The notes under the pieces were generated by a model. It worked only from the letters and a program-made list of their open reading frames with translations, had not been told where the DNA came from and did not search any database. DNA of 64,000 bases from Xanthomonas rydalmerensis. Lineage in GTDB: Bacteria > Pseudomonadota > Gammaproteobacteria > Xanthomonadales > Xanthomonadaceae. This document shows, piece after piece, positions 1 to 64,000 of the stretch (positions are counted from its first letter, which is position 1; every line of letters starts with the position of its first letter). Both the position numbers and the translations under genes were made by a program. The DNA lies in NCBI RefSeq assembly GCF_033170385.1, contig NZ_CP126170.1, forward strand, positions 451,001-515,000, read 5' to 3'.

Positions 1-302
1 ACCAGGGCATCGGCCGGCGCAGCCAGGACCGCATCGCCCTGGGCTATGTCGGCGCCGACATCAACCACCGCCTGCTCGACGCGCGGCGTGCGGCGCTGCT
101 CGATGCCGGTGTACCGCCGGACGCGCCGGTGTTCGCGCTCGACACCGCCGAGGAACTCTACGAACTGTCCTACAGCGCGCAGCTCACCCCGTGGCTGATG
201 CTGCGGCCGGATGTGCAGTACATCGTCAACCCCGGCACCTTCGCCTATGCGCGCACCGACAACGCGCTGGCGGTGGGGCTGCAGGTCAAGCTCACCTTCT
301 GA
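1..302 (+). CDS. OprB-type carbohydrate/quinate porin, C-terminal part (5' end outside window)
   Basis: The frame open from base 3 to the TGA at 300-302 encodes about 99 residues that alternate polar and hydrophobic positions like outer-membrane beta strands and end in LQVKLTF, a typical terminal strand with a final Phe. The segment with ELSYSAQLTPWLMLRPDVQY followed by NPG is the pattern I know from the end of OprB/porin-B family proteins. The gene lies 37 bases before a secreted dehydroquinate dehydratase and an aromatic-acid carrier, so it is probably the entry pore for quinate or shikimate, comparable to the quiX porin of Acinetobacter. Substrate is inferred from context only. Confidence 0.8.
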   Translation, partial: QGIGRRSQDRIALGYVGADINHRLLDARRAALLDAGVPPDAPVFALDTAEELYELSYSAQLTPWLMLRPDVQYIVNPGTFAYARTDNALAVGLQVKLTF

Positions 303-339
303 GCGCGCGCTGCGCGCCTCCTTGCCCAGGCCGATCCCG

Positions 340-1245
340 ATGCCCCTGTTTCCTTCCCGACTGACCTTGCTGTGCTGCGCAGCCCTGCTGCTGGCCTCGC
401 CGCTGCAGGCCGCGGCTGCGGCGCCTCCAGCAACTGCGCCGGCGTCGCCGCCCACGGCGGCCCCGTTGCCGGCGCCGCACGTCCTGCAGGTTCGCGGGCT
501 CGCTATCGGCGCCGGCCTGCCCAAGATCATCGTGCCGATCACCGCGAAAGACGCCGAGCAGGCGCTGGTGCAGGCGCAGCGCATCGCCGCCTCGCCCGAT
601 GCGGATCTGGCCGAATGGCGCATCGATCTGATGGACGACGCCACCGATGCGGCGGCGCTGGCGGCACTGGGGCCGCGCCTGGCGCAGGCGCTGCACGGCA
701 AGCCGCTGCTGCTGACCTTCCGCACCAAGGCCGAGGGCGGTGCGGCGGCGATCGACGATGCCGCCTACGGCGCGCTGTACGCCCGCCTGCTGGAGGCGCG
801 CTTCGCCGACCTGCTCGACGTGGAGATGTTCCGCGATCCGGCGGTGGTGCGGCAGCTGGTGGAGCATGCGCACCGGCAGGGCGTGTACGTGGTGATGTCC
901 AGCCACGACTTCCACGCCACTCCGCCGGTGGCGGAGATCGTGGCGCGGTTGCAGCGGCAGCAGGCACTGGGCGCCGACGTGCTGAAGATCGCGGTGATGC
1001 CGCGCGATCCGGGCGACGTGCTGCACCTGCTCGACGCCACCTGGCAGATGCGCCAGCGCAGCGGCCAGCCCTTGCTGACCATGGCGATGGGGCCGCTGGG
1101 CGCGGTGTCGCGGTTGTCCGGCGGTACCTTCGGGCAGAGCCTGACCTTCGGCATGCTCGGCAGCGCTTCGGCGCCGGGACAGATCGACGCGGCGCGGTTG
1201 CGGCAGGCGCTCGACGCGCTGCAGGCCGCCGCGCCCTCCAAGTAA
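340..1245 (+). CDS. Secreted type I 3-dehydroquinate dehydratase (catabolic)
   Basis: Converts 3-dehydroquinate to 3-dehydroshikimate through a Schiff base. From the ATG at 340 (301 aa) residues 1-24 form a signal peptide (hydrophobic LLCCAALLLAS, then Ala-rich LQA), so the enzyme should act in the periplasm. Type I motifs are present: EWRIDL at 92-97, FRTK at 127-130, the catalytic His at SSHDFH (His189), the Schiff-base Lys at VLKIAV (Lys216) and the closing SR/SAPGQI block (258-282). Ordinary biosynthetic type I AroD enzymes have no signal peptide, so this copy is probably catabolic, working after the periplasmic quinate dehydrogenase encoded nearby. The start is preferred over upstream starts in the same frame because it begins the signal peptide and avoids overlap with the porin gene. 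Confidence 0.88.
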   Translation: MPLFPSRLTLLCCAALLLASPLQAAAAAPPATAPASPPTAAPLPAPHVLQVRGLAIGAGLPKIIVPITAKDAEQALVQAQRIAASPDADLAEWRIDLMDDATDAAALAALGPRLAQALHGKPLLLTFRTKAEGGAAAIDDAAYGALYARLLEARFADLLDVEMFRDPAVVRQLVEHAHRQGVYVVMSSHDFHATPPVAEIVARLQRQQALGADVLKIAVMPRDPGDVLHLLDATWQMRQRSGQPLLTMAMGPLGAVSRLSGGTFGQSLTFGMLGSASAPGQIDAARLRQALDALQAAAPSK

Positions 1246-1293
1246 TTCCGCGACGCCGCGGTTCCCGTTCGCCGTTCTTGCAGGAGTGTTGCC

Positions 1294-2601
1294 ATGAGCC
1301 ATGCCGCCGCCCCGCCTTCCGCGCTCGTCCTGGACCGCATGAGCGGTTTCCAGTGGACGGCGATTGCGGTCTGCGTGCTATTGAACATGCTGGACGGGTT
1401 CGACGTGATGGTGATGGCGTTCATCGCCCCGCACGTGTCGGAGGCCTGGCACCTGTCCGGCAAGCTGCTGGGCATCGCGCTCAGCGCCGGGCTGGTGGGC
1501 ATGGCGCTGGGCTCGCTGTTGCTGGCGCCGCTGGCCGACCGCTGGGGCCGGCGCAACATGATCCTGTGCTGCCTGGCGATCCTGACCGTGGGCATGACCG
1601 CCTCGGCGCTGGCCCAGGACATCTGGCAACTGGCCGCGCTGCGCGTGTTCACCGGCATCGGCATCGGCGGCATGCTCGCCGGCGTCGGCGTGATCACCGC
1701 CGAATACGCGAGCCCGAAGTGGCGCAGCACCGCGGTGGCGCTGCAGGCCACCGGCTATCCCATCGGCGCCACGCTGGGCGGCTTGATCGCCGCGATGCTG
1801 CTGGAACGCTGGGGTTGGCATGCGGCCTTCCTGTTCGGCGCACTCGCCTCGCTGCTGTGCATCCCGGTGGTGCTGGCGCTGCTGCCCGAATCGTTGGACT
1901 TCCTGCTCAGCCGGCGCCCGCCGGATGCGCTGGCGCGGCTCAACGGGCTGCTGACGCGCATGCGCGCACGGACCCTGGATGCCCTGCCGCCGCGCCCGCC
2001 GGTGCAGGAGAAGGCGGGCTACGCGGCGCTGTTCACCCCGCGCCTGCGCCGCAACAGCGTGCTGATCGCGCTGGGTTTCTTCATGCACATGTTCGCGTTC
2101 TATTTCGTGCTGAGCTGGACGCCAAAGCTGCTGGTGCAAGCCGGGGTGTCGGCCGAACAAGGCGTCACCGGCGGCGTGCTGCTGAACCTGGGCGGCATCG
2201 TCGGTGGTGCCTTGTTCGGCGGTCTGGCCGCACGCTTCGCACTGCCGCGCTTGACCGCGGCCAGCTTCCTGATCGCCGCACTCGCGATGGCGGCGTTCGC
2301 CACGCTCGGCGCGCAGCTGCAGTTGGCCTTCCCGGTGGCCTTCGTGATCGGCGCGGCGCTGTTCGGCTCGATGGCCGGCCTGTATGCGTTGGCGCCGATC
2401 GTGTTCGCGCCGACCGTGCGCACCACCGGCCTGGGCTGGGCGATCGGCATCGGCCGTGTCGGCGCGATCCTCTCGCCGATGACCGTCGGCGTGCTGGTCG
2501 ACGCCGGCTGGCAGCCGGCCAACCTGTACTACGTGCTGGCGTTGCCGCTGCTGGTGGCCATTGCCGCGGTGCTGACGATGCGGCTGCAACCGTCGCGTTG
2601 A
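1294..2601 (+). CDS. MFS transporter, aromatic acid:H+ symporter family (PcaK-like)
   Basis: Inner-membrane carrier of 435 aa with twelve predicted hydrophobic segments. The first helix carries LLNMLDGFDVMVMAF, the Asp-containing motif typical of aromatic acid/H+ symporters such as PcaK and BenK, and the loop after helix 2 has the MFS signature LADRWGRRN. It follows the dehydratase gene by 48 bases on the same strand, with AGGAGTG before the ATG, so porin, dehydratase and carrier probably form one transcript. In a pathway where quinate is oxidised and dehydrated outside the inner membrane, the substrate would be 3-dehydroshikimate, shikimate or protocatechuate. The exact substrate cannot be read from sequence. 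Confidence 0.85.
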   Translation: MSHAAAPPSALVLDRMSGFQWTAIAVCVLLNMLDGFDVMVMAFIAPHVSEAWHLSGKLLGIALSAGLVGMALGSLLLAPLADRWGRRNMILCCLAILTVGMTASALAQDIWQLAALRVFTGIGIGGMLAGVGVITAEYASPKWRSTAVALQATGYPIGATLGGLIAAMLLERWGWHAAFLFGALASLLCIPVVLALLPESLDFLLSRRPPDALARLNGLLTRMRARTLDALPPRPPVQEKAGYAALFTPRLRRNSVLIALGFFMHMFAFYFVLSWTPKLLVQAGVSAEQGVTGGVLLNLGGIVGGALFGGLAARFALPRLTAASFLIAALAMAAFATLGAQLQLAFPVAFVIGAALFGSMAGLYALAPIVFAPTVRTTGLGWAIGIGRVGAILSPMTVGVLVDAGWQPANLYYVLALPLLVAIAAVLTMRLQPSR

Positions 2602-3018
2602 GGCCGGGGCGGTGCGGGCGCGGGTCTGGTCCAGAGGCCGAAAACAACACGCGTGACGGCTCTGGCGGCGCCACTTGGCCTACGTCACCCTCTCGGCGCC
2701 GCCGTCCGGCACTGCGACCGATGTGTCGGCGGTGAAGGCCGGCGACAGTCAGTGCCAGCGCCGGACCGGTACCGACGATACCGCGCGCTGGTACCGCGCC
2801 AGCTTCGAATGACGACCCACCACATTTCCTATCGTCGATGGCGTGGTCGACCCGTCCGCGCATGACGTGGTGAGTGTGCAGCGTGTGCGTTGCTCGGCGC
2901 CCGGCATGGCGGTGGCGGCCAACGTGCTGCATCCGCTCGAGGCGGCCTGATGCCCCACGGACGCGGAGCCGCGCTATCCAGGGCCACCGCGCGCAGGCGT
3001 TGCCTGCGCGCGACCTTG
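2602..3018. other. Convergent intergenic region, no gene called
   Basis: Lies between the ends of the MFS gene (+) and the quinate dehydrogenase (-). One plus-strand frame is open across 2673-2810 and continues after a stop to about 2950 (it ends ANVLHPLEAA), but it has no start, no ribosome site and no family I recognise. It may be the remains of a gene. No clear terminator hairpin with a T-run was seen. Confidence 0.5.
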
Positions 3019-5448
3019 CTACTTGGCGTCCGGCAGCGCGTAGGCGATCACGTAGTCGCCGCGGTCCGGCGACTGCCGCGCGCCGCCGGCGGTGATCACG
3101 ATGTACTGCTTGCCGTTCCTGGCCGACAGGTAGGTCATCGGCCCGCCCTGGCTGCCCACCGGCAACCGCGCCTTCCACAGTTCCTTGCCGGTGCCGCTGT
3201 CGTAGGCGCGCAGGTAGTAGTCCTGGGTGCCGGCGATGAACACCAGGCCGCTTTGGGTGGCCAGGGTGCCGCCCAGGGTCGGCATGCCGATCGGAATCGG
3301 CAGGTGCATCTTGAAGCCGAGCGGGCCGGTGTCCTGCACCGTGCCCACCGGCACCTGCCAGGCGATGCGGCGGGTCTTCAGGTCGATGGCGCTCAGCGTG
3401 CCGAACGGCGGTGCCTGGCAGGGGATGCCCAGCGCCGACAGGAAGCGGTTCTTGTTGACAGCGTACGGCGTGCCCTTCAGCGGCACCGCGCCCATGCCGG
3501 TGTTGACCGCCTCGCCGCCGCTGGAGGCCGCCGCCTTCTCGGCCTTCTGCGGAATCATCTGCACCCACAGGCCCAGGCGCATGTCGTTGGCGAACACCAC
3601 GTCGTGCAGCGGATCGACCGACAGCCCACCCCAGTTCATGCCGCCCAGCGAGCCGGGGAAGCTCAGCGACACGTCGGTGCCGGGCGCGGTGTACAGGCCC
3701 TCGTAGCGCATCTGCTTGAAGGCGATGCGGCACAGCATCTGGTCCAGCAGGGTGGCGCCCCACATGTCGGCTTCGGTCAGATGCTTGGTGCCGATCTGCG
3801 GCATGCCCACCGACAGCGGCTGGGTCAGCGCATACGGTTCGTGCGGGATGTCGGCGGCCTTCACCGGCACCTCGCGGACCTCGGTCAGCGGCTTGCCGGT
3901 GGCGCGGTCGAGCACGTACAGCTGCCCGGCCTTGGTGCCGATGATCAGCGCCGGCACGCGGCGGCCGTCGGCCATCGGGAAGTCGATCAGGCTCGGCTGC
4001 ATCGGCAGGTCGAAGTCCCACAGATCGTTGTGCACGGTCTGGTAGACCCACTTGACCTTGCCGGTGCTCGCGTCCAGCGCGGTGATCGAGGCGCCGAAGC
4101 GGTGGTCCAGCGCGGTGCGCTCGGCGCCGTACAGGTCGGTGGACGGGCTGCCCATCGGCAGGAACACGGTATTGGAGGCGGCGTCGTAGGACATCGGCGC
4201 CCACACGTTCGGCGTGCTGCGCACGTAGGACGTGCCCGCGGCCGGCGGTTGGGTGTCCTGCGGGTTGCCCGGGTCGAAGGCCCAGCGCTGCGCACCGGTG
4301 ATCACGTCGAAGCCGCGGATCACGCCGCCGGGCATGTCGGCCTGGACGTTGTCGGCGACGCGGCCGCCCACCACCACCGTGGTCCCGGCCACGGTCGGCG
4401 CCGAGGTCAACTGGTACAGCGGATCCGGCGCAGCGCCGAGGCCGGCCTTCAGGTCGACCTGGCCGTTCTGGCCGAAGCCGCTGCAGAACGCGCCGGTGTC
4501 CGCATCCAGCGCGATCAGCCGCGCGTCGATGGTGTTGGTCAGCACGCGGCGCCGGCAATTCGCGCCGGCCGGCAGCACCGCCGCCGCGACCGGCGAGGCG
4601 CCGACCGCGCTGGGCTGCGCCAGCGGCGCATCGGTATCGAAGTAGGCCAGGCCGCGGCAGCGCTGCCAGACCGAGGACTGCGCGTTGATCTCGCGCTTCC
4701 ACAACTGCCGGCCGCTGCTGGCATCCAGCGCGATGACGTTGTTGTGCGGGGTGCACACGAACAGCGTCTCGCCGATCTGCAGCGGGGTGGTCTGGTCCTC
4801 GGCGCCGTTGCCGTCGCTGAGCGCGATGTCGCCGGTGCGGTAGGTCCAGGCCACCTGCAACTGGCTGACGTTGCCGCGGCCGATCTGGTCCAGCGCGGCG
4901 AAGCGGCTGCCGCCGGCGGTGTTGCCGTAGTGGCCCCAGTCGCGTTGCGCCTGCGCCGGGGTCACCGGTACCGGTGCCGGGCCGGGGCCGCTGGCGGCCA
5001 CCGGCGGGTGCGGCACGAACATGCCGGCCAGGCCGCCGGCGCAGGCCAGTGCCAGCACCGCCGCCAGTGCATACGCACCGCGTCCGCCGGGCAGGCCGCG
5101 GGCGCGGCGCAGGGTCGGGTAGACCAGGGCGACCAGCAGCGCCAGCACCGCCGGCATCATCAGCCGCGAGACCAGCGGCCAGAACGCCAGGCCCGCGTCC
5201 CAGTAGGCCCAGGCCACGCTCAGCACGAAGGCCAGCGCGTAGAGCCAGGCGCCGGCCGGGCGCCGCCGCAGCACCAGCAGCGCCGAGGCCACGCAGGCCG
5301 CGCCCATCGCCAGGAAGTAGACGCTGCCGCCGAGCGTGGCCAGGCGGATGCCGCCGACCAGCAGCGCCAGCCCGATCAGTGCCAGCAGCAGGCCGACGCT
5401 CCACAGCACGATCCGGCCACCGGCCGACACATCCGATTGGGTTTGCAC
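3019..5448 (-). CDS. quiA: Membrane-bound PQQ-dependent quinate/shikimate dehydrogenase
   Basis: Oxidises quinate to 3-dehydroquinate (or shikimate to 3-dehydroshikimate) in the periplasm with pyrroloquinoline quinone, passing electrons to ubiquinone. With the GTG at 5448 the protein is 809 aa, about the size of known QuiA and of glucose dehydrogenase (near 800). Five hydrophobic helices fill the first 145 residues, followed by the quinoprotein propeller beginning WGHYGNTAGGSRFAALDQI. Repeated tryptophan-docking motifs (VWAYQT-type), and GGMNWGG and YDSGTGKELW blocks, are visible. The GTG is preceded by AGAGGA eight bases upstream, better than the ATG at 5532. Glucose dehydrogenase is the alternative; the neighbouring dehydroquinate dehydratase and aromatic-acid carrier favour quinate. 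No PQQ biosynthesis gene is in the window. Confidence 0.87.
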   Translation of the reverse strand: MQTQSDVSAGGRIVLWSVGLLLALIGLALLVGGIRLATLGGSVYFLAMGAACVASALLVLRRRPAGAWLYALAFVLSVAWAYWDAGLAFWPLVSRLMMPAVLALLVALVYPTLRRARGLPGGRGAYALAAVLALACAGGLAGMFVPHPPVAASGPGPAPVPVTPAQAQRDWGHYGNTAGGSRFAALDQIGRGNVSQLQVAWTYRTGDIALSDGNGAEDQTTPLQIGETLFVCTPHNNVIALDASSGRQLWKREINAQSSVWQRCRGLAYFDTDAPLAQPSAVGASPVAAAVLPAGANCRRRVLTNTIDARLIALDADTGAFCSGFGQNGQVDLKAGLGAAPDPLYQLTSAPTVAGTTVVVGGRVADNVQADMPGGVIRGFDVITGAQRWAFDPGNPQDTQPPAAGTSYVRSTPNVWAPMSYDAASNTVFLPMGSPSTDLYGAERTALDHRFGASITALDASTGKVKWVYQTVHNDLWDFDLPMQPSLIDFPMADGRRVPALIIGTKAGQLYVLDRATGKPLTEVREVPVKAADIPHEPYALTQPLSVGMPQIGTKHLTEADMWGATLLDQMLCRIAFKQMRYEGLYTAPGTDVSLSFPGSLGGMNWGGLSVDPLHDVVFANDMRLGLWVQMIPQKAEKAAASSGGEAVNTGMGAVPLKGTPYAVNKNRFLSALGIPCQAPPFGTLSAIDLKTRRIAWQVPVGTVQDTGPLGFKMHLPIPIGMPTLGGTLATQSGLVFIAGTQDYYLRAYDSGTGKELWKARLPVGSQGGPMTYLSARNGKQYIVITAGGARQSPDRGDYVIAYALPDAK

Positions 5449-5561
5449 GTTTTCGATCCTCTGCAGGGTAGGCGCGCGGCGTCCGCTGCCAGCCACGACG
5501 GCGGCGAGGGCGGGGCGTGCGCACGATGGCATGCCGCGGCTCGAAAGAGCGTCGGCAGGTT

Positions 5562-5595
5562 GGGCGATTATCGCATTTGTGTTCGGTAATAGAAC
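5562..5595. promoter_or_regulatory. Pair of IclR-type (PcaU/PobR-like) operator elements
   Basis: Two 15-base elements sit 114-147 bases before the quiA start, in the divergent region with the RND operon. GGGCGATTATCGCAT (5562-5576) and GTTCGGTAATAGAAC (5581-5595) each match 12 of 15 positions of the GTTCGATAATCGCAC motif (reverse complement for the first) that I recall for Acinetobacter PcaU/PobR. Regulators of that family respond to protocatechuate and hydroxybenzoates, which fits quinate catabolism. The site could also affect the divergent efflux operon. No regulator gene is in the window. Confidence 0.5.
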
Positions 5596-5745
5596 GAATG
5601 GCCATGTCCGACGGCGCGCTGCTGCGCGCCGGCTCCGACGTTTCTCCGACCTTGGTGAAGCCCGTACAACACACCGTTACAGGGATGGTGCGATGCGACA
5701 CACCGGTGGAGTAGCGTTGCGCGTTTCTTCCCAGCCGCACTCCCC

Positions 5746-6936
5746 ATGTCCGACCTCTTCCAGGCGCCTCGTCGTCCCGTTCGCTGTGCCCTGTTGCTGG
5801 CCATTGCCGTGGCCGGAGGCTGCTCCGGCGACAAGCCGGCGGCCGCGCCGCCGCCGCGGGTGGGGGTGCTGACCCTGGGCGCGCGCACCCTGCCGGTCGA
5901 GCGCACCCTGGCCGGCCGCACCGTGGCCTACGAGACCGCCGACGTGCGCCCGCAGGTCGGTGGATTGCTGCGCCAGCGCCTGTTCCAGGAGGGCCAGGAG
6001 GTCAAGGCCGGGCAGGCGCTGTACGTGATCGACCCGGCGCCGTACCAGGCCGCCTACGACATCGCGCGCGGCAACCTGGTGCAGGCCGAGGCGGCGCTGG
6101 CCAGCGCGCGGCCCAAGGCCGAGCGCACCCGCAGCCTCACCGACATGGACGCGGCCAGCAAGCAGGACGCCGACGACGCGGTGTCCGCGCTGCGCCAGGA
6201 CGAGGCGGCCGTGGTCGCCGCCAAGGCGTCGTTGCAGGCCGCGCGGATCAACCTCGACTACACCCGCATCACCGCGCCGATCTCCGGCACCATCGGCACC
6301 TCCGCCTACACCGTCGGCGCGCTGCTCACCGCCGCGCAGGACGCGGCGCTGACCACCATCCAGCGGCTGGACCCGATCTACCTGGACGTCACCCAGTCCA
6401 GCACGCAGATGCTGGCGCTGCGTCGCCAGCTCGATGCCGGGCAGATCCACGCCATCGACGGCAAGGCGCAGGTGCAGGTGCGGCTGGAGGACGGCAGTAC
6501 CTACCCGCATGCCGGCACCCTCGAATTCGTCGGCACCCAGGTCAACGCCGGCACCGGCAACGTCACCCTGCGCGCGGTGGTGCCCAACCCCGAGCACCTG
6601 CTGCTGCCGGGCATGTATCTGCGCGCGGTGCTGCCGATGGCCACCGACCAGGGCGCGGTGCTGGTGCCGCAGCAGGCGGTGACCCGCGACAGCAAGGGCG
6701 AGCCGGTCGTGAAGCTGCTCGACGCGCAGAACAAGGTGGTGGAGCGCCACATCCGCACCGGCGAGGCGGTCGGTCACGACTGGGTGGTGGAGTCCGGGCT
6801 CAAGCCGGGCGAGCGCCTGATCGTGGTCAACGGCAGCCGCGCCGAACTCGGCAAGCCGGCGCAGCCGTATCCGGTCACCGCCGCCCAGCTCGATGCCGCG
6901 CCGGCGCTGCCGGGCGACGACGCCCAGGCCGACTGA
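5746..6936 (+). CDS. RND efflux periplasmic adaptor, lipoprotein (AcrA/MexA family)
   Basis: Membrane-fusion protein of 396 aa that links the inner-membrane pump to the outer-membrane channel. The N-terminus has a lipoprotein signal (hydrophobic ALLLAIAVAGG, then Cys at AGGCSG). Next come the barrel-sandwich half motif (VRPQVGGLL), an alpha-hairpin around 100-165, and the second half motif with DYTRITAPISGTIG and the VGALLT loop. The later beta-barrel segment contains DPIYLDV, a standard AcrA-family marker. It is the first gene of a three-gene efflux operon; the pump start lies 10 bases after its stop. Substrates cannot be predicted from sequence, and no local regulator gene is present. Confidence 0.93.
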   Translation: MSDLFQAPRRPVRCALLLAIAVAGGCSGDKPAAAPPPRVGVLTLGARTLPVERTLAGRTVAYETADVRPQVGGLLRQRLFQEGQEVKAGQALYVIDPAPYQAAYDIARGNLVQAEAALASARPKAERTRSLTDMDAASKQDADDAVSALRQDEAAVVAAKASLQAARINLDYTRITAPISGTIGTSAYTVGALLTAAQDAALTTIQRLDPIYLDVTQSSTQMLALRRQLDAGQIHAIDGKAQVQVRLEDGSTYPHAGTLEFVGTQVNAGTGNVTLRAVVPNPEHLLLPGMYLRAVLPMATDQGAVLVPQQAVTRDSKGEPVVKLLDAQNKVVERHIRTGEAVGHDWVVESGLKPGERLIVVNGSRAELGKPAQPYPVTAAQLDAAPALPGDDAQAD

Positions 6937-6946
6937 GGACTCCCGC

Positions 6947-9900
6947 ATGTCGCGCTTCTTCGTCAACCACCCGGTGGTGGCCTGGGTCATGGCCATCGTC
7001 ATCGTCCTGATCGGCATGCTGGCCATCCATGGGCTGCCGGTCGAACGCTATCCGCACATGGCGCCGCCCACCATCACCGTGCGCGCCACCTACACCGGCG
7101 CCTCGGCGCAGACGGTGGAGAACACCGTCACCCAGCTGATCGAGCAGTCGCAGCAGAGCCTGGACCACCTGCTGTACATGACCTCCACCAGCGCCTCGGA
7201 CGGCAGCGCGCAGGTCAATCTGGTGTTCGAGACCGGCACCAATGCCGACACCGCGCAGGTGCAGGTGCAGAACCAGTTGCAGTCGGTGATGTCGGTGTTG
7301 CCGCAGGCGGTGCAGCAGAACGGCCTGGTCATCACCAAGTCCAGCGGCTCGCTGTTCGAGGTGGTGGCGTTCACGTCCGACGACGGCAGCATGGACAACT
7401 TCGATGTCGCCAACTACATGGAATCGAACATCGACGACCAGATCAGCCGCGTCAGCGGCGTCGGCAACATCCAGCCGATGGGCTCGGAATACGCCATGCG
7501 CATCTGGCTGGACCCGGAGAAGCTGCGCAAGTACGCGCTGATGCCCTCGGACGTGGAGAACGCGCTGCAGTCGCAGAACACCGACGTGTCGGCCGGCGAG
7601 ATCGGCGGCCAGCCGGCGCTGCGCGGGCAGCGCCTGGACGCCACCGTGACCACCCGCAGCCGCCTGCAGACCCCCGCGCAGTTCGGTGCGATCGTGCTCA
7701 AGAGCGACGCCAGCGGCGCCGCCGTGCACCTGTCGGACGTGGCCAAGATCGGCCTGGGCCCGGAGACCTACGACAGCATCACCCGCTTCAACGGCAAGCC
7801 CTCGGCCTCGCTGGGCATCGAGCTCAACTCCGACGCCAACGCGGTGGAAACCTCCAAGGCCATCGACCAGCGCCTGCAGGAACTCAAGCAGTACTGGCCG
7901 CACGGCTTCAACTACCACATCGCCTTCAGCACCACCCCGTTCGTCACCACCTCGATCAAGGAAGTGGTCATCACCCTGATCGAAGCGGTGTTGCTGGTGG
8001 TCGCGGTGATGTACCTGTTCCTGCAGAACTGGCGCGCCACGCTGATCCCGACCATCGCCGTGCCGGTGGTGCTGATGGGCACCTTCGGCGTGCTCGCCGC
8101 CTTCGGTTACTCCATCAATACCCTGACCATGTTCGCGATGGTGCTGGCGATCGGCCTGCTGGTCGACGACGCCATCGTGGTGGTGGAGAACGTGGAGCGG
8201 GTCATGGGCCAGGAAGGCCTGCCGCCGAAGGAGGCGACGCTGCGCTCGATGCAGCAGATCGGCGGCGCCCTGGTCGGCATCGTGCTGGTGCTGACCGCGG
8301 TGTTCGTGCCGATGGCGTTCTTCAATGGCGTCACCGGCGTGATCTACCGGCAGTTCTCCATCACCATCGCCGCTTCGATGATCCTGTCGGTGCTGGTGGC
8401 GATGACCCTGACCCCGGCACTGTGCGTGACCATCCTCAAGCCGCTGCACCAGGGCGAGGCGCCGATCGGGTCGCACGGCCGCCTGGGCTGGTTCTTCGTC
8501 TGGTTCAACACCCGCTTCCGGCACCTGTCCGAGCGCTACCGCACACTGGTCGAGCGGGTGCTGGGCCGACGCGCGCTGGGCCTGATCGCCTATGCGCTGC
8601 TGATCGCGGTCACCGGCCTGCTGCTGTGGCGCCTGCCCGGCGCGTTCCTGCCCGACGAGGACGAGGGCATGCTCAACGTGCTGGTCAAGCTGCCGGCCGG
8701 CTCCACCCTGGAGCAGACCCTGGCGGTGACCGACCGGCTGACCAAGGCCGCGCTGAAGGATCCCGGCGTGCGTTCGGTGCTGTCATCGGCCGGCTTCAGC
8801 GTCACCGGCGCCGGCCAGAACGTCGGCATGGCGTTCGTGCGCCTGAAGGACTGGGACGACCGCGACGACGATGCGGCGACCATCGCCGACCATCTGAACA
8901 AGGCGCTGGCCGACGTGCCCGACGCGGAGCTGTTCGTGACCTCGCCACCGGCGATCACCGGCCTCGGCGACGCCTCCGGTTTCACCTTCGAACTGATGGA
9001 CTACGAAGGCGCCGGTCACGCCGCCCTGGTCGCCGCGCGCGACAAGCTGCTGCGGCTGGCCCAGCACGATCCCAAGCTGATGAACGTGCGCTACGCCAGC
9101 CTGGAAGACGCGCCGGTGTACGCGGTCAAGATCGACGACGCCAAGGCGCAGGCGCTGGGCGTGGACCCGGGCGACATCAACGCCACGCTCAATAGCGCGC
9201 TCGGCGGCGACTTCGTCAACAACTTCATCTACAAGGGCCGCATCAAGAAGGTCTACGTGCAGGGCGATGCCGACGCACGCATGGCGCCGCAGGATCTGGA
9301 CCGCTGGACGGTGCGCAACGGCGGCGGCGACATGGTGCCGATGTCGGCGTTCACCCGCTCGCACTGGACCAGCGCGCCGGCGGCGCTGGAGCGCTACAAC
9401 GGCGTGTCGGCGATGGAGCTGACCGGCCAGGCGGTGCCCGGGGTCAGCTCCGGCGCGGCGATGGACGCGATGGCCGAACTGAGCAAGCAACTGCCGCACG
9501 GCTTCGGCTACGCGTGGTCGGACATGGCCTATCAGGAAAAGCTGTCGGCCAACCAGGCGCCGGCGCTGTACGGGATCTCGCTGCTGTTCGTGTTCCTGTG
9601 CCTGGTGGCGTTGTACGAGAGCTGGTCGATCCCGTTCGCGGTGATGCTGGCGGTGCCGGTGGGCGTGTTCGGCGCGGTGTTGCTGATGACCTTGCGCGGC
9701 CTGGAGAACGACGTCTACTTCCAGGTAGGCCTGCTGACCACGGTGGGCCTGGCGGCGAAGAACGGCATCCTCATCGTCGAGTTTGCGCGCGACCTCGAGC
9801 ACCGCGGCGAAAGCCTGCTCGCCGCCACCCTGCACGCGGTGCAGATGCGTCTGCGGCCGATCCTGATGACCTCGCTGGCGTTCCTGCTCGGCGTGCTGCC

Positions 9901-10075
9901 GCTGGTGTTCAGCAAGGGCGCCGGCTCGGCCGCGCGCCACTCGCTGGGCACTGGCGTCACCGGCGGCACCCTGGCCTCGATCACCCTGGGCCTGTTCTTC
10001 GTGCCGCTGTTCTACGTGATCGTGCGGCGGATGTTCCCCGGGCCGTCGGTCGCCCACTCGGAGACGCAGGCATGA
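6947..10075 (+). CDS. RND efflux pump, HAE1 family (AcrB/MexB-like)
   Basis: Proton-driven inner-membrane pump of 1042 aa, the normal HAE1 length. It begins MSRFFVNHPVVAWVMAI, the standard first helix. Large periplasmic loops follow helices 1 and 7. The proton relay helix carries LLVDDAIVVVENVERVM with the two essential Asp residues, and the second half has GLAAKNGILIVEFA. The ATG at 6947 is preferred over the upstream start at 6893 because GAGGA lies just before it and it begins the conserved helix. It forms a tripartite pump with the adaptor before it and the channel after it; its stop overlaps the channel start (ATGA). Confidence 0.95.
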   Translation: MSRFFVNHPVVAWVMAIVIVLIGMLAIHGLPVERYPHMAPPTITVRATYTGASAQTVENTVTQLIEQSQQSLDHLLYMTSTSASDGSAQVNLVFETGTNADTAQVQVQNQLQSVMSVLPQAVQQNGLVITKSSGSLFEVVAFTSDDGSMDNFDVANYMESNIDDQISRVSGVGNIQPMGSEYAMRIWLDPEKLRKYALMPSDVENALQSQNTDVSAGEIGGQPALRGQRLDATVTTRSRLQTPAQFGAIVLKSDASGAAVHLSDVAKIGLGPETYDSITRFNGKPSASLGIELNSDANAVETSKAIDQRLQELKQYWPHGFNYHIAFSTTPFVTTSIKEVVITLIEAVLLVVAVMYLFLQNWRATLIPTIAVPVVLMGTFGVLAAFGYSINTLTMFAMVLAIGLLVDDAIVVVENVERVMGQEGLPPKEATLRSMQQIGGALVGIVLVLTAVFVPMAFFNGVTGVIYRQFSITIAASMILSVLVAMTLTPALCVTILKPLHQGEAPIGSHGRLGWFFVWFNTRFRHLSERYRTLVERVLGRRALGLIAYALLIAVTGLLLWRLPGAFLPDEDEGMLNVLVKLPAGSTLEQTLAVTDRLTKAALKDPGVRSVLSSAGFSVTGAGQNVGMAFVRLKDWDDRDDDAATIADHLNKALADVPDAELFVTSPPAITGLGDASGFTFELMDYEGAGHAALVAARDKLLRLAQHDPKLMNVRYASLEDAPVYAVKIDDAKAQALGVDPGDINATLNSALGGDFVNNFIYKGRIKKVYVQGDADARMAPQDLDRWTVRNGGGDMVPMSAFTRSHWTSAPAALERYNGVSAMELTGQAVPGVSSGAAMDAMAELSKQLPHGFGYAWSDMAYQEKLSANQAPALYGISLLFVFLCLVALYESWSIPFAVMLAVPVGVFGAVLLMTLRGLENDVYFQVGLLTTVGLAAKNGILIVEFARDLEHRGESLLAATLHAVQMRLRPILMTSLAFLLGVLPLVFSKGAGSAARHSLGTGVTGGTLASITLGLFFVPLFYVIVRRMFPGPSVAHSETQA

Positions 10076-11505
10076 GCGCCGCATCGCGCATGAGCGTGGC
10101 GGTGGCCACGCTGCTGGCCCTCTCCGGCTGCACCCTGGCGCCGACCTACGTGCGCCCGGCGGCGCCGGTGCCGGCCGATCTGGCGGCGGTCGACGCGGCG
10201 CCCGTCGCGGGCACCGCCACCGATACCCTGGCGATGCCGGACTGGCAGCAGGTGTTCCTGGATCCGCGGCTGCGCCAGACCATCGCGCTGGCGTTGCAGA
10301 ACAACCGCGACCTGCGCGTGGCGATGCTGTCCATCGACAAGGCGCGCGCGCAGTACCGCCTCCAGCGCGCCGCGCAGTTGCCGTCGTTCGATGCCAACGC
10401 CAGCGTGAACCGCAGTCGCACCAGCGCCGCCAGCAACGACGACGGCGTTCCCGAGGTCAGCACCAGCGACACGCTGCAGGTCGGGCTCAGCAGCTGGCAG
10501 TTGGATCTGTTCGGACAATTGCGCAGCCTCAAGCAGGAGGCCCTGCAGAACTGGCTGTCCAGCGCCGAGAATCAGCGCAACGTGCGCCTGACCCTGGTTG
10601 CCCAGGTCGCCGCGGCATGGCTGACGGTGGGCGCGGACCAGGAACAACTGGACCTGGCGCAGCAGACCCTGGACAGCCAGACCCAGACCCTGCAACTAAC
10701 CGAGCGTCGGCACGACATCGGCAGCGCGTCCGGGCTGGACCTGGCGCAGCAGCAGACCAGCGTGGAGTCGGCACGTGTCGCCGTCGCCAGCGCCGCCACC
10801 CAGCTGGCGCAGGCGCGCGATGCGTTGCAACTGCTGGTGGGCGCACCGGTCGATGCGGCGCTGCTGCCCACCGCGCAGGCCATGCAGGGCAGCGTCGCAC
10901 TGGCGCCGCTGCCGGCGCACCTGTCCTCGATGGTGTTGCTGCAGCGTCCGGACGTGCTCGCCGCCGAGCACACCTTGCAGGCGGCCAATGCCGACATCGG
11001 CGCCGCGCGCGCGGCGTTCTTCCCGTCGCTGAGCCTGACCGCGTCCACCGGGCGCAGCAGCGATGCGCTGTCCACGCTGTTCTCCGCCGGCAGCCGCACC
11101 TGGTCGTTCGTGCCCAGCATCACCGCGCCGATCTTCCACGCCGGTGCGCTGAAGGCCTCGCTGGACGCCTCCAAGCTCGGCAAGGACATCGCCGTGGCGC
11201 AGTACGAGAAGGCGATCCAGTCGGCCTTCGCCGAAGTGGCCGACGCCCTGGCCACGCGCGATCACCTGCAGTCGCAGCTGACCGCGCAGCAGGCCCTGGT
11301 CGACGCCAGCCAGCGCAGCTACACCCTGGCCGACGCGCGCTACCGCGCCGGCCTGGACGGCCACCTGCCGGTGCTGGATGCGCAGCGTTCGCTGTTTGCC
11401 GCGCAGCAGGCGCTGATCGCGCTGCGCCTGCAGGACGCCAGCAACCGCGTCACCCTGTACCAGGTGCTCGGCGGCGGCGCCGACGCCCAGGCCGCCGCGC
11501 CCTGA
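10072..11505 (+). CDS. Outer-membrane efflux channel, NodT/OprM family lipoprotein
   Basis: TolC-like channel protein of 477 aa completing the RND system. The start ATG at 10072 overlaps the pump stop (ATGA), showing translational coupling. The signal peptide ends in a lipobox (LALSGC), after which TLAPTYVRPAAPVP is the usual NodT/OprM start. Two OEP repeats are evident: first with WQQVFLDPRLRQTIALAL and NNRDLRVA, second with LLQRPDVLAAEHTLQAANA and IGAARAAFFPSLSLTAS. The C-terminus is Ala-rich. Family assignment is secure; the efflux substrates are unknown. Confidence 0.94.
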   Translation: MSAASRMSVAVATLLALSGCTLAPTYVRPAAPVPADLAAVDAAPVAGTATDTLAMPDWQQVFLDPRLRQTIALALQNNRDLRVAMLSIDKARAQYRLQRAAQLPSFDANASVNRSRTSAASNDDGVPEVSTSDTLQVGLSSWQLDLFGQLRSLKQEALQNWLSSAENQRNVRLTLVAQVAAAWLTVGADQEQLDLAQQTLDSQTQTLQLTERRHDIGSASGLDLAQQQTSVESARVAVASAATQLAQARDALQLLVGAPVDAALLPTAQAMQGSVALAPLPAHLSSMVLLQRPDVLAAEHTLQAANADIGAARAAFFPSLSLTASTGRSSDALSTLFSAGSRTWSFVPSITAPIFHAGALKASLDASKLGKDIAVAQYEKAIQSAFAEVADALATRDHLQSQLTAQQALVDASQRSYTLADARYRAGLDGHLPVLDAQRSLFAAQQALIALRLQDASNRVTLYQVLGGGADAQAAAP

Positions 11506-11581
11506 GCACGGCGGCAAGCAGCAACGCGGACGCAGCGCTGCATGGCCAAGCTGCCCACGCCGCGGGGCGGCGTGGTCCCTC

Positions 11582-11623
11582 CGCGGACGGCATGGACGCT
11601 TCCGTCCATCGGCGCCGTCCGCG
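11582..11623. terminator. Long hairpin after the RND operon, possible terminator
   Basis: The arms CGCGGACGGC (11582-11591) and GCCGTCCGCG (11614-11623) pair fully, and an inner perfect stem ATGGACG/CGTCCAT closes on a CTTC loop (11592-11609). A four-base bulge (11610-11613) separates the two stems. No T-run follows, so it may act as an mRNA 3' end stabiliser instead of an intrinsic terminator. Confidence 0.5.
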
Positions 11624-11668
11624 CTGTGTCCGACCCCGTCCGCAGCGTTGCGGCGGGGCCGGATCCAC

Positions 11669-11767
11669 TCAGCCCTTCTTCTTTTCCTGCTTGGCCGCGC
11701 GCTTTTCCTTCAGCGTCTTGGTCGGCTGCTTCTTCTCGCTCTTCTTCTGATCCATGCCCTTGCTCAT
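11669..11767 (-). CDS. Very small Lys-rich conserved-type protein (32 aa)
   Basis: A 32-residue protein, over one third Lys, of the form MSKGMDQ...EKKKG, highly charged and probably disordered. The start at 11767 is supported by GAGGGTG about five bases upstream. No domain is recognisable and no function is claimed. Its composition would suit nucleic acid or ribosome contact, which is speculation. It sits between the end of the RND operon and the RIO kinase gene, which runs the other way. Confidence 0.6.
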   Translation of the reverse strand: MSKGMDQKKSEKKQPTKTLKEKRAAKQEKKKG

Positions 11768-11936
11768 GACACCCTCGTGACGTTCATGCTGTGGAAACCC
11801 GGACTCTGCCGCACTGGCGGCGACCGTGGCCGTCACTCTACTCCGCCGGCGCACGCCGGCGCTGCGATTGTTTGTCGACGGGCGCGGCGCGGGGGTGGGC
11901 CATAATCCCGGCTCCACCCCAAGGTGCCCGTATCTG

Positions 11937-12794
11937 ATGAAGATCCCCCCGAGCCTGCAGCCGCTGATCGACGATGGCGTCATCGACGGCGTGCTGCGCC
12001 CGCTCAAGAGCGGCAAGGAGGCCGCGGTCTACGTGGTCCAGGCCGGTGACGACGTGCTCTGCGCCAAGGTCTACAAGGACATGGCGCAGCGCAGCTTCCA
12101 GGCCCGCGTGCAGTACCAGGAAGGGCGCAAGGTGCGCGGCAGCCGCCAGGCGCGGGCGATCGGCAAGGCCAGCAAGTTCGGCCGCCGCGAGCAGGAAGCC
12201 GCGTGGAAGGACACCGAGGCCAACGCCCTGTACCAGCTGGTCGATGCCGGCGTGCACGTGCCGCAGCCGCGCGGCTACTTCCATGGCGTGCTGCTGATGG
12301 ACCTGGTCACCGATGCCGACGGCCAGAGCGCGCCGCGGCTGGGCGAAGTCGAGCTGGAACCGGCGCAGGCGGAGGCCTTCCACACGCAGTTGGTCGGCGA
12401 CGTGGTGAAGATGCTGTGCCTGGGCCTGGTCCATGGCGATCTGTCCGAATACAACGTGCTGGTCGGCGCCGATGGCCCGGTGGTGATCGATTTCCCGCAG
12501 GTGGTGAGCGCCGCCGGCAACAACGCCGCCCGCACCATGCTGCTGCGCGACGTGCACAACCTGCGCGACTGCCTGGGCCGCTTCGCGCCCGAGCTCAACG
12601 CCACCCATTACGGCGAGGAGATGTGGGCGCTGTACGAGAAGGGCACGCTGCGCCCGGACAGCGTGCTCACCGGCCGCTTCACCTTCGATACCCGCCGTGC
12701 CGACGTACGCGCGGTGCGCGCCTCGATCGAGGACGCGCGGCAGGAAGCCATCATCCGCCAGCAGGGCCGCGAGGCCGCCGAGCAGGACGACTAG
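11937..12794 (+). CDS. RIO-type serine protein kinase
   Basis: Atypical protein kinase of 285 aa related to archaeal/eukaryotic Rio1 and the bacterial RIO-like kinases. It has the nucleotide-binding Lys in VLCAKVYKD (Lys44), a shortened glycine loop KSGKEAAVY, the catalytic segment VHGDLSEYNVL (Asp168, Asn173) and the metal-binding DFPQ (Asp185) that replaces the DFG of ordinary kinases. The ATG at 11937 is chosen because it begins the conserved domain, with AAGGTG upstream. Bacterial substrates are unknown. It is separated from its neighbours and looks monocistronic. Confidence 0.87.
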   Translation: MKIPPSLQPLIDDGVIDGVLRPLKSGKEAAVYVVQAGDDVLCAKVYKDMAQRSFQARVQYQEGRKVRGSRQARAIGKASKFGRREQEAAWKDTEANALYQLVDAGVHVPQPRGYFHGVLLMDLVTDADGQSAPRLGEVELEPAQAEAFHTQLVGDVVKMLCLGLVHGDLSEYNVLVGADGPVVIDFPQVVSAAGNNAARTMLLRDVHNLRDCLGRFAPELNATHYGEEMWALYEKGTLRPDSVLTGRFTFDTRRADVRAVRASIEDARQEAIIRQQGREAAEQDD

Positions 12795-13406
12795 GGCTGT
12801 CATTCCTCCCGCGAGCATGCCGTGCCGTAAACGAGCACGTGGCCCAGTCTCTCTGCCTGGGCGACCGCATGCAGCAGCCCCACGGCCGCCTGCAAGGCGC
12901 CCATGGCCTCGGCGAGACTGAACGTATCGGCTGATCTGCTCAATCGGGGCCTGTGCGATTGCACCGAATCCAATATCGCCACGTGACCACAGGCGCGCGA
13001 CCGTGCCCTTCGGTTGGGGCTGATCAACGCGCCGCCGACACAGCGCGGCGTGACCGGACGCCAAGCGGGCGCTGCGACCCACAACGCCAGCGGACGCTCG
13101 CCAACCTCGACGCGGCGCACCTGGGAATAGGTGGCACGCCGTGGCGCGAGCCCCATTCGCGCACGCCCATGCTGCGCTGCAATGCGGCGGCGGTGCAGGT
13201 GCGATACCGGCCAGTGTGCGCCGCAAGCCGCGCGAAGCCTTGCCACGCCTGCATTGCGCACACCTCTTCGCCACCGCGACCGGCCACCTGCCGCTGACCC
13301 GCCAAGCGCCGTGATGGTCGTTCCATTTCGCTTATTTGCGAAAATGGTTATCGGCAATAACAATTTGGCCGACGCCGCTTGTGCAGCCGCCCTGGGAGGG
13401 CCACCC
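12795..13406. other. Long region without a convincing gene
   Basis: About 610 bases between the RIO kinase and the esterase. Several frames are open, as is usual at this GC content, but none has a recognisable domain with a good start. A minus-strand frame ending near 12800 contains CVGGALISPN and a helical tail, which could be the remains of a gene; I could not place it. The last 90 bases are less GC-rich and contain the palindrome listed separately. Confidence 0.4.
13323..13347. promoter_or_regulatory. Palindrome upstream of esterase, probable operator
   Basis: CCATTTCGC (13323-13331), a six-base spacer TTATTT, then GCGAAAATGG (13338-13347) form an inverted repeat with one extra A. It lies 60 bases before the esterase start in an AT-richer stretch, the usual place for a TetR- or MarR-type operator. 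A second short arm pair, CGGC/GCCG, follows at about 13352-13371. Confidence 0.45.
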
Positions 13407-14366
13407 ATGTATTTCGATCCAGACGTCGTCCGTTTCTTCGCCCTGGCGCAGCAGTCCGGGCAGCCACCGATGGAGGAACTGCCCTTGCCCGAGGCGCGGG
13501 CGATGATGCGTGGCGTCGCTGCGCAGTTCGGTTTCGCGCGTTTGGAAATGGCAGAGGTCCGCGACCTGCAGGCGCCGGGTCCGGCCACGCCGATTCCGCT
13601 GCGCCTGTACCGGCCGCACGGCCTCGACGCAGGCCCGGCGCCGACCTGCCTCTACGCGCATGGCGGTGGCGGCGTGGTCGGCGACCTCGACTCGCACGAC
13701 GACGTGTGCCGACAACTGGCAGCGCGTGCCGGCTGCCAGGTGCTAGCGGTGGACTACCGGCTGGCGCCCGAGCATCCGGCGCCGGCCGGCATCGAGGACG
13801 TGATCGCCGTGTTGCACTGGTTGGCCGCGCACCCGGGCGAGGTCGGCGCCGATGCGCAGCGCCTGGCCGTCGCCGGCGACAGCATGGGCGGCGCCCTGGC
13901 GGCGAGCGCCGCGCTGGCCGCGCGCGATGCCGGCATCGCCCTGCGCTGCCAGATCCTGATCTATCCGCTCACCGACGTGCGCCCGGACAATCCCTTCCCC
14001 TCGCGCGTACACAACGCCGGCATCCCGCCGCTGACCGAAGCGGCGATGCGCTTCTTCGACAATCAGTATCTGCCCGACCCGTCGCTTGGGTCGGACTGGC
14101 GCATCTCGCCGGTGGTCGCGCCGGACGTGGCCGGCGTCGCCCCGGCGCTGGTGGTACTGGCCGACCGCGACGCGCTGCACGACGAAGGCCTGCACTACGC
14201 GCAGCGCCTGCGCGAGGCGGGCGTGGAAACCCTGGTGCGTGTCCACCCCGGCATGATCCACGGCTTCATCAACATGGGCGGCGTCATGCGCGTGGCCGGC
14301 GAAACCCTGGACCTGGCGGCGCTGCTGCTGCGACAGCGTCTGCTGCCGGTGGTCGTCCGGGACTGA
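13407..14366 (+). CDS. Alpha/beta hydrolase, HSL (hormone-sensitive lipase) family esterase
   Basis: Esterase of 319 aa, the family size. The oxyanion motif HGGGG is at 85-89, the nucleophile elbow GDSMGG has Ser159, and late segments VLADRDALHDEG and MIHGF supply the acid and His. The DYRLAPEHP block (116-124) is a hallmark of the HSL family, which includes Aes-type acetyl esterases. The ATG at 13407 is preceded by GGGAGGG. No signal peptide, so it is cytoplasmic. It stands alone, with a palindrome upstream suggesting control by a repressor. The natural substrate is unknown. Confidence 0.86.
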   Translation: MYFDPDVVRFFALAQQSGQPPMEELPLPEARAMMRGVAAQFGFARLEMAEVRDLQAPGPATPIPLRLYRPHGLDAGPAPTCLYAHGGGGVVGDLDSHDDVCRQLAARAGCQVLAVDYRLAPEHPAPAGIEDVIAVLHWLAAHPGEVGADAQRLAVAGDSMGGALAASAALAARDAGIALRCQILIYPLTDVRPDNPFPSRVHNAGIPPLTEAAMRFFDNQYLPDPSLGSDWRISPVVAPDVAGVAPALVVLADRDALHDEGLHYAQRLREAGVETLVRVHPGMIHGFINMGGVMRVAGETLDLAALLLRQRLLPVVVRD

Positions 14367-14764
14367 ATGCCGCACGGCGCGATCGCAATGCATCGCGCCG
14401 TGTACCGCCCGCATGCTGTAGTAGCGGCTTCAGCCGCGGCAGGCGTTAAGGGAACCTGTCGCGGCTGAAGACAGGGGACTCCTAACGATGCACGGTCGGT
14501 TGCCGGCACGGACCTGTCGAACTGCTTGTTCTGGGAGGGACTTCGGACCCGAGCGCTCCGAGGTCCGATCGCCGGCCCACTCCGCTCGTCGCGGCTGAAG
14601 CCGCTCCCGCAGGTGCGGCACTCGCCTTGTCGGAGGACTGCACTGTGGGAGGGACTTCAGTCCCGACGACGGCGGGTGTCAGTCGGCTTTCGGCTTCGCT
14701 TGTCGCGGCTGCATGACAGTGGACGCCTACGCGAATGCCGCGGGCGATGCGCGTCCGGGGCAGA
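14367..14764. repeat. Convergent intergenic region filled with Xanthomonas-type repeats
   Basis: Between the esterase (+) and mnmG (-) the sequence is a chain of short inverted repeats: AGCGGCTTCAGCCGC near 14421, a GGACTTCGGACC-type unit near 14538-14575, GCGGCTGAAGCCGC near 14590, and the main unit at about 14604-14724. That unit holds GGGAGGGACTTCAGTCCC followed by a 3' part ending GCGGCTGCATGACAGT. Related copies lie at 23570-23650, 23709-23874 and 37306-37426. No coding potential is evident. Confidence 0.75.
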
Positions 14765-16654
14765 TCACGCCACCCGGCTGCGCCGCGCCCGTTCCAAGTG
14801 CACCAGCAGCAGCGAGATCGCGGCCGGGGTCATGCCGGGGATGCGCTGCGCCTGGCCTACGGTCTGCGGACGCACGCGCTCGAGCTTCTGCTGCACTTCG
14901 GCCGACAGCCCGCGCACCTGCGCGTAGTCGAACGTGGCCGGGATCGGGGTGTCTTCGTGGCGCTGCTGGCGCGCGATCTCTTCGCGCTGGCGGTCCAGGT
15001 AGCCGGCGTACTTGATGCCGATCTCCACCTGCTCGGCCACCTGCGTATCGGCCACGCCCGGGCCCAGCGACGGCACCCGCATCAGCGCGGCGTAGTCCAG
15101 CTCCGGGCGCTTGATCAGGTCCAGCACATTGGTTTCGCGGCTCACCGCCACGCCCAGCGTGGCCGCGACCTCGCGGCCCAGCGCGTTGCCCGGCGTGGCC
15201 CACAGCGCGCGCAGGCGCTCATTCTCGCGTGCCACCGCCTCCTGCTTGGCCTGGAAGCGCGCCCAGCGCGTTGCATCGACGATGCCCAGGTCGTGGCCGA
15301 TCCCGGTCAGGCGCGCGTCGGCGTTGTCCTCGCGCAACTGCAGCCGGTACTCGGCGCGGCTGGTGAACATGCGGTACGGCTCGCTGGTGCCGTGGGTGAT
15401 CAGGTCGTCGATCAGCACACCGATGTAGGCCTGGTCGCGGCGCGGCGACCACGGCTCCAGCCCGCGCACCTGGCGCGCGGCGTTGAGGCCGGCGATCAGG
15501 CCCTGCGCGGCGGCTTCCTCGTAGCCGGTGGTGCCGTTGATCTGCCCGGCGAAGAACAGCCCGGGCATGGCCTTGGTCTCCAGCGAGGCCTTGAGCCCGC
15601 GCGGGTCGAAGAAGTCGTATTCGATGGCGTAGCCGGGGCGGGTGATGTGGGCGCGCTCGAAGCCGCGGATCGAGCGCACCAGCTCCAGCTGCACGTCGAA
15701 CGGCAGCGAGGTGGAGATGCCGTTGGGGTAGATCTCGACCACGTCCAGGCCTTCCGGCTCGACGAAGATCTGGTGGCTGGCCTTTTCGGCGAAGCGCACC
15801 ACCTTGTCCTCGATCGAGGGGCAGTAGCGCGGGCCGATGCCCTCGATCTGCCCGGTGTACAGCGGCGAGCGGTCCAGCGCGCCGCGGATGATGGCGTGGG
15901 TGCGCTCGGTGGTGTGGGTGATCCAGCACGAGACCTGGCGCGGATGCTGGGCGACCTCGCCCAGGAAGGACATCACCGGCAGCGGATCGTCGCCGGGCTG
16001 TTCCTCCATCGCCGTGTAGTCCAGGCTGCGCCCGTCGATGCGCGGCGGGGTGCCGGTCTTGAGCCGGTCCACGCCGAAGCGGCCATCGCGCAGCGCCTGC
16101 GCCAGCGCGGTGGCCGGCGGATCGCCGGCGCGGCCGCCGGCGTACTGGGTCTGGCCGATGTGGATCTTGCCGGCCAGGAAGGTGCCGGCGGTCAGCACCA
16201 CCGCCGCGGCCTCGAAGCGCAGCCCGGTCTGGGTCAGCACGCCGCGCACGCGCTCGCCGTCCATCACCAGGTCGTCCACCGCGGCCTGGAACAGGGTCAG
16301 GTTCGGCTGCGCCTCGACCAGGCGCCGGATCGCGCTGCGGTACAGGTTGCGGTCGGCCTGGCAGCGGGTCGCGCGCACCGCCGGGCCCTTGGAGGCGTTG
16401 AGGGTGCGCCACTGGATGCCGGCCAGGTCCGCGGCCTGGGCCATCGCCCCGCCCAGCGCGTCGATCTCCTTGACCAGGTGGCCCTTGCCGATGCCGCCGA
16501 TGGCCGGGTTGCAGCTCATCGCCCCCACCGTTTCCACGTTGTGGGTCAGCAGCAGGGTGCGCGCGCCGGCACGCGCGGACGCCAGCGCCGCCTCGGTGCC
16601 GGCATGGCCGCCGCCGATCACGATCACGTCATAGCGGTAGAAGGAGTCGCTCAT
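14765..16654 (-). CDS. mnmG: tRNA uridine-5-carboxymethylaminomethyl modification enzyme MnmG (GidA)
   Basis: FAD enzyme of 629 aa that, with MnmE, installs the cmnm5 group on the wobble uridine of tRNAs reading two-codon boxes. It begins with the dinucleotide-binding loop [12 protein letters not shown] (about 12-23), followed by [20 protein letters not shown], the diagnostic MnmG block with its Cys. Other family segments visible are [40 protein letters not shown] and the tail region with [16 protein letters not shown]. Full length. It is the last gene before the repeat region and probably transcribed alone. Confidence 0.97.
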
Positions 16655-16769
16655 CGGGGTCTCGTCGGCCGGCGCGGGACCGGCAGCAGGGGGCCGCAGG
16701 CGGGATCGCCCAGGGCGGGAACAGGAATTTTAGCGGTTGCATCACAAATTGCAGATCCGGGCCTCAAGT

Positions 16770-16785
16770 TGGCACGCAATCTGCA
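16770..16785 (+). promoter_or_regulatory. Sigma-54-type (-24/-12) promoter
   Basis: TGGCACGCAATCTGCA matches the RpoN consensus (TGGCACG, four bases, TTGCA) with a single change. The GG (16771-16772) and GC (16783-16784) doublets are ten bases apart, the strict spacing for sigma-54. Transcription would start near 16796 and run toward the terminator at 16878-16911. An activator site was not identified; a pair of TTGCA elements lies just upstream (16748-16752 is one). Confidence 0.6.
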
Positions 16786-16795
16786 GATATTCCCA

Positions 16796-16911
16796 CTGCA
16801 CCCAACGTGGCAATGCGTCAGGGGCGTATGACTGGAATTGGAACAGGGGCCAGTCACGCGCACGTTGGGGGAGCTGGGGGCCGGTAGTCGGGGGACTACC
16901 GGCCCTTTTTT
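16796..16911 (+). ncRNA. Candidate small RNA (~116 nt) from a sigma-54-type promoter
   Basis: The stretch between the -24/-12 element and a strong terminator has no credible gene; the only ATG frame is 24 codons and ends inside the terminator stem. It contains a first stem-loop TGACTGG/CCAGTCA (16829-16856) whose loop shows GGA, a G-rich linker, and the terminator hairpin. Four GGA triplets are present, which could contact an RsmA/CsrA protein. The start is estimated from the promoter; the 5' end may be off by a few bases. I do not match it to a named RNA family. Confidence 0.5.
16878..16911 (+). terminator. Strong Rho-independent terminator
   Basis: GGGCCGGTAGTC (16878-16889), loop GGGG, GACTACCGGCCC (16894-16905), then six T (16906-16911). 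The 12-base stem is perfect. It ends plus-strand transcription from the candidate RNA promoter; no plus-strand gene precedes it. Confidence 0.9.
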
Positions 16912-16967
16912 ATGCCCGTCTTTCGCGCATCGCCGGCGCCGCGCCAGCAACGGCAAGGCCCCAACGC

Positions 16968-16995
16968 GAAAAGCCCCGGCGAACCGGGGCTTTTC
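16968..16995. terminator. Bidirectional terminator hairpin
   Basis: GAAAAGCCCCGG (16968-16979), loop CGAA, CCGGGGCTTTTC (16984-16995). The arms are perfect and carry A4/T4 at their bases, so the hairpin can work on both strands. On the minus strand it serves the lipoprotein gene at 17164-17685; on the plus strand it backs up the RNA terminator. The sequence 16996-17163 beyond it shows nothing recognisable. Confidence 0.8.
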
Positions 16996-17163
16996 GTTGT
17001 GAGGCGCCGACGCCCGACAGGGCCGGAACAGGGGGGATCCAGATTTCCCTGTCGGACATCGACATAGACGGTGGGGTCGACCCCTTCGGGTCATAAAGCG
17101 ACGCAGACGGTCACCCCGTAGGACGTAGAGTGCGTGCTGGGACAGGCGAACGCAAGCCCTTTC

Positions 17164-17685
17164 TCAGGGTTCGAGTGTGCGACGTGTCCCATTGCTGCGA
17201 CCCATATTGCCGGGGCGCGGCGCCGGCGGACGCTGCATGCCTTCCGGACGCTGCATCGCTGGCCGCGCCGGCTGCATGGACTGCGGCCGCGGCGCCGAAT
17301 TCAGCGCGTCCGGACGGCGCAGGCGATCCATGTCGCGCCAGGGCGAGGGCACCCGACCGCCCACGCTGGGCGGCGGCGGAGGCGGGCGCGAACCGCCGTC
17401 GTCCGGCCGCGGACGCGGTGGCGGGCGGTGACGCGGGCCGTCGTAGCCACGGTAGTAGTAATACGGCACGCCATACCCGTAGTAGCCGTAGTACGCCGGG
17501 CCGTAGCCGTAGTAGGGCACCGCACCGTAGGGCGAGTAGTACTCGGAGTAACCGGCCGGATAGCGGTATTCGACCGAGGGGGCGCCACGGTAGTAGCCAC
17601 CGTCGCCGCCTCCGGCGTAATCGTAGGTGGCGCAGCCGCCCAGTGCGGCCAGCAGTCCAGCGGCGCAGATCAGGCGCAGTTTCAT
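17164..17685 (-). CDS. Tyr/Gly/Pro-rich outer-membrane lipoprotein of unknown function
   Basis: The 173-aa product starts with a lipoprotein signal (LICAAGLLAALGGC, Cys at 18), followed by a Tyr/Gly-rich segment with many YYGYG repeats (about 20-80) and a Pro/Arg-rich tail with MQRPEGMQRPP-type repeats. The start at 17685 has GGAGGG upstream and is the only one that begins the signal peptide. There is no catalytic motif, and the composition suggests a surface or structural protein with disorder. It runs toward the bidirectional terminator at 16968-16995. I do not recognise a named family. Confidence 0.78.
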   Translation of the reverse strand: MKLRLICAAGLLAALGGCATYDYAGGGDGGYYRGAPSVEYRYPAGYSEYYSPYGAVPYYGYGPAYYGYYGYGVPYYYYRGYDGPRHRPPPRPRPDDGGSRPPPPPPSVGGRVPSPWRDMDRLRRPDALNSAPRPQSMQPARPAMQRPEGMQRPPAPRPGNMGRSNGTRRTLEP

Positions 17686-17849
17686 GGCGTTTGCCCTCCA
17701 GCAGGCTGGCTGACAGGTTCGGTCCGTGGCATTGAATCCCCCCTTAACTTCATCGGCCGCACTTGAACGCTTAAGTTGCGCGCAACGGCGGCGAACCGGC
17801 ACGGTTGGCGGACGCTGCACGTTGGCGACGATACGCTACCCTTTCGCGC

Positions 17850-18809
17850 ATGGTCTCACGTTTTCTGCCCGAGTTCGGCGACGTCCTGGCGGCCGCCGCA
17901 CGCATTGCCGCGCACGCGCGGCCGACCCCGGTGCTGCGTTCGCAGGCGCTGGATGCCATTACTGGCGCACAGCTGTACTTCAAGGCCGAACACCTGCAGC
18001 GCGGCGGCGCGTTCAAGTTCCGCGGTGCCTGCAACGCGGTGTGGGCACTTGACCCGGCGCAGGCGAAGCGCGGCGTGGTCACCCACTCTTCCGGCAACCA
18101 CGGCGCGGCCCTGGCACTGGCCGCGCGCACCCGTGGCATCGGCTGCCATGTGGTGGTGCCGGAGGGGGCGGTCGCCGCCAAGCTCGCCAACATCGCCCGC
18201 CACGGCGCCACGCTGTGGCGGTGCGCACCGAGCATCGCCGCGCGCGAGGCGCTGTGCGCCCAGGTGCAGCGCGACACCGGCGCGACCCTGGTGCATCCCT
18301 ATGCCGATCCGGCGGTGATCGCCGGGCAGGGCACCGCCGCGCTGGAACTGCTGGACGCCAGCGGCGGGCTGGATTTGCTGGTGGTGCCGGTCGGCGGCGG
18401 CGGCCTGGCCGCGGGCAGCCGCCTGGCCCTGTCGGCGCGGGCGCCACAGGCGCAGCTGCTGCTGGCCGAGCCGGCCGGCGCCGCCGACACCGCGCGCTCG
18501 CTGGCCGCCGGCGAGCGCCGGGTGGACATGCAACCGGACACCGTCTGCGACGGCCTGCGCGGCAGCCTCGGCGAACCCAACTTCGCCCTGCTGCATGGCC
18601 ATGCCGAGGTGTTGGTGGTCGAGGACGCGGCGACCGTGGCGGCGATGCGGTTGCTGTGGCAGGTGCTCAAGCAGGTGGTGGAGCCGTCCTCGGCGATCGC
18701 CCTGGCGGCGGTACTGGCGCAGCCGGCGCGCTTCGCCGGGCGCCGGGTGGGGGTGATCCTGTCCGGCGGCAACGTCGACCTGGACGCCTTGCCGTGGGGC
18801 GCGGCATGA
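17850..18809 (+). CDS. PLP-dependent threonine/serine dehydratase-like enzyme
   Basis: Fold-type II PLP enzyme of 319 aa resembling serine racemase, catabolic threonine dehydratase and 3-hydroxyaspartate dehydratase, all near 320 aa. The PLP Lys is in GGAFKFRGA (Lys56), the Asn loop is SSGNHG, the phosphate cup is VGGGGLAAG and the end has ILSGGNVD. It lacks the C-terminal ACT domain of biosynthetic IlvA. The start at 17850 (MVSRFLPEF) is chosen because conserved sequence begins there. The next gene overlaps it by four bases (ATGA). Substrate among Thr, Ser or hydroxyaspartate is not decided. Confidence 0.84.
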   Translation: MVSRFLPEFGDVLAAAARIAAHARPTPVLRSQALDAITGAQLYFKAEHLQRGGAFKFRGACNAVWALDPAQAKRGVVTHSSGNHGAALALAARTRGIGCHVVVPEGAVAAKLANIARHGATLWRCAPSIAAREALCAQVQRDTGATLVHPYADPAVIAGQGTAALELLDASGGLDLLVVPVGGGGLAAGSRLALSARAPQAQLLLAEPAGAADTARSLAAGERRVDMQPDTVCDGLRGSLGEPNFALLHGHAEVLVVEDAATVAAMRLLWQVLKQVVEPSSAIALAAVLAQPARFAGRRVGVILSGGNVDLDALPWGAA

Positions 18810-19408
18810 GCGCGCGCGGCGGCTTCCGCTGGCTGCGCTGGCTGCTGCGCCTGGCGGCGTTGCTGGGGCTGTGGCTGCTGGGCGTGGCGATCTACATCGT
18901 CTGGGTCGGCGACCGCGACCAGGCGGCGCCGGCGGACGCGATCATCGTGCTCGGCGCGGCGGCCTACGACGCCAAGCCCTCGCCGGTGTTCGAGGAGCGC
19001 ATCCGCCACGGCCTGGACCTGTACCAGCGCGGCTACGCGCCGACCCTGATCTTCACCGGCGGCTTCGGCAACGGCGCGCGCTTCGCCGAGTCGCAGGTGG
19101 CCCGGCGCTACGCGCTGCGCCACGACGTGCCGGCCGACGCGATCCTGATCGAGACGGTGTCGCGCACCACCCGGCAGAACCTGATCGAGGCGCGCCGGCT
19201 GATGCGCGAGCACGGCCTGCACCGGGTGATCGTGGTCAGCGATCCGCTGCACATGGCGCGGGCGCTGCGGTTGTGCCAGGAACTGCAGATCGACGCGCTG
19301 GCCTCGTCGACGCCGAGCAGCCGCTTCCGCAGCTTCCAGACCCGCTGGCGCTTCCTGCTGCAGGAGCTGTACTTCTTCCATCGCGACCTGCTGGAGCAGG
19401 CCGCCTGA
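18806..19408 (+). CDS. YdcF/SanA-type DUF218 membrane protein
   Basis: A 200-aa protein with one N-terminal transmembrane helix (about 12-35, LLRLAALLGLWLLGVAIYIVW) and a DUF218 domain. That domain is marked by DAIIVLGAAAYD, FTGGFGNG, ESQVARRYALR, ETVSRTTRQNL and VIVVSDPLHMARA. SanA and ElyC, in the same family, affect envelope integrity; no reaction is established for most members. The start overlaps the stop of the dehydratase gene, so the two are translationally coupled, although no functional link is obvious. Confidence 0.84.
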   Translation: MSARGGFRWLRWLLRLAALLGLWLLGVAIYIVWVGDRDQAAPADAIIVLGAAAYDAKPSPVFEERIRHGLDLYQRGYAPTLIFTGGFGNGARFAESQVARRYALRHDVPADAILIETVSRTTRQNLIEARRLMREHGLHRVIVVSDPLHMARALRLCQELQIDALASSTPSSRFRSFQTRWRFLLQELYFFHRDLLEQAA

Positions 19409-19461
19409 GCGCGGCGGCGAGACCGTATGATGGGCCTTTCCACGGCCCGAGGGCGGCAGCC

Positions 19462-19890
19462 ATGAGCAACCACGGAGTTCCTGTGCAGGATCAGGCCATC
19501 GCCCTGGTCCAGGCCTATTACGCCGCGTTCAACCGCGGCGACTGGGACGGCATGCTGGGTATGCTCAGCGACGACGTCGCCCACGATCTCAACCAGGGCG
19601 CGCGCGAGACGGGCAAAGAGGCGTTCGCCGCCTTCCTGCAGCGCATGAATGCCAGCTACCGCGAGCAGTTGCAGGACATCGTGGTGCTGGCCGCGCAGGA
19701 CGGTCGCCGCGCCGCGGCCGAGTACGTGGTGCACGGCGAATACCATCACACCGACACCGGCCTGCCGGAGGCGCGCGGCCAGCGCTACGTGCTGCCGGGC
19801 GGGGCGTTCTTCGACATCCGCGACGGCAAGATCGCCCGGGTCAGCAACTACTACAACCTGGAAGACTGGATCGCGCAGGTCTCCGCGTGA
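19462..19890 (+). CDS. SnoaL-like / ketosteroid isomerase-fold protein
   Basis: A 142-aa protein of the NTF2-like cone fold. It starts with a helix ending YYAAFNRGDWDGMLGMLSDDV, continues with ETGKEAFAAFLQRMN, and ends with a beta sheet carrying FFDIRDGKIARVSNYYNLEDW, the usual SnoaL_2 pattern. The ATG at 19462 has GAGGGCGG before it. Proteins of this fold include isomerases and hydrolases, but many have no known reaction. It follows the YdcF-like gene by 53 bases and may share its transcript. Confidence 0.82.
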   Translation: MSNHGVPVQDQAIALVQAYYAAFNRGDWDGMLGMLSDDVAHDLNQGARETGKEAFAAFLQRMNASYREQLQDIVVLAAQDGRRAAAEYVVHGEYHHTDTGLPEARGQRYVLPGGAFFDIRDGKIARVSNYYNLEDWIAQVSA

Positions 19891-20006
19891 GTCGCGCGCC
19901 GGCCTGAAGCCGGCGCGTTCGCGCTGTCGCAGAACTGTCCGCCGGCCGTCATCTGCGGCCGCAGGCGCCGCGGCTATGGTCGCCGCGCCGACCGAGAGGA
20001 CTGCCG

Positions 20007-21521
20007 ATGCGCGCGCTGCTCCGTTCCCCGGCCGTCGCGGTGGCGCTGCTCGCCTGCACGCTCGCCCTGGCCCTGCTGGGCATGCGCGGGATCTGGGACG
20101 CCGACGAAGGCCGTTACTCCAACGTCGCGCTGAACATGCTGCACAGCGGCGACTGGCTCACGCCCCGGCGCAGCGAGGACGTGGCGCACTGGACCAAGCC
20201 GCCGCTGACCTACTGGGCGATCGCCGCCAGTGTTGCCGTCTTCGGGCCGTCGCCGTGGGCGGCGCGGCTGCCCTCGGCGTTGGCGTATCTGCTGTGCGTG
20301 CTGCTGGTCTGGCGCCTGGCCGCGCGGCTGTTTCCCGAACGGCCCGAACTGCCGGCGCAGGCGGCCCTGCTCTACGCGACCATGCTGGCGCCGTTCGGCG
20401 CGTCGCAATGGATTTCCACCGACTTCCTGCTCGCCGCCTGCGAGACCCTGGCGGTGTGGGCCTTCGTCGAAGCGCGGGCGCATCCGCCCGGCCAGGGCAA
20501 GCGTTGGATCGCGGCGATGTGGGCCGGCTTCGCCCTGGCGTTCATGACCAAGGGCCCGCCCGGCCTGCTGCCGCTGCCGGCACTGTTGCTGTTCAACGCG
20601 GTGACGCCTGGGCCGCCGCGGCGCGCGCTGCAGATCTCCGGCATCGTCCTGTTCGCGGTGTTGGCGCTGCCCTGGTATCTGGCGGTGATCCACGGCCATC
20701 CGGGATTGCTGCAGTATTTCGTCGGCGACGAGGTGGTCAAGCGTGTGGCCAGTGACGCGTTCGGGCGCAACGCGCAGTGGTACGGCTGGGCGGTGGCGTA
20801 TGCGCCGATCCTGGTCCTGGGCACGCTGCCGTGGACGCCGGCGCTGGCGCGCTGGGCCTGGCAGCTGCCGCAGCACCTGCGACAGTGGTGGCGCGATCCT
20901 GCACTGCGCCTGCAGCAGGCCGCGCCGCTGCTGCTGACGCTGTGGCTGCTGGTGCCGCTGCTGGTGCTGTGCCTGTCGCGCTCGCGGCTGCCGCTGTACG
21001 TGCTGCCGCTGTTCGTACCGCTGGCGCTGCTGGCGGCATGGCAGCGCGCGCAGGAGGGGCGCGTGCCGTGGCGCTGGCCGTGGCTGCTGGCGTGGTGCGC
21101 GTTGTTGCTGGCGCTCAAGCTGGCGCTGGCGCTGCTGCCCACACACAAGGACGCCGGCGCCTGGGCGCAGGCGATCGCCCAGCGTGCCGGCGCACCGGTG
21201 CGCGAGGTGGTGTTCGTCGAAGACATGGCGCGCTACGGCCTGCGCCTGGAACTGGGCGCGCAGGTGCGCAAGATCCGCCTGGAGCCATTGCCCGACGCGC
21301 CGCGCTTCGGTCCCGAGTACGACGCCGACCTGGCGACGCTGCTGCGGCAACCACGTGCCGGCCGCGTGTGGGTGTGCAAGGAGGTGGCCTGGCCGCAGGT
21401 GGCCGAACGCATCGCCATGCAGGGTATGCACGCGCAGGCGCTCGGCGTGCCCTACCAGGGGCGGGTGCTGTTCCGGGTGCGGCCCGGCTCAGTCGCCGCG
21501 GCGGCGGATCGGGATCGCTGA
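20007..21521 (+). CDS. Family 39 glycosyltransferase (ArnT/PMT-like), membrane
   Basis: Polytopic protein of 504 aa with about eleven hydrophobic helices. The first loop carries RGIWDADEGRYSNVALNM and HWTKPPLTYW, the acidic and KPP motifs of GT39 enzymes such as ArnT that use polyprenyl-phosphate sugars. It probably adds a sugar to lipid A or to a surface glycan outside the inner membrane. GAGAGGA precedes the ATG. Its last 33 bases overlap the end of bioC on the other strand. The sugar and acceptor are unknown; no arn genes are nearby. Confidence 0.84.
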   Translation: MRALLRSPAVAVALLACTLALALLGMRGIWDADEGRYSNVALNMLHSGDWLTPRRSEDVAHWTKPPLTYWAIAASVAVFGPSPWAARLPSALAYLLCVLLVWRLAARLFPERPELPAQAALLYATMLAPFGASQWISTDFLLAACETLAVWAFVEARAHPPGQGKRWIAAMWAGFALAFMTKGPPGLLPLPALLLFNAVTPGPPRRALQISGIVLFAVLALPWYLAVIHGHPGLLQYFVGDEVVKRVASDAFGRNAQWYGWAVAYAPILVLGTLPWTPALARWAWQLPQHLRQWWRDPALRLQQAAPLLLTLWLLVPLLVLCLSRSRLPLYVLPLFVPLALLAAWQRAQEGRVPWRWPWLLAWCALLLALKLALALLPTHKDAGAWAQAIAQRAGAPVREVVFVEDMARYGLRLELGAQVRKIRLEPLPDAPRFGPEYDADLATLLRQPRAGRVWVCKEVAWPQVAERIAMQGMHAQALGVPYQGRVLFRVRPGSVAAAADRDR

Positions 21522-22379
21522 CAGAGGCACCGCGGCGATCTCGCCGCCGCCCTCGCGGATCGGCGCACCCGGCGGCGGTGCCCAGGCGTGCGCGTAGATC
21601 ACTTCCCAGGTGCTGGGCAGGGTACCGTCGGCGCCGCGCAGCGGCTCGTAGGCGGCGGTGGCGGCAGCGAACCGGCCACGGCCGGTGAGGGTATGGCGGC
21701 GCGCCTGCAGCGCGTTGGTGGCGCCGATCGCGCGCAGTTCGCGCATCAACGCGGCGAGGTCCGGGTAGGTCAGGTTGAACACGTCGCGGTCCAGCACCGG
21801 ATCGCGGAAGCCCGACAGCATCAGTGCATCGCCGAACTGCGCGATCGGCGCGAAGCGACTCACATGCGGCGTGGTCCGGTCGGCCTGGGCGAATGCCTCG
21901 CGCAGTTCGATCAGCGTGTCCGGGCCGAAGCTGGAACACAGCAGCAGCCCGCCGGGCTTGAGCACGCGGCGGAACCCGGCGAACACCGCCGGCAGGTCCT
22001 CGACCCACTGCAGGCACAGATTGCTGAAGATCACATCGACGCTGTGCTCGGCCAGCGGCAGCGCGCGCGCATCGGCGCAGACGCGACCGAACGGCTTCCA
22101 CCAGCCGGCCTGGCGCTTGGCCTGTTGTAGCATCGGCAGGGCCTGGTCGAGCGCGATCACCTGCGCGCGCGGCCAGCGCTTCTTCATCGCCGCGGCGGCA
22201 TGCGCCGGGCCGCTGCCCACGTCCAGCACCACCTGCGGGACGCGGTCGCCGAGGTAGTCCAGCGATTCCAGCAAGCGCCCCTGCACCTCGCGCTGTAGCG
22301 CCGCGGCGGCGTCGTAACTGGCGGCGGCGCGCGCGAACGCGCGGCGGATGTGCTGGGAGTCGAACGCGGAAGGATCCAT
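21489..22379 (-). CDS. bioC: Malonyl-ACP O-methyltransferase BioC
   Basis: SAM-dependent methyltransferase of 296 aa that methylates malonyl-ACP to start pimeloyl synthesis for biotin. It has the SAM loop VLDVGSGPAH (51-60), the acidic motif VIALDQALPMLQQAK and the post motif DVIFSNLCLQWVEDLPAV typical of BioC. The ATG at 22379 begins the conserved HIRRAFARAAASYD segment and is preferred over the long upstream open frame. It is the most downstream gene of the biotin cluster, separated from bioH by an SDR gene and a repeat region, so it may have its own promoter. It overlaps the convergent glycosyltransferase gene by 33 bases. Confidence 0.92.
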   Translation of the reverse strand: MDPSAFDSQHIRRAFARAAASYDAAAALQREVQGRLLESLDYLGDRVPQVVLDVGSGPAHAAAAMKKRWPRAQVIALDQALPMLQQAKRQAGWWKPFGRVCADARALPLAEHSVDVIFSNLCLQWVEDLPAVFAGFRRVLKPGGLLLCSSFGPDTLIELREAFAQADRTTPHVSRFAPIAQFGDALMLSGFRDPVLDRDVFNLTYPDLAALMRELRAIGATNALQARRHTLTGRGRFAAATAAYEPLRGADGTLPSTWEVIYAHAWAPPPGAPIREGGGEIAAVPLSAIPIRRRGD

Positions 22380-22503
22380 CCGCGCATTATCGCCGGCCGC
22401 GCCGCGCTGCGGCCAGTTGTGGCGTCTGCATCGCCGCGTTCTGCGCACGCGCCGCCAATCTCGGCTTACGAATCCCCAATCCCGAATCCCCAATCCCGGC
22501 TTT
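22380..22503. repeat. Intergenic AATCCCCAATCCCG repeat
   Basis: Between bioC and the SDR gene the sequence ends with GAATCCCCAATCCCGAATCC-type units at about 22470-22499. The same motif recurs at 49459-49500, 49819-49848, 49979-50008 and 59022-59148. It lies between genes in every case. Confidence 0.7.
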
Positions 22504-23286
22504 TCAGAACGTCCCCGGATAGCTGCCGCCGTCCAGCAACAGGTTCTGTCCACTCAGGTAACCGGCTTGCGCGCTGCACAGGAAGGCGCAGGCCGCGCCG
22601 AACTCCTCCGCGGTGCCGAAGCGCCCGGCCGGAATCTGCCGGCGCTTGCGTTCGGCCAGTGCGGCGGGGTCGACACCCTCGCGCTGTGCGGCGTGGGCGA
22701 TGTTGCCGCGCAGGCGATCGGTGTCGAACTGCCCCGGCAGCAGGTTGTTGATGGTGACGTTGTGCGCCACCGTGCGCCGCGCCAGTCCGGCGACGAAGCC
22801 GGTGAGGCCGGCGCGCGCCCCGTTGGACAGGCCCAGGCTGTCGATCGGCGCCTTCACCGCGGCCGAGGTGATGTTGACGATGCGGCCGAAGCCGCGCGCC
22901 TGCATCGCATCGACGGTGGCGCGGATCAATGCGATCGGCGCCAGCATGTTGGCGTCGAGCGCGCGCAACCAATCCTCGCGTTCCCACTCGCGGAAATCGC
23001 CGGGCGGCGGACCGCCGGCGTTGTTGATCAGGATGTCGACCTGTGGGCAGGCGGCCAGTGCGGCGGCGCGTCCGGATTCGGTGGCGATGTCCGCGGCCAC
23101 CGCGACCACCTCGCCACCGCCGTCGAGCGCGCGCAACTGCGCCGCGGCCGCATCCAGCCCGGCCTGGCCGCGCGCCACGATCGTCACGTGGACGCCTTCG
23201 CGGGCCAGCGCCTGCGCGCAGCCCAGTCCCAGCCCCTTGCTCGCGGCGCAGACCAGCGCCCACTTGCCGGCGATTCCCAGGTCCAT
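22504..23286 (-). CDS. SDR-family oxidoreductase with atypical active site
   Basis: A Rossmann-fold SDR of 260 aa, the normal size. It has LVCAASKGLGLGCA in place of the TGxxxGxG loop, INNAGG (87-92) and the catalytic Ser region NITSAAVK (Ser141). At the place of the YxxxK pair it reads LGLSNGARAGLTGF, so Ser154 and Arg158 stand in for Tyr and Lys. The rest of the fold (NNLLPGQFDTDRL) is intact, so this is a divergent subfamily, not a broken gene. It lies in the biotin cluster between bioH and bioC; a role in biotin or fatty-acid metabolism is only a guess. The start at 23286 begins the conserved domain. Confidence 0.85.
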   Translation of the reverse strand: MDLGIAGKWALVCAASKGLGLGCAQALAREGVHVTIVARGQAGLDAAAAQLRALDGGGEVVAVAADIATESGRAAALAACPQVDILINNAGGPPPGDFREWEREDWLRALDANMLAPIALIRATVDAMQARGFGRIVNITSAAVKAPIDSLGLSNGARAGLTGFVAGLARRTVAHNVTINNLLPGQFDTDRLRGNIAHAAQREGVDPAALAERKRRQIPAGRFGTAEEFGAACAFLCSAQAGYLSGQNLLLDGGSYPGTF

Positions 23287-24018
23287 GCGTGCACTCCGTT
23301 TCGAAGAAGTCGCAATGATCGGACATCGGCGTTGCGGCGGCCAGCGTCGCAGCGCGACGGCAGGACGGTTGAGCGCGCAAGACCTGTGCCGGAGCGGCTT
23401 TCGCTGCGCTGCGCGCGGCTGCCATGCGTCGCGACTGAAGGGCACCTCTAAAAACCTCGACTTAAAGAAGTGCGCGCCAGACGGATCAGTCGGTTGCGAA
23501 AGATGCAGATCGAGTTTTCGGGGTCGAGGTGTCCTGAAGCCGCTCTCGCAGGGATGGGGTGGGCATCCTTGTGGGAGGGACTTCAGTCCCGACGACGGAG
23601 GGTGTCAGCGGGCTTTCGGCGTCGCTTGTCGCGGCTGCATGACAGTTGAGTTCCATGATGGAGCCGCTTGCGTCTTTCTGACGTCGGTACGGGGTGCGTG
23701 ATGCAGTGTGGGAGTCGACCGTCATGCGGTCGCGACGAACGGAGTGGGGAAGTCCACCGTCTTCGGACGCGATCGGGATGCCATGCGTCCGCGCGTTGCA
23801 GGACTGTCTGGGTGAGAGGAATGGAGGCCGCCAGGTCCAGTCGTCGGGACTGAAGTCCCTCCCACAGTGCAATCGCAATCGCCCCGCGGTCCCGGAAGAA
23901 TTCCGATTTCGGCTTTTTATGGGATTGACTTCAGCCGCGACGCGATTGGCCGAACATGCGCCGCGACCGACGCCGCTCCCACGGCACGGCCGTGGATCGT
24001 CCACGCGGCGCGACGCCG
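23287..24018. repeat. 732-base gap with composite repeats in inverted arrangement
   Basis: Between bioH and the SDR gene. A direct copy of the main repeat lies at about 23570-23650 (GGGAGGGACTTCAGTCCC followed by the GCGGCTGCATGACAGT tail). An inverted, longer copy lies at 23709-23874, with GGGAGTCGACCGTCATGCGG at its left and GGGACTGAAGTCCCTCCC at its right. The two face each other around 23650-23710. Nearby fragments with CTGAAGCCGCTCTCGCAG (about 23533) and TTCAGCCGCGACG (about 23932) belong to the same group. No gene was found. Confidence 0.75.
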
Positions 24019-24780
24019 CTAGTCCAGCGCCGCCAGAAAGTCGCGCAGCGCTTCGGCGACGGCGTCGGCATGGCCGAGGAACGGGGCGTGGCCGCCGCCG
24101 GCGACGATCAGTGCGCGCGCGTTCGGCGCTAGCGCCGCGGCAGCCTCCATGCCCGCGGGCGGGACCAGGCGGTCGCGTTGGCCGCCGATCCACAGGCTGG
24201 GCACGCGCAGGCCGGGCAGGGCGCGGCGCAGGTCGGTGCGTTCCAGCAGGGTCAGGCCGTCCTGCAGCACGTGCGGGTCGGGTGCGCCGCGGGCGTCGAG
24301 CGCGTCGCGCAGGGTGCGCAGTTCGGCGCGGGCGTGCGCCGAGCCGAGCGTGTCCAGTGCCAGGAAGCGGTCGAGGGTGCCGCGGTAGTCCTCGGCGAGA
24401 TCGCGGCCGAACTGTTCGAATACCTGCGGCTCTACCGCGTGCGGCCAATCGCTGCCGCGCACGAAGCGCGGTGTCGCCGCAAGCATCGCCAGGCCGCGTA
24501 CCTGCGGCTGCGTGGCGGCGGCGTGCAGCGCGAACAGTCCGCCCAGCGACCAGCCCAACCACACTGCCGGCGGCGTGGCCGCGGCGATCGCGCTGACCAC
24601 GTGCGGCAGCGCCAGCGGCGTGTCGTCGCCGCGGCTGTGGCCGTGCCCGGGCAGGTCCACCAGGTGCAGGCGGTACTGCGCCGACAGGCGCTCGACCAAT
24701 GGTGCGAAGATGCCGCCGTTCAGTGCCCAGCCGTGCAGCAGGACCAGGTCGGGGCCTTGTCCCAGGGTGTCGATATGCAT
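24019..24780 (-). CDS. bioH: Pimeloyl-ACP methyl ester carboxylesterase BioH
   Basis: Alpha/beta hydrolase of 253 aa that removes the methyl group from pimeloyl-ACP methyl ester, ending the BioC-BioH pathway. The triad is visible: Ser78 in GWSLGG, Asp203 in GGQRDRLVP and His231 in GGGHAPFLGH. The N-terminal LLHGWALNGGIF block is typical for BioH. The ATG at 24780 is taken as start; the longer frame begins six codons earlier. It lies 49 bases after the small gene at 24830-25183 in a bioB-bioF-unknown-bioH run. Confidence 0.92.
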   Translation of the reverse strand: MHIDTLGQGPDLVLLHGWALNGGIFAPLVERLSAQYRLHLVDLPGHGHSRGDDTPLALPHVVSAIAAATPPAVWLGWSLGGLFALHAAATQPQVRGLAMLAATPRFVRGSDWPHAVEPQVFEQFGRDLAEDYRGTLDRFLALDTLGSAHARAELRTLRDALDARGAPDPHVLQDGLTLLERTDLRRALPGLRVPSLWIGGQRDRLVPPAGMEAAAALAPNARALIVAGGGHAPFLGHADAVAEALRDFLAALD

Positions 24781-24829
24781 CGTCGTCCGTCGTCGCAAAG
24801 GAACAGGAAAGGCGGCGTCGGCTGCCGCG

Positions 24830-25183
24830 TCAGTGCGCCGCGCGCTGCGCCAGCACCTGTGGCAGCAGCAGCTGCCACTGCCGGCGGGGATAGTCGCGGG
24901 TGCGCCAGGCCGACCAGCGGCGCACGCCGCTGCGGCGCTGGATCGCCGCGCTCAGCCAGTCGCCGTCGATGCCCTGCCAAGCGCCGGCCGGCGTCAGCAG
25001 GTTCGGCGCCAGCCGCGGATGCACGTCGTCGCGCAGCATCTGCCTCAACGCGTCGGTGGCGAACGGCGAGGCGGCGAGCACGGCGGCGATCTGCGGATGG
25101 TGCGCGTCGACCGCGGTGTCCAGGTACAGCTCGGCCAGCGCGTCCCACACCGCGCGTCGCGCGGCGAGGTCGGGTGCGCTCAC
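24830..25183 (-). CDS. Small conserved protein (DUF7079-like) between bioF and bioH
   Basis: A 117-aa product with a helical N-terminus ([17 protein letters not shown]), a middle block ([20 protein letters not shown]) and a Trp-rich end. The pattern resembles what I recall as DUF7079, a domain of unknown role; that name is a memory and not a search result. The GTG start at 25181-25183 overlaps the bioF stop (GTGA), so translation is coupled to bioF. This ties the gene to the biotin operon, but no reaction can be proposed. Confidence 0.72.
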
Positions 25184-26385
25184 GCCGGCACGCCGGGCGG
25201 ATGCGCGGCCACGCGATCACGGGCCAGCGCCAGCGCATCCAGCAGCGCCTGCACCTGCGCCGGCGTGTGCAGGGCCGACAGGGTCACGCGCAGCCGCGAT
25301 TTGCCTTCCGGCACGGTCGGTGGACGGATCGCCGAGACCAGGTAGCCGGCCTGTTCCAGCGCCGTCGACCACGCCATCGCGGTGCGCTCCTCGCCGCACA
25401 GCAGCGGCTGGATCGGCGTGTCCGAAGCCATCAGTTCCAGGCCATGACGGCGTGCGCCGCCACGGAACAGGGCGATCAGTTCGACCAGGCGTTCGCGCCG
25501 CCACTGGTCGCGCCGCGCCAGCTTGACTGCCGCCAGCGACGCGGCGGCCTGCGCCGGTGGCAGCGCGGTGGTGTACAGATACGGCCGCGCGGTTTCGGCC
25601 AGGTGCCGGATCAGCGCCGCATCGCCGACCACTGCGGCGCCGTAGCCGCCCAGCGCCTTGCCCAGGGTCACCAGTTGTAGCGGAACGTCGTCCACACCCA
25701 GGCCGGCCTCGGCGACGCTGCCGCGCCCATGCGGGCCGACCACGCCGACGCCATGCGCGTCGTCCACGTACAGCAGCGCCTGCTGCGTGCGCGCCACCAG
25801 CGCCAGCGAGCGCAGCGGGGCGACGTCGCCGTCCATGCTGAACACGCCATCGGTGGCCAGCATCGCCGCGCCGTCGGCGGCGTGCTTCAGTTGGCGCATC
25901 GCGCCTTCGGCATCCAGGTGCGGATAGCGGCGCAGGCGGCAGCCGGCCAGGCGGCTGGCGTCGAGCAGGCTGGCGTGGTTGAGCCGGTCCTGCACGCACA
26001 CGTCTTCTTCCTCGCTCAGCAGCGCCTGCTGCACCGCCAGGTTGGCAATGAAGCCGCTGCCGAACAGCAGCGCCTGCGGATAGCCGAGCCAGTCGGCGAT
26101 CTCGCGTTCCAGCGCCTCGTGCAGCGCGTGGTGGCCGCACACCAGGTGCGAGGCGGTGGCGCCGGCGCCCTCGCGCGCGGCCGCGTCCTGCAGCGCCGCG
26201 ACCACTTCGAACTGCTGGGCCAAGCCCAGGTAGTCGTTGCTGCAGAAGCCGGTCAGCCAGCGGCCGTCTAGCTCAAGGCGCACGCCGTCGCGGCGGCCGA
26301 CGCTGCGGCGCACGCGCAGGCGCCCCTGCGCTTCGCGCAAGGCGCGTGCGGACTGGATGCGGTCGTGCAGGTCGGGACGGGCCAT
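25180..26385 (-). CDS. bioF: 8-amino-7-oxononanoate synthase BioF
   Basis: PLP enzyme of 401 aa that joins pimeloyl-ACP and L-alanine, the first step of the biotin ring pathway. The PLP Lys is in [11 protein letters not shown] (Lys243), the cofactor Asp in YVDDAHGVG, and [10 protein letters not shown] (47-56) plus [18 protein letters not shown] (73-90) are the family blocks. Length fits (E. coli about 384). It is followed by a small gene in GTGA overlap, and preceded by bioB with a 105-base gap. Confidence 0.95.
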
Positions 26386-26490
26386 GGGCGCGGGACGGGC
26401 AACGGGCCGGTTAGCGTAGCGCGTCCCCGGCCGGGCCGGGCGCCGCCGGCGATGGACGGCCGGATCGGCGGACGGACGCGCGCCCTGGGC

Positions 26491-27534
26491 TCAGACCAGG
26501 GCGGCGGCGATCGCCGGCGTGGGCTGGGCGGTGATGTCCGCGTGCACGGTGCCGGGGTGGTCGTGCGCGTCGGCATCCACCGTCACCTGCATCGGCCGCA
26601 GCCCCAGCCGCGCGAACAGCGCCTGGTCGCGCTCGGTGTCCGGGTTGCCGGTGGTCAGCAGCTTCTCGCCGTAGAAGATCGAGTTGGCGCCGGCGCAGAA
26701 GCACAGCGCCTGCAGTTCGTCGCTCATGCTCTCGCGCCCGGCCGACAGCCGCACCATCGCCCGCGGCATCGCGATGCGGGCAACGGCAATCGTGCGCACG
26801 AACTCGAACGGGTCCAGCTCGACCGTGCCGTGCAGCGGGGTGCCGGCGACCTGCACCAGGCGGTTGATCGGCACCGAGTCCGGATGCACCGGCAGGTTGG
26901 CCAGCGCTTGCAGCAGGCCGGCGCGCTGGTCGCGCGACTCGCCCATGCCGACGATGCCGCCGCAGCAGGTCTTCAGGCCGGCGTCACGGACGTGGGTCAG
27001 CGTGTCCAGGCGGTCCTGGTACTGGCGGGTGTGGATGATCGAGTCGTAGAAATCCGGCGCGGTGTCCAGATTGTGGTTGTAGTAGTCCAGCCCGGCCGCC
27101 TTCAGCGCCTGCGCCTGGGTGCCGTCGAGCATGCCCAGGGTGGCGCAGGTCTCCAGGCCCAGCGCCTTCACCTCGCGGATCATCTCCGCCACCTTCGGGA
27201 TGTCGCGGTCCTTGGGCGAGCGCCAGGCCGCGCCCATGCAGAACCGCGAGGCGCCGGCGGCCTTGGCCTGGCGCGCCTTGTCCAGCACCGCCTCGGTGCT
27301 CATCAGCTTCTGCGCTTCCACGCCGGTGGCGTAGCGCTGCGCCTGCGGGCAGTACGCGCAGTCTTCCGGGCAGCCGCCGGTCTTCACCGACAGCAGGGTG
27401 GACACCTGCACCTGTGCCGGATCGAAGTGTTCGCGGTGCACGGCGGCGGCGCGGTGCAGCAGTTCCGGGAACGGCAGATCGAACAGGGCAAGCAATTCCT
27501 GGCGTTGCCAGTCGTGTCGGACGACAGCGGACAT
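26491..27534 (-). CDS. bioB: Biotin synthase BioB
   Basis: Radical SAM enzyme of 347 aa that inserts sulphur into dethiobiotin. The CxxxCxxC cluster is [12 protein letters not shown] (Cys55, 59, 62); [20 protein letters not shown] and [10 protein letters not shown] are family blocks for the second cluster and substrate. The ATG at 27534 has AGGAAAC upstream; the longer frame extends into the comF region and is rejected. It is the first gene of the minus-strand biotin cluster. A hairpin (CGCCCTGG/CCAGGGCG, 26481-26503) spans its stop codon and may limit read-through into bioF. Confidence 0.96.
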
Positions 27535-27571
27535 GGGGGTTTCCTGACGGTCAGCGGCTGGGAAAGCGGGC

Positions 27572-27600
27572 AGTCTGGTGAGCATGCAAAGTCCTGTCAA
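27572..27600 (-). promoter_or_regulatory. Candidate bioB promoter
   Basis: On the minus strand TTGACA (27600 to 27595) is a perfect -35 hexamer, followed after 17 bases by CAGACT (27577 to 27572), a weak -10. Transcription would start about 30 bases before the bioB ATG. The -35 lies inside the BirA-like palindrome. Confidence 0.4.
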
Positions 27601-28321
27601 CTTCACGATGCTTGGTTTGGTTGACGGTGGCTGGCGGTGGCTGCAGCGCCGCCTGCTGCCGGAACGCTGCCTGGTCTGCGGGGAGCCTGGCGTGCCGGGC
27701 CTGGACCTGTGTGCGGCCTGTCGCGAAGGCGTGCCCTGGAATGCGGCGGCCTGCTGCCGCTGTGCGCTGCCGTTGCCGGCGCTGGATGCCGAGCAGGTCT
27801 GCGGCGTGTGCCAACGCCGGCCGCCGCCGCTGGAGCGGGTCGCCAGCGCCTGCGTGTACGCCGCGCCGGTCGATGGCCTATTGCGTCGCTTCAAGTTCCA
27901 CCAGGACCTGGCGGCCGGGCGGTTGCTCGCCGCGCTGCTGCAGGCACGCTGCGCGGCGCTGCCGCGGCCGCAGGCGCTGCTGCCGGTGCCGCTGCATCCG
28001 GCGCGGCTGCGCCAGCGTGGCTACGACCAGGCGCTGGAACTGGCGCGGCCATTGGCGCGCGCGTTGGCGCTGCCGCTGTGCCTGGAGCTGCAGCGAGTGC
28101 GCGCGACCGCTGCACAATCCGAACTGGATGCCCGCGCGCGCCGGCGCAATCTGCGCGGTGCGTTCGCGGTGCCGGCGTCGGCGTCAGCGGTGCTGCCGGC
28201 GCATGTGGCGCTGGTCGACGACGTGATGACCACCGGCGCGACCCTGCACGCCGCGGCACAGGCACTGCGGCGTGCCGGCGTCGCCCGGGTCGATGCCTGG
28301 GTGGTGGCGCGGGTGCCGTGA
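27584..28321 (+). CDS. comF: ComF-family phosphoribosyltransferase-like protein
   Basis: A 245-aa protein with an N-terminal double zinc-ribbon ([29 protein letters not shown]) and a C-terminal PRT domain with the PRPP loop [16 protein letters not shown]. Homologues (ComF, GntX) are needed for DNA uptake and transformation or for using DNA as nutrient. The start is uncertain: GTG at 27578, ATG at 27584 or ATG at 27608; the last would leave more room for the divergent bioB promoter. ComM, another transformation protein, is encoded 7 kb away. Confidence 0.85.
27595..27627. promoter_or_regulatory. Candidate BirA (biotin repressor) operator
   Basis: TGTCAACTT (27595-27603) and GGTTGACGG (27619-27627) form inverted half-sites 15 bases apart. 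The architecture matches the proteobacterial BirA operator (TTGTAAACC, 14 or 15 bases, GGTTTACAA) with a TAA/TTA to CAA/TTG change. It covers the bioB -35 hexamer and lies over the start of the divergent comF. Match quality is moderate. Confidence 0.4.
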
Positions 28322-28552
28322 GCGTGGCGCCTCTGTCGCGCGTGTGTGCAGGCGGCTGGGCTCAGCTGGAAGGCGCCCGGGGCGGGACGCTTTGCGTGCC
28401 GTGCAAGACAACCGGTACGCGCCGCGTTGCGCGCGTATCGGCCGACGCGCTGCAGCGGCGGTCTCCGCCAGGCGCTTGTGCCTGTGCGTATGAACGGTCG
28501 GCAGACGCACGCGGCTTTATGATCGTGACGACCTCAACGAAAGGAGCTTGCG

Positions 28553-29059
28553 ATGCGCTGGATGGCTTTGGGTCTGTCGATGGCGCTGTGTGTCTTCGGT
28601 GCCACCGGGTGTGGAGACGGCAAGGCGCCGGACGCCGCCGATGCCAGCCCGGTCAAGGCGAAGATGGAATGGCGCCTGGTCAGCCACACACCCGCGCCCG
28701 ACTATGCCCAGGCCGACTACCACGGGCAGCCGGTGTACCTGGCGCCGCAGCCGCTGCTGGTCGTCGAGAATGCGGCGACCGTGGCGCCCGCCGACAACGG
28801 CGATGGGCAGCCGGCGCTGGATCTGCGCTTTCCTGGACACGGCCAACGTCTGACCCAGGCCACCGAGCAGAATGTCGGCAAGCCGATCGCGCTGTTGGCC
28901 GACGGCCGGGTGCTGACCGTGGCCACGATCATGGCGCCGTTGCCGGGCGATAGCCTGCGGATCAGCGGGCTGCAGGACGTGCAGGAACAGCAGCGGGCAT
29001 TCGCGCTGTTGACCCGCGCGCCGGCCGCGGATGCGCCAGCGCAGGACGGCAAGCGCTAG
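28553..29059 (+). CDS. Lipoprotein with SecD P1-head-like domain
   Basis: A 168-aa exported protein. The signal ends near Cys20 (FGATGCGDG), a weak lipobox. The later part reads NVGKPIALLADGRVL then TVATIMAPLPGDSLRISG, closely resembling the ENVGKRLAIVLDGKV...SAPVI...I.GG...ISG block in the periplasmic P1 head of SecD. SecD is a 600-residue membrane protein, so this is a free-standing soluble version. A strong AAAGGAG precedes the ATG at 28553. It stands alone; an accessory secretion role is inference. The 231 bases before it show no gene. Confidence 0.72.
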   Translation: MRWMALGLSMALCVFGATGCGDGKAPDAADASPVKAKMEWRLVSHTPAPDYAQADYHGQPVYLAPQPLLVVENAATVAPADNGDGQPALDLRFPGHGQRLTQATEQNVGKPIALLADGRVLTVATIMAPLPGDSLRISGLQDVQEQQRAFALLTRAPAADAPAQDGKR

Positions 29060-29313
29060 AACGTGCCGGTGCGATGAGGCGCGGCCGGATGCCGCGTCGT
29101 TCTCCGGTCCTGCGTGGGGCGAACCGCTGGCGTGGCTGGAGATGGGCGCTGCCTGGGCGTCACGATGTCGGCATTGCGCGTCGGGGCGAGCCAGCGTTTT
29201 GCGAGGCCGCGGCCGGCACGGCGCATCGCTGCTGACTCGCGACGGCCTGGCGCGAGAGTCGGCCCGTGCAGGGTCGAGTTTCAGAGCGCGCTGCGCGTGG
29301 GCGACGACAGGCC

Positions 29314-30216
29314 CTAGGCCGCGCGCAACGCCAGCGCCGCGGCGATGCCGGCGAAGATCGCCAGGCCGACCCAGTTGTTGTGCAGGAAGGCGCGGAAGCA
29401 CGCCGCGCGTTCGCGGTGCCGGGCCATGCGGAACTCGGCGGCCACCAGCAGTGCCGCCACGCCCAGGCCGGCCCAGTACCACACGCCCAGGGTGGCGCGG
29501 TGGCCGACGAAGGCGAGCGCGACGAACATCAGCGCGTACAGCACGCCCTGGATGACCAGGTCCAGTTCGCCGAACAGGATGGCGGTGGACTTGGAGCCGG
29601 CGCGCAGGTCGTCCTCGCGATCGACCATCGCATACCAGGTGTCGTACGCGGTGGCCCACAGGATATTGACCGCGTACAGCAGCCAGCCCAGCGCCGGCAC
29701 TTCGCCGCGGATCGCCGCGAACGCCATCGGGATGCCCCAGCCGAAGGCCATGCCCAGGTAGACCTGCGGCAGGTAGGTGTAGCGCTTCAGGTAGGGATAG
29801 CTGGCGGCCAGGAACAGCCCGACCACGCTCAGGCCGATGGTCAGCGCGTTCATCGTCAGCACCAGCGCGAACGCCACCAGCATCAGCACCGCGAACACCG
29901 CCAGCGCCTCGCGGCCGCTGACGGCGCCGGTGGCCAGCGGCCGGCTGCGGGTGCGCTCGACCTGCGGGTCCAGCCAGCGGTCGGCGTAGTCGTTGATCAC
30001 GCAGCCGGCCGAGCGGGTCAGCCACACCCCGGCGGTGAACACGCACAGGGTCCACAGCGGCGGCACCCCATCGGCGGCCAGCCACAGCGCCCACCAGGTC
30101 GGCCACAGCAGCAGCAGCACGCCGATCGGCCGGTCGCCGCGCAGCAGCTTCCAGTACTGGCCCAGGCGCGCGCGCGGCGGCAGCGCGGCAGGCGTTTCGT
30201 AGCGTTCGTAACCCAT
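29314..30216 (-). CDS. ubiA: 4-hydroxybenzoate octaprenyltransferase UbiA
   Basis: Membrane prenyltransferase of 300 aa that attaches the isoprenoid tail to 4-hydroxybenzoate in ubiquinone synthesis. The first Asp motif is NDYADRWLD (75-83), the second is in [13 protein letters not shown], and there are about eight hydrophobic helices. The N-terminal [12 protein letters not shown] segment is typical for UbiA. The 254 bases after its stop (29060-29313) are GC-rich with no visible gene. No ubiC is adjacent here. Confidence 0.95.
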
Positions 30217-30528
30217 CGCGCAAGGGTAGCAGCCGTGCCGTGTGGGCGGGCAGCACGCGATGATGCTGCGGTGGCGTGCGCTGCCGCGCCTGGGGCTGGC
30301 GATGGTGGGGCCGAGTGGGCGCCGGGCTGGCGTCCGCCGTTGCGCCGATCATGCAGGCAGACGACGCTGCGCGCGCTTTCAGCGCCGAGGGCCTGGTCGC
30401 CAGGCTTGGCGCGATGCCAGGCGCAGCGGGGTGCGGCGAGCTCAGCGGCCGGTCCGGGAAGGCGCATCGCTGGCCAGGGCGCGTGGGGGAGACGCGGCCC
30501 GCGAATGTCGTTAGAATGCGCGTCCGTT
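30217..30528. other. Intergenic region between ubiA and tRNA-Arg
   Basis: About 310 bases of GC-rich sequence in which short frames are open but none has a start with recognisable content. At its end TAGAAT (30512-30517) is a good -10 hexamer 12 bases before the tRNA, without an obvious -35. Confidence 0.4.
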
Positions 30529-30605
30529 GCGCCCGTAGCTCAGCCGGATAGAGTAGTGGCTTCCGAAGCCATTGGTCGGGGGTTCGAATCCCTCCGGGCG
30601 CGCCA
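30529..30605 (+). tRNA. tRNA-Arg (anticodon CCG)
   Basis: A 77-base tRNA with encoded CCA. Acceptor arms GCGCCCG (30529-30535) and CGGGCGC (30595-30601) pair fully, then discriminator G and CCA (30603-30605). The anticodon loop TTCCGAA closed by TGGC/GCCA gives anticodon CCG, which reads CGG. The T arm contains GGTTCGAATCC. It would suit integrative elements as an insertion target, but no integrase or duplicated 3' end was seen nearby. Confidence 0.95.
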
Positions 30606-30983
30606 ACTCAGTACCGCACTGCATGCCCTGCTCGCATGGCGGTTTCCGGCGACCGATCGCCGACGCCGCGTGTCTTCCCCGCTGGCCGCGATGACTGCCT
30701 CGACCCAGAAGCGCCGGAACTGGCATTGCCCGGCTGGCAGGTCGCGAGCGGAGGGCGCCGCACCGGGTTCCACCGAGCATCGGCCTGACGATCCGGTTGC
30801 TGGGCCGACAGGCGGGCCAGCGTCGCCACGCCTGCGTCTGCAACACCGCTATCGTATGCGCATGCCTGCACCCATCTTGTTGCTTCCCGTGTCCGCGCGT
30901 GTTGCCCGATATCGCAGCACGGACGCCGACACTGACGGCTTTCGCCCGCGCGCCAGGTCTGTTCCGTCGAGAAGCGCAGGGGC
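30606..30983. other. Intergenic region after tRNA-Arg, nothing recognised
   Basis: The 378 bases between the tRNA and the hydrolase gene show no supported gene, tRNA terminator or repeat. Open frames here have poor starts and no domains. Confidence 0.4.
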
Positions 30984-31817
30984 ATGACCAGTCCGCGGAC
31001 GCCCTTGCCCAAGCCTGCGGTGCGCCGGCTCGGCGCGGATGATGCGCTGGCCTATCTGCGGGTGGGCGAGGGCGCGCCGGTATTGCTGGTGCACGGGGCG
31101 CTGTGCGACTACCGCTACTGGTCGCCGCAACTGCGCGGCCTGGCCGATCGCTTCCAGCTCAGCGCACTGAGCCTGGGCCAGTACTACCCGCGGCTGCCCT
31201 CGGCGTCGCGACATGCGTTCGGCTGGCGCTGGCATGCGCAGCAGCTCGCCGCCTTCATCGCCGAGGAAGCGCGACCGGTGCATCTGGTCGGCCATTCTCG
31301 CGGCGCCGCCGTGGCCTGGCAGGCGGCGCTGCTGCGGCCGGATGCCATCGCGAGCCTGACCCTGTTCGATCCCGGCGGCCCGCAGCCGCAGGGCCTGCCA
31401 GCCGAGGTGCAGGCGGTCCGCGCGAAGGCGATCGCGCTGCTGCAGAGCGGCCAGGTCGAGGCGGGCCTGGAATGCTTCGTCGATTCGGTCAGCCAGCCCG
31501 GCGCCTGGGCGCGCAGCAGCGCGAGTTTCCGGCAGATGGTGCGCGACAACGCGCAGACCCTGGTGCCGCAGATCGGCGATGCACTCCCGGCGTACCGGCC
31601 CGAGCAGGCCGCCACCCTGGCGATGCCGGTGTTGCTGGTCGCCGGCGAACGTAGCCCGGCCCAGTACCGCGACAACGCCGCCGCGCTGGCGGCCTGGCTG
31701 CCGCAGGCGCGCCATGAGGTGCTGGCCGGGGCGTCGCACGGCATGACCTTCACCCATGCGCGCCGTTGCAACGCGTTGATCGCCGATGCGGTGGCCGCGG
31801 CCGATCGGATGCTTTGA
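30984..31817 (+). CDS. Alpha/beta-fold hydrolase
   Basis: A 277-aa hydrolase with the oxyanion segment LLVHGALCDYRYW, the nucleophile elbow VGHSRGAA, VLLVAGERSPAQY for the acid position, and a late His in AGASHGMTF. The Asp of the usual triad is not clear: the segment before the late His reads GERSPA where many relatives have D, so Glu may serve. Family members include esterases, haloperoxidases and dehalogenases; substrate unknown. Cytoplasmic, no signal peptide. It is the last clearly core-like gene before the secreted AttH pair. Confidence 0.8.
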   Translation: MTSPRTPLPKPAVRRLGADDALAYLRVGEGAPVLLVHGALCDYRYWSPQLRGLADRFQLSALSLGQYYPRLPSASRHAFGWRWHAQQLAAFIAEEARPVHLVGHSRGAAVAWQAALLRPDAIASLTLFDPGGPQPQGLPAEVQAVRAKAIALLQSGQVEAGLECFVDSVSQPGAWARSSASFRQMVRDNAQTLVPQIGDALPAYRPEQAATLAMPVLLVAGERSPAQYRDNAAALAAWLPQARHEVLAGASHGMTFTHARRCNALIADAVAAADRML

Positions 31818-32216
31818 GCCTCTGCTCACGAATACCGCGGCGTGGAACAACTTGCGCTGGACGATTATTTAGACAGGAAGCGTGACCGGCGGATTTTTAT
31901 GCGCGGCAGGTCCGTTCTTATTGCGAGCGAAGAGTATGGGCAATCTTTTTGCGAGTTGCGCATTGCCTCGGTGCGCCTGTCAGAAACTGGTTATAAATCG
32001 GACGATCGCGAGCATCGATTGAAGCGTCGCGCACTGTCACGATGAGACGTCCGTTACAGGATCGAAGTATTTAAAGATGAAGCATTGACAGCCGAAAAGG
32101 CGGGAATAGATGTTCGTCGAACACGATATCGCTGCACTGCACAAGGCGACGTCGTGTTCCACGCATTTCATCAGCTGCAGTTGCTACTTACTCAATACCA
32201 GTCAGGGGATTCCGTC
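31818..32216. other. AT-richer intergenic region before the AttH pair
   Basis: This 399-base stretch is visibly less GC-rich than its surroundings (runs such as GATTATTTAGACAGG and GTATTTAAAGATGAAG). A 67-codon frame opens with GTG at 31842 but has no ribosome site or recognisable domain, so it is not called. TTGACA near 32084 could be part of a promoter for the next gene. The composition change suggests acquired DNA. Confidence 0.4.
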
Positions 32217-33305
32217 ATGAAAATGATTCGGATGCACGGGCTCGTGCATGCTTTCGCGATCGCCGCTCTCGCGTTTTCTGCGACAGTGCTTGCGCCGGTG
32301 GCGGCAGCGCAGGCGATCGGGACATTTCCACCCATCGAAACAAGTATCTCGCTCCCGCACGACGAAGCTTCCCATCGCCAGCCCGCCGAATGGTGGTATA
32401 TGACCGGTTTCCTGGACGGGACCGATCCTTCTGGGGGAAAACACTCATACGCGTACGAATTGGTGGTATTCCAGATTGTCGGCGTCGCCAATACCCCGCC
32501 GATCTACGATGCGCATTTCGCGATCTCGGATCTGGACCGCGGCGACTTTCGCTTCAAGAAGCAGGTAGTGACCGGGCCATTCACCACCTCGACCGATCGT
32601 TTCGATCTGGATGTGGCCGGCTTCCAGATGGGCGGTTCGATGGGGAGTTACTATGCCAAGGCCGCGCCTGTGGACATGGATTACGCCATCGATCTCGGCA
32701 CGCAGGCGCTGCAGAAACCCACGTTGAACGGCACCAATGGCGTGGAAACCTACGGTGAATTCATCTCGCCGTATTACTCCTTCAACGTTAATGCAACCAG
32801 CGGCACGGTGTGGGATCACGGCGTGCCGGTCAAGGTCACCGGAACCTCCTGGTACGACCACGAGTGGGCCAACGGTATTCCCGGCGATGCCAAAAGCGGA
32901 TGGACCTGGTTCGGCGTGTCGCTGGACGACAACAGCCAATACAACATCAGTTTCTTCATCAAGGGCGACGGCACGGTCGATCAGGCGCTCGCCGTCAAGA
33001 CCGCCGACGGGCACTACACGCCGCTCGATCCCAGTGCGCTCAAGCTCCAACGGATCGGCAGCTGGACGAGTCCCAATACCGGCTACACCTATCCGGCGCA
33101 ATGGAAGGTCACCTTGCCGGACGGCGCCATCACCATCACGCCGATGCTGCAGGACGCCGAGCTGTATGCGCCGGCCACGCAGAAGTTCTATTTCGAGGGT
33201 CCGGCCAAGGTGGTCGGCACCGTGGCGGGGAAATCGATCACCGGCAAGGCGTTCGCCGAAATGAATCCGTGGGGCGTGGAATGGGGTGCGCGCGTCCTGC
33301 CTTGA
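32217..33305 (+). CDS. Secreted CrtC/AttH lipocalin-like protein, copy 1
   Basis: A 362-aa exported protein with a Sec signal peptide (FAIAALAFSATVLAPVAAAQA, cleavage near residue 32). The mature part starts with PHDEASHRQPAEWWYMTGFL, the EWWY signature of the AttH/CrtC (hydroxyneurosporene synthase-like) family, two lipocalin-like barrels. Further family blocks are GTSWYDHEW and GWTWFGVSLDD, then WTSPNTGYTYPAQW. CrtC hydrates carotenoids, but most AttH proteins have no known reaction, and no carotenoid gene is nearby. AGGGGATT precedes the ATG. A paralogue follows after 58 bases. Confidence 0.85.
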   Translation: MKMIRMHGLVHAFAIAALAFSATVLAPVAAAQAIGTFPPIETSISLPHDEASHRQPAEWWYMTGFLDGTDPSGGKHSYAYELVVFQIVGVANTPPIYDAHFAISDLDRGDFRFKKQVVTGPFTTSTDRFDLDVAGFQMGGSMGSYYAKAAPVDMDYAIDLGTQALQKPTLNGTNGVETYGEFISPYYSFNVNATSGTVWDHGVPVKVTGTSWYDHEWANGIPGDAKSGWTWFGVSLDDNSQYNISFFIKGDGTVDQALAVKTADGHYTPLDPSALKLQRIGSWTSPNTGYTYPAQWKVTLPDGAITITPMLQDAELYAPATQKFYFEGPAKVVGTVAGKSITGKAFAEMNPWGVEWGARVLP

Positions 33306-33363
33306 AGTCGTCCAATCGCATCCAGCCAGCATGACATCCGTCATCACTTTTCAGGGGATCACA

Positions 33364-34461
33364 ATGCGTCTATCCACCAGAACGTTCAGCCGCTTCCGCG
33401 GCTGGCTCGCCGCTGCCATGGTCATCGCGTGCGGCTTCTCGTCCGCACCCGCGGCCGCGCAGGTGTTCGAAGAGCCTGCACCGATACAATTGCCGCGCGA
33501 CGAAGGTCCGCACCACAGCCAGTTGGAATGGTGGTATTTCGTCGGCCACCTGTATGGCGTGGACCCGAGCGGTGCCAAGCGCGAGTTCGGTTACGAAGTC
33601 ACCGTGTTCCAGTTGTGGCCGATCGGCTCCGGACCTGCCACCTACTCCTGGCACTTCGCGGTGACCGACGTCAACAACAAGCTGCACAAGGTGGAAGAGC
33701 GCGTCGTCACCGAGCAGATTCCCGATCGGAAGGGATCGTTCGATTTCACCAACAAGGACTGGTCGATCAGCGGTTCGCAGCAGAATTACACGATCAAGGG
33801 CGCCCTCGGCGATGGACGCTTCGCCATCGACCTCAAGACCAGCAGCGACTTGCCGTTCGTGCTGCATAACGGCAATGGCGTGGTGGACTACCGGCCCATC
33901 GCCAAGACCTCCGCCTACTACTCGTCCACGGCGCTGGATACCGAAGGCACGGTCTACGACAACGGCGTGCCGATCAAGATCATCGGCACGTCGTGGCAGG
34001 ATCGCCAGTGGTTCGTGAAGGGCATGGCGTCGGACGAAAACGGCTCGTTCTTCGGCGGCGGCTGGAACTGGTTCGCCATCCAGATGGATAACGACACCCA
34101 GTACATGCTGTATTACCTGCAGGATCCCAACACCGGCGCCATCACCAACAAGTTCGGCACGCGCGTGTCCAAGGGCGTGGCGACCCCGGTGTCCGGCGAC
34201 CAGATGGACCTGCAGCGGCTGGCGACCTGGACGAGTCCGAACTCCGGCTACACCTACGAGTCGAAGTGGAACGTGATCCTGCCGGAAGGCAACCTGCTCA
34301 TCACGCCGCTGGTCGACGACCAGGAGATGCTCTGGACCGGGCACCGCACGTATTGGGAAGGCGCGTCGCAAGTGGTCGGCACCCTCAACGGCGCCGCCGT
34401 GACCGGCCGCAGCTACGTCGAAGTCAATCCGTGGCGGCAGCCCTACACCTCGCTGCCCTGA
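33364..34461 (+). CDS. Secreted CrtC/AttH lipocalin-like protein, copy 2
   Basis: A 365-aa paralogue of the preceding protein, with a signal peptide ending SSAPAAAQ. It shares LPRDEGPHHSQLEWWYFVGH, GTSWQDRQW, GWNWFAIQMDND and WTSPNSGYTYESKW with copy 1 and aligns over its whole length with many differences, so the duplication is old or both came in together. The start at 33364 is preceded by CAGGGGAT, the same ribosome-site sequence as copy 1. A hairpin follows at 34488-34515. Role unknown; both would be periplasmic or secreted. Confidence 0.86.
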   Translation: MRLSTRTFSRFRGWLAAAMVIACGFSSAPAAAQVFEEPAPIQLPRDEGPHHSQLEWWYFVGHLYGVDPSGAKREFGYEVTVFQLWPIGSGPATYSWHFAVTDVNNKLHKVEERVVTEQIPDRKGSFDFTNKDWSISGSQQNYTIKGALGDGRFAIDLKTSSDLPFVLHNGNGVVDYRPIAKTSAYYSSTALDTEGTVYDNGVPIKIIGTSWQDRQWFVKGMASDENGSFFGGGWNWFAIQMDNDTQYMLYYLQDPNTGAITNKFGTRVSKGVATPVSGDQMDLQRLATWTSPNSGYTYESKWNVILPEGNLLITPLVDDQEMLWTGHRTYWEGASQVVGTLNGAAVTGRSYVEVNPWRQPYTSLP

Positions 34462-34487
34462 TCGACCCGACGCATTGCCGTGGTTGT

Positions 34488-34515
34488 GTTCCAGGCGGAG
34501 AAATCCGCCTGGAAC
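34488..34515 (+). terminator. Perfect hairpin after the AttH pair
   Basis: GTTCCAGGCGGA (34488-34499), loop GAAA, TCCGCCTGGAAC (34504-34515): 12 paired bases with a stable tetraloop, 26 bases after the second AttH gene. The following ATCTGTATCTG is only mildly T-rich, so termination is likely but not certain. The rest of 34462-34789 shows no gene. Confidence 0.65.
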
Positions 34516-34789
34516 ATCTGTATCTGAGGGGGCTGTGGCCCTCAGTAGCCGTGGCATCGTGCCGAGCGGCGATGGCCGGCGCTCAGTGGACCGATTGCGC
34601 GACCGCCAGTCCTGAACGATGCGGCGGAAGCAAGTGTAAAAAAGCGTCCCAGGCGATCGACATCCGGGCGCGCATGCGCGATGCCGCCGATCACCTGTCC
34701 GCAAGGCGTGCCCACGCCAGGTCGTGCGGCGAATTGGGCAGACATCCGCCGTACCCAGCCGGCAGCGATGCAACCGTGTCCCGGATGCC

Positions 34790-36319
34790 TTACGCGCTGC
34801 GGGCCACCGGCGCCTGTGCGGGCTCGCCCCGGTCCAACTGCCGGTAAGCGATGGCCTCGGTCAGGTGCGCGGTGGCGATGCGCTCGCTTGCGTCCAGGTC
34901 GGCGATGGTGCGGGCTACGCGCAGGATCCGATGCAACGAACGCGCCGACAGCCGCAGACGTTCGATGGCCTGTTCCAGCAGCGCCTCGTCGCGTGGCTGC
35001 AGGCGGCAGTCGCGCAGGGTTTCGCTGTGGCCGAGCTGGCCGTTGGGCCGGCCGGCACGCGCCTGCTGGCGTTGCCGGGCCAGCTCCACGCGCTCGCGCA
35101 CGACGGCGCTGGCTTCGCCGGGCGTCGCATCGGCGCGCAGCGCCTGTGGCGGGAGTCGTGGCACTTCCACGTGCAGGTCGATGCGGTCCAGCAGCGGGCC
35201 GGAGATGCGCGCGCGGTAGCGCCGCACCGCGTCCTCGCTGCAGCGGCAGCGGCCGCTGGGGTCGCCGGCCCAGCCGCAGGGGCAGGGATTCATCGCCGCC
35301 ACCAACTGGAAGCGCGCGGGAAACTCGGCGGTGCGCGCCGCGCGCGACACGGTCACCTGGCCCGACTCCAGCGGCTCGCGCAGCACTTCCAGCGCATGCC
35401 GGTTCCACTCCGGCAGTTCGTCCAGGAACAACACGCCGTGGTGCGCCAGCGAGATCTCGCCCGGACGCGGATGGGTGCCGCCGCCGACCAGCGACACCGC
35501 ACTGGCGGTGTGGTGCGGTGCGCGGTACGGGCGTTGCCGCCAGCGCGACGGATCCACGCCGCGGCCGCTGACCGAGGCGATGGCCGCGCTCTCCAGCGCC
35601 TCGGCCTCGCTGGCCTCGGGCAGGATCCCGGGCAGGCGCGAGGCCAGCAGGGTCTTGCCGCAGCCCGGGCTGCCGATCAGCAGCAGGTGGTGATGCCCGG
35701 CCGCGGCGATCTCCAGGGCGCGCCGCGCCTGCGCCTGGCCGCGCACGTCGCTCAGGTCGGGAAAGGGTGCGGCGACCGCGGGCGGCGCCGTTGCGGCGGG
35801 CAGGGTCTTGCTGCCGTTGAGCAGCGCGCAGACCTCCAGCAGGGTGCGCGCGGTGAAGGCCTGCACGTGTTGCGCCAGTGCGGCCTCGGCGCCGTTGTCG
35901 GCCGGGACGATCAGGGTGCGGCCGGCCTGGGCGGCGGCCAGCGCGGCCGGCAGGACACCGTCGACCGGGCGCAGTTCGCCGGTCAGGGCCAGTTCGCCGA
36001 GGAATTCGTACTGGCCGAGCACCTGCGGGTCGAGCTGGCCAGCGGCGGCGAGGATGCCCAGCGCGATCGGCAGGTCGAAGCGGCCGCCCTCCTTGGGCAG
36101 GTCGGCCGGGGCCAGGTTGACGGTGATCCGACGTGCGGGGAATTCGTACTGCGCGCAGAGCAGGGCGGCGCGCACGCGATCGCGCGACTCGCGCACCGCC
36201 GCCTCGGGCAGGCCGACGATCTGCGTGGCCGGCAGGCCGCCGGACAGATGGACTTCGACCCGAACCGGAGGCGCTAGCACCCCCGCGCGGGCACGGCTGT
36301 GCACCAGCGCCAGGCTCAT
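34790..36319 (-). CDS. comM: ComM/YifB Mg-chelatase-like AAA+ ATPase
   Basis: A 509-aa helicase-like ATPase. In Vibrio and Acinetobacter ComM drives branch migration during natural transformation. It has an N-terminal Lon-protease-like fold (VGLPEAAVRESRDRVRAAL, NLAPADLPKEGGRFDLPIA), Walker A GSPGCGKT (216-223), Walker B VLFLDELPEW and the zinc-like insert NPCPCGWAGDP...CRC. The C-terminal Mg_chelatase_C helix bundle is intact. It follows ubiK by 13 bases on the same strand. With comF in the window it supports DNA uptake capability, although pilus genes are not seen here. Confidence 0.95.
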   Translation of the reverse strand: MSLALVHSRARAGVLAPPVRVEVHLSGGLPATQIVGLPEAAVRESRDRVRAALLCAQYEFPARRITVNLAPADLPKEGGRFDLPIALGILAAAGQLDPQVLGQYEFLGELALTGELRPVDGVLPAALAAAQAGRTLIVPADNGAEAALAQHVQAFTARTLLEVCALLNGSKTLPAATAPPAVAAPFPDLSDVRGQAQARRALEIAAAGHHHLLLIGSPGCGKTLLASRLPGILPEASEAEALESAAIASVSGRGVDPSRWRQRPYRAPHHTASAVSLVGGGTHPRPGEISLAHHGVLFLDELPEWNRHALEVLREPLESGQVTVSRAARTAEFPARFQLVAAMNPCPCGWAGDPSGRCRCSEDAVRRYRARISGPLLDRIDLHVEVPRLPPQALRADATPGEASAVVRERVELARQRQQARAGRPNGQLGHSETLRDCRLQPRDEALLEQAIERLRLSARSLHRILRVARTIADLDASERIATAHLTEAIAYRQLDRGEPAQAPVARSA

Positions 36320-36332
36320 GGTGGCGGGTGGA

Positions 36333-36602
36333 TCAGGCGTTGGCGCTGGGCGTCTGGCCGCTGCGCGCCGCTTCCAGCGCGGCGACGCTGCGCTCCAGCG
36401 CTTCGAGCTTCTCGCGCGTGCGCAGCAGCACTGCGCGCTGCACTTCGAACTCCTCGCGGGTGACCAGGTCGAGCTTGCCCAGCCCGGCCTGCAGCGCGCT
36501 CTTGAAGGTGCTCTGCAGTTCGTCGCGGGATTGGCGCAGGCCCGGCGGCACCAGGTCGCTGAGGCGGCGGGCGAGGTCGTCGAGATGGTTGAGGTCGATC
36601 AT
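36333..36602 (-). CDS. ubiK: Ubiquinone biosynthesis accessory factor UbiK
   Basis: An 89-aa helical protein with an amphipathic N-terminus (MIDLNHLDDLARRLSDLVP) and a C-terminal coiled coil (EFEVQRAVLLRTREKLEALE). This is the BMFP/YqiC family, which forms trimers and helps the aerobic ubiquinone-synthesis complex with UbiJ. The start at 36602 begins the conserved helix; an upstream start at 36656 would add an unlike extension. It is followed by comM and is divergent from the PII gene. Confidence 0.88.
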   Translation of the reverse strand: MIDLNHLDDLARRLSDLVPPGLRQSRDELQSTFKSALQAGLGKLDLVTREEFEVQRAVLLRTREKLEALERSVAALEAARSGQTPSANA

Positions 36603-36715
36603 GGCTGTGCTCCGGCAGGTGGCGTCAGAGTGCGGCACCGGAAAGGTCGGGACCATCGGGATCGGACGCGGCGCGCTGTCGGAAAATTCCGGCGTTGGGG
36701 GCGCGCGATCATTGA

Positions 36716-37117
<402 letters not shown>

Positions 37118-37617
37118 TGCGCTATGCGGTTCTTCGATCCGGCGCCCCCGCGCGTCGGCGCTGACATGTTCGTGTTCCGTCCGTGTGGGAATCAACTGTC
37201 ATGCCGCCGCGACACGCGAGGTGGCGCGCTTTCCGATGGCGTAATGCGTCGTGACTGAAGTCCCCCCCGCAGCGCACCCGGCGAGTTCGCCGCAAGCCCT
37301 GCGGGAGTCGACTGTGATGCAACCGCGCCAAGCGAAGCCGAAAGCCGACTGGCACTCTCCGTCGTCGGGACTGAAGTCCCTCCTACAGTGCAGTCTTCCG
37401 ACAAGGCTGGTGCCGCACCTGTGGGAGTCAGCTGTCGCACCCCTGCGATGCCAGGAGGAGCGTACGGGGCGTGATCGCGTGCGATGGCATTGAGCCAGCG
37501 CAGGAACGTGTGCATGCAGGCCACGATGGCGACTTTGGCTGGTTTGCCGGCCGCGCGGCGGGTCGGCAGCGGTATCGGCGCACGCCCGAATGCGCGCGCC
37601 GATGCCGGCGGCGGCGA
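37118..37617. repeat. Intergenic composite repeats, inverted copy
   Basis: Between the PII gene and speE (end). At 37306-37426 lies an inverted copy of the repeat seen at 14604-14724: reading the minus strand, CTCCCACAGGTGCGGCAC, a CCTTGTCGGAAGACTGCACT block, GGGAGGGACTTCAGTCCC-like sequence (one change) and the tail ending near GCATCACAGTCGAC. A second, more degenerate set lies at 37185-37290. No gene found. Confidence 0.75.
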
Positions 37618-38469
37618 TCAGCCGCCCAGCGCCTCGGCCACGAACGGCGGCAGCACCTGGGTGCCGGTGTGCAGGTGCGCGCTGTAGTAGCGGGTGGCGA
37701 ACGGCTTGGCCGCGGCGTCGTTCTGGCGGAAGTCGAAACCGCCCTGCTTGCGCGCCATGGTCACGCTCCACCAGCCGGTCGGGTAGCACGGCTGCGGGAA
37801 CGGCACGGTGTGGAAGCTGGCGAAGCCGACCTTGCCCATCTCCGCGCGCATTTCCTTGATCAGGTCCAGCAGCGCCAGTGGCGATTCGGACTGCTGCACC
37901 AGGATGCCGTCGTCCTTCAGCGCCTTGAAGCAGCTCTCGTAGAAGGCCTTGTTGAACAGGCCTTCGGCCGGGCCGACCGGGTCGGTGGAGTCGACGATGA
38001 CGATGTCCACGCTGCCGGCCGGGCAGTTGGCCATGTAGGCCACGCCGTCGTCGAACAGCAACTCGGCGCGCGGGTCGCCGTTGGATTCGCACAGCTCCGG
38101 GAAGTACTTCTCGGCCATGCGCGTGACCTGCTCGTCGATGTCGCACTGGGTGGCGCTTTCCACGCCCGGGTGCTTGAGCACTTCGCGCAGGGTGCCGCAG
38201 TCGCCGCCGCCGATGATCACCACGCGCTTGGGCGCGGCGTGGGTGAACAGCGCCGGGTGGCTGATCATCTCGTGGTAGAAGAAGTTGTCGCGCGTGGTCA
38301 GCATCACCGCGCCGTCGATCACCATCAGCTTGCCCCAGTCGGTGGTGTCGTAGATCTCGATCTTCTGGAACGGCGACTGCACCTCGTCCAGCTTGCCGGT
38401 GATGCGGTAGCCGATGGCCGAGCCGGTGGGCTGGAAGTGTTCGATGTACCAGTTGTCGTTGACGCTCAT
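37618..38469 (-). CDS. speE: Spermidine synthase SpeE
   Basis: Aminopropyltransferase of 283 aa making spermidine from putrescine and decarboxylated SAM. It carries IIGGGDCGTLREVLKHP for dcSAM binding, the acidic catalytic segment VDSTDPVGPAEGLF, and the YHEMISHPALF block. The N-terminal Trp-Tyr region (DNWYIEHFQPTGSAIGYRI) is as expected. SpeA on the other strand starts 353 bases away, so polyamine synthesis genes are divergently arranged and may share control. Confidence 0.95.
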   Translation of the reverse strand: MSVNDNWYIEHFQPTGSAIGYRITGKLDEVQSPFQKIEIYDTTDWGKLMVIDGAVMLTTRDNFFYHEMISHPALFTHAAPKRVVIIGGGDCGTLREVLKHPGVESATQCDIDEQVTRMAEKYFPELCESNGDPRAELLFDDGVAYMANCPAGSVDIVIVDSTDPVGPAEGLFNKAFYESCFKALKDDGILVQQSESPLALLDLIKEMRAEMGKVGFASFHTVPFPQPCYPTGWWSVTMARKQGGFDFRQNDAAAKPFATRYYSAHLHTGTQVLPPFVAEALGG

Positions 38470-38508
38470 GCAGATGTCCTAGGAAAGCAAGAAATGAAGC
38501 GGCGATTC

Positions 38509-38700
38509 CTTCTCCCACCGGGAGAAGGTGGCGCGAAGCGCCGGATGAGGGTCGGGCGCAGCCTCGTGCAGCCAAGCCACGCGACGCTGTTACCACACTC
38601 TCGCCGGATGAGGCTCGTGCGCAGCCTCGCGCAGCCAGGCCACGCGGGACTGTGACCGCGCCCTCTCCGGATGAGGGCGAGGCGCAGGCCACGCCAGGCG
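38509..38700. repeat. Tandem repeat with 63-base period between speE and speA
   Basis: An element CTCCCACCGGGAGAAGGTGG (near 38512) is followed by GCGCGAAGCGCCGGATGAGG, a widespread xanthomonad intergenic unit. The CCGGATGAGG part then starts three times, at 38541, 38604 and 38667, exactly 63 bases apart; the third unit is cut short near 38700. Units one and two share GCAGCCTCG and GCAGCCA/GGCCACGCG segments. The period is a multiple of three, but no coding frame with a start was found. Confidence 0.75.
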
Positions 38701-38751
38701 CCCGCGAACCCGGCCCGGCTCCACCAGGAGCCGAGGGCGTCGGAACGGCGC

Positions 38752-38791
38752 GGATTGTAACGGACCCCACGCGTAGCAGGGGTTACAATCC
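38752..38791. promoter_or_regulatory. Perfect inverted repeat in the speE-speA region
   Basis: GGATTGTAAC (38752-38761) and GTTACAATCC (38782-38791) are perfect 10-base inverted arms with a 20-base spacer. Each arm contains TACAAT, a near-perfect -10 hexamer, on the strand pointing to speA (38784-38789) and to speE (38753-38758). The element is 31 bases before the speA ATG. It could be an operator or a pair of back-to-back promoters. Confidence 0.5.
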
Positions 38792-38822
38792 ACGCCCTTT
38801 TTCCGTCAGCCGAGCCGCCACG

Positions 38823-40721
38823 ATGAGCGATTGGTCCCTCGACCAAGCCCGCAAGACCTACTCGATCCCGCACTGGGCCGACGGGTACTTCGACGTGGAC
38901 GCGGCCGGCCGGGTGGTGGTGCGGCCCCAGGGCGCCGACGGCGTGGCGATCGCGCTGCCGGAGGTGGTGGACGCCGCGCGCGCGGCCGGGGCCAAGCTGC
39001 CGATGCTGGTGCGCTTCCCGGACATCCTCGGCGAGCGCCTGGGCAAGCTGCAGAGCGCCTTCGCCCAGGCCCAGGCGGACTGGGACTACACCGGCGGCTA
39101 CACCGCGGTGTACCCGATCAAGGTCAACCAGCATCGCGGCGTGGCCGGCACCCTGGCCAGCCACCAGGGCGAGGGCTTCGGCCTGGAGGCGGGCAGCAAG
39201 CCGGAACTGATGGCGGTGCTGGCGCTGTCGCGGCAGGGCGGGCTGATCGTGTGCAACGGCTACAAGGACCGCGAATACATCCGCCTGGCGCTGATCGGGC
39301 GCAAGCTCGGCCTGCAGACCTTCATCGTCATCGAGAAGCCGTCGGAGCTGAAGCTGGTGCTGGAGGAAGCGCGCGCGCTGGACGTGAAGCCGGGCCTGGG
39401 CGTGCGCATGCGCCTGGCCTCGCTGGGTGCCGGCAAGTGGCAGAACAGCGGCGGCGACAAGGCCAAGTTCGGGCTGTCGCCGCGGCAGGTGCTGGACCTG
39501 TGGAAGACCCTGCGCGACACCGAGTACGCCGAGTACGCCGACGCGCTGAACCTGCTGCACTTCCACATGGGCTCGCAGATCTCCAACGTGCGCGACATCG
39601 CCAACGGCATGCGCGAGGCCACCCGCTATTTCGTCGAACTGTCCAAGCTGGGCGCCAAGATCAGCCACGTCGACGTCGGCGGCGGCCTGGGCATCGATTA
39701 CGAAGGCACCCGCTCGCGCAGCTACTGCTCGATCAACTACGGCCTGCACTCCTACGCCAGCAACATCGTGCAGCCGCTGGCCAGCGCCTGTGAGGAGCAC
39801 GGCCTGGCGCCGCCGCGCATCGTCACCGAGTGCGGGCGCGCGATGACCGCGCACCATGCGGTGCTGATCGCCAATGTGTCGGAGGTGGAGCAGGCGCCGG
39901 AAGGCCGCGTGCCGGACGCGCACGACGACGAGCCGGCGGCGATCCGTCACCTGCGCGAGATCCATGCCGAGTTGGACCAGCGCCCGGCGGTGGAACTGTT
40001 CCAGGAGGCGCAGCATTTCCACGCCGAAGGCCTCAGCGGCTACGCCCTGGGCCAGATCGACCTGACCCATCGCGCGCGCATCGACGACCTGTTCTATGCC
40101 ATCGCCCACGGCGTGCGCGCGCGGCTGAGCCACGAGGAAAAGAGCCACCGCCCGGTGCTGGACGAGCTCAACGAGCGCCTGGTCGACAAGTACTTCGTCA
40201 ACTTCAGCGTGTTCGAATCGATTCCCGACGTATGGGCGATCGACCAGGTGTTCCCGATCGTGCCGATCGAGCGCCTGAACGAGGCACCGGCGCGGCGCGG
40301 CGTGGTCTGCGACATGACCTGCGATTCCGACGGCATGGTCAAGACCTACGTCGAGAACGAAAGCCTGGACAGCTCGCTGCCGTTGCACGCGCTGCGCCCG
40401 GGCGAGAGCTACCGCATCGGCTTCTTCCTGGTCGGCGCGTATCAGGAGATCCTCGGCGACATCCACAACCTGTTCGGCGACACCGATGCGGTGGAAGTGG
40501 CGGTGGAGGGCGACGGCTACCGTATCGCCCAGCAGCGCCGCGGCGACACCACCGACGTGATGCTGGACTATGTCGGCTACCGCCTGGACGACCTGCGCGC
40601 CGCCTACGCCGAACGCGTGGCCGCCGCGCAGCTGCCGGCCGCGCAGGCGACGGAACTGGCCGACGCGCTCGAGGCCGGTCTGACCGGCTACACCTACCTG
40701 TCGGACGAACCGCTGGGCTGA
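38823..40721 (+). CDS. speA: Biosynthetic arginine decarboxylase SpeA
   Basis: PLP enzyme of 632 aa, the usual length, that makes agmatine from arginine as the first step to putrescine. The PLP Lys is in YPIKVNQ (Lys100); other markers are LEAGSKPELMAVL, HFHMGSQISN, DVGGGLGIDYEGT and the second-subunit region CDMTCDSDG. The ATG at 38823 starts MSDWSLDQARKTYSIPHWADGYF, the typical N-terminus. Agmatine would be processed by AguA/AguB, not encoded here. Divergent from speE. Confidence 0.96.
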   Translation: MSDWSLDQARKTYSIPHWADGYFDVDAAGRVVVRPQGADGVAIALPEVVDAARAAGAKLPMLVRFPDILGERLGKLQSAFAQAQADWDYTGGYTAVYPIKVNQHRGVAGTLASHQGEGFGLEAGSKPELMAVLALSRQGGLIVCNGYKDREYIRLALIGRKLGLQTFIVIEKPSELKLVLEEARALDVKPGLGVRMRLASLGAGKWQNSGGDKAKFGLSPRQVLDLWKTLRDTEYAEYADALNLLHFHMGSQISNVRDIANGMREATRYFVELSKLGAKISHVDVGGGLGIDYEGTRSRSYCSINYGLHSYASNIVQPLASACEEHGLAPPRIVTECGRAMTAHHAVLIANVSEVEQAPEGRVPDAHDDEPAAIRHLREIHAELDQRPAVELFQEAQHFHAEGLSGYALGQIDLTHRARIDDLFYAIAHGVRARLSHEEKSHRPVLDELNERLVDKYFVNFSVFESIPDVWAIDQVFPIVPIERLNEAPARRGVVCDMTCDSDGMVKTYVENESLDSSLPLHALRPGESYRIGFFLVGAYQEILGDIHNLFGDTDAVEVAVEGDGYRIAQQRRGDTTDVMLDYVGYRLDDLRAAYAERVAAAQLPAAQATELADALEAGLTGYTYLSDEPLG

Positions 40722-40738
40722 CAGCGCGATCCGCTCAA

Positions 40739-40780
40739 GCCCCTCTCCCCCCGGGAGAGGGGTTGGGGTGAGGGTACGTC
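40739..40780. repeat. CTCTCCC hairpin repeat after speA
   Basis: CCCCTCTCCCCCCGGGAGAG then GGGTTGGGGTGAGGGTACG is a common xanthomonad intergenic element with an internal CCCCTCTCCC/GGGAGAGGGG hairpin. It lies directly after speA and may act in mRNA 3' processing or termination. It is related to the unit near 38512. Confidence 0.65.
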
Positions 40781-40926
40781 CGCGCACGCGAGCATGGGGT
40801 TGGTCGCATAGCGCAGCGGCTGCGTTTCTAGGCGCGATGCGATCGTGCGGACGCCCGTGGACGGCCGCGGCCGCAACCGCCAACGCAGCCAGTAAGCTGC
40901 GCGCTCCCCACCGCCGCCTTCCTACG

Positions 40927-42042
40927 ATGCGCTATCCCGGTCTCGACCTGCTGCGCGCCATCGCCATCGTCTGGGTGATGCTGTTCCATTCCTTCGTGGT
41001 CGGTGGGCTGGGGCCGGACTGGCAGTGGCTGTCGCGCTACGGCTGGATGGGCGTGGACCTGTTCTTCGTGCTCAGCGGCTTTTTGATCGGCGGCCAGGTG
41101 CTGGCGCCGCTGGCCCGTGGCGAGCGGCTGCACTACGGCCAGTTCTACCGCCGCCGGGCCTACCGCATCCTGCCGGCGTACGCGGTGGTGCTGGCGCTGT
41201 ACCTGGCCTGGCCCGGTTTCCGCGAAGCGCCCGGGATCGCGCCGTGGTGGCTGTTCGCCAGTTTCACCCTCAACCTGGGCATCGACTACGCCAACCAGCA
41301 GGCGTTCTCGCATGCCTGGTCGCTGTGCGTGGAAGAGCATTTCTACCTGGTGTTCCCGCTGCTGGCGGCGTGGATGCTGCGGCGGCCGTCGGCGCCGCGT
41401 TTCGTGGCGCTGTGCGTGGTCGTGGTGCTGGCCGGCGTCGCCCTGCGCAGCGCCATCTGGCTGCACGACAGCGCGCTGGATCGCATCGGCGCCGGACTGC
41501 AGCGCAACTGGTTCATCGAGGATCTCTACTACCCCACCTGGAACCGCCTGGACGGCCTGCTGGCCGGCGTGGCGCTGGCGGTGCTGAAGACCTTCCGGCC
41601 GCAACACTGGCAACGGCTGCAGCGCCACGCCAACGCCCTGGCGCTTGCCGGCATCGTGGTCTGCGCGCTGGCGATGTGGCTGTCCCGCGACCGCACCGGC
41701 CTGCTCGGCAACGCGATCGGCTGGCCGGTGCTGTCGTTGGGGCTGGCGCTGCTGGTCGGCGCCGGCGCCTCCACGCAGGGATGGCTGGGGCGTTGTCGGG
41801 TGCCGGGTGCGGCCTGGCTGGCCGCGGTGTCCTACAGCCTGTACCTGAGCCACAAGGCCGCGTTCCATCTGACCCAGGCGTGGTTCGGTGCGCAACTGGA
41901 CGGGCGTGGGCCGCTCGCCTTCGCTGCCTATGCCGGCGTGGCGCTGCTGTTCGCGGCCGTCCTGCACTACGCAGTGGAGCAGCCGTTCCTGCGCCTGCGC
42001 GAGCGGCGCAGCGCGCCGGTCGCGGCGGCGGCGCGTGGCTGA
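40927..42042 (+). CDS. Membrane acyltransferase, acyltransferase-3 (OafA/YrhL) family
   Basis: A 371-aa protein with about ten hydrophobic helices that transfers acetyl or similar groups to surface sugars. The N-terminus has GLDLLRAIAIVWVMLFHS with the conserved Arg and catalytic His, then GVDLFFVLSGFLIGG and FYRRRAYRILPAY, all family markers; WSLCVEEHFYLVFPLLA follows. No SGNH domain. The start at 40927 begins the conserved sequence; the frame extends farther upstream without family similarity. Target glycan unknown. Confidence 0.88.
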   Translation: MRYPGLDLLRAIAIVWVMLFHSFVVGGLGPDWQWLSRYGWMGVDLFFVLSGFLIGGQVLAPLARGERLHYGQFYRRRAYRILPAYAVVLALYLAWPGFREAPGIAPWWLFASFTLNLGIDYANQQAFSHAWSLCVEEHFYLVFPLLAAWMLRRPSAPRFVALCVVVVLAGVALRSAIWLHDSALDRIGAGLQRNWFIEDLYYPTWNRLDGLLAGVALAVLKTFRPQHWQRLQRHANALALAGIVVCALAMWLSRDRTGLLGNAIGWPVLSLGLALLVGAGASTQGWLGRCRVPGAAWLAAVSYSLYLSHKAAFHLTQAWFGAQLDGRGPLAFAAYAGVALLFAAVLHYAVEQPFLRLRERRSAPVAAAARG

Positions 42043-42134
42043 ACGCACGGTGGCCGACCCGTGCGGCACACCCCTGTAGCGCCGCGGTGGATCGTGCTAG
42101 CGTGCGCGCCTTCATGGACGAATAGGGGAATGCA

Positions 42135-42785
42135 ATGCCGACGATCACACGCCGTGGCTGGGTCCTGCTGCTTAGCTGCGGACTGGCCGCCGCCGGCCAG
42201 AGCGCCGCACAGGTGCGCACGTCGCCAACCGTGGACAGCACGCCGAAGATCCGCCAGACCTCGCCCAGCCTGCCGTTCGACAAGGCGGCAGCCGAGGCCG
42301 CGCTGGCCAAGGGCCATGCGACCATCACCGGCGTGGCCTGTGCCTATCACGACAAAGGCATGTATCTGGCCGACAACCGCAAGGTCATGCTGTTCCCGGC
42401 AACCCCGTACTTCGAACAATGGGTCGCCCTGCGCAAGAAGTCGGACCGCAGCAAGGAAGCGGTGACCATGTCCGATCAGGCCTACAACACCCGGGTGGAA
42501 ACCCAGACCGACGGCAAGGGCGCGTTCCAGTTCACCGACATGCTGCCAGGCCGTTACATCCTGGCCATGCAGTTCGAGTTCAACCAGGCCAAGTCGCGCG
42601 ATGTGTATGTGGGCAGCAGCTACGGCGATGCCGCCCAGGTGGACCATTACGAGCGCCAGGACTACACGGTTGCGCGCAACGACGAGATGTTCAGGGACGT
42701 GGAAATCAAGAGCGACGACAGCGTCGTCAAGACCTCGATCAGCAGCGGCGGCGGACTGATCGGCAAGATGTTGCCCTGCAAGTAA
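42135..42785 (+). CDS. Exported protein of unknown function with carboxypeptidase-regulatory-like segment
   Basis: A 216-aa protein with a signal peptide (VLLLSCGLAAAGQSAAQ). The middle region TDGKGAFQFTDMLPGRYILA matches the beta-sandwich pattern found in carboxypeptidase-regulatory-like domains (GxFxFxxLxPGxYxL). Only one or two Cys remain in the mature part (VACAYHDKG and the terminal LPCK), which could form a disulphide. AGGGGAATG precedes the ATG. No enzymatic motif is seen and the neighbours give no hint. Confidence 0.7.
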   Translation: MPTITRRGWVLLLSCGLAAAGQSAAQVRTSPTVDSTPKIRQTSPSLPFDKAAAEAALAKGHATITGVACAYHDKGMYLADNRKVMLFPATPYFEQWVALRKKSDRSKEAVTMSDQAYNTRVETQTDGKGAFQFTDMLPGRYILAMQFEFNQAKSRDVYVGSSYGDAAQVDHYERQDYTVARNDEMFRDVEIKSDDSVVKTSISSGGGLIGKMLPCK

Positions 42786-42863
42786 TCCCGGTACTGCTGC
42801 AGGCGCTGCCGTTGGGTGTGGCGCGCGGTGGCAGGTCGCGCGCCACACCATCGGCGCGGCGTG

Positions 42864-43790
42864 TCATGCCGCCGTCGCTCGCCCATCCCCGACCAGCGCC
42901 GCATGCGCCGCCTGCAGGCGCTGTTGCAGGATCTCCGCCAGCCGCGCCACCGCCGGTGGCGGCACGGCGACCGCGCGATGCAGGCCCAGCCCCAGCGCCG
43001 GCAGCGTCGGCAGGCCGCCGGCGCCGGGCGGGAGCAGGGCCAGTCCGGCCGGCACCCCGGCCGGCGTGCGCAGGGTGATGCCCAATCCGGCGCGCACCGC
43101 GGCCCACACGCCGCCGAGGCTGGCGCTGGTGAAGGCGATGCGCCACGGGATGCCGGCACGGTCCAGTGCGGTGGTCGCGGCCGTGCGCAGCAGGCAGGGT
43201 GCTTCCAGCATCACCAGCGGCAGCGGCGCTTCACCGCTCCAGCTGGCGGTCGCGGGCAGGCTGCTGCGCTCGGCGGCGGCGATCCAGCGCAACGGCCACG
43301 CGGCTTGCGCTTGCCGATGCGCCGAGGCCGCGCCGGACTCCCAGGCCAGCGCCAGATCCAGTTGTCCGGCCTCCACCCGCGCCAGCAGTTCCTGGTGGCG
43401 GGCGATGCGTGCTTCGATCCGCACCTGCGGGTGGGCACGGGCGAAGCGCCCGAGCACGTCCGGCAGCATGTGCTCGCCGAAATCCTCCTGCAGGCCCAAC
43501 CGCACCCAGCCTTGCAGCGCCGTGTCCTGCAGCGCCACGACCGCTTCGTCGTTGAGCTCGAGCAGCCGCCGCGCGTAACCCAGCAGCGCTTCGCCGGCCT
43601 CGGTCAGGGCCAGGCCGCGGCCCTGGCGACGCAGCACCGGTTGCCCGGCCTGCTCCTCCAGCTTCTTCAGCTGCGCGCTGATCGCCGAGGTGGAGCGCCC
43701 GCGGCGGTCGGCCGCCCTCGCGAAGCTGCCCAGTTCCACGCCGGCGACGAAGCTGCGCAGTGCATCGAGGTCGAAAGTCACGGGGCGCAT
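42864..43790 (-). CDS. LysR-family transcriptional regulator
   Basis: A 308-aa regulator with an N-terminal winged helix-turn-helix (LRSFVAGVELGSFARAADRR, then STSAISAQLKKLEEQ) and a periplasmic-binding-like effector domain. It is divergent from a three-gene operon (CMD, tautomerase, DUF4865) with a 100-base shared region containing the palindrome at 43829-43844, so it probably controls that operon and itself. The effector is unknown. Confidence 0.9.
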   Translation of the reverse strand: MRPVTFDLDALRSFVAGVELGSFARAADRRGRSTSAISAQLKKLEEQAGQPVLRRQGRGLALTEAGEALLGYARRLLELNDEAVVALQDTALQGWVRLGLQEDFGEHMLPDVLGRFARAHPQVRIEARIARHQELLARVEAGQLDLALAWESGAASAHRQAQAAWPLRWIAAAERSSLPATASWSGEAPLPLVMLEAPCLLRTAATTALDRAGIPWRIAFTSASLGGVWAAVRAGLGITLRTPAGVPAGLALLPPGAGGLPTLPALGLGLHRAVAVPPPAVARLAEILQQRLQAAHAALVGDGRATAA

Positions 43791-43828
43791 CGGTCGATCC
43801 TGTTTTTCCGAATGGTCGGTTCGATATT

Positions 43829-43844
43829 TTCCGATTTTTCGGAA
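43829..43844. promoter_or_regulatory. Palindrome between LysR gene and CMD operon
   Basis: TTCCGA (43829-43834), TTTT, TCGGAA (43839-43844) is a perfect inverted repeat, and a related TTCCGAA lies at 43806-43812, so three half-sites share the same face. The arrangement suits a LysR-type operator with recognition and activation sites. The region is AT-richer than its surroundings, as expected of a promoter. Confidence 0.55.
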
Positions 43845-43890
43845 GGTCTTGCGCGACTAGGCTGTGCCCGTTCCCACTGCGAGACCTCCG

Positions 43891-44241
43891 ATGTCCGACC
43901 CTGTTACGCCGTTTCCTTCCCCGCAGGCCGCGTTCGGCGACATCGCGCCGGCCTTCGCCCGCCTCACCGACGAGGTGTTGTTCGCCGAGATGTGGCAGCG
44001 CCCCGGGCTGTCGCCACGCGAACGCAGCCTGGTCACCGTGGCGGCGCTGGTGGCGCTGTCCCGCCTGGAGCAGTTGCCGCTGCACCTGGCCCGCGCGCTG
44101 GACAACGGCCTGGACCGCGACACCCTGGCCGAAGCCATCACCCACCTGGCGTTCTACGCCGGTTGGCCGTGCGCGGCGTCCGCACTGCCGTTGCTGCGCA
44201 CAGCCGCGGCGGCGGCGCCGGCCATGACGGAGACGCGCTGA
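43891..44241 (+). CDS. Carboxymuconolactone decarboxylase-family protein
   Basis: A 116-aa all-helical protein of the CMD/AhpD superfamily with SPRERSLVTVAALVALSRLEQ and LPLHLARALDNGL, then ITHLAFYAGWPCAASALPLL. It resembles the 4-carboxymuconolactone decarboxylase branch (HL...NG), and lacks the CxxC pair of AhpD-type peroxidase partners. The start at 43891 begins the conserved part. It is first in an operon controlled, by inference, by the divergent LysR gene; its stop overlaps the next start. Confidence 0.83.
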   Translation: MSDPVTPFPSPQAAFGDIAPAFARLTDEVLFAEMWQRPGLSPRERSLVTVAALVALSRLEQLPLHLARALDNGLDRDTLAEAITHLAFYAGWPCAASALPLLRTAAAAAPAMTETR

Positions 44242-44639
44242 TGCCGTACGCCCGCATCTCGCTGCTGCGCGGCCACGCGCCCGCCTACCTGCGCGCGCTG
44301 TCGGCCAGCCTCTACCAGGCCATGCACGAGGCCTTCGAGGTGCCCGCCGGCGACTGCTTCCAGGTCATCCATCAGCACGACCCGGACGAACTGGTGTTCG
44401 ACCGCCATTACCTGGGCGGGCCGCGCTCGGATGGCTTCGTGCTGATCGCCATCACCGCCGGCCGCGAACGCAGCGCCGCCTGCAAGCAGGCGTTCTACCG
44501 GCGCCTGGTCGAGTTGCTGGCGATCGCGCCGGGGATCGCGCCGGAGGACGTGATGGTCAACATCGTCACCACCGCGGCGCAGGACTGGTCCTTCGGCGGC
44601 GGCCGCGCCGGCATCACGGCCAGCGGAGCGCCGGCATGA
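44241..44639 (+). CDS. Tautomerase-family protein
   Basis: A 132-aa protein beginning MPYARISLLRGH; after Met removal, Pro1 would be the catalytic base typical of the 4-oxalocrotonate tautomerase/MIF superfamily. The middle contains FEVPAGDCFQVIHQHDPDEL and the end PEDVMVNIVTTAAQDWSFGGG, matching the double-length tautomerases found with LysR regulators. It overlaps its neighbours on both sides (TGATG and ATGA), so it is translated with them. Substrate unknown. Confidence 0.86.
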   Translation: MPYARISLLRGHAPAYLRALSASLYQAMHEAFEVPAGDCFQVIHQHDPDELVFDRHYLGGPRSDGFVLIAITAGRERSAACKQAFYRRLVELLAIAPGIAPEDVMVNIVTTAAQDWSFGGGRAGITASGAPA

Positions 44640-45190
44640 TCGCCATGCAGTACAGCATCGCGTTGCCGGCGGACTACGACATGGCCATCATCCGCCGCCG
44701 CATCGCCGACAAGGGGCCGCTGCTCGACACGCTGCCGGGGCTGCAGTTCAAGGCCTACCTGGTCGCCGATCGCACCGATCCGCTCCTGCCCGGCCGGCAG
44801 AACCTGTATGCGCCGTTCTACCTGTGGCGCGATGCCGCGGCGATGCATGCCTTCCTCGCCGGGCCCGCGTTCGCCGCGCTGTGCGACGCCTTCGGCCGCC
44901 CGGCGGTGCAGACGTGGATGGTCGGCACGGCATGGTCGTCCGCGGCGCTGCGCACGGCGCGCTACGCCACGCGCGTGCTTCAGGCAGCTTCGCCTGCCTT
45001 GGGGAACGACCCCGCCGACGCGCACGCGCCCGACGAACGCGTGCTGGCCACGGTGAGCGGTTATGAACCGCAGGGATGGACACTCCTGCATTTCCGCCTG
45101 TGGCGCGAACTGCCGCCGGCAGACGACGAGGCACAGCGCTATGCCGTGCATCACCTCAGCGCACCCGGCGCGATCGGCGCAGCCGGGTGA
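44636..45190 (+). CDS. DUF4865-type protein
   Basis: A 184-aa protein that I assign to DUF4865 from its YSIALPADYDMAIIRRRI start and the LPGLQFKAYLV...NLYAPFYLWRD and FGRPAVQTW blocks; the fold resembles antibiotic-biosynthesis monooxygenase-like ferredoxin barrels. No reaction is known. It is the last gene of the CMD-tautomerase operon, starting in ATGA overlap with the tautomerase. This trio next to a LysR gene recurs in proteobacteria, as far as I remember, suggesting a shared small-molecule role. Confidence 0.78.
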   Translation: MIAMQYSIALPADYDMAIIRRRIADKGPLLDTLPGLQFKAYLVADRTDPLLPGRQNLYAPFYLWRDAAAMHAFLAGPAFAALCDAFGRPAVQTWMVGTAWSSAALRTARYATRVLQAASPALGNDPADAHAPDERVLATVSGYEPQGWTLLHFRLWRELPPADDEAQRYAVHHLSAPGAIGAAG

Positions 45191-45208
45191 GCCAGCTGGG
45201 TCGCACGC

Positions 45209-46216
45209 TCAGTACATGTTCTTCTTGTAATCGGCCTGCAGCCCCGTGCGGACCACGCCGGGCACCGAGACCGCCGCGCGCATCAGCGCGGCCTGGGCAC
45301 CACGCGCGCCGCTGAGCCTGACGTGGTCGCGGAAGATCGCCGGCGGATCCAGGTCGTGTGCGATGGCGGCGGGCGGCCAACGGTCGAAGCGACCCAGCGC
45401 CGGGCTGTGCGTGTCTTCGAGGAGCGCCGGCAGCACCCGTACCGCCAGATGCGGAACGCGTCCATCGACGGCGAGCGCGTTGCGGATCGCCTCATCGGTG
45501 CTGGGGCGGGCGAGACCTTCGATGCGCACGCAGCGCGCGCTGCCGGGGCGTAGCGCCAGCAGCGCGATTTGCGGCCGCGCCAGCAGGTTGCCGAGGCTGT
45601 CGACGCGGCGGTTGCCCGGCCGGTCGGCAAACCACCAGGCGTCGCGGTGGGCTTGCAGCAAGGCCCCGGCGCGATCGCCGCGCGGACTGACATCGACGCG
45701 GCCCTCGGCATCGGCAGTTGCCAGGATCAGCAGCCGGCAGCTGGCGAGCAATCCCTCCGGCGTTTCCGCCGGCGTGGCGCCGGTCTGCGCCTCGGCGTGC
45801 CACCAGTCGGCGCGGAGCAGGGCCTTGGCGCAGTGCAGATAGCATTCCTCGACCGCGACGAACACGCGCGTGCCGTCGTCGCCGGCGATGCGGCCATTGA
45901 TCCGCAGGGTCTCGCCCAGGCCGGGCACCAGGAACAGCGAGCCGAAGCCGGCGCCGACATGCGCGTGGGCCGCATCCAGCGCCTGCAGCGGGATCGACAG
46001 CAAATGCGGAGTGTCGCCGCGCGCGAAGCCTGGCGCGCCGCTGCCCGCGCTCAGCGCCAGGCGCTGGCTGGCGACGCCGGCGAACAGCAAGGGACTGGCG
46101 GCCAGCCAACGCAACGCGTGCGCGTCCAGGTGGTCGATCACCTTCAGGTCGCGCGGACCGGGCAGGCGGCCCACGCAGTCCTGCAGCTGCGCCGCGTCGG
46201 TGACGAAGTCGGTCAT
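45209..46216 (-). CDS. Double-domain PPOX-type flavoprotein (pyridoxamine 5'-phosphate oxidase-like)
   Basis: A 335-aa protein with two split-barrel halves. The first (about 30-150) has LKVIDHLDAHALRWLAASPLL and LFLVPGLGETLRINGRIAGD; the second (about 160-330) has LLILATADAEGRVDVSPRGD, WWFADRPGNRRVDSLGNLL and a C-terminal tail. The GLGETLRINGRA-type block and the SPRGD block are hallmarks of MSMEG_1061-like FMN-binding flavoproteins. The normal size of that family is 200-210 aa, so this one carries an extra N-terminal unit. It follows the TonB receptor on the same strand with a 179-base gap. The reaction is unknown. Confidence 0.76.
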   Translation of the reverse strand: MTDFVTDAAQLQDCVGRLPGPRDLKVIDHLDAHALRWLAASPLLFAGVASQRLALSAGSGAPGFARGDTPHLLSIPLQALDAAHAHVGAGFGSLFLVPGLGETLRINGRIAGDDGTRVFVAVEECYLHCAKALLRADWWHAEAQTGATPAETPEGLLASCRLLILATADAEGRVDVSPRGDRAGALLQAHRDAWWFADRPGNRRVDSLGNLLARPQIALLALRPGSARCVRIEGLARPSTDEAIRNALAVDGRVPHLAVRVLPALLEDTHSPALGRFDRWPPAAIAHDLDPPAIFRDHVRLSGARGAQAALMRAAVSVPGVVRTGLQADYKKNMY

Positions 46217-46395
46217 CGTGGCGTCTCCCGCAAAGGGAAGGCGACGTGGTCGAGCAAAGAGGGAGAGAGCATCGCAAGGCACTCCTGTGAACGAGGGAGG
46301 CTTGCGCAAAGGCTGGCGACGCCTGGAACCGTACCACACACGCGGCGGACGCCGCTTCGGACGACTGCGCGGCCCGCCTTGGCCGCATGACGCCG

Positions 46396-48447
46396 TTACA
46401 ACCGCAGTTCGAACCCGAGATAGGCCGAACGCCCGGGTGCTGGCGAGAACATCGGCTGGTCGTTGCCGCCCCAGAAGAAGTTGTCGTACCAGACGTAGGC
46501 GTAGCGGCTGTCGGTGAGGTTCTTCACCTGCAGGTCGAGGCTGGTGCGCGGGCCGAGCTGGTAGCGCACGCTGGCGTCGACCACGCGGAAGCCGCCGTAC
46601 TTGCCCTGCGCATTACGCTCGTCGATGTAGTAGTCGCCCTGTGCGCGCGCCTGCAGCCCGAACTTCCAGCGTGCGTTGGGCCGGTAGTCGACGCCGGCGT
46701 TGCTGATGTAGCGCGGTGTGGAGAACACCTCGCGTCCGCGCAGCGGTTCGCCGGTCGCGGTGAAGGCGCTGACCACCTTGGCTTCCTGGATCGCGTGCGA
46801 CAGCCACAGCGTCCAGCGCTCGCCCAGTTGCGAGCTCAGTTGCAGGTCCACGCCTTGCCGGCGGGTCTGGCCAAGCCCGACCGTGGTGCCGGTGCTGGGC
46901 ATGTTGGCCACCTCGTCGGTGGCATCCTGACGCCAGACCGCCACGCGCGCCTCGGTGCCGGCGACCGGCTGCAGCTTCAGGCCCAGCTCCTTGCCGGTAT
47001 TGATCGAGGGCCGGAATGCGCTTTGCCCGGGCGTCAGGTAGGCCGGGGCGGTGGAGCCGGTGAGGATCTGGAAGGTGCGGCCCCAGTTGGCATACACACT
47101 CAGTTGCGGGGTCAGCGCATAGATCACGCTGAGCTTGGGCTGGTCGATCCAGCCATAGCGCTGCAGTGGCGCATGGATACCGCCGGGCAGCGCGGTGTCG
47201 CCGGAGAAGCGGTCGACGCGGTACGCGGGGACGATCTTCAGCGCATCGCTCGGTTGGATCACCGCCTGCAGGTACAGACCGAGATTGTCCAGGCTGTAGC
47301 GGTCGTCGTTCTGCACGCGTGCCGGGGCGCGATCGAAATCGGTCGGCACGCTGTACGCGTAGCGCGCGCGTCGGTAGCGGTTGTCCTGGTGCTCGGCGTT
47401 GAGGCCTGCTTCCACGCTCAGCAGGTCGCTGGCCTGCCAGGTGACGGTGCTGAGCAGCCCGGTCTGGGTTTCGTCCCACTGCCGGCGCTGGCGCGGTGCG
47501 TTGCCCAGCGGGTAGCTGGTGAAGGTGACCCGGCGGTCGTCCTGGTAGCGGTTGAGGTACAGCGTGTTGCGCAGCTGCAGGCCGTCGCCGAGCCTGAAGT
47601 CGGCGTGCACGCTGGCCTGGCGCATGTCGCGGTCGTCGCCGTCGTTGGCGTTCTTCGGCGGCGACTGTTCGCGGTCCTGGGCCAGTTCGGTGGCAGTGAG
47701 GAAGCCCGGTTCGTCGGCCTCGTGGTGGTAGACGCGGGTGATCAGGCCGATGCGTGCGGCATCGTCCTCCTCGCCGTAGAACCACTTGCCGCCGAGGGTG
47801 TACTTGCGCGAGCTGTCGTGCGCACGATAGCCGTGCGCGGCCTGCACGCCGACGAAGTAGTTCTGCGCAAGGCCATCGGCCTCATGGCCGGCGGCATACT
47901 GCAGTTCGCGCGTGGCGAAGCTGCCGCCACTCAGCCGCAGGTCCTGGTAGTTGCCGCCCTGGCGGGTGGCGATGTTGAAATTGCCGCCGATGTTGTGCAG
48001 GCCGTAGCGCGGGTCGTTGGTGCCGCGCACCACTTCGATGTAGGCGATCTCCAGCGGGAAGATCATGTCGATGAAGCGCTGGTTGCCGCTGTTGACGTTG
48101 CTCGGCACGCCGTCGATCAGCACCTTGATGCCGTTGAGGTAGCCCTCGCCGTTGAAGGCGCGGAAGGTGACCTTGCCGGACTCGGCGCCCTGCCGGGTTT
48201 CGGTGAGTTGCATGCCGGGCATCTGCCCGAGCAGCTCCCAGCTGTTCATGACGTTCTTGTCGCCGATCTGCTCGCTGCCGAGCACGTCGACCGAGCTGAG
48301 GATGTTGCGCGTGGACAGCGAAGCGGCGCTATGGCGCCGCGCTTCCACGGTGCCGAGGGTGGTGGTGGTGTCGGTGGTCGTCTGCGCGGCGCCGTCGCCG
48401 GCCGCGAGTCCAGCCAGCACGGCGAGGGCACGGGAATCGATCTTCAT
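46396..48447 (-). CDS. TonB-dependent receptor
   Basis: A 683-aa outer-membrane receptor. A short signal peptide (LAVLAGLAAGDGAAQ) precedes a plug with WELLGQMPGMQLTETRQGAE, VLIDGVPSN and FPLEIAYIEVVRGTNDPRYG, and a 22-strand-type barrel ending YLGFELRL with the usual terminal aromatic/hydrophobic residues. The ligand is unknown. The Zur-like site upstream would suit uptake of zinc or a metallophore, but this is inference. The start at 48447 gives the signal peptide; the longer frame adds an unlike extension. Confidence 0.92.
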   Translation of the reverse strand: MKIDSRALAVLAGLAAGDGAAQTTTDTTTTLGTVEARRHSAASLSTRNILSSVDVLGSEQIGDKNVMNSWELLGQMPGMQLTETRQGAESGKVTFRAFNGEGYLNGIKVLIDGVPSNVNSGNQRFIDMIFPLEIAYIEVVRGTNDPRYGLHNIGGNFNIATRQGGNYQDLRLSGGSFATRELQYAAGHEADGLAQNYFVGVQAAHGYRAHDSSRKYTLGGKWFYGEEDDAARIGLITRVYHHEADEPGFLTATELAQDREQSPPKNANDGDDRDMRQASVHADFRLGDGLQLRNTLYLNRYQDDRRVTFTSYPLGNAPRQRRQWDETQTGLLSTVTWQASDLLSVEAGLNAEHQDNRYRRARYAYSVPTDFDRAPARVQNDDRYSLDNLGLYLQAVIQPSDALKIVPAYRVDRFSGDTALPGGIHAPLQRYGWIDQPKLSVIYALTPQLSVYANWGRTFQILTGSTAPAYLTPGQSAFRPSINTGKELGLKLQPVAGTEARVAVWRQDATDEVANMPSTGTTVGLGQTRRQGVDLQLSSQLGERWTLWLSHAIQEAKVVSAFTATGEPLRGREVFSTPRYISNAGVDYRPNARWKFGLQARAQGDYYIDERNAQGKYGGFRVVDASVRYQLGPRTSLDLQVKNLTDSRYAYVWYDNFFWGGNDQPMFSPAPGRSAYLGFELRL

Positions 48448-48547
48448 GGTGTCTGCGAAAGAAAGTGGAGTGGAAGCTGGCGGCAGCGGCGCGGCTGCAG
48501 GCGAGCGGGTGGTGCACGGTCCGATCCACGAACGCGACTCCACAAAA

Positions 48548-48565
48548 GTGATGTTATATCATTTC
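48548..48565. promoter_or_regulatory. AT-rich palindrome upstream of TonB receptor, Zur-like
   Basis: GTGATGTTATATCATTTC (48548-48565) sits about 100 bases before the receptor start in otherwise GC-rich DNA. It contains TGAT (48549-48552) and ATCA (48558-48561) as inverted arms, and ATGTTATA matches one half of the Zur consensus (ATGTTATA-N-TATAACAT) exactly; the other half matches partly. It is a reasonable metal-regulator site. Confidence 0.4.
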
Positions 48566-48701
48566 GTTAAGGGTTGTCGGAATCGCCGTGTGGCGATGCC
48601 ACAAGTGCTGCCTTCGCCATGCAGGCTGCCGAGGGCCTTCGCCACGATGGCGGGAGAAGTTGGAGGTGTCGTGGGGCCGCGCGTGGCGGCCCCGCGGCCG
48701 T

Positions 48702-49457
48702 TCAGGCCGGTTGCCGTGCGACCTGGAAGCCGGCGAAGGACTGCGTCACCGGCATGATTTCCAGCCGATTGATGTTCAGATGCGGCGGCAGCGTCGCCAC
48801 CCAGAAGATCTGTTCGGCGATGTCCTCGGCGGTCATCGGCTGCGCGCCCTGGTAGAGCGTGTCCGAGGCCTTCTGGTCGCCATGGGTACGGACCAGGGTG
48901 AACTCGGTCTCGGCCATGCCCGGTTCGATCGCGGTCACGCGCACGCCGGTGCCGTGCAGGTCCGAGCGCAGGCCCAGCGAGAACTGGCTGACGAAGGCCT
49001 TGGTGCCGCCGTAGGTGTTGCCGCCGGGGTAGGGGTACAGCGCGGCGACGGAACTGATGTTGATGATCGCGCCGCGGCGCTGGATCAGCATCGGCAGCAG
49101 GCGATGGGTCAGCGTCACCAGCGCGGTGATGTTGGTGTCGATCATCGTGCGCCAGTCGTCCAGTTGCGCGGCCTGCGCCGGCGCGGTGCCCTGCGCCAGG
49201 CCGGCGTTGTTGACCAGCAGGTCGATGCCGCGAAAGGCTTCGGGCAGTGCCGCCAGCATCGCGTCCAGGGCGTCGGCATCGCGGATGTCGAAGGCGGCGA
49301 TGTGCACGCGCTCGGCGCCGAAGGCGTCCAGCAGCGGCTGCAGGCGCTCGGCGCGGCGGCCGGTGGCGATCACGCGCCAGCCGGCATCGACGAAGCGGCG
49401 CACGGCGGCAGCGCCGAAACCGGAGGTGGCGCCGGTGATCAGGGCAGTCTGAGTCAT
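48702..49457 (-). CDS. SDR-family oxidoreductase, YdfG-like 3-hydroxy acid dehydrogenase
   Basis: A 251-aa NADP-type SDR with the glycine loop ITGATSGFGAAAVRRF, VNNAGLAQG, the Ser block INISSVAALYPYPGG and the active-site TYGGTKAF (Tyr149, Lys153), all intact. The PGMAETEFTLVRTHGD and LNINRLEIMPVTQSFAGFQVAR segments identify the YdfG branch, which oxidises serine, allo-threonine and 3-hydroxypropionate. The 551-base region on its upstream side is repetitive. Confidence 0.88.
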   Translation of the reverse strand: MTQTALITGATSGFGAAAVRRFVDAGWRVIATGRRAERLQPLLDAFGAERVHIAAFDIRDADALDAMLAALPEAFRGIDLLVNNAGLAQGTAPAQAAQLDDWRTMIDTNITALVTLTHRLLPMLIQRRGAIINISSVAALYPYPGGNTYGGTKAFVSQFSLGLRSDLHGTGVRVTAIEPGMAETEFTLVRTHGDQKASDTLYQGAQPMTAEDIAEQIFWVATLPPHLNINRLEIMPVTQSFAGFQVARQPA

Positions 49458-50008
49458 GGTGGGGCCGGGAATGGGGAGTGGGGAATCGGGAATGGTAAAA
49501 GCAAAACGCGGTCGCGGGCGTCGACGGCGGCGTATGCCTGCGAGGGAAGTCAGCTTGGATGATTGATTGCGGCCAGTTCCAGCGCGACAGCTGCAGATCC
49601 CAAGCGCCGTGATGCGCCTTACTTGTCGCAGGGAACGGGGCAGCGCTCGCTTCCCCTCTTCCCCTATTGCTTCCGGCCTTACTGCGCCTGGCCCGCAGTC
49701 GCCAGCAGGTCCCTGCCATCGAACGACAGCGTCATCACAGGACCGGCACGGCCCAATATCAGTGGTGACGACGCATGCACCGCAAAGGTGAAAGCGGCAC
49801 GGAAACCGCTCCTCCCATTCCCGAATCCCGATTCCCCAATCCCGGCTTCACTGCGCCTTACCCGCAGTCGCCAGCAGGCCGCTGCCATCGAACGACAGCG
49901 TCATCTCAGGACCGGCGCGGCCCAATATCGGTGATGACGACGCACGCACGCGAAGGTGAGAGCGGCACGGAACCCGCTCCTCCCATTCCCGACTCCCGAA
50001 TCCCGGCC
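49458..50008. repeat. Tandem duplicated tails of the SPOR gene plus dispersed repeats
   Basis: Units start at 49681 and 49850 (169 bases apart), and a third start at 50011 is the real end of the SPOR gene. Each begins ACTGCGCC, the minus-strand stop with the codons for its last residues, so units one and two read on the minus strand as ...DGRDLLATAGQAQ and ...DGSGLLATAGKAQ before a stop, like the gene end ...NGSGLSAIAIKAQ. Each unit ends with AATCCCCAATCCCG-type sequence. The part 49459-49680 holds another copy of that motif and no gene. Confidence 0.7.
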
Positions 50009-50851
50009 TCACTGCGCCTTGATCGCGATCGCCGACAGCCCGCTGCCGTTCAACTTCTGCTTGGCCTCGGCCAGTTCGCTGGCGGTGCCGTAGGGTCCCA
50101 TGCGCACGCGGTAGACGGTCTTGCCGCTGATCTGCGCCGATTCCACGCGTGCCGACAGGCCCAGCATCGCCAGCTTGGCCTTGGTCGACTCGGCGTCGCC
50201 GGAGGCGCCGAACGAGCCGGCCTGCAGGATGTAGCGTGCGTTGTCGGGCGCCGCGGCCGCGGTTGCGGCCGCCGCCGCTGGGGCGGTGGTCGTGGCCGGC
50301 GTTGCGGTGGCGGTCGCCGGCTTGGCGGCGGCGGGGGCGGCGCTGGCGGTCGCAGTCGGCGTCTCCGGCAGCGGGGTCGGATTGGCCGCCGTCGCGGTGG
50401 GCGCCGTGGCGACCGCAGCCGGAGTGGTGCCCGGCGCGGCCGTGCCGGCGGCAGCCTGTGCCTTGGCCTTGCGAATCGCCTCGGCGCGCGCGCTGGCAGC
50501 CAGTTCGGCGTCGGACATCTGCACTTCCTTGCCGGGCAGCAGGGTGTAGAAGTCGTACTGGGTCTGCGCGTCCTTCTTCGCCTCCGGCTTGGTGCTGCCG
50601 GCCGCGTTGGCGGCGGGCTTGGGCAGATCCGGGGCCGCATCGACATCGGCATCGGCCACCGGCGCCGGTTGCGCATCCGGATTGGCGCGCGGGCCGCCCA
50701 CGCGCAGGAAGTCGCCATCCTTCTTGAACAGGCCCGGCGCGCCGAGGAACACCACCGCGGCGATCGCCGCGCCGGCGATCAGCCACACCCATCCGGGCGT
50801 GCCGTTGCCGGTGTTGCGCCGGGCCTGTGTCTTACCGCGTCGTGCTGCCAT
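50009..50851 (-). CDS. SPOR-domain membrane protein (DedD/FtsN-like)
   Basis: A 280-aa protein with a short cytoplasmic N-terminus rich in Arg, one membrane helix (about 20-42, WVWLIAGAAIAAVVFLGAPGLF), a long Ala/Thr/Pro linker, and a C-terminal SPOR domain (about 205-280, ARYILQAGSFGASGDAESTKAKLAMLG and VYRVRMGPYGTASELAEAKQKL). SPOR domains bind denuded septal glycan, so a cell-division role is likely. It follows argS by 15 bases, as commonly seen in gammaproteobacteria, where an FtsN-like gene follows argS. Its tail has been duplicated downstream. Confidence 0.9.
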   Translation of the reverse strand: MAARRGKTQARRNTGNGTPGWVWLIAGAAIAAVVFLGAPGLFKKDGDFLRVGGPRANPDAQPAPVADADVDAAPDLPKPAANAAGSTKPEAKKDAQTQYDFYTLLPGKEVQMSDAELAASARAEAIRKAKAQAAAGTAAPGTTPAAVATAPTATAANPTPLPETPTATASAAPAAAKPATATATPATTTAPAAAAATAAAAPDNARYILQAGSFGASGDAESTKAKLAMLGLSARVESAQISGKTVYRVRMGPYGTASELAEAKQKLNGSGLSAIAIKAQ

Positions 50852-50866
50852 TTACCGCTTCTCCAC

Positions 50867-52555
50867 TCACATTTTTTCCGGGGCCGAGACGCCCAGGAGA
50901 TTCAGACCGTTCGCCAGTACTTGCTGCGCCGCCACCGCCAGGGTCAGCTTGGCGTTGCGTTCGCCAGCGTCGTCCACCAGCACCGGGGTGCCGTGGTACC
51001 AGGTGTGGAAGGCCGTGGCCAGTTCGCGCAGGTATTGCGCGATCAGATGCGGCTCCAGCGCATGCCCCGCATTCTCCACCACTTCCGGGTAGCGCGAGAG
51101 TTCCTGCATCAGTTCCAGCGAGGTCGCGTCGTTCAGCCGGTTCAGTTGCGCCTGGCCGTCGGCCTGGTCGTAGTCCAGCTTCTTCTCCTGCGCCTGGCGC
51201 AGCAGGCTGCACACCCGGGCATGCGCGTACTGCACGTAGAACACCGGGTTGTCGTTGCTCTGCTGGCGCGCCAGGTCGATGTCGAAGGTGAGCTGCGAAT
51301 CGGGCTTGCGCGCGATCAGGAACCAGCGCGTGGCGTCGCGGCCGGCTTCCTCGATCAGGTCGCGCAGGGTCAGGTAGCTGCCGGCACGCTTGGACAGCTT
51401 CACTTCCTCGCCGCCGCGCATCACCGTGACCATCTGGTGCAGCACGTATTCCGGCCAGCCCTTGGGGATGCCCAGGTCCATCGCCTGCAGGCCGGCGCGC
51501 ACCCGCGCCAGCGAGCCATGGTGGTCGGCGCCCAGCTCGGTGATGGCGCGCACGTAGCCGCGCTGCCACTTGCTCAGGTGGTAGGCCACGTCCGGCACGA
51601 AGTAGGTGTAGCTGCCGTCGGACTTGCGCATCACGCGGTCCTTGTCGTCGCCGAAATCGGTGGATTTCAGCCACAGCGCGCCGCCGTCCTCGTAGGTGTG
51701 GCCGGAGGTGATCAGCTTCTGCACCGCCTCCTCGACCTTGCCGTCGCGGTACAGCGAGCTTTCCAGGAAGTAGATGTCGAAATCCACCCCGAACGCGGCC
51801 AGGTCGTGGTTCTGCTCGTTGCGCAGATAGGCCACGGCGAAGCGGCGGATCGCATCGAGGTCCTGCGGATCCTTGGCGCCGGTGACCACGTGGCCTTCCA
51901 GGTCCACAGCGGCGCCGGCCATGTAGGCGTCGGCCACGTCCTGGATGTAGTCGCCGCGGTAGCCTTCCTCCGGCCAGTCGGGGCTGTCCGGGGTCTTGCC
52001 CAGGGCGCGCGCCTGCACCGAGCGCGCCAGGTTCTCGATCTGGTTGCCGCCGTCGTTGTAGTAGAACTCGCGCTTGGCGTTCCAGCCGTTGGCCTCGAGC
52101 AGACGCGCCAGGCAGTCGCCGATGGCCGCGGCGCGGCCGTGGCCGACGTGCAGCGGCCCGGTCGGGTTGGCCGAGACGTACTCCACGCCCACGGTGCGGC
52201 CGTTGCCGACCAGGCTGCGGCCGTAGTCCTCGCCCTGCTTGAGCACCGACAGCACCTCGCGCTGGTAGGCGCCGGGACCGAGGTGGAAATTGATGAAGCC
52301 GGGGCCGGCGATCTCGACCTTGCTCACGTCGTCGTTGGCCGGCAGCGCGTCCACCAACTGCTGGGCGAGGGCGCGCGGATTGGTGCGCGCGGCCTTGGCC
52401 AGCAGCATCGCCGCATTGGTGGCGAAGTCGCCGTGCTCGCGGGTCTTGGGCCGCTCGACCACGAAGTCCGGCGGCAGGGTGTCGGCCGGCAGGGTGCCAT
52501 TGGCGCGCAAGGCTTCGATGCCTTGACCGATCAGGGCGCGGAGTTGGGATTTCAC
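50867..52555 (-). CDS. argS: Arginyl-tRNA synthetase ArgS
   Basis: Class I synthetase of 562 aa. The N-terminal Add-1 domain starts [15 protein letters not shown]. The HIGH equivalent is [13 protein letters not shown] (HVGH at 136-139), KLSKRAG stands for KMSKS, and the C-terminal anticodon-binding DALR domain ends [10 protein letters not shown]. Full length. The SPOR gene follows 15 bases after it. Its product charges the tRNA-Arg seen at 30529. Confidence 0.96.
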
Positions 52556-52757
52556 GAGATCTCTGCTTGAAGCGCGGAACCGGCGATTTTACCCGACCCG
52601 CCGCCTCCCGGCCCGCCCCGGGTTCAGCCCGACCTCAGCCGTGACGCGGCGCCCGGCGCGCATCGGCGCCTGGACCGGTCGCCTGCCTTGCGGAATCCCG
52701 GCTGGCTGCGCCGGGACGGGCGCCACGCCAGCACGGTTCGCCCCGCATCGCGGCGGC

Positions 52758-53432
52758 TCAGGCCCAGCCGCGCGACGCCATCGAGACCGGCACGCCGTCG
52801 CCGACGATGAAGTGGTCGAGCAGGCGCACGTCGATCAGGTCCAGCGCCTGCTTCAGCCGCTCGGTGACGGCGCGGTCGGCGGGGGAGGGCTCCGGGTTTC
52901 CGGACGGGTGGTTGTGGCCGATGATCACCGCGGCGGCATTGAGCGTGAGCGCGCGCCGGACCACCTCGCGCGGGTGCACCTCGGCGCCGTCCAGGGTGCC
53001 CTGGAACAGTTCCTCGAAGGCCAGCCAGCGGTGCCGGGTGTCCAGGAACAGCGCGGCGAACACCTCGTACGGCCGCGACCGCAGGCGCTGCGCGAAGTAG
53101 CGGCCGGCGCTGACCGGGTTGCTGAGGGTGTCGCCGCGCTGCAGTTCCGCGGCCAGGTGGCGCTGGCCCAGTTCCAGCGCCGCCGACAGCTGGCAGGCGC
53201 GCGCCGGCCCCAGCCCGGGCAGGCGCACCAGGTCGCCGGGTGTTCGGTCCAGCAGCGTGCGCAGCGGCCCATGCCGCTGCAGCAGGTCGCGCGAGGTGCG
53301 CACCGCGTCGCTGCCGGGCAGGCCGGAGCCGAGAAAGATCGCCAGCAGTTCGGCGTCGGAAAGGGCCCGGGGACCGCGTGCCAGCAGCTTTTCCCGGGGA
53401 CGTTCTTCGCAGGGCCAGTCGGAGATGTGCAT
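52758..53432 (-). CDS. radC: RadC family protein (JAMM metalloprotease-like)
   Basis: A 224-aa protein with a helix-hairpin-helix region ([15 protein letters not shown]) and a C-terminal JAMM domain whose [14 protein letters not shown] motif (about 173-186) carries the metal ligands. RadC was named for radiation sensitivity, but its role in repair is disputed. The start at 53432 is preceded by no strong ribosome site; the conserved [17 protein letters not shown] start supports it. Divergent from coaBC with a 96-base gap. Confidence 0.9.
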
Positions 53433-53528
53433 ATCGCCAGGGTGCCGGCCGACATGGCGCAACGGTATCAGGCCGCCAAAAACCATCGGGTAAGCTAATC
53501 GTCCTTGTATGGGTAGGACATTCCCGAC

Positions 53529-54806
53529 GTGACCCCGATTTTGGAAAGGCCCCTGCAGGGGCGACGTGTGCTGTTGTGCGTCGGCGGGGGAATCGCCGCC
53601 TACAAGGCGCTGGAACTGGTGCGGCGCCTGCGCGACGCCGGCGCGGAGGTGCAGGTGGCGATGACCGCCGGCGCGCAGCAGTTCGTCACCCCACTGAGCT
53701 TCCAGGCGCTGTCCGGCCATCTCACCCGCACCACGCTGTGGGACAGCGGCGCCGAGCAGGCGATGGGCCACCTGGAACTGGCGCGCTGGGCCGAGCACGT
53801 GGTGGTGGCGCCGGCCACCGCCGACCTGCTGGCGCGCCTGGCGCACGGGCTGGCCGACGACCTGGTGGGCACGCTGTGCCTGGCCAGCACCGCGCCGTTG
53901 ACGGTGTGCCCGGCAATGAACCACCGCATGTGGCTGCACCCGGCCACCCAGGCCAACGTCGCCACCCTGCGCCAGCGCGGCGCACAGGTGGTCGGCCCGA
54001 ACGATGGCCCGCTGGCCGAAGGCGAGTCCGGCCCGGGCCGCCTGGCCGAACCCGAGCAGATCGTTGCCGCGCTGGCGGGGCATACGGACCAGAGCGCCGT
54101 GTCGGCCGCCCCGGCCGCGGCCGCCGTCCCGTCGCGTTCCGGCACTGCCACTGGCACGAGCGCCCTGCGCGGCCTGCGCATGGTGATCAGCGCCGGCCCC
54201 ACCTACGAAGACCTGGATCCGGTGCGCTACCTGGGCAACCGCAGCAGCGGCAAGATGGGCTACGCGCTGGCCGCGGCCGCCGCCCGGCTGGGGGCCGAGG
54301 TGGTGCTGGTCAGCGGTCCGGTGCATTTGCCTACGCCCGCCGGCGTGCAGCGCATCGACGTGCGCTCGGCCGCGCAGATGCGCGAGGCGGTGCTCGGCGC
54401 GCTGCCGGCGGACATCTACATCGGCACCGCCGCGGTCGCCGATTACACGCCCAAGCAGGTGGCGGTGCAGAAGATCAAGAAGAGCGGCGAGACCCTGACC
54501 CTGGAACTGACCCGTACCCCGGACATCCTGGCCGAGGTCGCCGCGCAGACCCAGGCGCTGAAGCTGGTGGTCGGCTTCGCCGCCGAGACCCACGACATCG
54601 AGCGCTACGCCCGTGGCAAACTCGCCGACAAGCACCTGGACCTGATCGTGGCCAACCGGGTGGGGGTGGCCGGCAACGGCTTCGAGAGCGACCAGAACGC
54701 GGCCACCGCCTATTGGCAGGATGGCGAACGCGACTTCCCGGCGGTCTCCAAGACGCAGCTGGCCGAACAATTGCTGGACCTGATCGCGCAGAGGCTGCAC
54801 GCATGA
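53529..54806 (+). CDS. coaBC: Bifunctional phosphopantothenoylcysteine decarboxylase/synthetase CoaBC
   Basis: A 425-aa enzyme for two steps of coenzyme A synthesis. The CoaC flavodoxin-like half has [32 protein letters not shown] and [13 protein letters not shown] with the decarboxylase residues. The CoaB half starts [31 protein letters not shown], and [23 protein letters not shown]. The start is GTG at 53529; no ATG precedes the conserved sequence. The stop overlaps dut (ATGA). Confidence 0.95.
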
Positions 54807-55273
54807 GCACTCCCACGCCCTATCCACTGCAGGTGAAGCTGCTGGATCCGCGCTTCGGCGACAGCTGGCCGCTGCCCGACTACGCCACCGAAGCCAGCGC
54901 CGGGCTCGACCTGCGTGCGGCCACCGAGGCGCCGCTGACCCTGGCGCCGGGCGACACCGCGCTGATCCCCAGCGGACTGTCCATCTACATCGCCGATCCG
55001 CAGCTGTGCGCGGTGGTGCTGCCGCGCTCGGGCCTGGGCCACCGCCACGGCATCGTGCTCGGCAACGGCACCGGCCTGATCGACGCCGACTACCAGGGGC
55101 CGCTGCTGATCAGCGTCTGGAACCGCGGCCGCGAGGACTTCACCATCGCCCCCGGCGACCGCATCGCGCAACTGGTGGTGATGCCGGTCGTGCGCGTCGC
55201 CCTGCAGGTGGTGGATACTTTCGCCGACAGCGCCAGGGGAACGGGTGGATTCGGCCATACCGGAGTGCGCTGA
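54803..55273 (+). CDS. dut: dUTPase (deoxyuridine 5'-triphosphate nucleotidohydrolase)
   Basis: A 156-aa trimer-type dUTPase. All five motifs are visible: [37 protein letters not shown] and the terminal [10 protein letters not shown] that closes the active site. The start overlaps the coaBC stop (ATGA). It provides dUMP and prevents uracil incorporation into DNA. The coaBC-dut-algC arrangement is common in gammaproteobacteria. Confidence 0.96.
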
Positions 55274-55288
55274 CAGGGGATCGTCTGC

Positions 55289-57622
55289 ATGAGCGAGGCA
55301 ACACAAGCGCGGCCGGTGCCGCACGGTTTGCGCAAGGTGGCGCCTCTGCTGACGGTGCTGCTGGTGCTGTTGGTGGTCTGGTTCGGCTGGAGCGGGGTCG
55401 AGCAATGGCGGGCCGAGCAAGCCGCCGCCACGCTGGAGCAGGCGCGCGATGCCGCGGTGACGCAGACCCAGCAGGCGCTGGCGGGCGTGGGCAAGCGCCT
55501 GTCCGAGCGCCTGCAGCAGCCGGCCGTGCAGGCAGCGCTGAGCCGCGGCGACGCCGCGGCCGCCGCCCAGGCCCTGCGTGCGGACTGGGCGCAGGCCGAG
55601 GACGCACAGGTGCTGCCGGCCGATCTGGAACCGGGCTACACCGATGCGGCGCACTTCGGCTACGGCCGCCTGGCGCTGCTGGAGAAGGCGCTGATGACCG
55701 GCAAGCTCGCCAGCGCGGTGATCCGCGACGGCGGCGGCCCCCGGCTGGGCCTGGCCTCGCCGGTTTCGCTGGGGGGCAGCGCCGGGGTGGTCTACCTGCG
55801 CCTGCCGCTGGCGTTGCTGACCGACCCGGTCGCGCAGGCATCGGTGCCGGGCACCGGCTACCTGGCCCTGCGCCAGGGCAGCTACGACGTGATCGCCGCT
55901 GGCGACACTGCGCTGCACGATCGCGCCGACGCGATGTCGCGCCCGGTCGGCGACAGCGGCCTGCGCATGGTCGCCTCGCTGCCGGATACCGAAGCCGGTC
56001 CGCTGGGATTGGGCGCGCTGCCTTGCCTGCTGGTCGCCGGCCTGTGCCTGGTGCTGGGCGCGCTGCTGTTGTTGGCCGCGCGCGGGCGCCTGCCGCAGCC
56101 GCGGGCGCGCCGCGCCGGCGCGGCGGCCGCCGAAGAACACACCCTGCAGCAGAGCCTGCAACGCCAGGAGCCGCCGCCGCCGCCGTCCGCCACCGAGGAG
56201 GCGGCGCCGGCCAAGCCGGTGCCGGCGTTCACGGTGGCGCCGGAGATCTTCCGCGCCTACGACATCCGTGGCGTGGTCGGCCGCGACCTCAGCCCGCAGG
56301 TCGCGGCGCTGATCGGCCAGGCGATCGGTGCGGTGATGCAGGAGCAGGGACTCAACGAGGTGGTGGTCGGTCGTGATGGCCGCCTGTCCGGGCCGGAATT
56401 GTCGGCCGCGCTGATCGAGGGTCTGCGCCGCGCCGGCTGCCATGTCACCGACATCGGCCTGGCGCCGACCCCGGTGGTGTACTTCGCCGCCTACCACCTG
56501 CGTGCCGGCAGCTGCGTTGCGGTGACCGGCAGCCACAACCCGGCCGACTACAACGGCTTCAAGATCGTGGTCGGCGGCGAGACCCTGTCCGGCGCCGCCA
56601 TCGCCGACCTGCACGCGCGGATCAGCGCCGGCCGCCTGCCGGTGGCCGACGAGCCGGGCCGGCTGCAGCAGCGCGACGTCGGCGACGACTACATCCAGCG
56701 CATCGCCGACGACGTGCAGCTGGACCGCCCGCTCAAAGTGGTGGCCGATGCCGGCAACGGCGTCGGCGGCGAGCTGGCGCCACGGCTGCTCGAGGCCATC
56801 GGTGCCGAGGTCGTGCCGCTGTACTGCGACGTCGACGGCACCTTCCCCAACCACCATCCCGACCCCAGCGAGCCGCGCAACCTGGAGGATCTGGTGCAGA
56901 CGGTGCGGCGCTTCGACGCCGACCTGGGCGTGGCCTTCGACGGCGACGCCGACCGCCTCGGCGTGGTCACCAAGGAGGGCACGGTGATCTATCCGGACCG
57001 CCTGCTGATGCTGTTCGCCGCCGACGTGCTGCAACGCAATCCCGGCGCGCTGGTGATCTACGACGTCAAGTGCACCGGCAAGCTGTCCGATTACGTGCTG
57101 CGCAACGGCGGCAGCCCGCTGGTGTGGAAGACCGGGCACTCGCTGATCAAGGCGAAGATGCGCGAGACCGACGCCGAACTGGCCGGCGAGATGAGCGGCC
57201 ACTTCTTCTTCAAGGAGCGCTGGTACGGCTTCGACGACGGCCTGTACGCGGCGGCGCGGCTGCTGGAGATCCTGGCCCAGCGCGAGGAATCGCCGTCGGA
57301 CGTGCTGGCCGAACTGCCCGACAGCGTGGCCACGCCGGAGATCAAGCTGCCGGTGGACGGGCAGGACGCGCATGCGCTGGTCGCCGACCTGGTCGCGCGG
57401 GCGCAGCAGGACGGCTCGCCGTTCGCCGGCGCGCGGCTGCTGACCATCGACGGCTTGCGCGCCGATTTCCCCGACGGCTGGGGCCTGGTGCGCGCTTCCA
57501 ACACCACGCCGGTGCTGGTGCTGCGCTTCGAAGCCGACAACACGGCGGCGCTGGAGCGGATCAAGGCGCTGTTCCGCGCCCAGTTGCAGGCGCTGTTGCC
57601 GGCGGTGACGCCGACCTTCTGA
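55289..57622 (+). CDS. algC: Phosphomannomutase/phosphoglucomutase with membrane extension (AlgC/XanA-like)
   Basis: A 777-aa protein in which an N-terminal unit (membrane helices near 17-36 and 244-265 enclosing a periplasm-facing region) precedes a complete alpha-D-phosphohexomutase domain from about 316. The phosphoserine is in VTGSHNPADY (Ser415), the metal site in FDGDADRLG and the sugar site in GEMSGHFFFKE. The catalytic part alone has the length of Pseudomonas AlgC (463 aa). Its sugar-1-phosphates feed exopolysaccharide and LPS. It starts 15 bases after dut with AGGGGA upstream. The role of the N-terminal part is unknown. Confidence 0.88.
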   Translation: MSEATQARPVPHGLRKVAPLLTVLLVLLVVWFGWSGVEQWRAEQAAATLEQARDAAVTQTQQALAGVGKRLSERLQQPAVQAALSRGDAAAAAQALRADWAQAEDAQVLPADLEPGYTDAAHFGYGRLALLEKALMTGKLASAVIRDGGGPRLGLASPVSLGGSAGVVYLRLPLALLTDPVAQASVPGTGYLALRQGSYDVIAAGDTALHDRADAMSRPVGDSGLRMVASLPDTEAGPLGLGALPCLLVAGLCLVLGALLLLAARGRLPQPRARRAGAAAAEEHTLQQSLQRQEPPPPPSATEEAAPAKPVPAFTVAPEIFRAYDIRGVVGRDLSPQVAALIGQAIGAVMQEQGLNEVVVGRDGRLSGPELSAALIEGLRRAGCHVTDIGLAPTPVVYFAAYHLRAGSCVAVTGSHNPADYNGFKIVVGGETLSGAAIADLHARISAGRLPVADEPGRLQQRDVGDDYIQRIADDVQLDRPLKVVADAGNGVGGELAPRLLEAIGAEVVPLYCDVDGTFPNHHPDPSEPRNLEDLVQTVRRFDADLGVAFDGDADRLGVVTKEGTVIYPDRLLMLFAADVLQRNPGALVIYDVKCTGKLSDYVLRNGGSPLVWKTGHSLIKAKMRETDAELAGEMSGHFFFKERWYGFDDGLYAAARLLEILAQREESPSDVLAELPDSVATPEIKLPVDGQDAHALVADLVARAQQDGSPFAGARLLTIDGLRADFPDGWGLVRASNTTPVLVLRFEADNTAALERIKALFRAQLQALLPAVTPTF

Positions 57623-57671
57623 GTCGCTCGCCCGCGCCCGGGATCGTCCGGGCGCCGGGCCGCGCGCCGGC

Positions 57672-58343
57672 TCAGCCGCCGGCGGTGGTCGCGGACTGTG
57701 CCGGGCCGCTGCCTCGGGCCGCGCGATAGCGCTGCAGCACGTCCTCGATTTCCTGATCCAGGCCGAGCCGCTGCTGTTCGAAGTTCTTCTGCATGCGCAA
57801 CTGCCACAGCAAGGCGCGGTGCCGCTGCTGCACATCGACGGCGGTCTTGGCCGGCACGCTCTGCCCGGCCAGCTCGCGCGCGCCGGCGCCGGACAGCAGG
57901 CCGATCAGGCCCTGGCGCAGGCTCTCCACGTTGTAGCGCGCGGTCTGGATGTTGTTGTCGACGATGCCGATGCGCTCGGCGAACACCCGGCGCAGTTCGT
58001 CCTCGGTCTGGTACGACAGCAGCATCGCCTGGTCGGTGCGCTTGCGCGTCTCCAGCGCGGCCTGGTCGGCGCGTTGCTGCGCGGCGTCGGCGGCGGCCGC
58101 GGCGCGTTCCTCGGCATTCAGCGCACGCCCGACCTCGGCGCTGCGCATGCCGCTGGTCGCGTTGAACTCGTCGCGTGCCTGGTTCACCGCCTCCGGCGGC
58201 AGCGCATCGCTGCAGGTGCGTTGGCCGCCCTGGTTCCAGCAGTACAGCTTCTTGGACGGTGCCGATGCCTGTTGCGCCGCGACCGGCAAGGCCAGCAGCG
58301 CCAGCACGGCCGGCAGGACGCGATTGCGTGGTCGGATCGGCAT
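57672..58343 (-). CDS. Secreted coiled-coil protein with DUF4124-like N-terminus
   Basis: A 223-aa product with a signal peptide (VLPAVLALLALPVAAQQ), then SKKLYCWNQGGQRTCSDALP, which recalls DUF4124 (two Cys around a short beta segment), and a long helical region (about 70-215) with heptad-like spacing (ADQAALETRKRTDQAML). It starts 18 bases after pyrE and is probably co-transcribed. Function unknown; an envelope role is likely because it is exported. Confidence 0.78.
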   Translation of the reverse strand: MPIRPRNRVLPAVLALLALPVAAQQASAPSKKLYCWNQGGQRTCSDALPPEAVNQARDEFNATSGMRSAEVGRALNAEERAAAAADAAQQRADQAALETRKRTDQAMLLSYQTEDELRRVFAERIGIVDNNIQTARYNVESLRQGLIGLLSGAGARELAGQSVPAKTAVDVQQRHRALLWQLRMQKNFEQQRLGLDQEIEDVLQRYRAARGSGPAQSATTAGG

Positions 58344-58361
58344 CGTGGCAGCCCCCTGCTG

Positions 58362-59021
58362 TCAGCCAGACGAAGCGCAACCGTAGCGGGCCCGGTAGGC
58401 CAGCAGCGGTTCGCGGAAGCCGACAAGGTCTGCGTTTCCGTCGATGAATGCAAGCAGGTCGCCAAGATGCGCGACCGAGACCACAGGAACGCCGGCTTCG
58501 GCGGCCACCGCCTGCGCCGCGGAGCGGCGGTCGTGCTCGGCGGCGATCTCCTGGCGGTCCAGCGCGACCAGGATCGCGGCCGGCTCGCCGCCGGCGGCCC
58601 GGATGATGCCCAGCGCCTCGCGGATCGCGGTACCGGCGGTGATCACGTCGTCCACGATCAGCACCCGGCGGCCGGCCAGCGACGCGCCGATCAGGCTGCC
58701 GCCTTCGCCGTGCGCCTTGGCCTCCTTGCGGTTGAACGCCAGCGGCAGGTCGCGCTCGCGCCGCGCGTACTCGCAGGCCACTGCCGTGGCCAGCGGAATG
58801 CCCTTGTAGGCCGGGCCGAACAGCAGGTCGAAGTCGAGCCCGGCGGCATCGGCCGCATCCGCGTAGCACGCCGCCAGTCGCGCCATGCTGGCGCCGGAAT
58901 CGAAGCGCCCGGCATTGAAGAAGTAAGGGCTGAGGCGCCCGGACTTCAGCGTGAACTCGCCGAAGCGCAGCGCCTCCGCGTCCAGGGCCAGTTGCAGGAA
59001 ACGTTGCCGGTAGTCGGTCAT
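58362..59021 (-). CDS. pyrE: Orotate phosphoribosyltransferase PyrE
   Basis: A 219-aa PRTase for UMP synthesis. The PRPP loop is VLIVDDVITAGTAIREAL, preceded by FNRKEAKAHGEGGSLIGA, and the N-terminus GEFTLKSGRLSPYFFNAG is typical for PyrE. Start at 59021. The upstream 129 bases hold AATCCCCAATCCC-type repeats shared with the divergent xth gene. Confidence 0.96.
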   Translation of the reverse strand: MTDYRQRFLQLALDAEALRFGEFTLKSGRLSPYFFNAGRFDSGASMARLAACYADAADAAGLDFDLLFGPAYKGIPLATAVACEYARRERDLPLAFNRKEAKAHGEGGSLIGASLAGRRVLIVDDVITAGTAIREALGIIRAAGGEPAAILVALDRQEIAAEHDRRSAAQAVAAEAGVPVVSVAHLGDLLAFIDGNADLVGFREPLLAYRARYGCASSG

Positions 59022-59150
59022 TGGGGGGCCGGGATTCGGGATTGGGGATGACGGGATTCGTAAAAGCATAGCTGGTCGCGAGCGTGCAGCGTCCACGCAT
59101 GGGGTACGCTTCCACGAATCCCCAATCCCTCCATCCCGAATCCCGGCTCT
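59022..59150. repeat. AATCCCCAATCCCG repeats between pyrE and xth
   Basis: GGGATTCGGGATTGGGGATGACGG (only in short form here: the units GGGATTCGGG, GATTGGGGATG) near 59030-59055 and inverted AATCCCCAATCCCTCC near 59117-59132 form inverted copies around a central part with AAAGCATAGCTGGTCGCGA. Similar blocks occur at 22470-22499 and 49459-49520. Confidence 0.65.
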
Positions 59151-59951
59151 ATGCGCATCATCAGCTTCAACGCCAACGGCCTGCGGTCGGCCGCCACCAA
59201 GGGCTTTTTCGAGTGGTTCGCCACCCAGCAGGCGGACGTGCTGTGCGTGCAGGAGACCAAGGCGCAGGAGCATCAGTTGGCCGGGCCGGCGTTCCTGCCG
59301 GACGGCTACCGGGTCTGGTTCCGCGACGCCAGCACCAAGAAGGGCTATAGCGGCGTGGCCATCTACAGCAAGCGTGAGCCGGACGAGGTGCGGACCGCAC
59401 TGGGCTGGCCCGAGTTCGACGAGGAAGGCCGCTACATCGAGGCGCGCTTCGGCAACCTGAGCGTGGTGTCCTTCTACATTCCCTCGGGGTCCTCCGGCGA
59501 GCTGCGCCAGGGCTACAAGTTCCAGGTCATGGACTGGCTGCGGCCGATCCTGGTGGAGTGGCTGCACAGCGGCCGCGACTACGTGCTGTGCGGCGACTGG
59601 AACATCGTGCGCTCGGCGTTGGACATCAAGAACTGGAAGTCGAACCAGAAGAACTCCGGCTGCCTGCCCGCCGAGCGCGACTGGCTCAACGGCCTGTGCG
59701 CCGATCGCGCCGACGACGCCGACCCGGCCAGCGGCCGCGGCTGGGTGGACGCCTACCGCGCGCTGCATCCGGAGGGCCAGGACTACACCTGGTGGAGCAA
59801 CCGCGGCGCGGCGCGCGCCAATGACGTCGGTTGGCGCATCGACTACCAGTTCGTCACTCCCGCGTTGCGCGAGCGCCTGCAGGGCTGTTCCATCTATACC
59901 GCGCAGCGCTTCTCCGACCATGCGCCGTTCACGGTGGACTACCGCGAATGA
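59151..59951 (+). CDS. xth: Exodeoxyribonuclease III / AP endonuclease Xth
   Basis: A 266-aa metal-dependent endonuclease-exonuclease-phosphatase enzyme for base-excision repair. Motifs: ISFNANGLRSA, VQETKAQ (Glu35), GDWNIVRSALDIKN, WSNRGAARANDVGWRIDYQ and the terminal SDHAPFTVDY. The start at 59151 begins MRIISFNANG, the family N-terminus. Its stop overlaps ampG (ATGA). Confidence 0.94.
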   Translation: MRIISFNANGLRSAATKGFFEWFATQQADVLCVQETKAQEHQLAGPAFLPDGYRVWFRDASTKKGYSGVAIYSKREPDEVRTALGWPEFDEEGRYIEARFGNLSVVSFYIPSGSSGELRQGYKFQVMDWLRPILVEWLHSGRDYVLCGDWNIVRSALDIKNWKSNQKNSGCLPAERDWLNGLCADRADDADPASGRGWVDAYRALHPEGQDYTWWSNRGAARANDVGWRIDYQFVTPALRERLQGCSIYTAQRFSDHAPFTVDYRE

Positions 59952-61267
59952 GCGGCGGTGCTTCCACGGCGCCGGTGTCCTACAAGGGCTGGGCCGGGAT
60001 CAAGCGCGCCTTCGCCACGCCGTCGGCGGCGACGATGGCGCTGCTGGGTTTCGGCAGCGGCTTGCCGTTCCTGCTGATCGCCTCGCAGACCCTGTCCACG
60101 CGCCTGCGCGACGTCGGCCTGGACCTGGGCAGCATCGGCCTGATCAGCCTGGCCAGCTTCTTCTACCTGCTCAAGTTCCTGTGGGCGCCGCTGCTGGACC
60201 GCTACCGCTTCCCGCTGCTCGGCTTCCTCGGCCGGCGCCGCTCGTGGCTGCTGGTCTCGCAGTTGGGCGTGGCCATCGGCCTGGTGGCGCTGGCGTTCAC
60301 CCGCCCCGAACTGAGTGTGGGCGCACTGGTGCTGTGGGTGCTGATCGCCTCTTTCGCCGGCGCCACCCAGGACTCGGTGGTGGACGCCTATCGCATCGAG
60401 ATCGCGCCGTTGTCGGCGCAGGCTGCGCTCGCCGCGACCTACACCTTCGGTTATCGCATCGGCCTGATCCTGGCCGGCGCCGGCGCGCTGTATCTGGCGC
60501 AGTACGGCGACTGGACCGTGGCCTATCTGGTCATGGCTGGGCTGATGCTGCTGCCGATCCTCACCACCCTGCTGTGCCGCGAGCCGGAGGTGCCGGCCTC
60601 GACGGTGGTGCGCAGAATCGACGTGGTCGGCGCGTTCTGGCAGCCGATCTCCAGCTTCTTTTCCAGCAACGGCCTGGCGCTGGGGCTGGCGCTGTTGCTG
60701 TTCGTGGGCCTGTTCAAGTTCCCCGACCAGGTGATCGGCGTGATGTCCGGCCCGTTCTACCTGGACTCGGGCTTCGACAAGGCCGACATCGCCACCGTCT
60801 CCAAGCTGTTCGGGGTCTGGATGGGCATCGCCGGCGCCTTCGCCGGTGGTCTGGCGGTGGCCGCCTTCGGCTTCCGGCGCATGTTGCTCGTCGCCGCGCT
60901 GGGCGTGGCGCTGTCCAACCTGGCGTTCCTGCTGATGGCGCACAACCCCGGCCAGCTCTGGTCGTTCTACGCCGCGCTCAGCGCCGACAACCTGTTCCAG
61001 GGCTTCGCCGGCACCGTGCTGGTCGCCTTCATGTCCTCGCTGACCGACCGCAACTTCACCGCCACCCAGTACGCGCTGCTGGTGTCGCTGGCCAACCTGC
61101 CGGGCAAGTTCGTCGGCGGCGTCTCCGGCTACATCGTCGAAGCCACGTCCTACAGCACCTTCTTCGTGCTCAGCGCCTTCACCGTGATCCCGACCCTGCT
61201 GCTGCTGGCCTGGCTGTGGCCGCGGATCCGCGAACAGACGCCACAGGCCACCGCGTCCGGCGATTGA
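59948..61267 (+). CDS. ampG: AmpG-family muropeptide permease
   Basis: A 439-aa MFS protein that imports anhydromuropeptides (GlcNAc-anhydroMurNAc peptides) from the periplasm for recycling. Fourteen or so hydrophobic segments, with the early GFGSGLPFLLIASQTLSTRLRD (cut here to its start GFGSGLPFLL) and FLWAPLLDRYRFPLLGFLGR blocks and ATQDSVVDAYRIE, all AmpG markers. The start at 59948 overlaps the xth stop. AmpG and its ligand can regulate inducible beta-lactamase in species that have ampR; none is seen here. Confidence 0.92.
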   Translation: MSGGASTAPVSYKGWAGIKRAFATPSAATMALLGFGSGLPFLLIASQTLSTRLRDVGLDLGSIGLISLASFFYLLKFLWAPLLDRYRFPLLGFLGRRRSWLLVSQLGVAIGLVALAFTRPELSVGALVLWVLIASFAGATQDSVVDAYRIEIAPLSAQAALAATYTFGYRIGLILAGAGALYLAQYGDWTVAYLVMAGLMLLPILTTLLCREPEVPASTVVRRIDVVGAFWQPISSFFSSNGLALGLALLLFVGLFKFPDQVIGVMSGPFYLDSGFDKADIATVSKLFGVWMGIAGAFAGGLAVAAFGFRRMLLVAALGVALSNLAFLLMAHNPGQLWSFYAALSADNLFQGFAGTVLVAFMSSLTDRNFTATQYALLVSLANLPGKFVGGVSGYIVEATSYSTFFVLSAFTVIPTLLLLAWLWPRIREQTPQATASGD

Positions 61268-61332
61268 AAGGGCGCCCTGAGGCACGGATGATGGGTAACG
61301 GCGCATCCGTGCGCCGTTGCCCGGGAGTCCGC

Positions 61333-61560
61333 ATGAGCGACCTTGTGTTGCGCGATATCGACCCGTTCCTGCTCGAACGCATCCGCCGCATCGCCGTCGC
61401 GCGTGGCTGGACCCAACGCCAGGCGGTGCTGGCCTTGATCGAGCAAGGCCTGTTCTCCAGCGAGCACGACGTGCGCAGCGGGTTCGAGCACCGCGAGGTG
61501 GATGCGCTGTCGGAGGCGATCGCGGCCTTGCGCGCGCTGCCGTCCGGCAGCGGCTTCTGA
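61333..61560 (+). CDS. Small ribbon-helix-helix-like protein
   Basis: A 75-aa protein with a beta strand (LVLRDIDPFLLERIR) followed by two helices (RRIAVARGWTQRQAVLALIE), the layout of ribbon-helix-helix DNA-binding antitoxins and regulators. No toxin gene is beside it. It follows ampG by 65 bases and is convergent with anmK at a 15-base distance. The ATG at 61333 lies 8 bases after GGGAG. Confidence 0.66.
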   Translation: MSDLVLRDIDPFLLERIRRIAVARGWTQRQAVLALIEQGLFSSEHDVRSGFEHREVDALSEAIAALRALPSGSGF

Positions 61561-61575
61561 CCTTCGACGCGTCGC

Positions 61576-62706
61576 TCAGGCGGGGTGGATCGCGCCGAGG
61601 ATGCGCGGACCGCGTGCGCCGGTGACCGACGGCAGGTTGCCCGGCAGTCCGGCCAGGGTCTGCCGGGCCAGCCAGGCGAAGCCCATCGCTTCGATGTAGT
61701 CCGGGTCCAGGCCCCGCGCCTGGCTCGATTGCACCTGCACGTCCGGCAGCCGCGCCTGCAGCCGCGCCAGCAACAGCGGGTTGTGCACGCCGCCGCCGCA
61801 CAGCAGCAGTTGCCGGGTCGCCGGCTGCTGTGTCTGCAGCGCGTCGGCGACGGTGACCGCGGTGAGTTCCAGCAGCGTCGCCTGTACCGCGGCCGGCGCA
61901 GGCGCCATCGCCTCCAGGCAGGCCTCCAGCCAGCGCAGGTGGAACTGCTCGCGCCCGGTGCTCTTGGGCGGCGGCAACGCGAACCAGGGATCGGCCAGCA
62001 GGCGCTGCAGCAGGTCGGCGTCGACCGCGCCGCTGGCGGCGAACGCGCCGCCGGCATCGTAGGGCTGGCCGCGATGGCGCTGGCACCAGGCATCGAGCAG
62101 CGCGTTGGCCGGGCCGGTGTCGAAGCCGCGCACGGCGCCGTGCGCCGGCAGCAGGGTCAGGTTGCCGATGCCGCCGAGATTGAGCACGGCCCGGTCCTCG
62201 TGCGCCGCCCCCAGCATCGCGGCATGGAAGGCCGGCATCAGCGGTGCGCCATGGCCGCCGGCGGCGACGTCGCGGCGGCGGAAATCGCAGACCGTGGCGA
62301 TGCCGGTCAACTCCGCGATGCGGTTGCCGTCGCCGAGTTGCCAGGTAAAGGCGGGGTCGGCCAGCGGGCGGTGGCGCACGGTCTGCCCGTGCGAACCGAT
62401 CGCGCGGACTGCGGCCGGCGCCACGCCGGCGTCGTCGAGCAGGCGCAGCGCCGCCTCGGCGAAGGCGATCGCGACCTCGGCGTCGAGCTTCCCCAGCGCG
62501 TCCAGCGAGGCGATGTCGCCGCCTTCGCCCAGCGCGATCAGCGCGGCGCGCTGCTGCGGTGCCCAGGCGTAGGTGCGACCCAGGTGCAGCTGTGGGCGTC
62601 CGTCATGGTCGAAGCGCACCAGCGCGGCGTCGATGCCGTCGGCGCTGGTGCCGGACATCAGGCCGAGGAACAGGGCGTCGTCGGAAACGGCGGAAGGCGA
62701 GGGCAT
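61576..62706 (-). CDS. anmK: Anhydro-N-acetylmuramic acid kinase AnmK
   Basis: A 376-aa kinase of the ASKHA fold that phosphorylates and opens anhydroMurNAc for murein recycling. Motifs: [66 protein letters not shown] and [13 protein letters not shown]. The ATG at 62706 is preferred to a GTG three codons upstream. It belongs with ampG and the M23 peptidase in peptidoglycan turnover. Confidence 0.94.
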
Positions 62707-62795
62707 GCAAGGCACCAGGCGGCGGTCGGCGCCGCAGCGTGGGCCAGGTACCGCCGCCCGTCAATGCGCGGCGCGGCGGAACCGGTCGCTGGCGC

Positions 62796-64000
62796 TCAGC
62801 CGGCGTCGTGCGAGGCGGCGGCCTTGGACGAGGCGACGACCTTCTTCTTCTTCGCCCCCGGCTCGTCGGCATCGGCGTAGATCAATTTCTCCACGCGCTG
62901 GATGCGCGCCAGCGCCGGCGAGGTCTGCGCGCGGAACGCGGCCAGTTCGGCGCCGGCCAGCGGGGTCGGCGGCGGCATCGTCACCGAGGCCGGATTGCGC
63001 TGCACCCCGTCCACGCGGAATTCGTAGTGCAGGTGCGGACCGGTGGCCATGCCGGTCATGCCGACGAAGCCGATCACCGTGCCCTGGTTGATGCGCTGGC
63101 CCACCTTGACGCCGCCGAAGCGCGACATGTGCCCGTACAGGGTGCTGTAGCCCTTACCGTGGTCCAGGATCACCACGTTGCCGTAGCCGCGCTGGGTGCC
63201 GACGAACTGCACACGCGCATCGCCGGCCGCCATGATCGGCGTGCCGGTCGGCGCCGCGTAGTCGATGCCCTTGTGCATGCGCATGGTGCCCAGCACCGGG
63301 TGCTTGCGCGCGCCGAAGGTGGAGCTGATGCGGCTGTAGGACACCGGCATGCGGATGAAGCTTTTCTTCAGCGGCCGCCCGGTCACGTCGAAGTATTCGG
63401 CCGGCTTGCCGCCGCGCTCGAAGCGGAAGCCGCTGTAGGTCTTGCCGCGGGTGGTGAACGTCGCCGCCAGGATCTTGCCGGTGTCGATGCGCTCGCCTTC
63501 GCGCCAGGTCTCGTCCATGACCACGCTGAAGCGGTCGCCCGGCTGCAGGTCCTTGTCGAAGTCGATGTCGTACTTGAAGATCTCGTCGGTCATCGTGGCG
63601 ATCGCCGACGGCGACAGCCCGGCCTTGCGCGCGGCCACGTACAGCGAACTGGTGATCTCGCCGCTGGTGACCACGGTGCGCGTGCTGGTCTCGCGCTCGA
63701 TCACCTTTTCCTTGATGTCGTCGCCCAGCAGCGACAGCTCCACCCGGTGGGTGGCGTCGCGGTCGAAACGCAGGGCGCGCAGGTCGCCGCCGTCGGCCAG
63801 GTCGAAGCCGATCTCCGCGCCCGGGCGCAGCTTGGTCAGCGCGTCGTGGGTGCCCGGATGGTCCAGCACCCGCTGCATCACCGTGGCCGGAAGGCCGAGT
63901 TGCTCGAACACCGAACCCAGGGTCTGCCCGGATTGGATCCGCACCACCTGCCAGTTGTCGGTGTTCGCGGCCTGCTGTTGCTGGGCAAGCGAGATCGGCG
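62796..64000 (-). CDS. M23 (LytM) murein endopeptidase, 5' end outside window
   Basis: About 400 residues are seen, the frame staying open to the window edge. A LysM-like fragment (NWQVVRIQSGQTLGSVFEQLG) is followed by an OapA/LysM-type region and a C-terminal LytM domain: RMHKGIDYAAPTGTPIMA (HxxxD metal ligand pair), ILDHGKGYSTLYGHMS and GPHLHYEFRVDG with the catalytic HLH. The tail is Lys/Ala-rich. This resembles MepM (YebA), a D,D-endopeptidase needed for cell growth. It lies 89 bases before anmK on the same strand, the usual MepM-AnmK order. Confidence 0.9.
   Translation of the reverse strand, partial: PISLAQQQQAANTDNWQVVRIQSGQTLGSVFEQLGLPATVMQRVLDHPGTHDALTKLRPGAEIGFDLADGGDLRALRFDRDATHRVELSLLGDDIKEKVIERETSTRTVVTSGEITSSLYVAARKAGLSPSAIATMTDEIFKYDIDFDKDLQPGDRFSVVMDETWREGERIDTGKILAATFTTRGKTYSGFRFERGGKPAEYFDVTGRPLKKSFIRMPVSYSRISSTFGARKHPVLGTMRMHKGIDYAAPTGTPIMAAGDARVQFVGTQRGYGNVVILDHGKGYSTLYGHMSRFGGVKVGQRINQGTVIGFVGMTGMATGPHLHYEFRVDGVQRNPASVTMPPPTPLAGAELAAFRAQTSPALARIQRVEKLIYADADEPGAKKKKVVASSKAAASHDAG

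Follow-up and report, generated by a model that had tools for sequence, protein, structure and literature searches.

Small RNAs transcribed from sigma-54 promoters are few, and a locus beside mnmG in Xanthomonas rydalmerensis raises the question of whether such an RNA is encoded there and, if so, on what it would act. The window, meaning here the whole stretch of 64,000 nucleotides that was analysed, had been given a preliminary description from its letters alone, in which a candidate sigma-54-dependent small RNA with two hairpins was proposed. The observation behind that proposal is confirmed by the comparisons reported below, and its interpretation is supported by them.

Identity and structure of asX1

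A cmscan search against Rfam matched RF02235 (asX1) at 16799-16912 on the plus strand, over the full length of the model (1-115), and scored 117.8 bits where the gathering score is 70 bits. The reading of the stretch as a small RNA is thereby borne out, and since it is a member of RF02235, the RNA is already known and not new. It was reportedly first described by Schmidtke et al. in 2012. Detection by RNA-seq has been published for X. campestris (PMC4652430) and detection as 'cellular only' for X. fastidiosa (PMC12189769), and the X. fastidiosa paper also mentions a link to virulence for sX13, asX1 and sRNA-Xcc1 (PMC12189769); the available text of the two papers mentions neither sigma-54 nor a partner for asX1 and gives no mechanism.

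Covarying pairs support the assignment together with the score of the covariance model. Two-sided changes were seen in 16 of the 22 consensus pairs among 32 sequences, and the helices of asX1 are thus conserved with covariation. A stem of GACTGG (16830-16835) and CCAGTC (16850-16855) closes a 14-base loop, AATTGGAACAGGGG, and the intrinsic terminator at 16878-16911 on the plus strand is a perfect 12-bp helix of GGGCCGGTAGTC (16878-16889) and GACTACCGGCCC (16894-16905) with GGGG between the arms and T6 at 16906-16911, which the terminator scan finds as well. Both hairpins had been placed correctly in the preliminary description, but a count of two was incomplete, as it missed an outer helix of CCCAACGTG (16801-16809) with CACGTTGGG (16861-16869) and a small 5′ hairpin. 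The four GGA triplets that it counted are there, and its GGA in the loop is found again as part of GGAACAGGG in 120 of 141 genomes; the letters that are conserved are nevertheless CAGGG, present in the loop region of 140 of the 141, and not GGA as such. The longer GAACAGGG is present in 132 of the 141. From this conservation of the loop, GGAACAGGGG at 16840-16849 (plus strand) is proposed as the pairing seed.

GGA motifs can also be read as binding sites by which asX1 sequesters RsmA/CsrA. The four triplets and the frequency of GGAACAGGG in the loop would fit such a role, and the same genus offers an example in RsmU of X. campestris, a GGA-bearing sponge RNA which, according to the available text, derives from the 3′ end of an mRNA and whose relation to asX1 is not stated there (PMC7694677). 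The loop GGA beside CAGGG is however absent from the aligned genomes of genera g25 and g29, which read ACTGAACAGGGG, and family f11 has no GGA before CAGGG while CAGGG itself stays, as counted above; the other GGAs of asX1 lie in or beside helices. An RsmA sponge was set aside because the loop GGA is not kept throughout the genera. We hold this reading to be quite improbable, and less likely than sponging of the C-rich-loop RNA to which the hairpin described below would belong.

Conservation of the sigma-54 promoter

The -24/-12 element of asX1, TGGCACG-N4-CTGCA, lies at 16770-16785 on the plus strand (TGGCACGCAATCTGCA) with GG at 16771-16772 and GC at 16783-16784, ten bases apart, just as the preliminary description had it. 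It fits TGGCAYR-N4-YTGCW with a single departure from TTGC, here CTGC. By itself the promoter motif is not beyond chance in 64 kb: one match was found in the window against 0.45 expected, and at least one match was found in 37 of 100 shuffles. What lifts it above chance is that the element is kept in place, being found in front of asX1 at 129 of 130 loci, whereas 15 of the 22,360 control windows from the same loci contain one, so that the promoter read from the letters holds in the relatives. The search window for the element was 26 bases long and ended 8 bases before the asX1 5′ end, and the 130 loci were taken from the 148 RF02235 loci with no filter on the promoter pattern, L020 of genome G009 being among the 18 left out. 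The single locus lacking the element, L145, reads TGGAACG-CTTC-CTGC.

With one genome per genus from 35 genera, TGGCA, the G at column 6 and TGC were invariant or changed in one genus only, and the distance from GC to the asX1 5′ end is 12-15 bases. The 141-locus alignment was anchored on a loose form of the motif and dropped G258, though the element is visible by eye there. A -24/-12 motif expected 0.45 times per window could stand before asX1 unused by sigma-54, with transcription starting from another promoter. The position of the element and its conservation at 129 of 130 loci argue strongly against this, as do the absence of a sigma-70 consensus match within 16600-17300 and the presence of rpoN in 24 of the 24 genomes examined, and we consider transcription from another promoter very unlikely indeed. 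The sigma-54 promoter of asX1 can be regarded as established by comparison. No paper tying asX1 to RpoN or sigma-54 was found in the literature searched.

A conserved hairpin on the opposite strand

A second conserved hairpin, on the strand opposite to asX1, had been missed in the preliminary description. It lies at 16998-17080 on the minus strand, convergent with asX1, and is referred to here as the C-loop hairpin; R1 is the covariance model built from it. The loop, GGAUYCCCCCUGUUCC, is almost unchanging and its core GGAT-CCCCC-TGTTCC is invariant (58 and 56 sequences). In the window the near-invariant core, delimited by column conservation, is GGATCCCCCCTGTTCC at 17025-17040 (minus strand), and it is complementary to the loop of asX1. 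Among 56 sequences 14 of the 17 pairs are changed on both sides and 95.1% of the cells are paired, a level of covariation and pairing that none of 500 shuffles reached. The word GGAACAGGGGGGATCC, which has one copy in the genome, lies about 110 bases past the asX1 terminator and was found downstream of asX1 in 137 of the 141 anchored genomes; in the remaining four (G009, G021, G365 and G409) the hairpin is shown by the model or lies at another position.

Two observations bear on the strand. On the minus strand the G-U cells number 137 against 29 A-C cells in 58 sequences, with 45 of the 137 coming from one pair, and of 138 genomes 119 give the better fold on the minus strand and 13 on the plus strand. 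The excess of G-U and the better minus-strand fold together point to the minus strand as the one to which the C-loop RNA probably belongs, which makes its loop C-rich; a hairpin on the asX1 strand was ruled out by the same counts. Thirty hairpins outside the training set showed two-sided changes in 11 of 17 pairs, and 453 of their 510 cells were paired. The raw count in these 30 was 20 G-U against 31 A-C, most of the A-C cells lying in columns that are unpaired in those families, and after removal of three badly paired columns (18/131, 32/118 and 49/104) it was 15 G-U against 1 A-C.

Past the hairpin, at 16969-16994 on the minus strand, AAAAGCCCCGG and CCGGGGCTTTT may form a palindromic, terminator-like hairpin, which is weak by rule and was missed by the terminator scan requiring five T. 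Upstream of the C-loop hairpin the conserved columns reveal, by eye, a stretch at 17090-17159 (minus strand) that holds TGAC..GCGTCGC..GAC (17090-17113), a CGCANNCTACG-like word (17124-17134) and CTTGCG (17151-17159). It is possibly the promoter and 5′ end of the C-loop RNA; no sigma-70 consensus match was found for such a promoter in the scan of 16600-17300. In family f1, TGAC-N4-TGCGTCGC-N6-GAC and CTTGCG..GCAAGCTACG were seen to be conserved upstream of the hairpin, corresponding to 17090-17159 (minus strand) in the window. A second hairpin upstream of the C-loop hairpin, P1, was tried and rejected, its outer pairs failing while the inner ones hold, with 54 G-U against 40 A-C.

The C-loop hairpin had no Rfam match above the cut-off. 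RsmX and RsmY were rejected as families for this hairpin downstream of asX1, the weak matches there reflecting the neighbouring terminator-like stem. Nor is the C-loop RNA a member of sX13 (RF02232): within 16940-17260 no sX13 match was found at E up to 5. Both RNAs show a C-rich apical loop of the CCCCU type, and the C-loop RNA would in this resemble the working of sX13, but sX13 has three hairpins whereas the C-loop RNA has one main hairpin, with another sequence and at another place. The two also coexist, as sX13 was found in 42 of the 42 genomes examined and these include genomes carrying the C-loop RNA. The 16-base loop core was not found in the literature searched, and the C-loop hairpin is apparently undescribed.

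Distribution and gene context of the locus

RF02235 is found in 148 of the 397 genomes of the order, with one match each, and in 34 of 95 genera. R1, which matches this genome at G000:C1:467998-468080 (minus strand, E 6.2e-17), finds the C-loop hairpin in 312 of the 397 genomes and 65 of the 95 genera, with one match per genome except for two in G318; in a class-wide sample it matched 4 of 276, all four in the family to which this genome belongs. Present in 312 genomes and having no Rfam family, the C-loop hairpin is a candidate for a new RNA family. Among 80 named mnmG loci the word was found in nine (L175-L183, from Xanthomonas, Stenotrophomonas, Lysobacter, Luteimonas and a Lysobacteraceae bacterium) and was absent from the other 71, some of which have short flanks.

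Thirty further loci were picked where RF02235 had not called asX1. In the gap between hairpin and mnmG a -24/-12 site stood on the asX1 strand in 25 of these 30 and on the wrong strand in none. A slightly looser pattern, run on 27 of the loci with the three that were siteless under the stricter pattern left out, raised this to 26 of 30, and all 26 of the RNAs contain CAGGG, which follows the predicted start by about 41-54 nt in 20, lies at about nt 5 in the four genomes of family f11 and is found beyond nt 90 in two. The two f2 genomes and G215 showed neither a -24/-12 site nor a complementary match. Upstream of the hairpin, in a region intended as control, 14 of the 30 loci had a -24/-12 site, so such sites are not rare there; 13 of the 14 point away from the hairpin and stand before a small frame. 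Rfam at its gathering score calls asX1 in one of ten loci scanned, and L140, among those missed, is a sub-threshold RF02235 match. The -24/-12 sites and CAGGG-bearing RNAs at uncalled loci show that loci of the asX1 type reach well beyond RF02235, into families that it does not call.

In the window a lipoprotein-like frame at 17164-17685 (minus strand), rich in Gly, Tyr and Pro and with no Pfam match, faces asX1, and the C-loop hairpin lies past its stop codon on the same strand. At 13 loci of families f12 and f3 there is instead a small frame on the strand opposite to the hairpin, behind a -24/-12 site of its own. As the flanking frame differs among loci, no single conserved gene has the C-loop hairpin as its 3′ end. 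The second -24/-12 site with its small frame and a HHDLLIEIGRIEMAM-like motif was seen 205-361 bases beyond the C-loop on the asX1 strand, at loci L302-L307, L310, L312, L313, L317, L318, L323 and L324 of f12 and f3; a 59-residue piece of the frame had no Pfam match, and the frame is possibly a sigma-54-controlled small protein at the same locus. Elsewhere in the window a tRNA gene was seen at 30529-30602 (plus strand, RF00005, 66.3 bits).

On its other side asX1 is divergent from mnmG (gidA), at 14765-16654 on the minus strand (PF01134, 559.9 bits), which lies downstream of the C-loop hairpin on the strand of the latter. Since 23 of the 26 loci inspected have mnmG downstream of the hairpin on its strand, the hairpin could be a cis element of the mnmG leader, an attenuator or antisense target, and asX1 a cis-antisense regulator of mnmG. 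That asX1 is antisense to the stretch between the hairpin and mnmG fits this, and the name asX1 is said to recall an original classing as antisense. The distance to mnmG varies, however, from 51 to 511 bases, and the terminator-like palindromic hairpin can be seen by eye between the two in the window and in several relatives. In G021, moreover, asX1 is inverted between hairpin (688162-688245, plus strand) and mnmG (from 688525, plus strand), which keep their places; at 688370-688481 on the plus strand it runs in the same direction as both, and an antisense role is therefore impossible there. Control of mnmG through its leader is in our judgement unlikely, and an action of asX1 on a separate C-loop RNA is the reading followed here.

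Complementarity of the two loops

The asX1 loop AATTGGAACAGGGG has 9-10 bases complementary to the C-loop, centred on GAACAGGG, and in 28 of 34 genera this is the longest stretch shared. For g2 and g40 the comparison returned a longer shared stretch at another place, although their loops carry the motif. Five f1 genomes outside RF02235, and f5, likewise have 9-10 bases (p up to 0.025). At most 6-7 complementary bases were found in the loop in the four f12 genera, and for f12 and f3 the longest complementarity was 6-8 bases, which is not above shuffles (p 0.1-0.8).

Family f11 differs in that its asX1-type RNA looks like a short seed and a terminator, CAGGG coming already about 5 nt after the predicted start. 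In G045 and G034 of this family the match lies on the other side of the hairpin loop, where 11 bases are complementary to CAGGGGGAATC, and none of 200 shuffles reached it in either genome; in the other two f11 genomes p was 0.26 and 0.06. The shift of register in f11 is the only change kept on both sides, both loops being otherwise too conserved, and since complementarity is kept through it, it provides the best evidence for selection on the pairing itself.

The G-rich loop of asX1 could also be directed elsewhere, asX1 regulating mRNAs of its own in trans through C-rich sites or serving as a sponge of sX13; the hairpin would then share the motif by way of a common network, and the pair would not chiefly act on each other. 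The CCCC loops of sX13 act on 4G motifs, according to the available text of PMC3771888, asX1 has GGGG in its loop, and sX13 was above the cut-off in 29 of the 42 genomes in which it was found. Duplexes of asX1 with the whole of sX13 reach -12 to -22 kcal/mol, and of the 14 CCCCTGTTCC sites in the genome, against 5 for the reversed-pattern control, two are at the locus and twelve elsewhere. The loops of sX13, on the other hand, match CAGGGG only (about 6 bases, by eye) as against the 9-10 of the C-loop. The duplex of the asX1 loop was more stable with the 22-base core of the C-loop (about -21 kcal/mol) than with the whole of sX13 (about -16) in 22 of 25 genomes; sX13 was lower in three (G221, G020 and G159), in two of which another CAGGG was picked. 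The asX1-type RNA also stays beside the C-loop hairpin in several families, and that of f11 is reduced to a seed matching the local hairpin. A role chiefly on other mRNAs or on sX13 is therefore regarded as doubtful, and the C-loop RNA is retained as the candidate partner of asX1.

Candidate activator of the promoter

No common site for an enhancer-binding protein was found upstream of the -24 element, where columns -30 to -6 hold at most 0.55 bits in 35 genera; in some genera the start of mnmG is, by eye, about 50 bases from the -24 element. In L025-L048 a TCACA-like half site was seen by eye some 45-60 bases ahead of the -24 element of asX1, and in G211 it reads TGTGATGTGAGTCACA; it recalls a CRP/Clp site and may belong to the mnmG promoter.

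The NtrC model had a match above the cut-off in 24 of 25 genomes searched. G311 alone had none: the one match that it has at E up to 1e-40 falls below the cut-off, and the genome keeps asX1 and its promoter; judged from the C-terminus, this enhancer-binding protein is presumably PilR-like. X. fastidiosa is said to have just NtrC and PilR in the available text of PMC3224663, and it also carries asX1 (PMC12189769). Taken together, X. fastidiosa and G311 make PilR the leading candidate, and on this thin, suggestive evidence the activator of asX1 may be PilR.

Discussion

What is established here comprises the RNA family, the conserved promoter, the strand and covariation of the second hairpin, and the complementarity of the loops, and on this ground asX1 is probably a sigma-54-controlled sponge, or target mimic, for the convergent RNA with the C-rich loop, a reading held with moderate confidence. 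We infer that the C-loop RNA is transcribed and has targets, and that it is titrated by pairing with asX1 once an activator is at work. An enhancer-binding protein, with PilR as leading candidate, would activate sigma-54 RNA polymerase and asX1 would be made. The C-loop RNA, a strong hairpin with the C-rich loop CCCCCUGU, would pair with G-rich ribosome-binding sites. asX1 would expose GGAACAGGGG in its open loop for loop-to-loop pairing with CCCCUGUUCC, and repression by the C-loop RNA would be relieved.

That the C-loop RNA probably acts on G-rich ribosome-binding sites is proposed by analogy with sX13, which, according to the available text, represses mRNAs with G-rich (4G) motifs through its C-rich loops with no need of Hfq (PMC3771888). 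In this genome ACAGGGG occurs 46 times at 3-11 bases before ATG against 3 for the reversed pattern, a control that ignores general ribosome-binding sites. Away from the locus GGAACAGGGG occurs at 12 places, a few of which directly precede open frames, which are unannotated, as at 3214954; none of these sites is put forward as a target.

The GlmY/GlmZ system of enterobacteria is under sigma-54 control. In it a small RNA serves as decoy for another small RNA, as the available text of PMC7073468 has it, and this logic is common with the role proposed for asX1; GlmY, however, decoys the protein RapZ, whereas asX1 would act by base pairing and the genes are convergent neighbours. Should asX1 and the C-loop RNA act in the proposed way, they would form a counterpart to the decoy logic of GlmY that relies on base pairing.

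More tentatively, with a chance that we put somewhat short of even, the locus may represent a two-RNA switch throughout the order, in which the C-loop RNA stands beside mnmG with a sigma-54-controlled antidote, asX1 or one of its unrecognised relatives, and in which the antidote of one family has shrunk to seed and terminator. The conservation of the promoter, the wide spread of asX1-type loci and the C-loop hairpin with its loop complementarity were not found in the literature searched. The comparison gives asX1 a promoter, a concrete candidate partner and base pairs to mutate. The order of the candidate RNA family includes many plant-associated bacteria, and if the proposal is true, global control of translation would be tied in this order to an enhancer-binding protein and, should this be PilR, to surface sensing.
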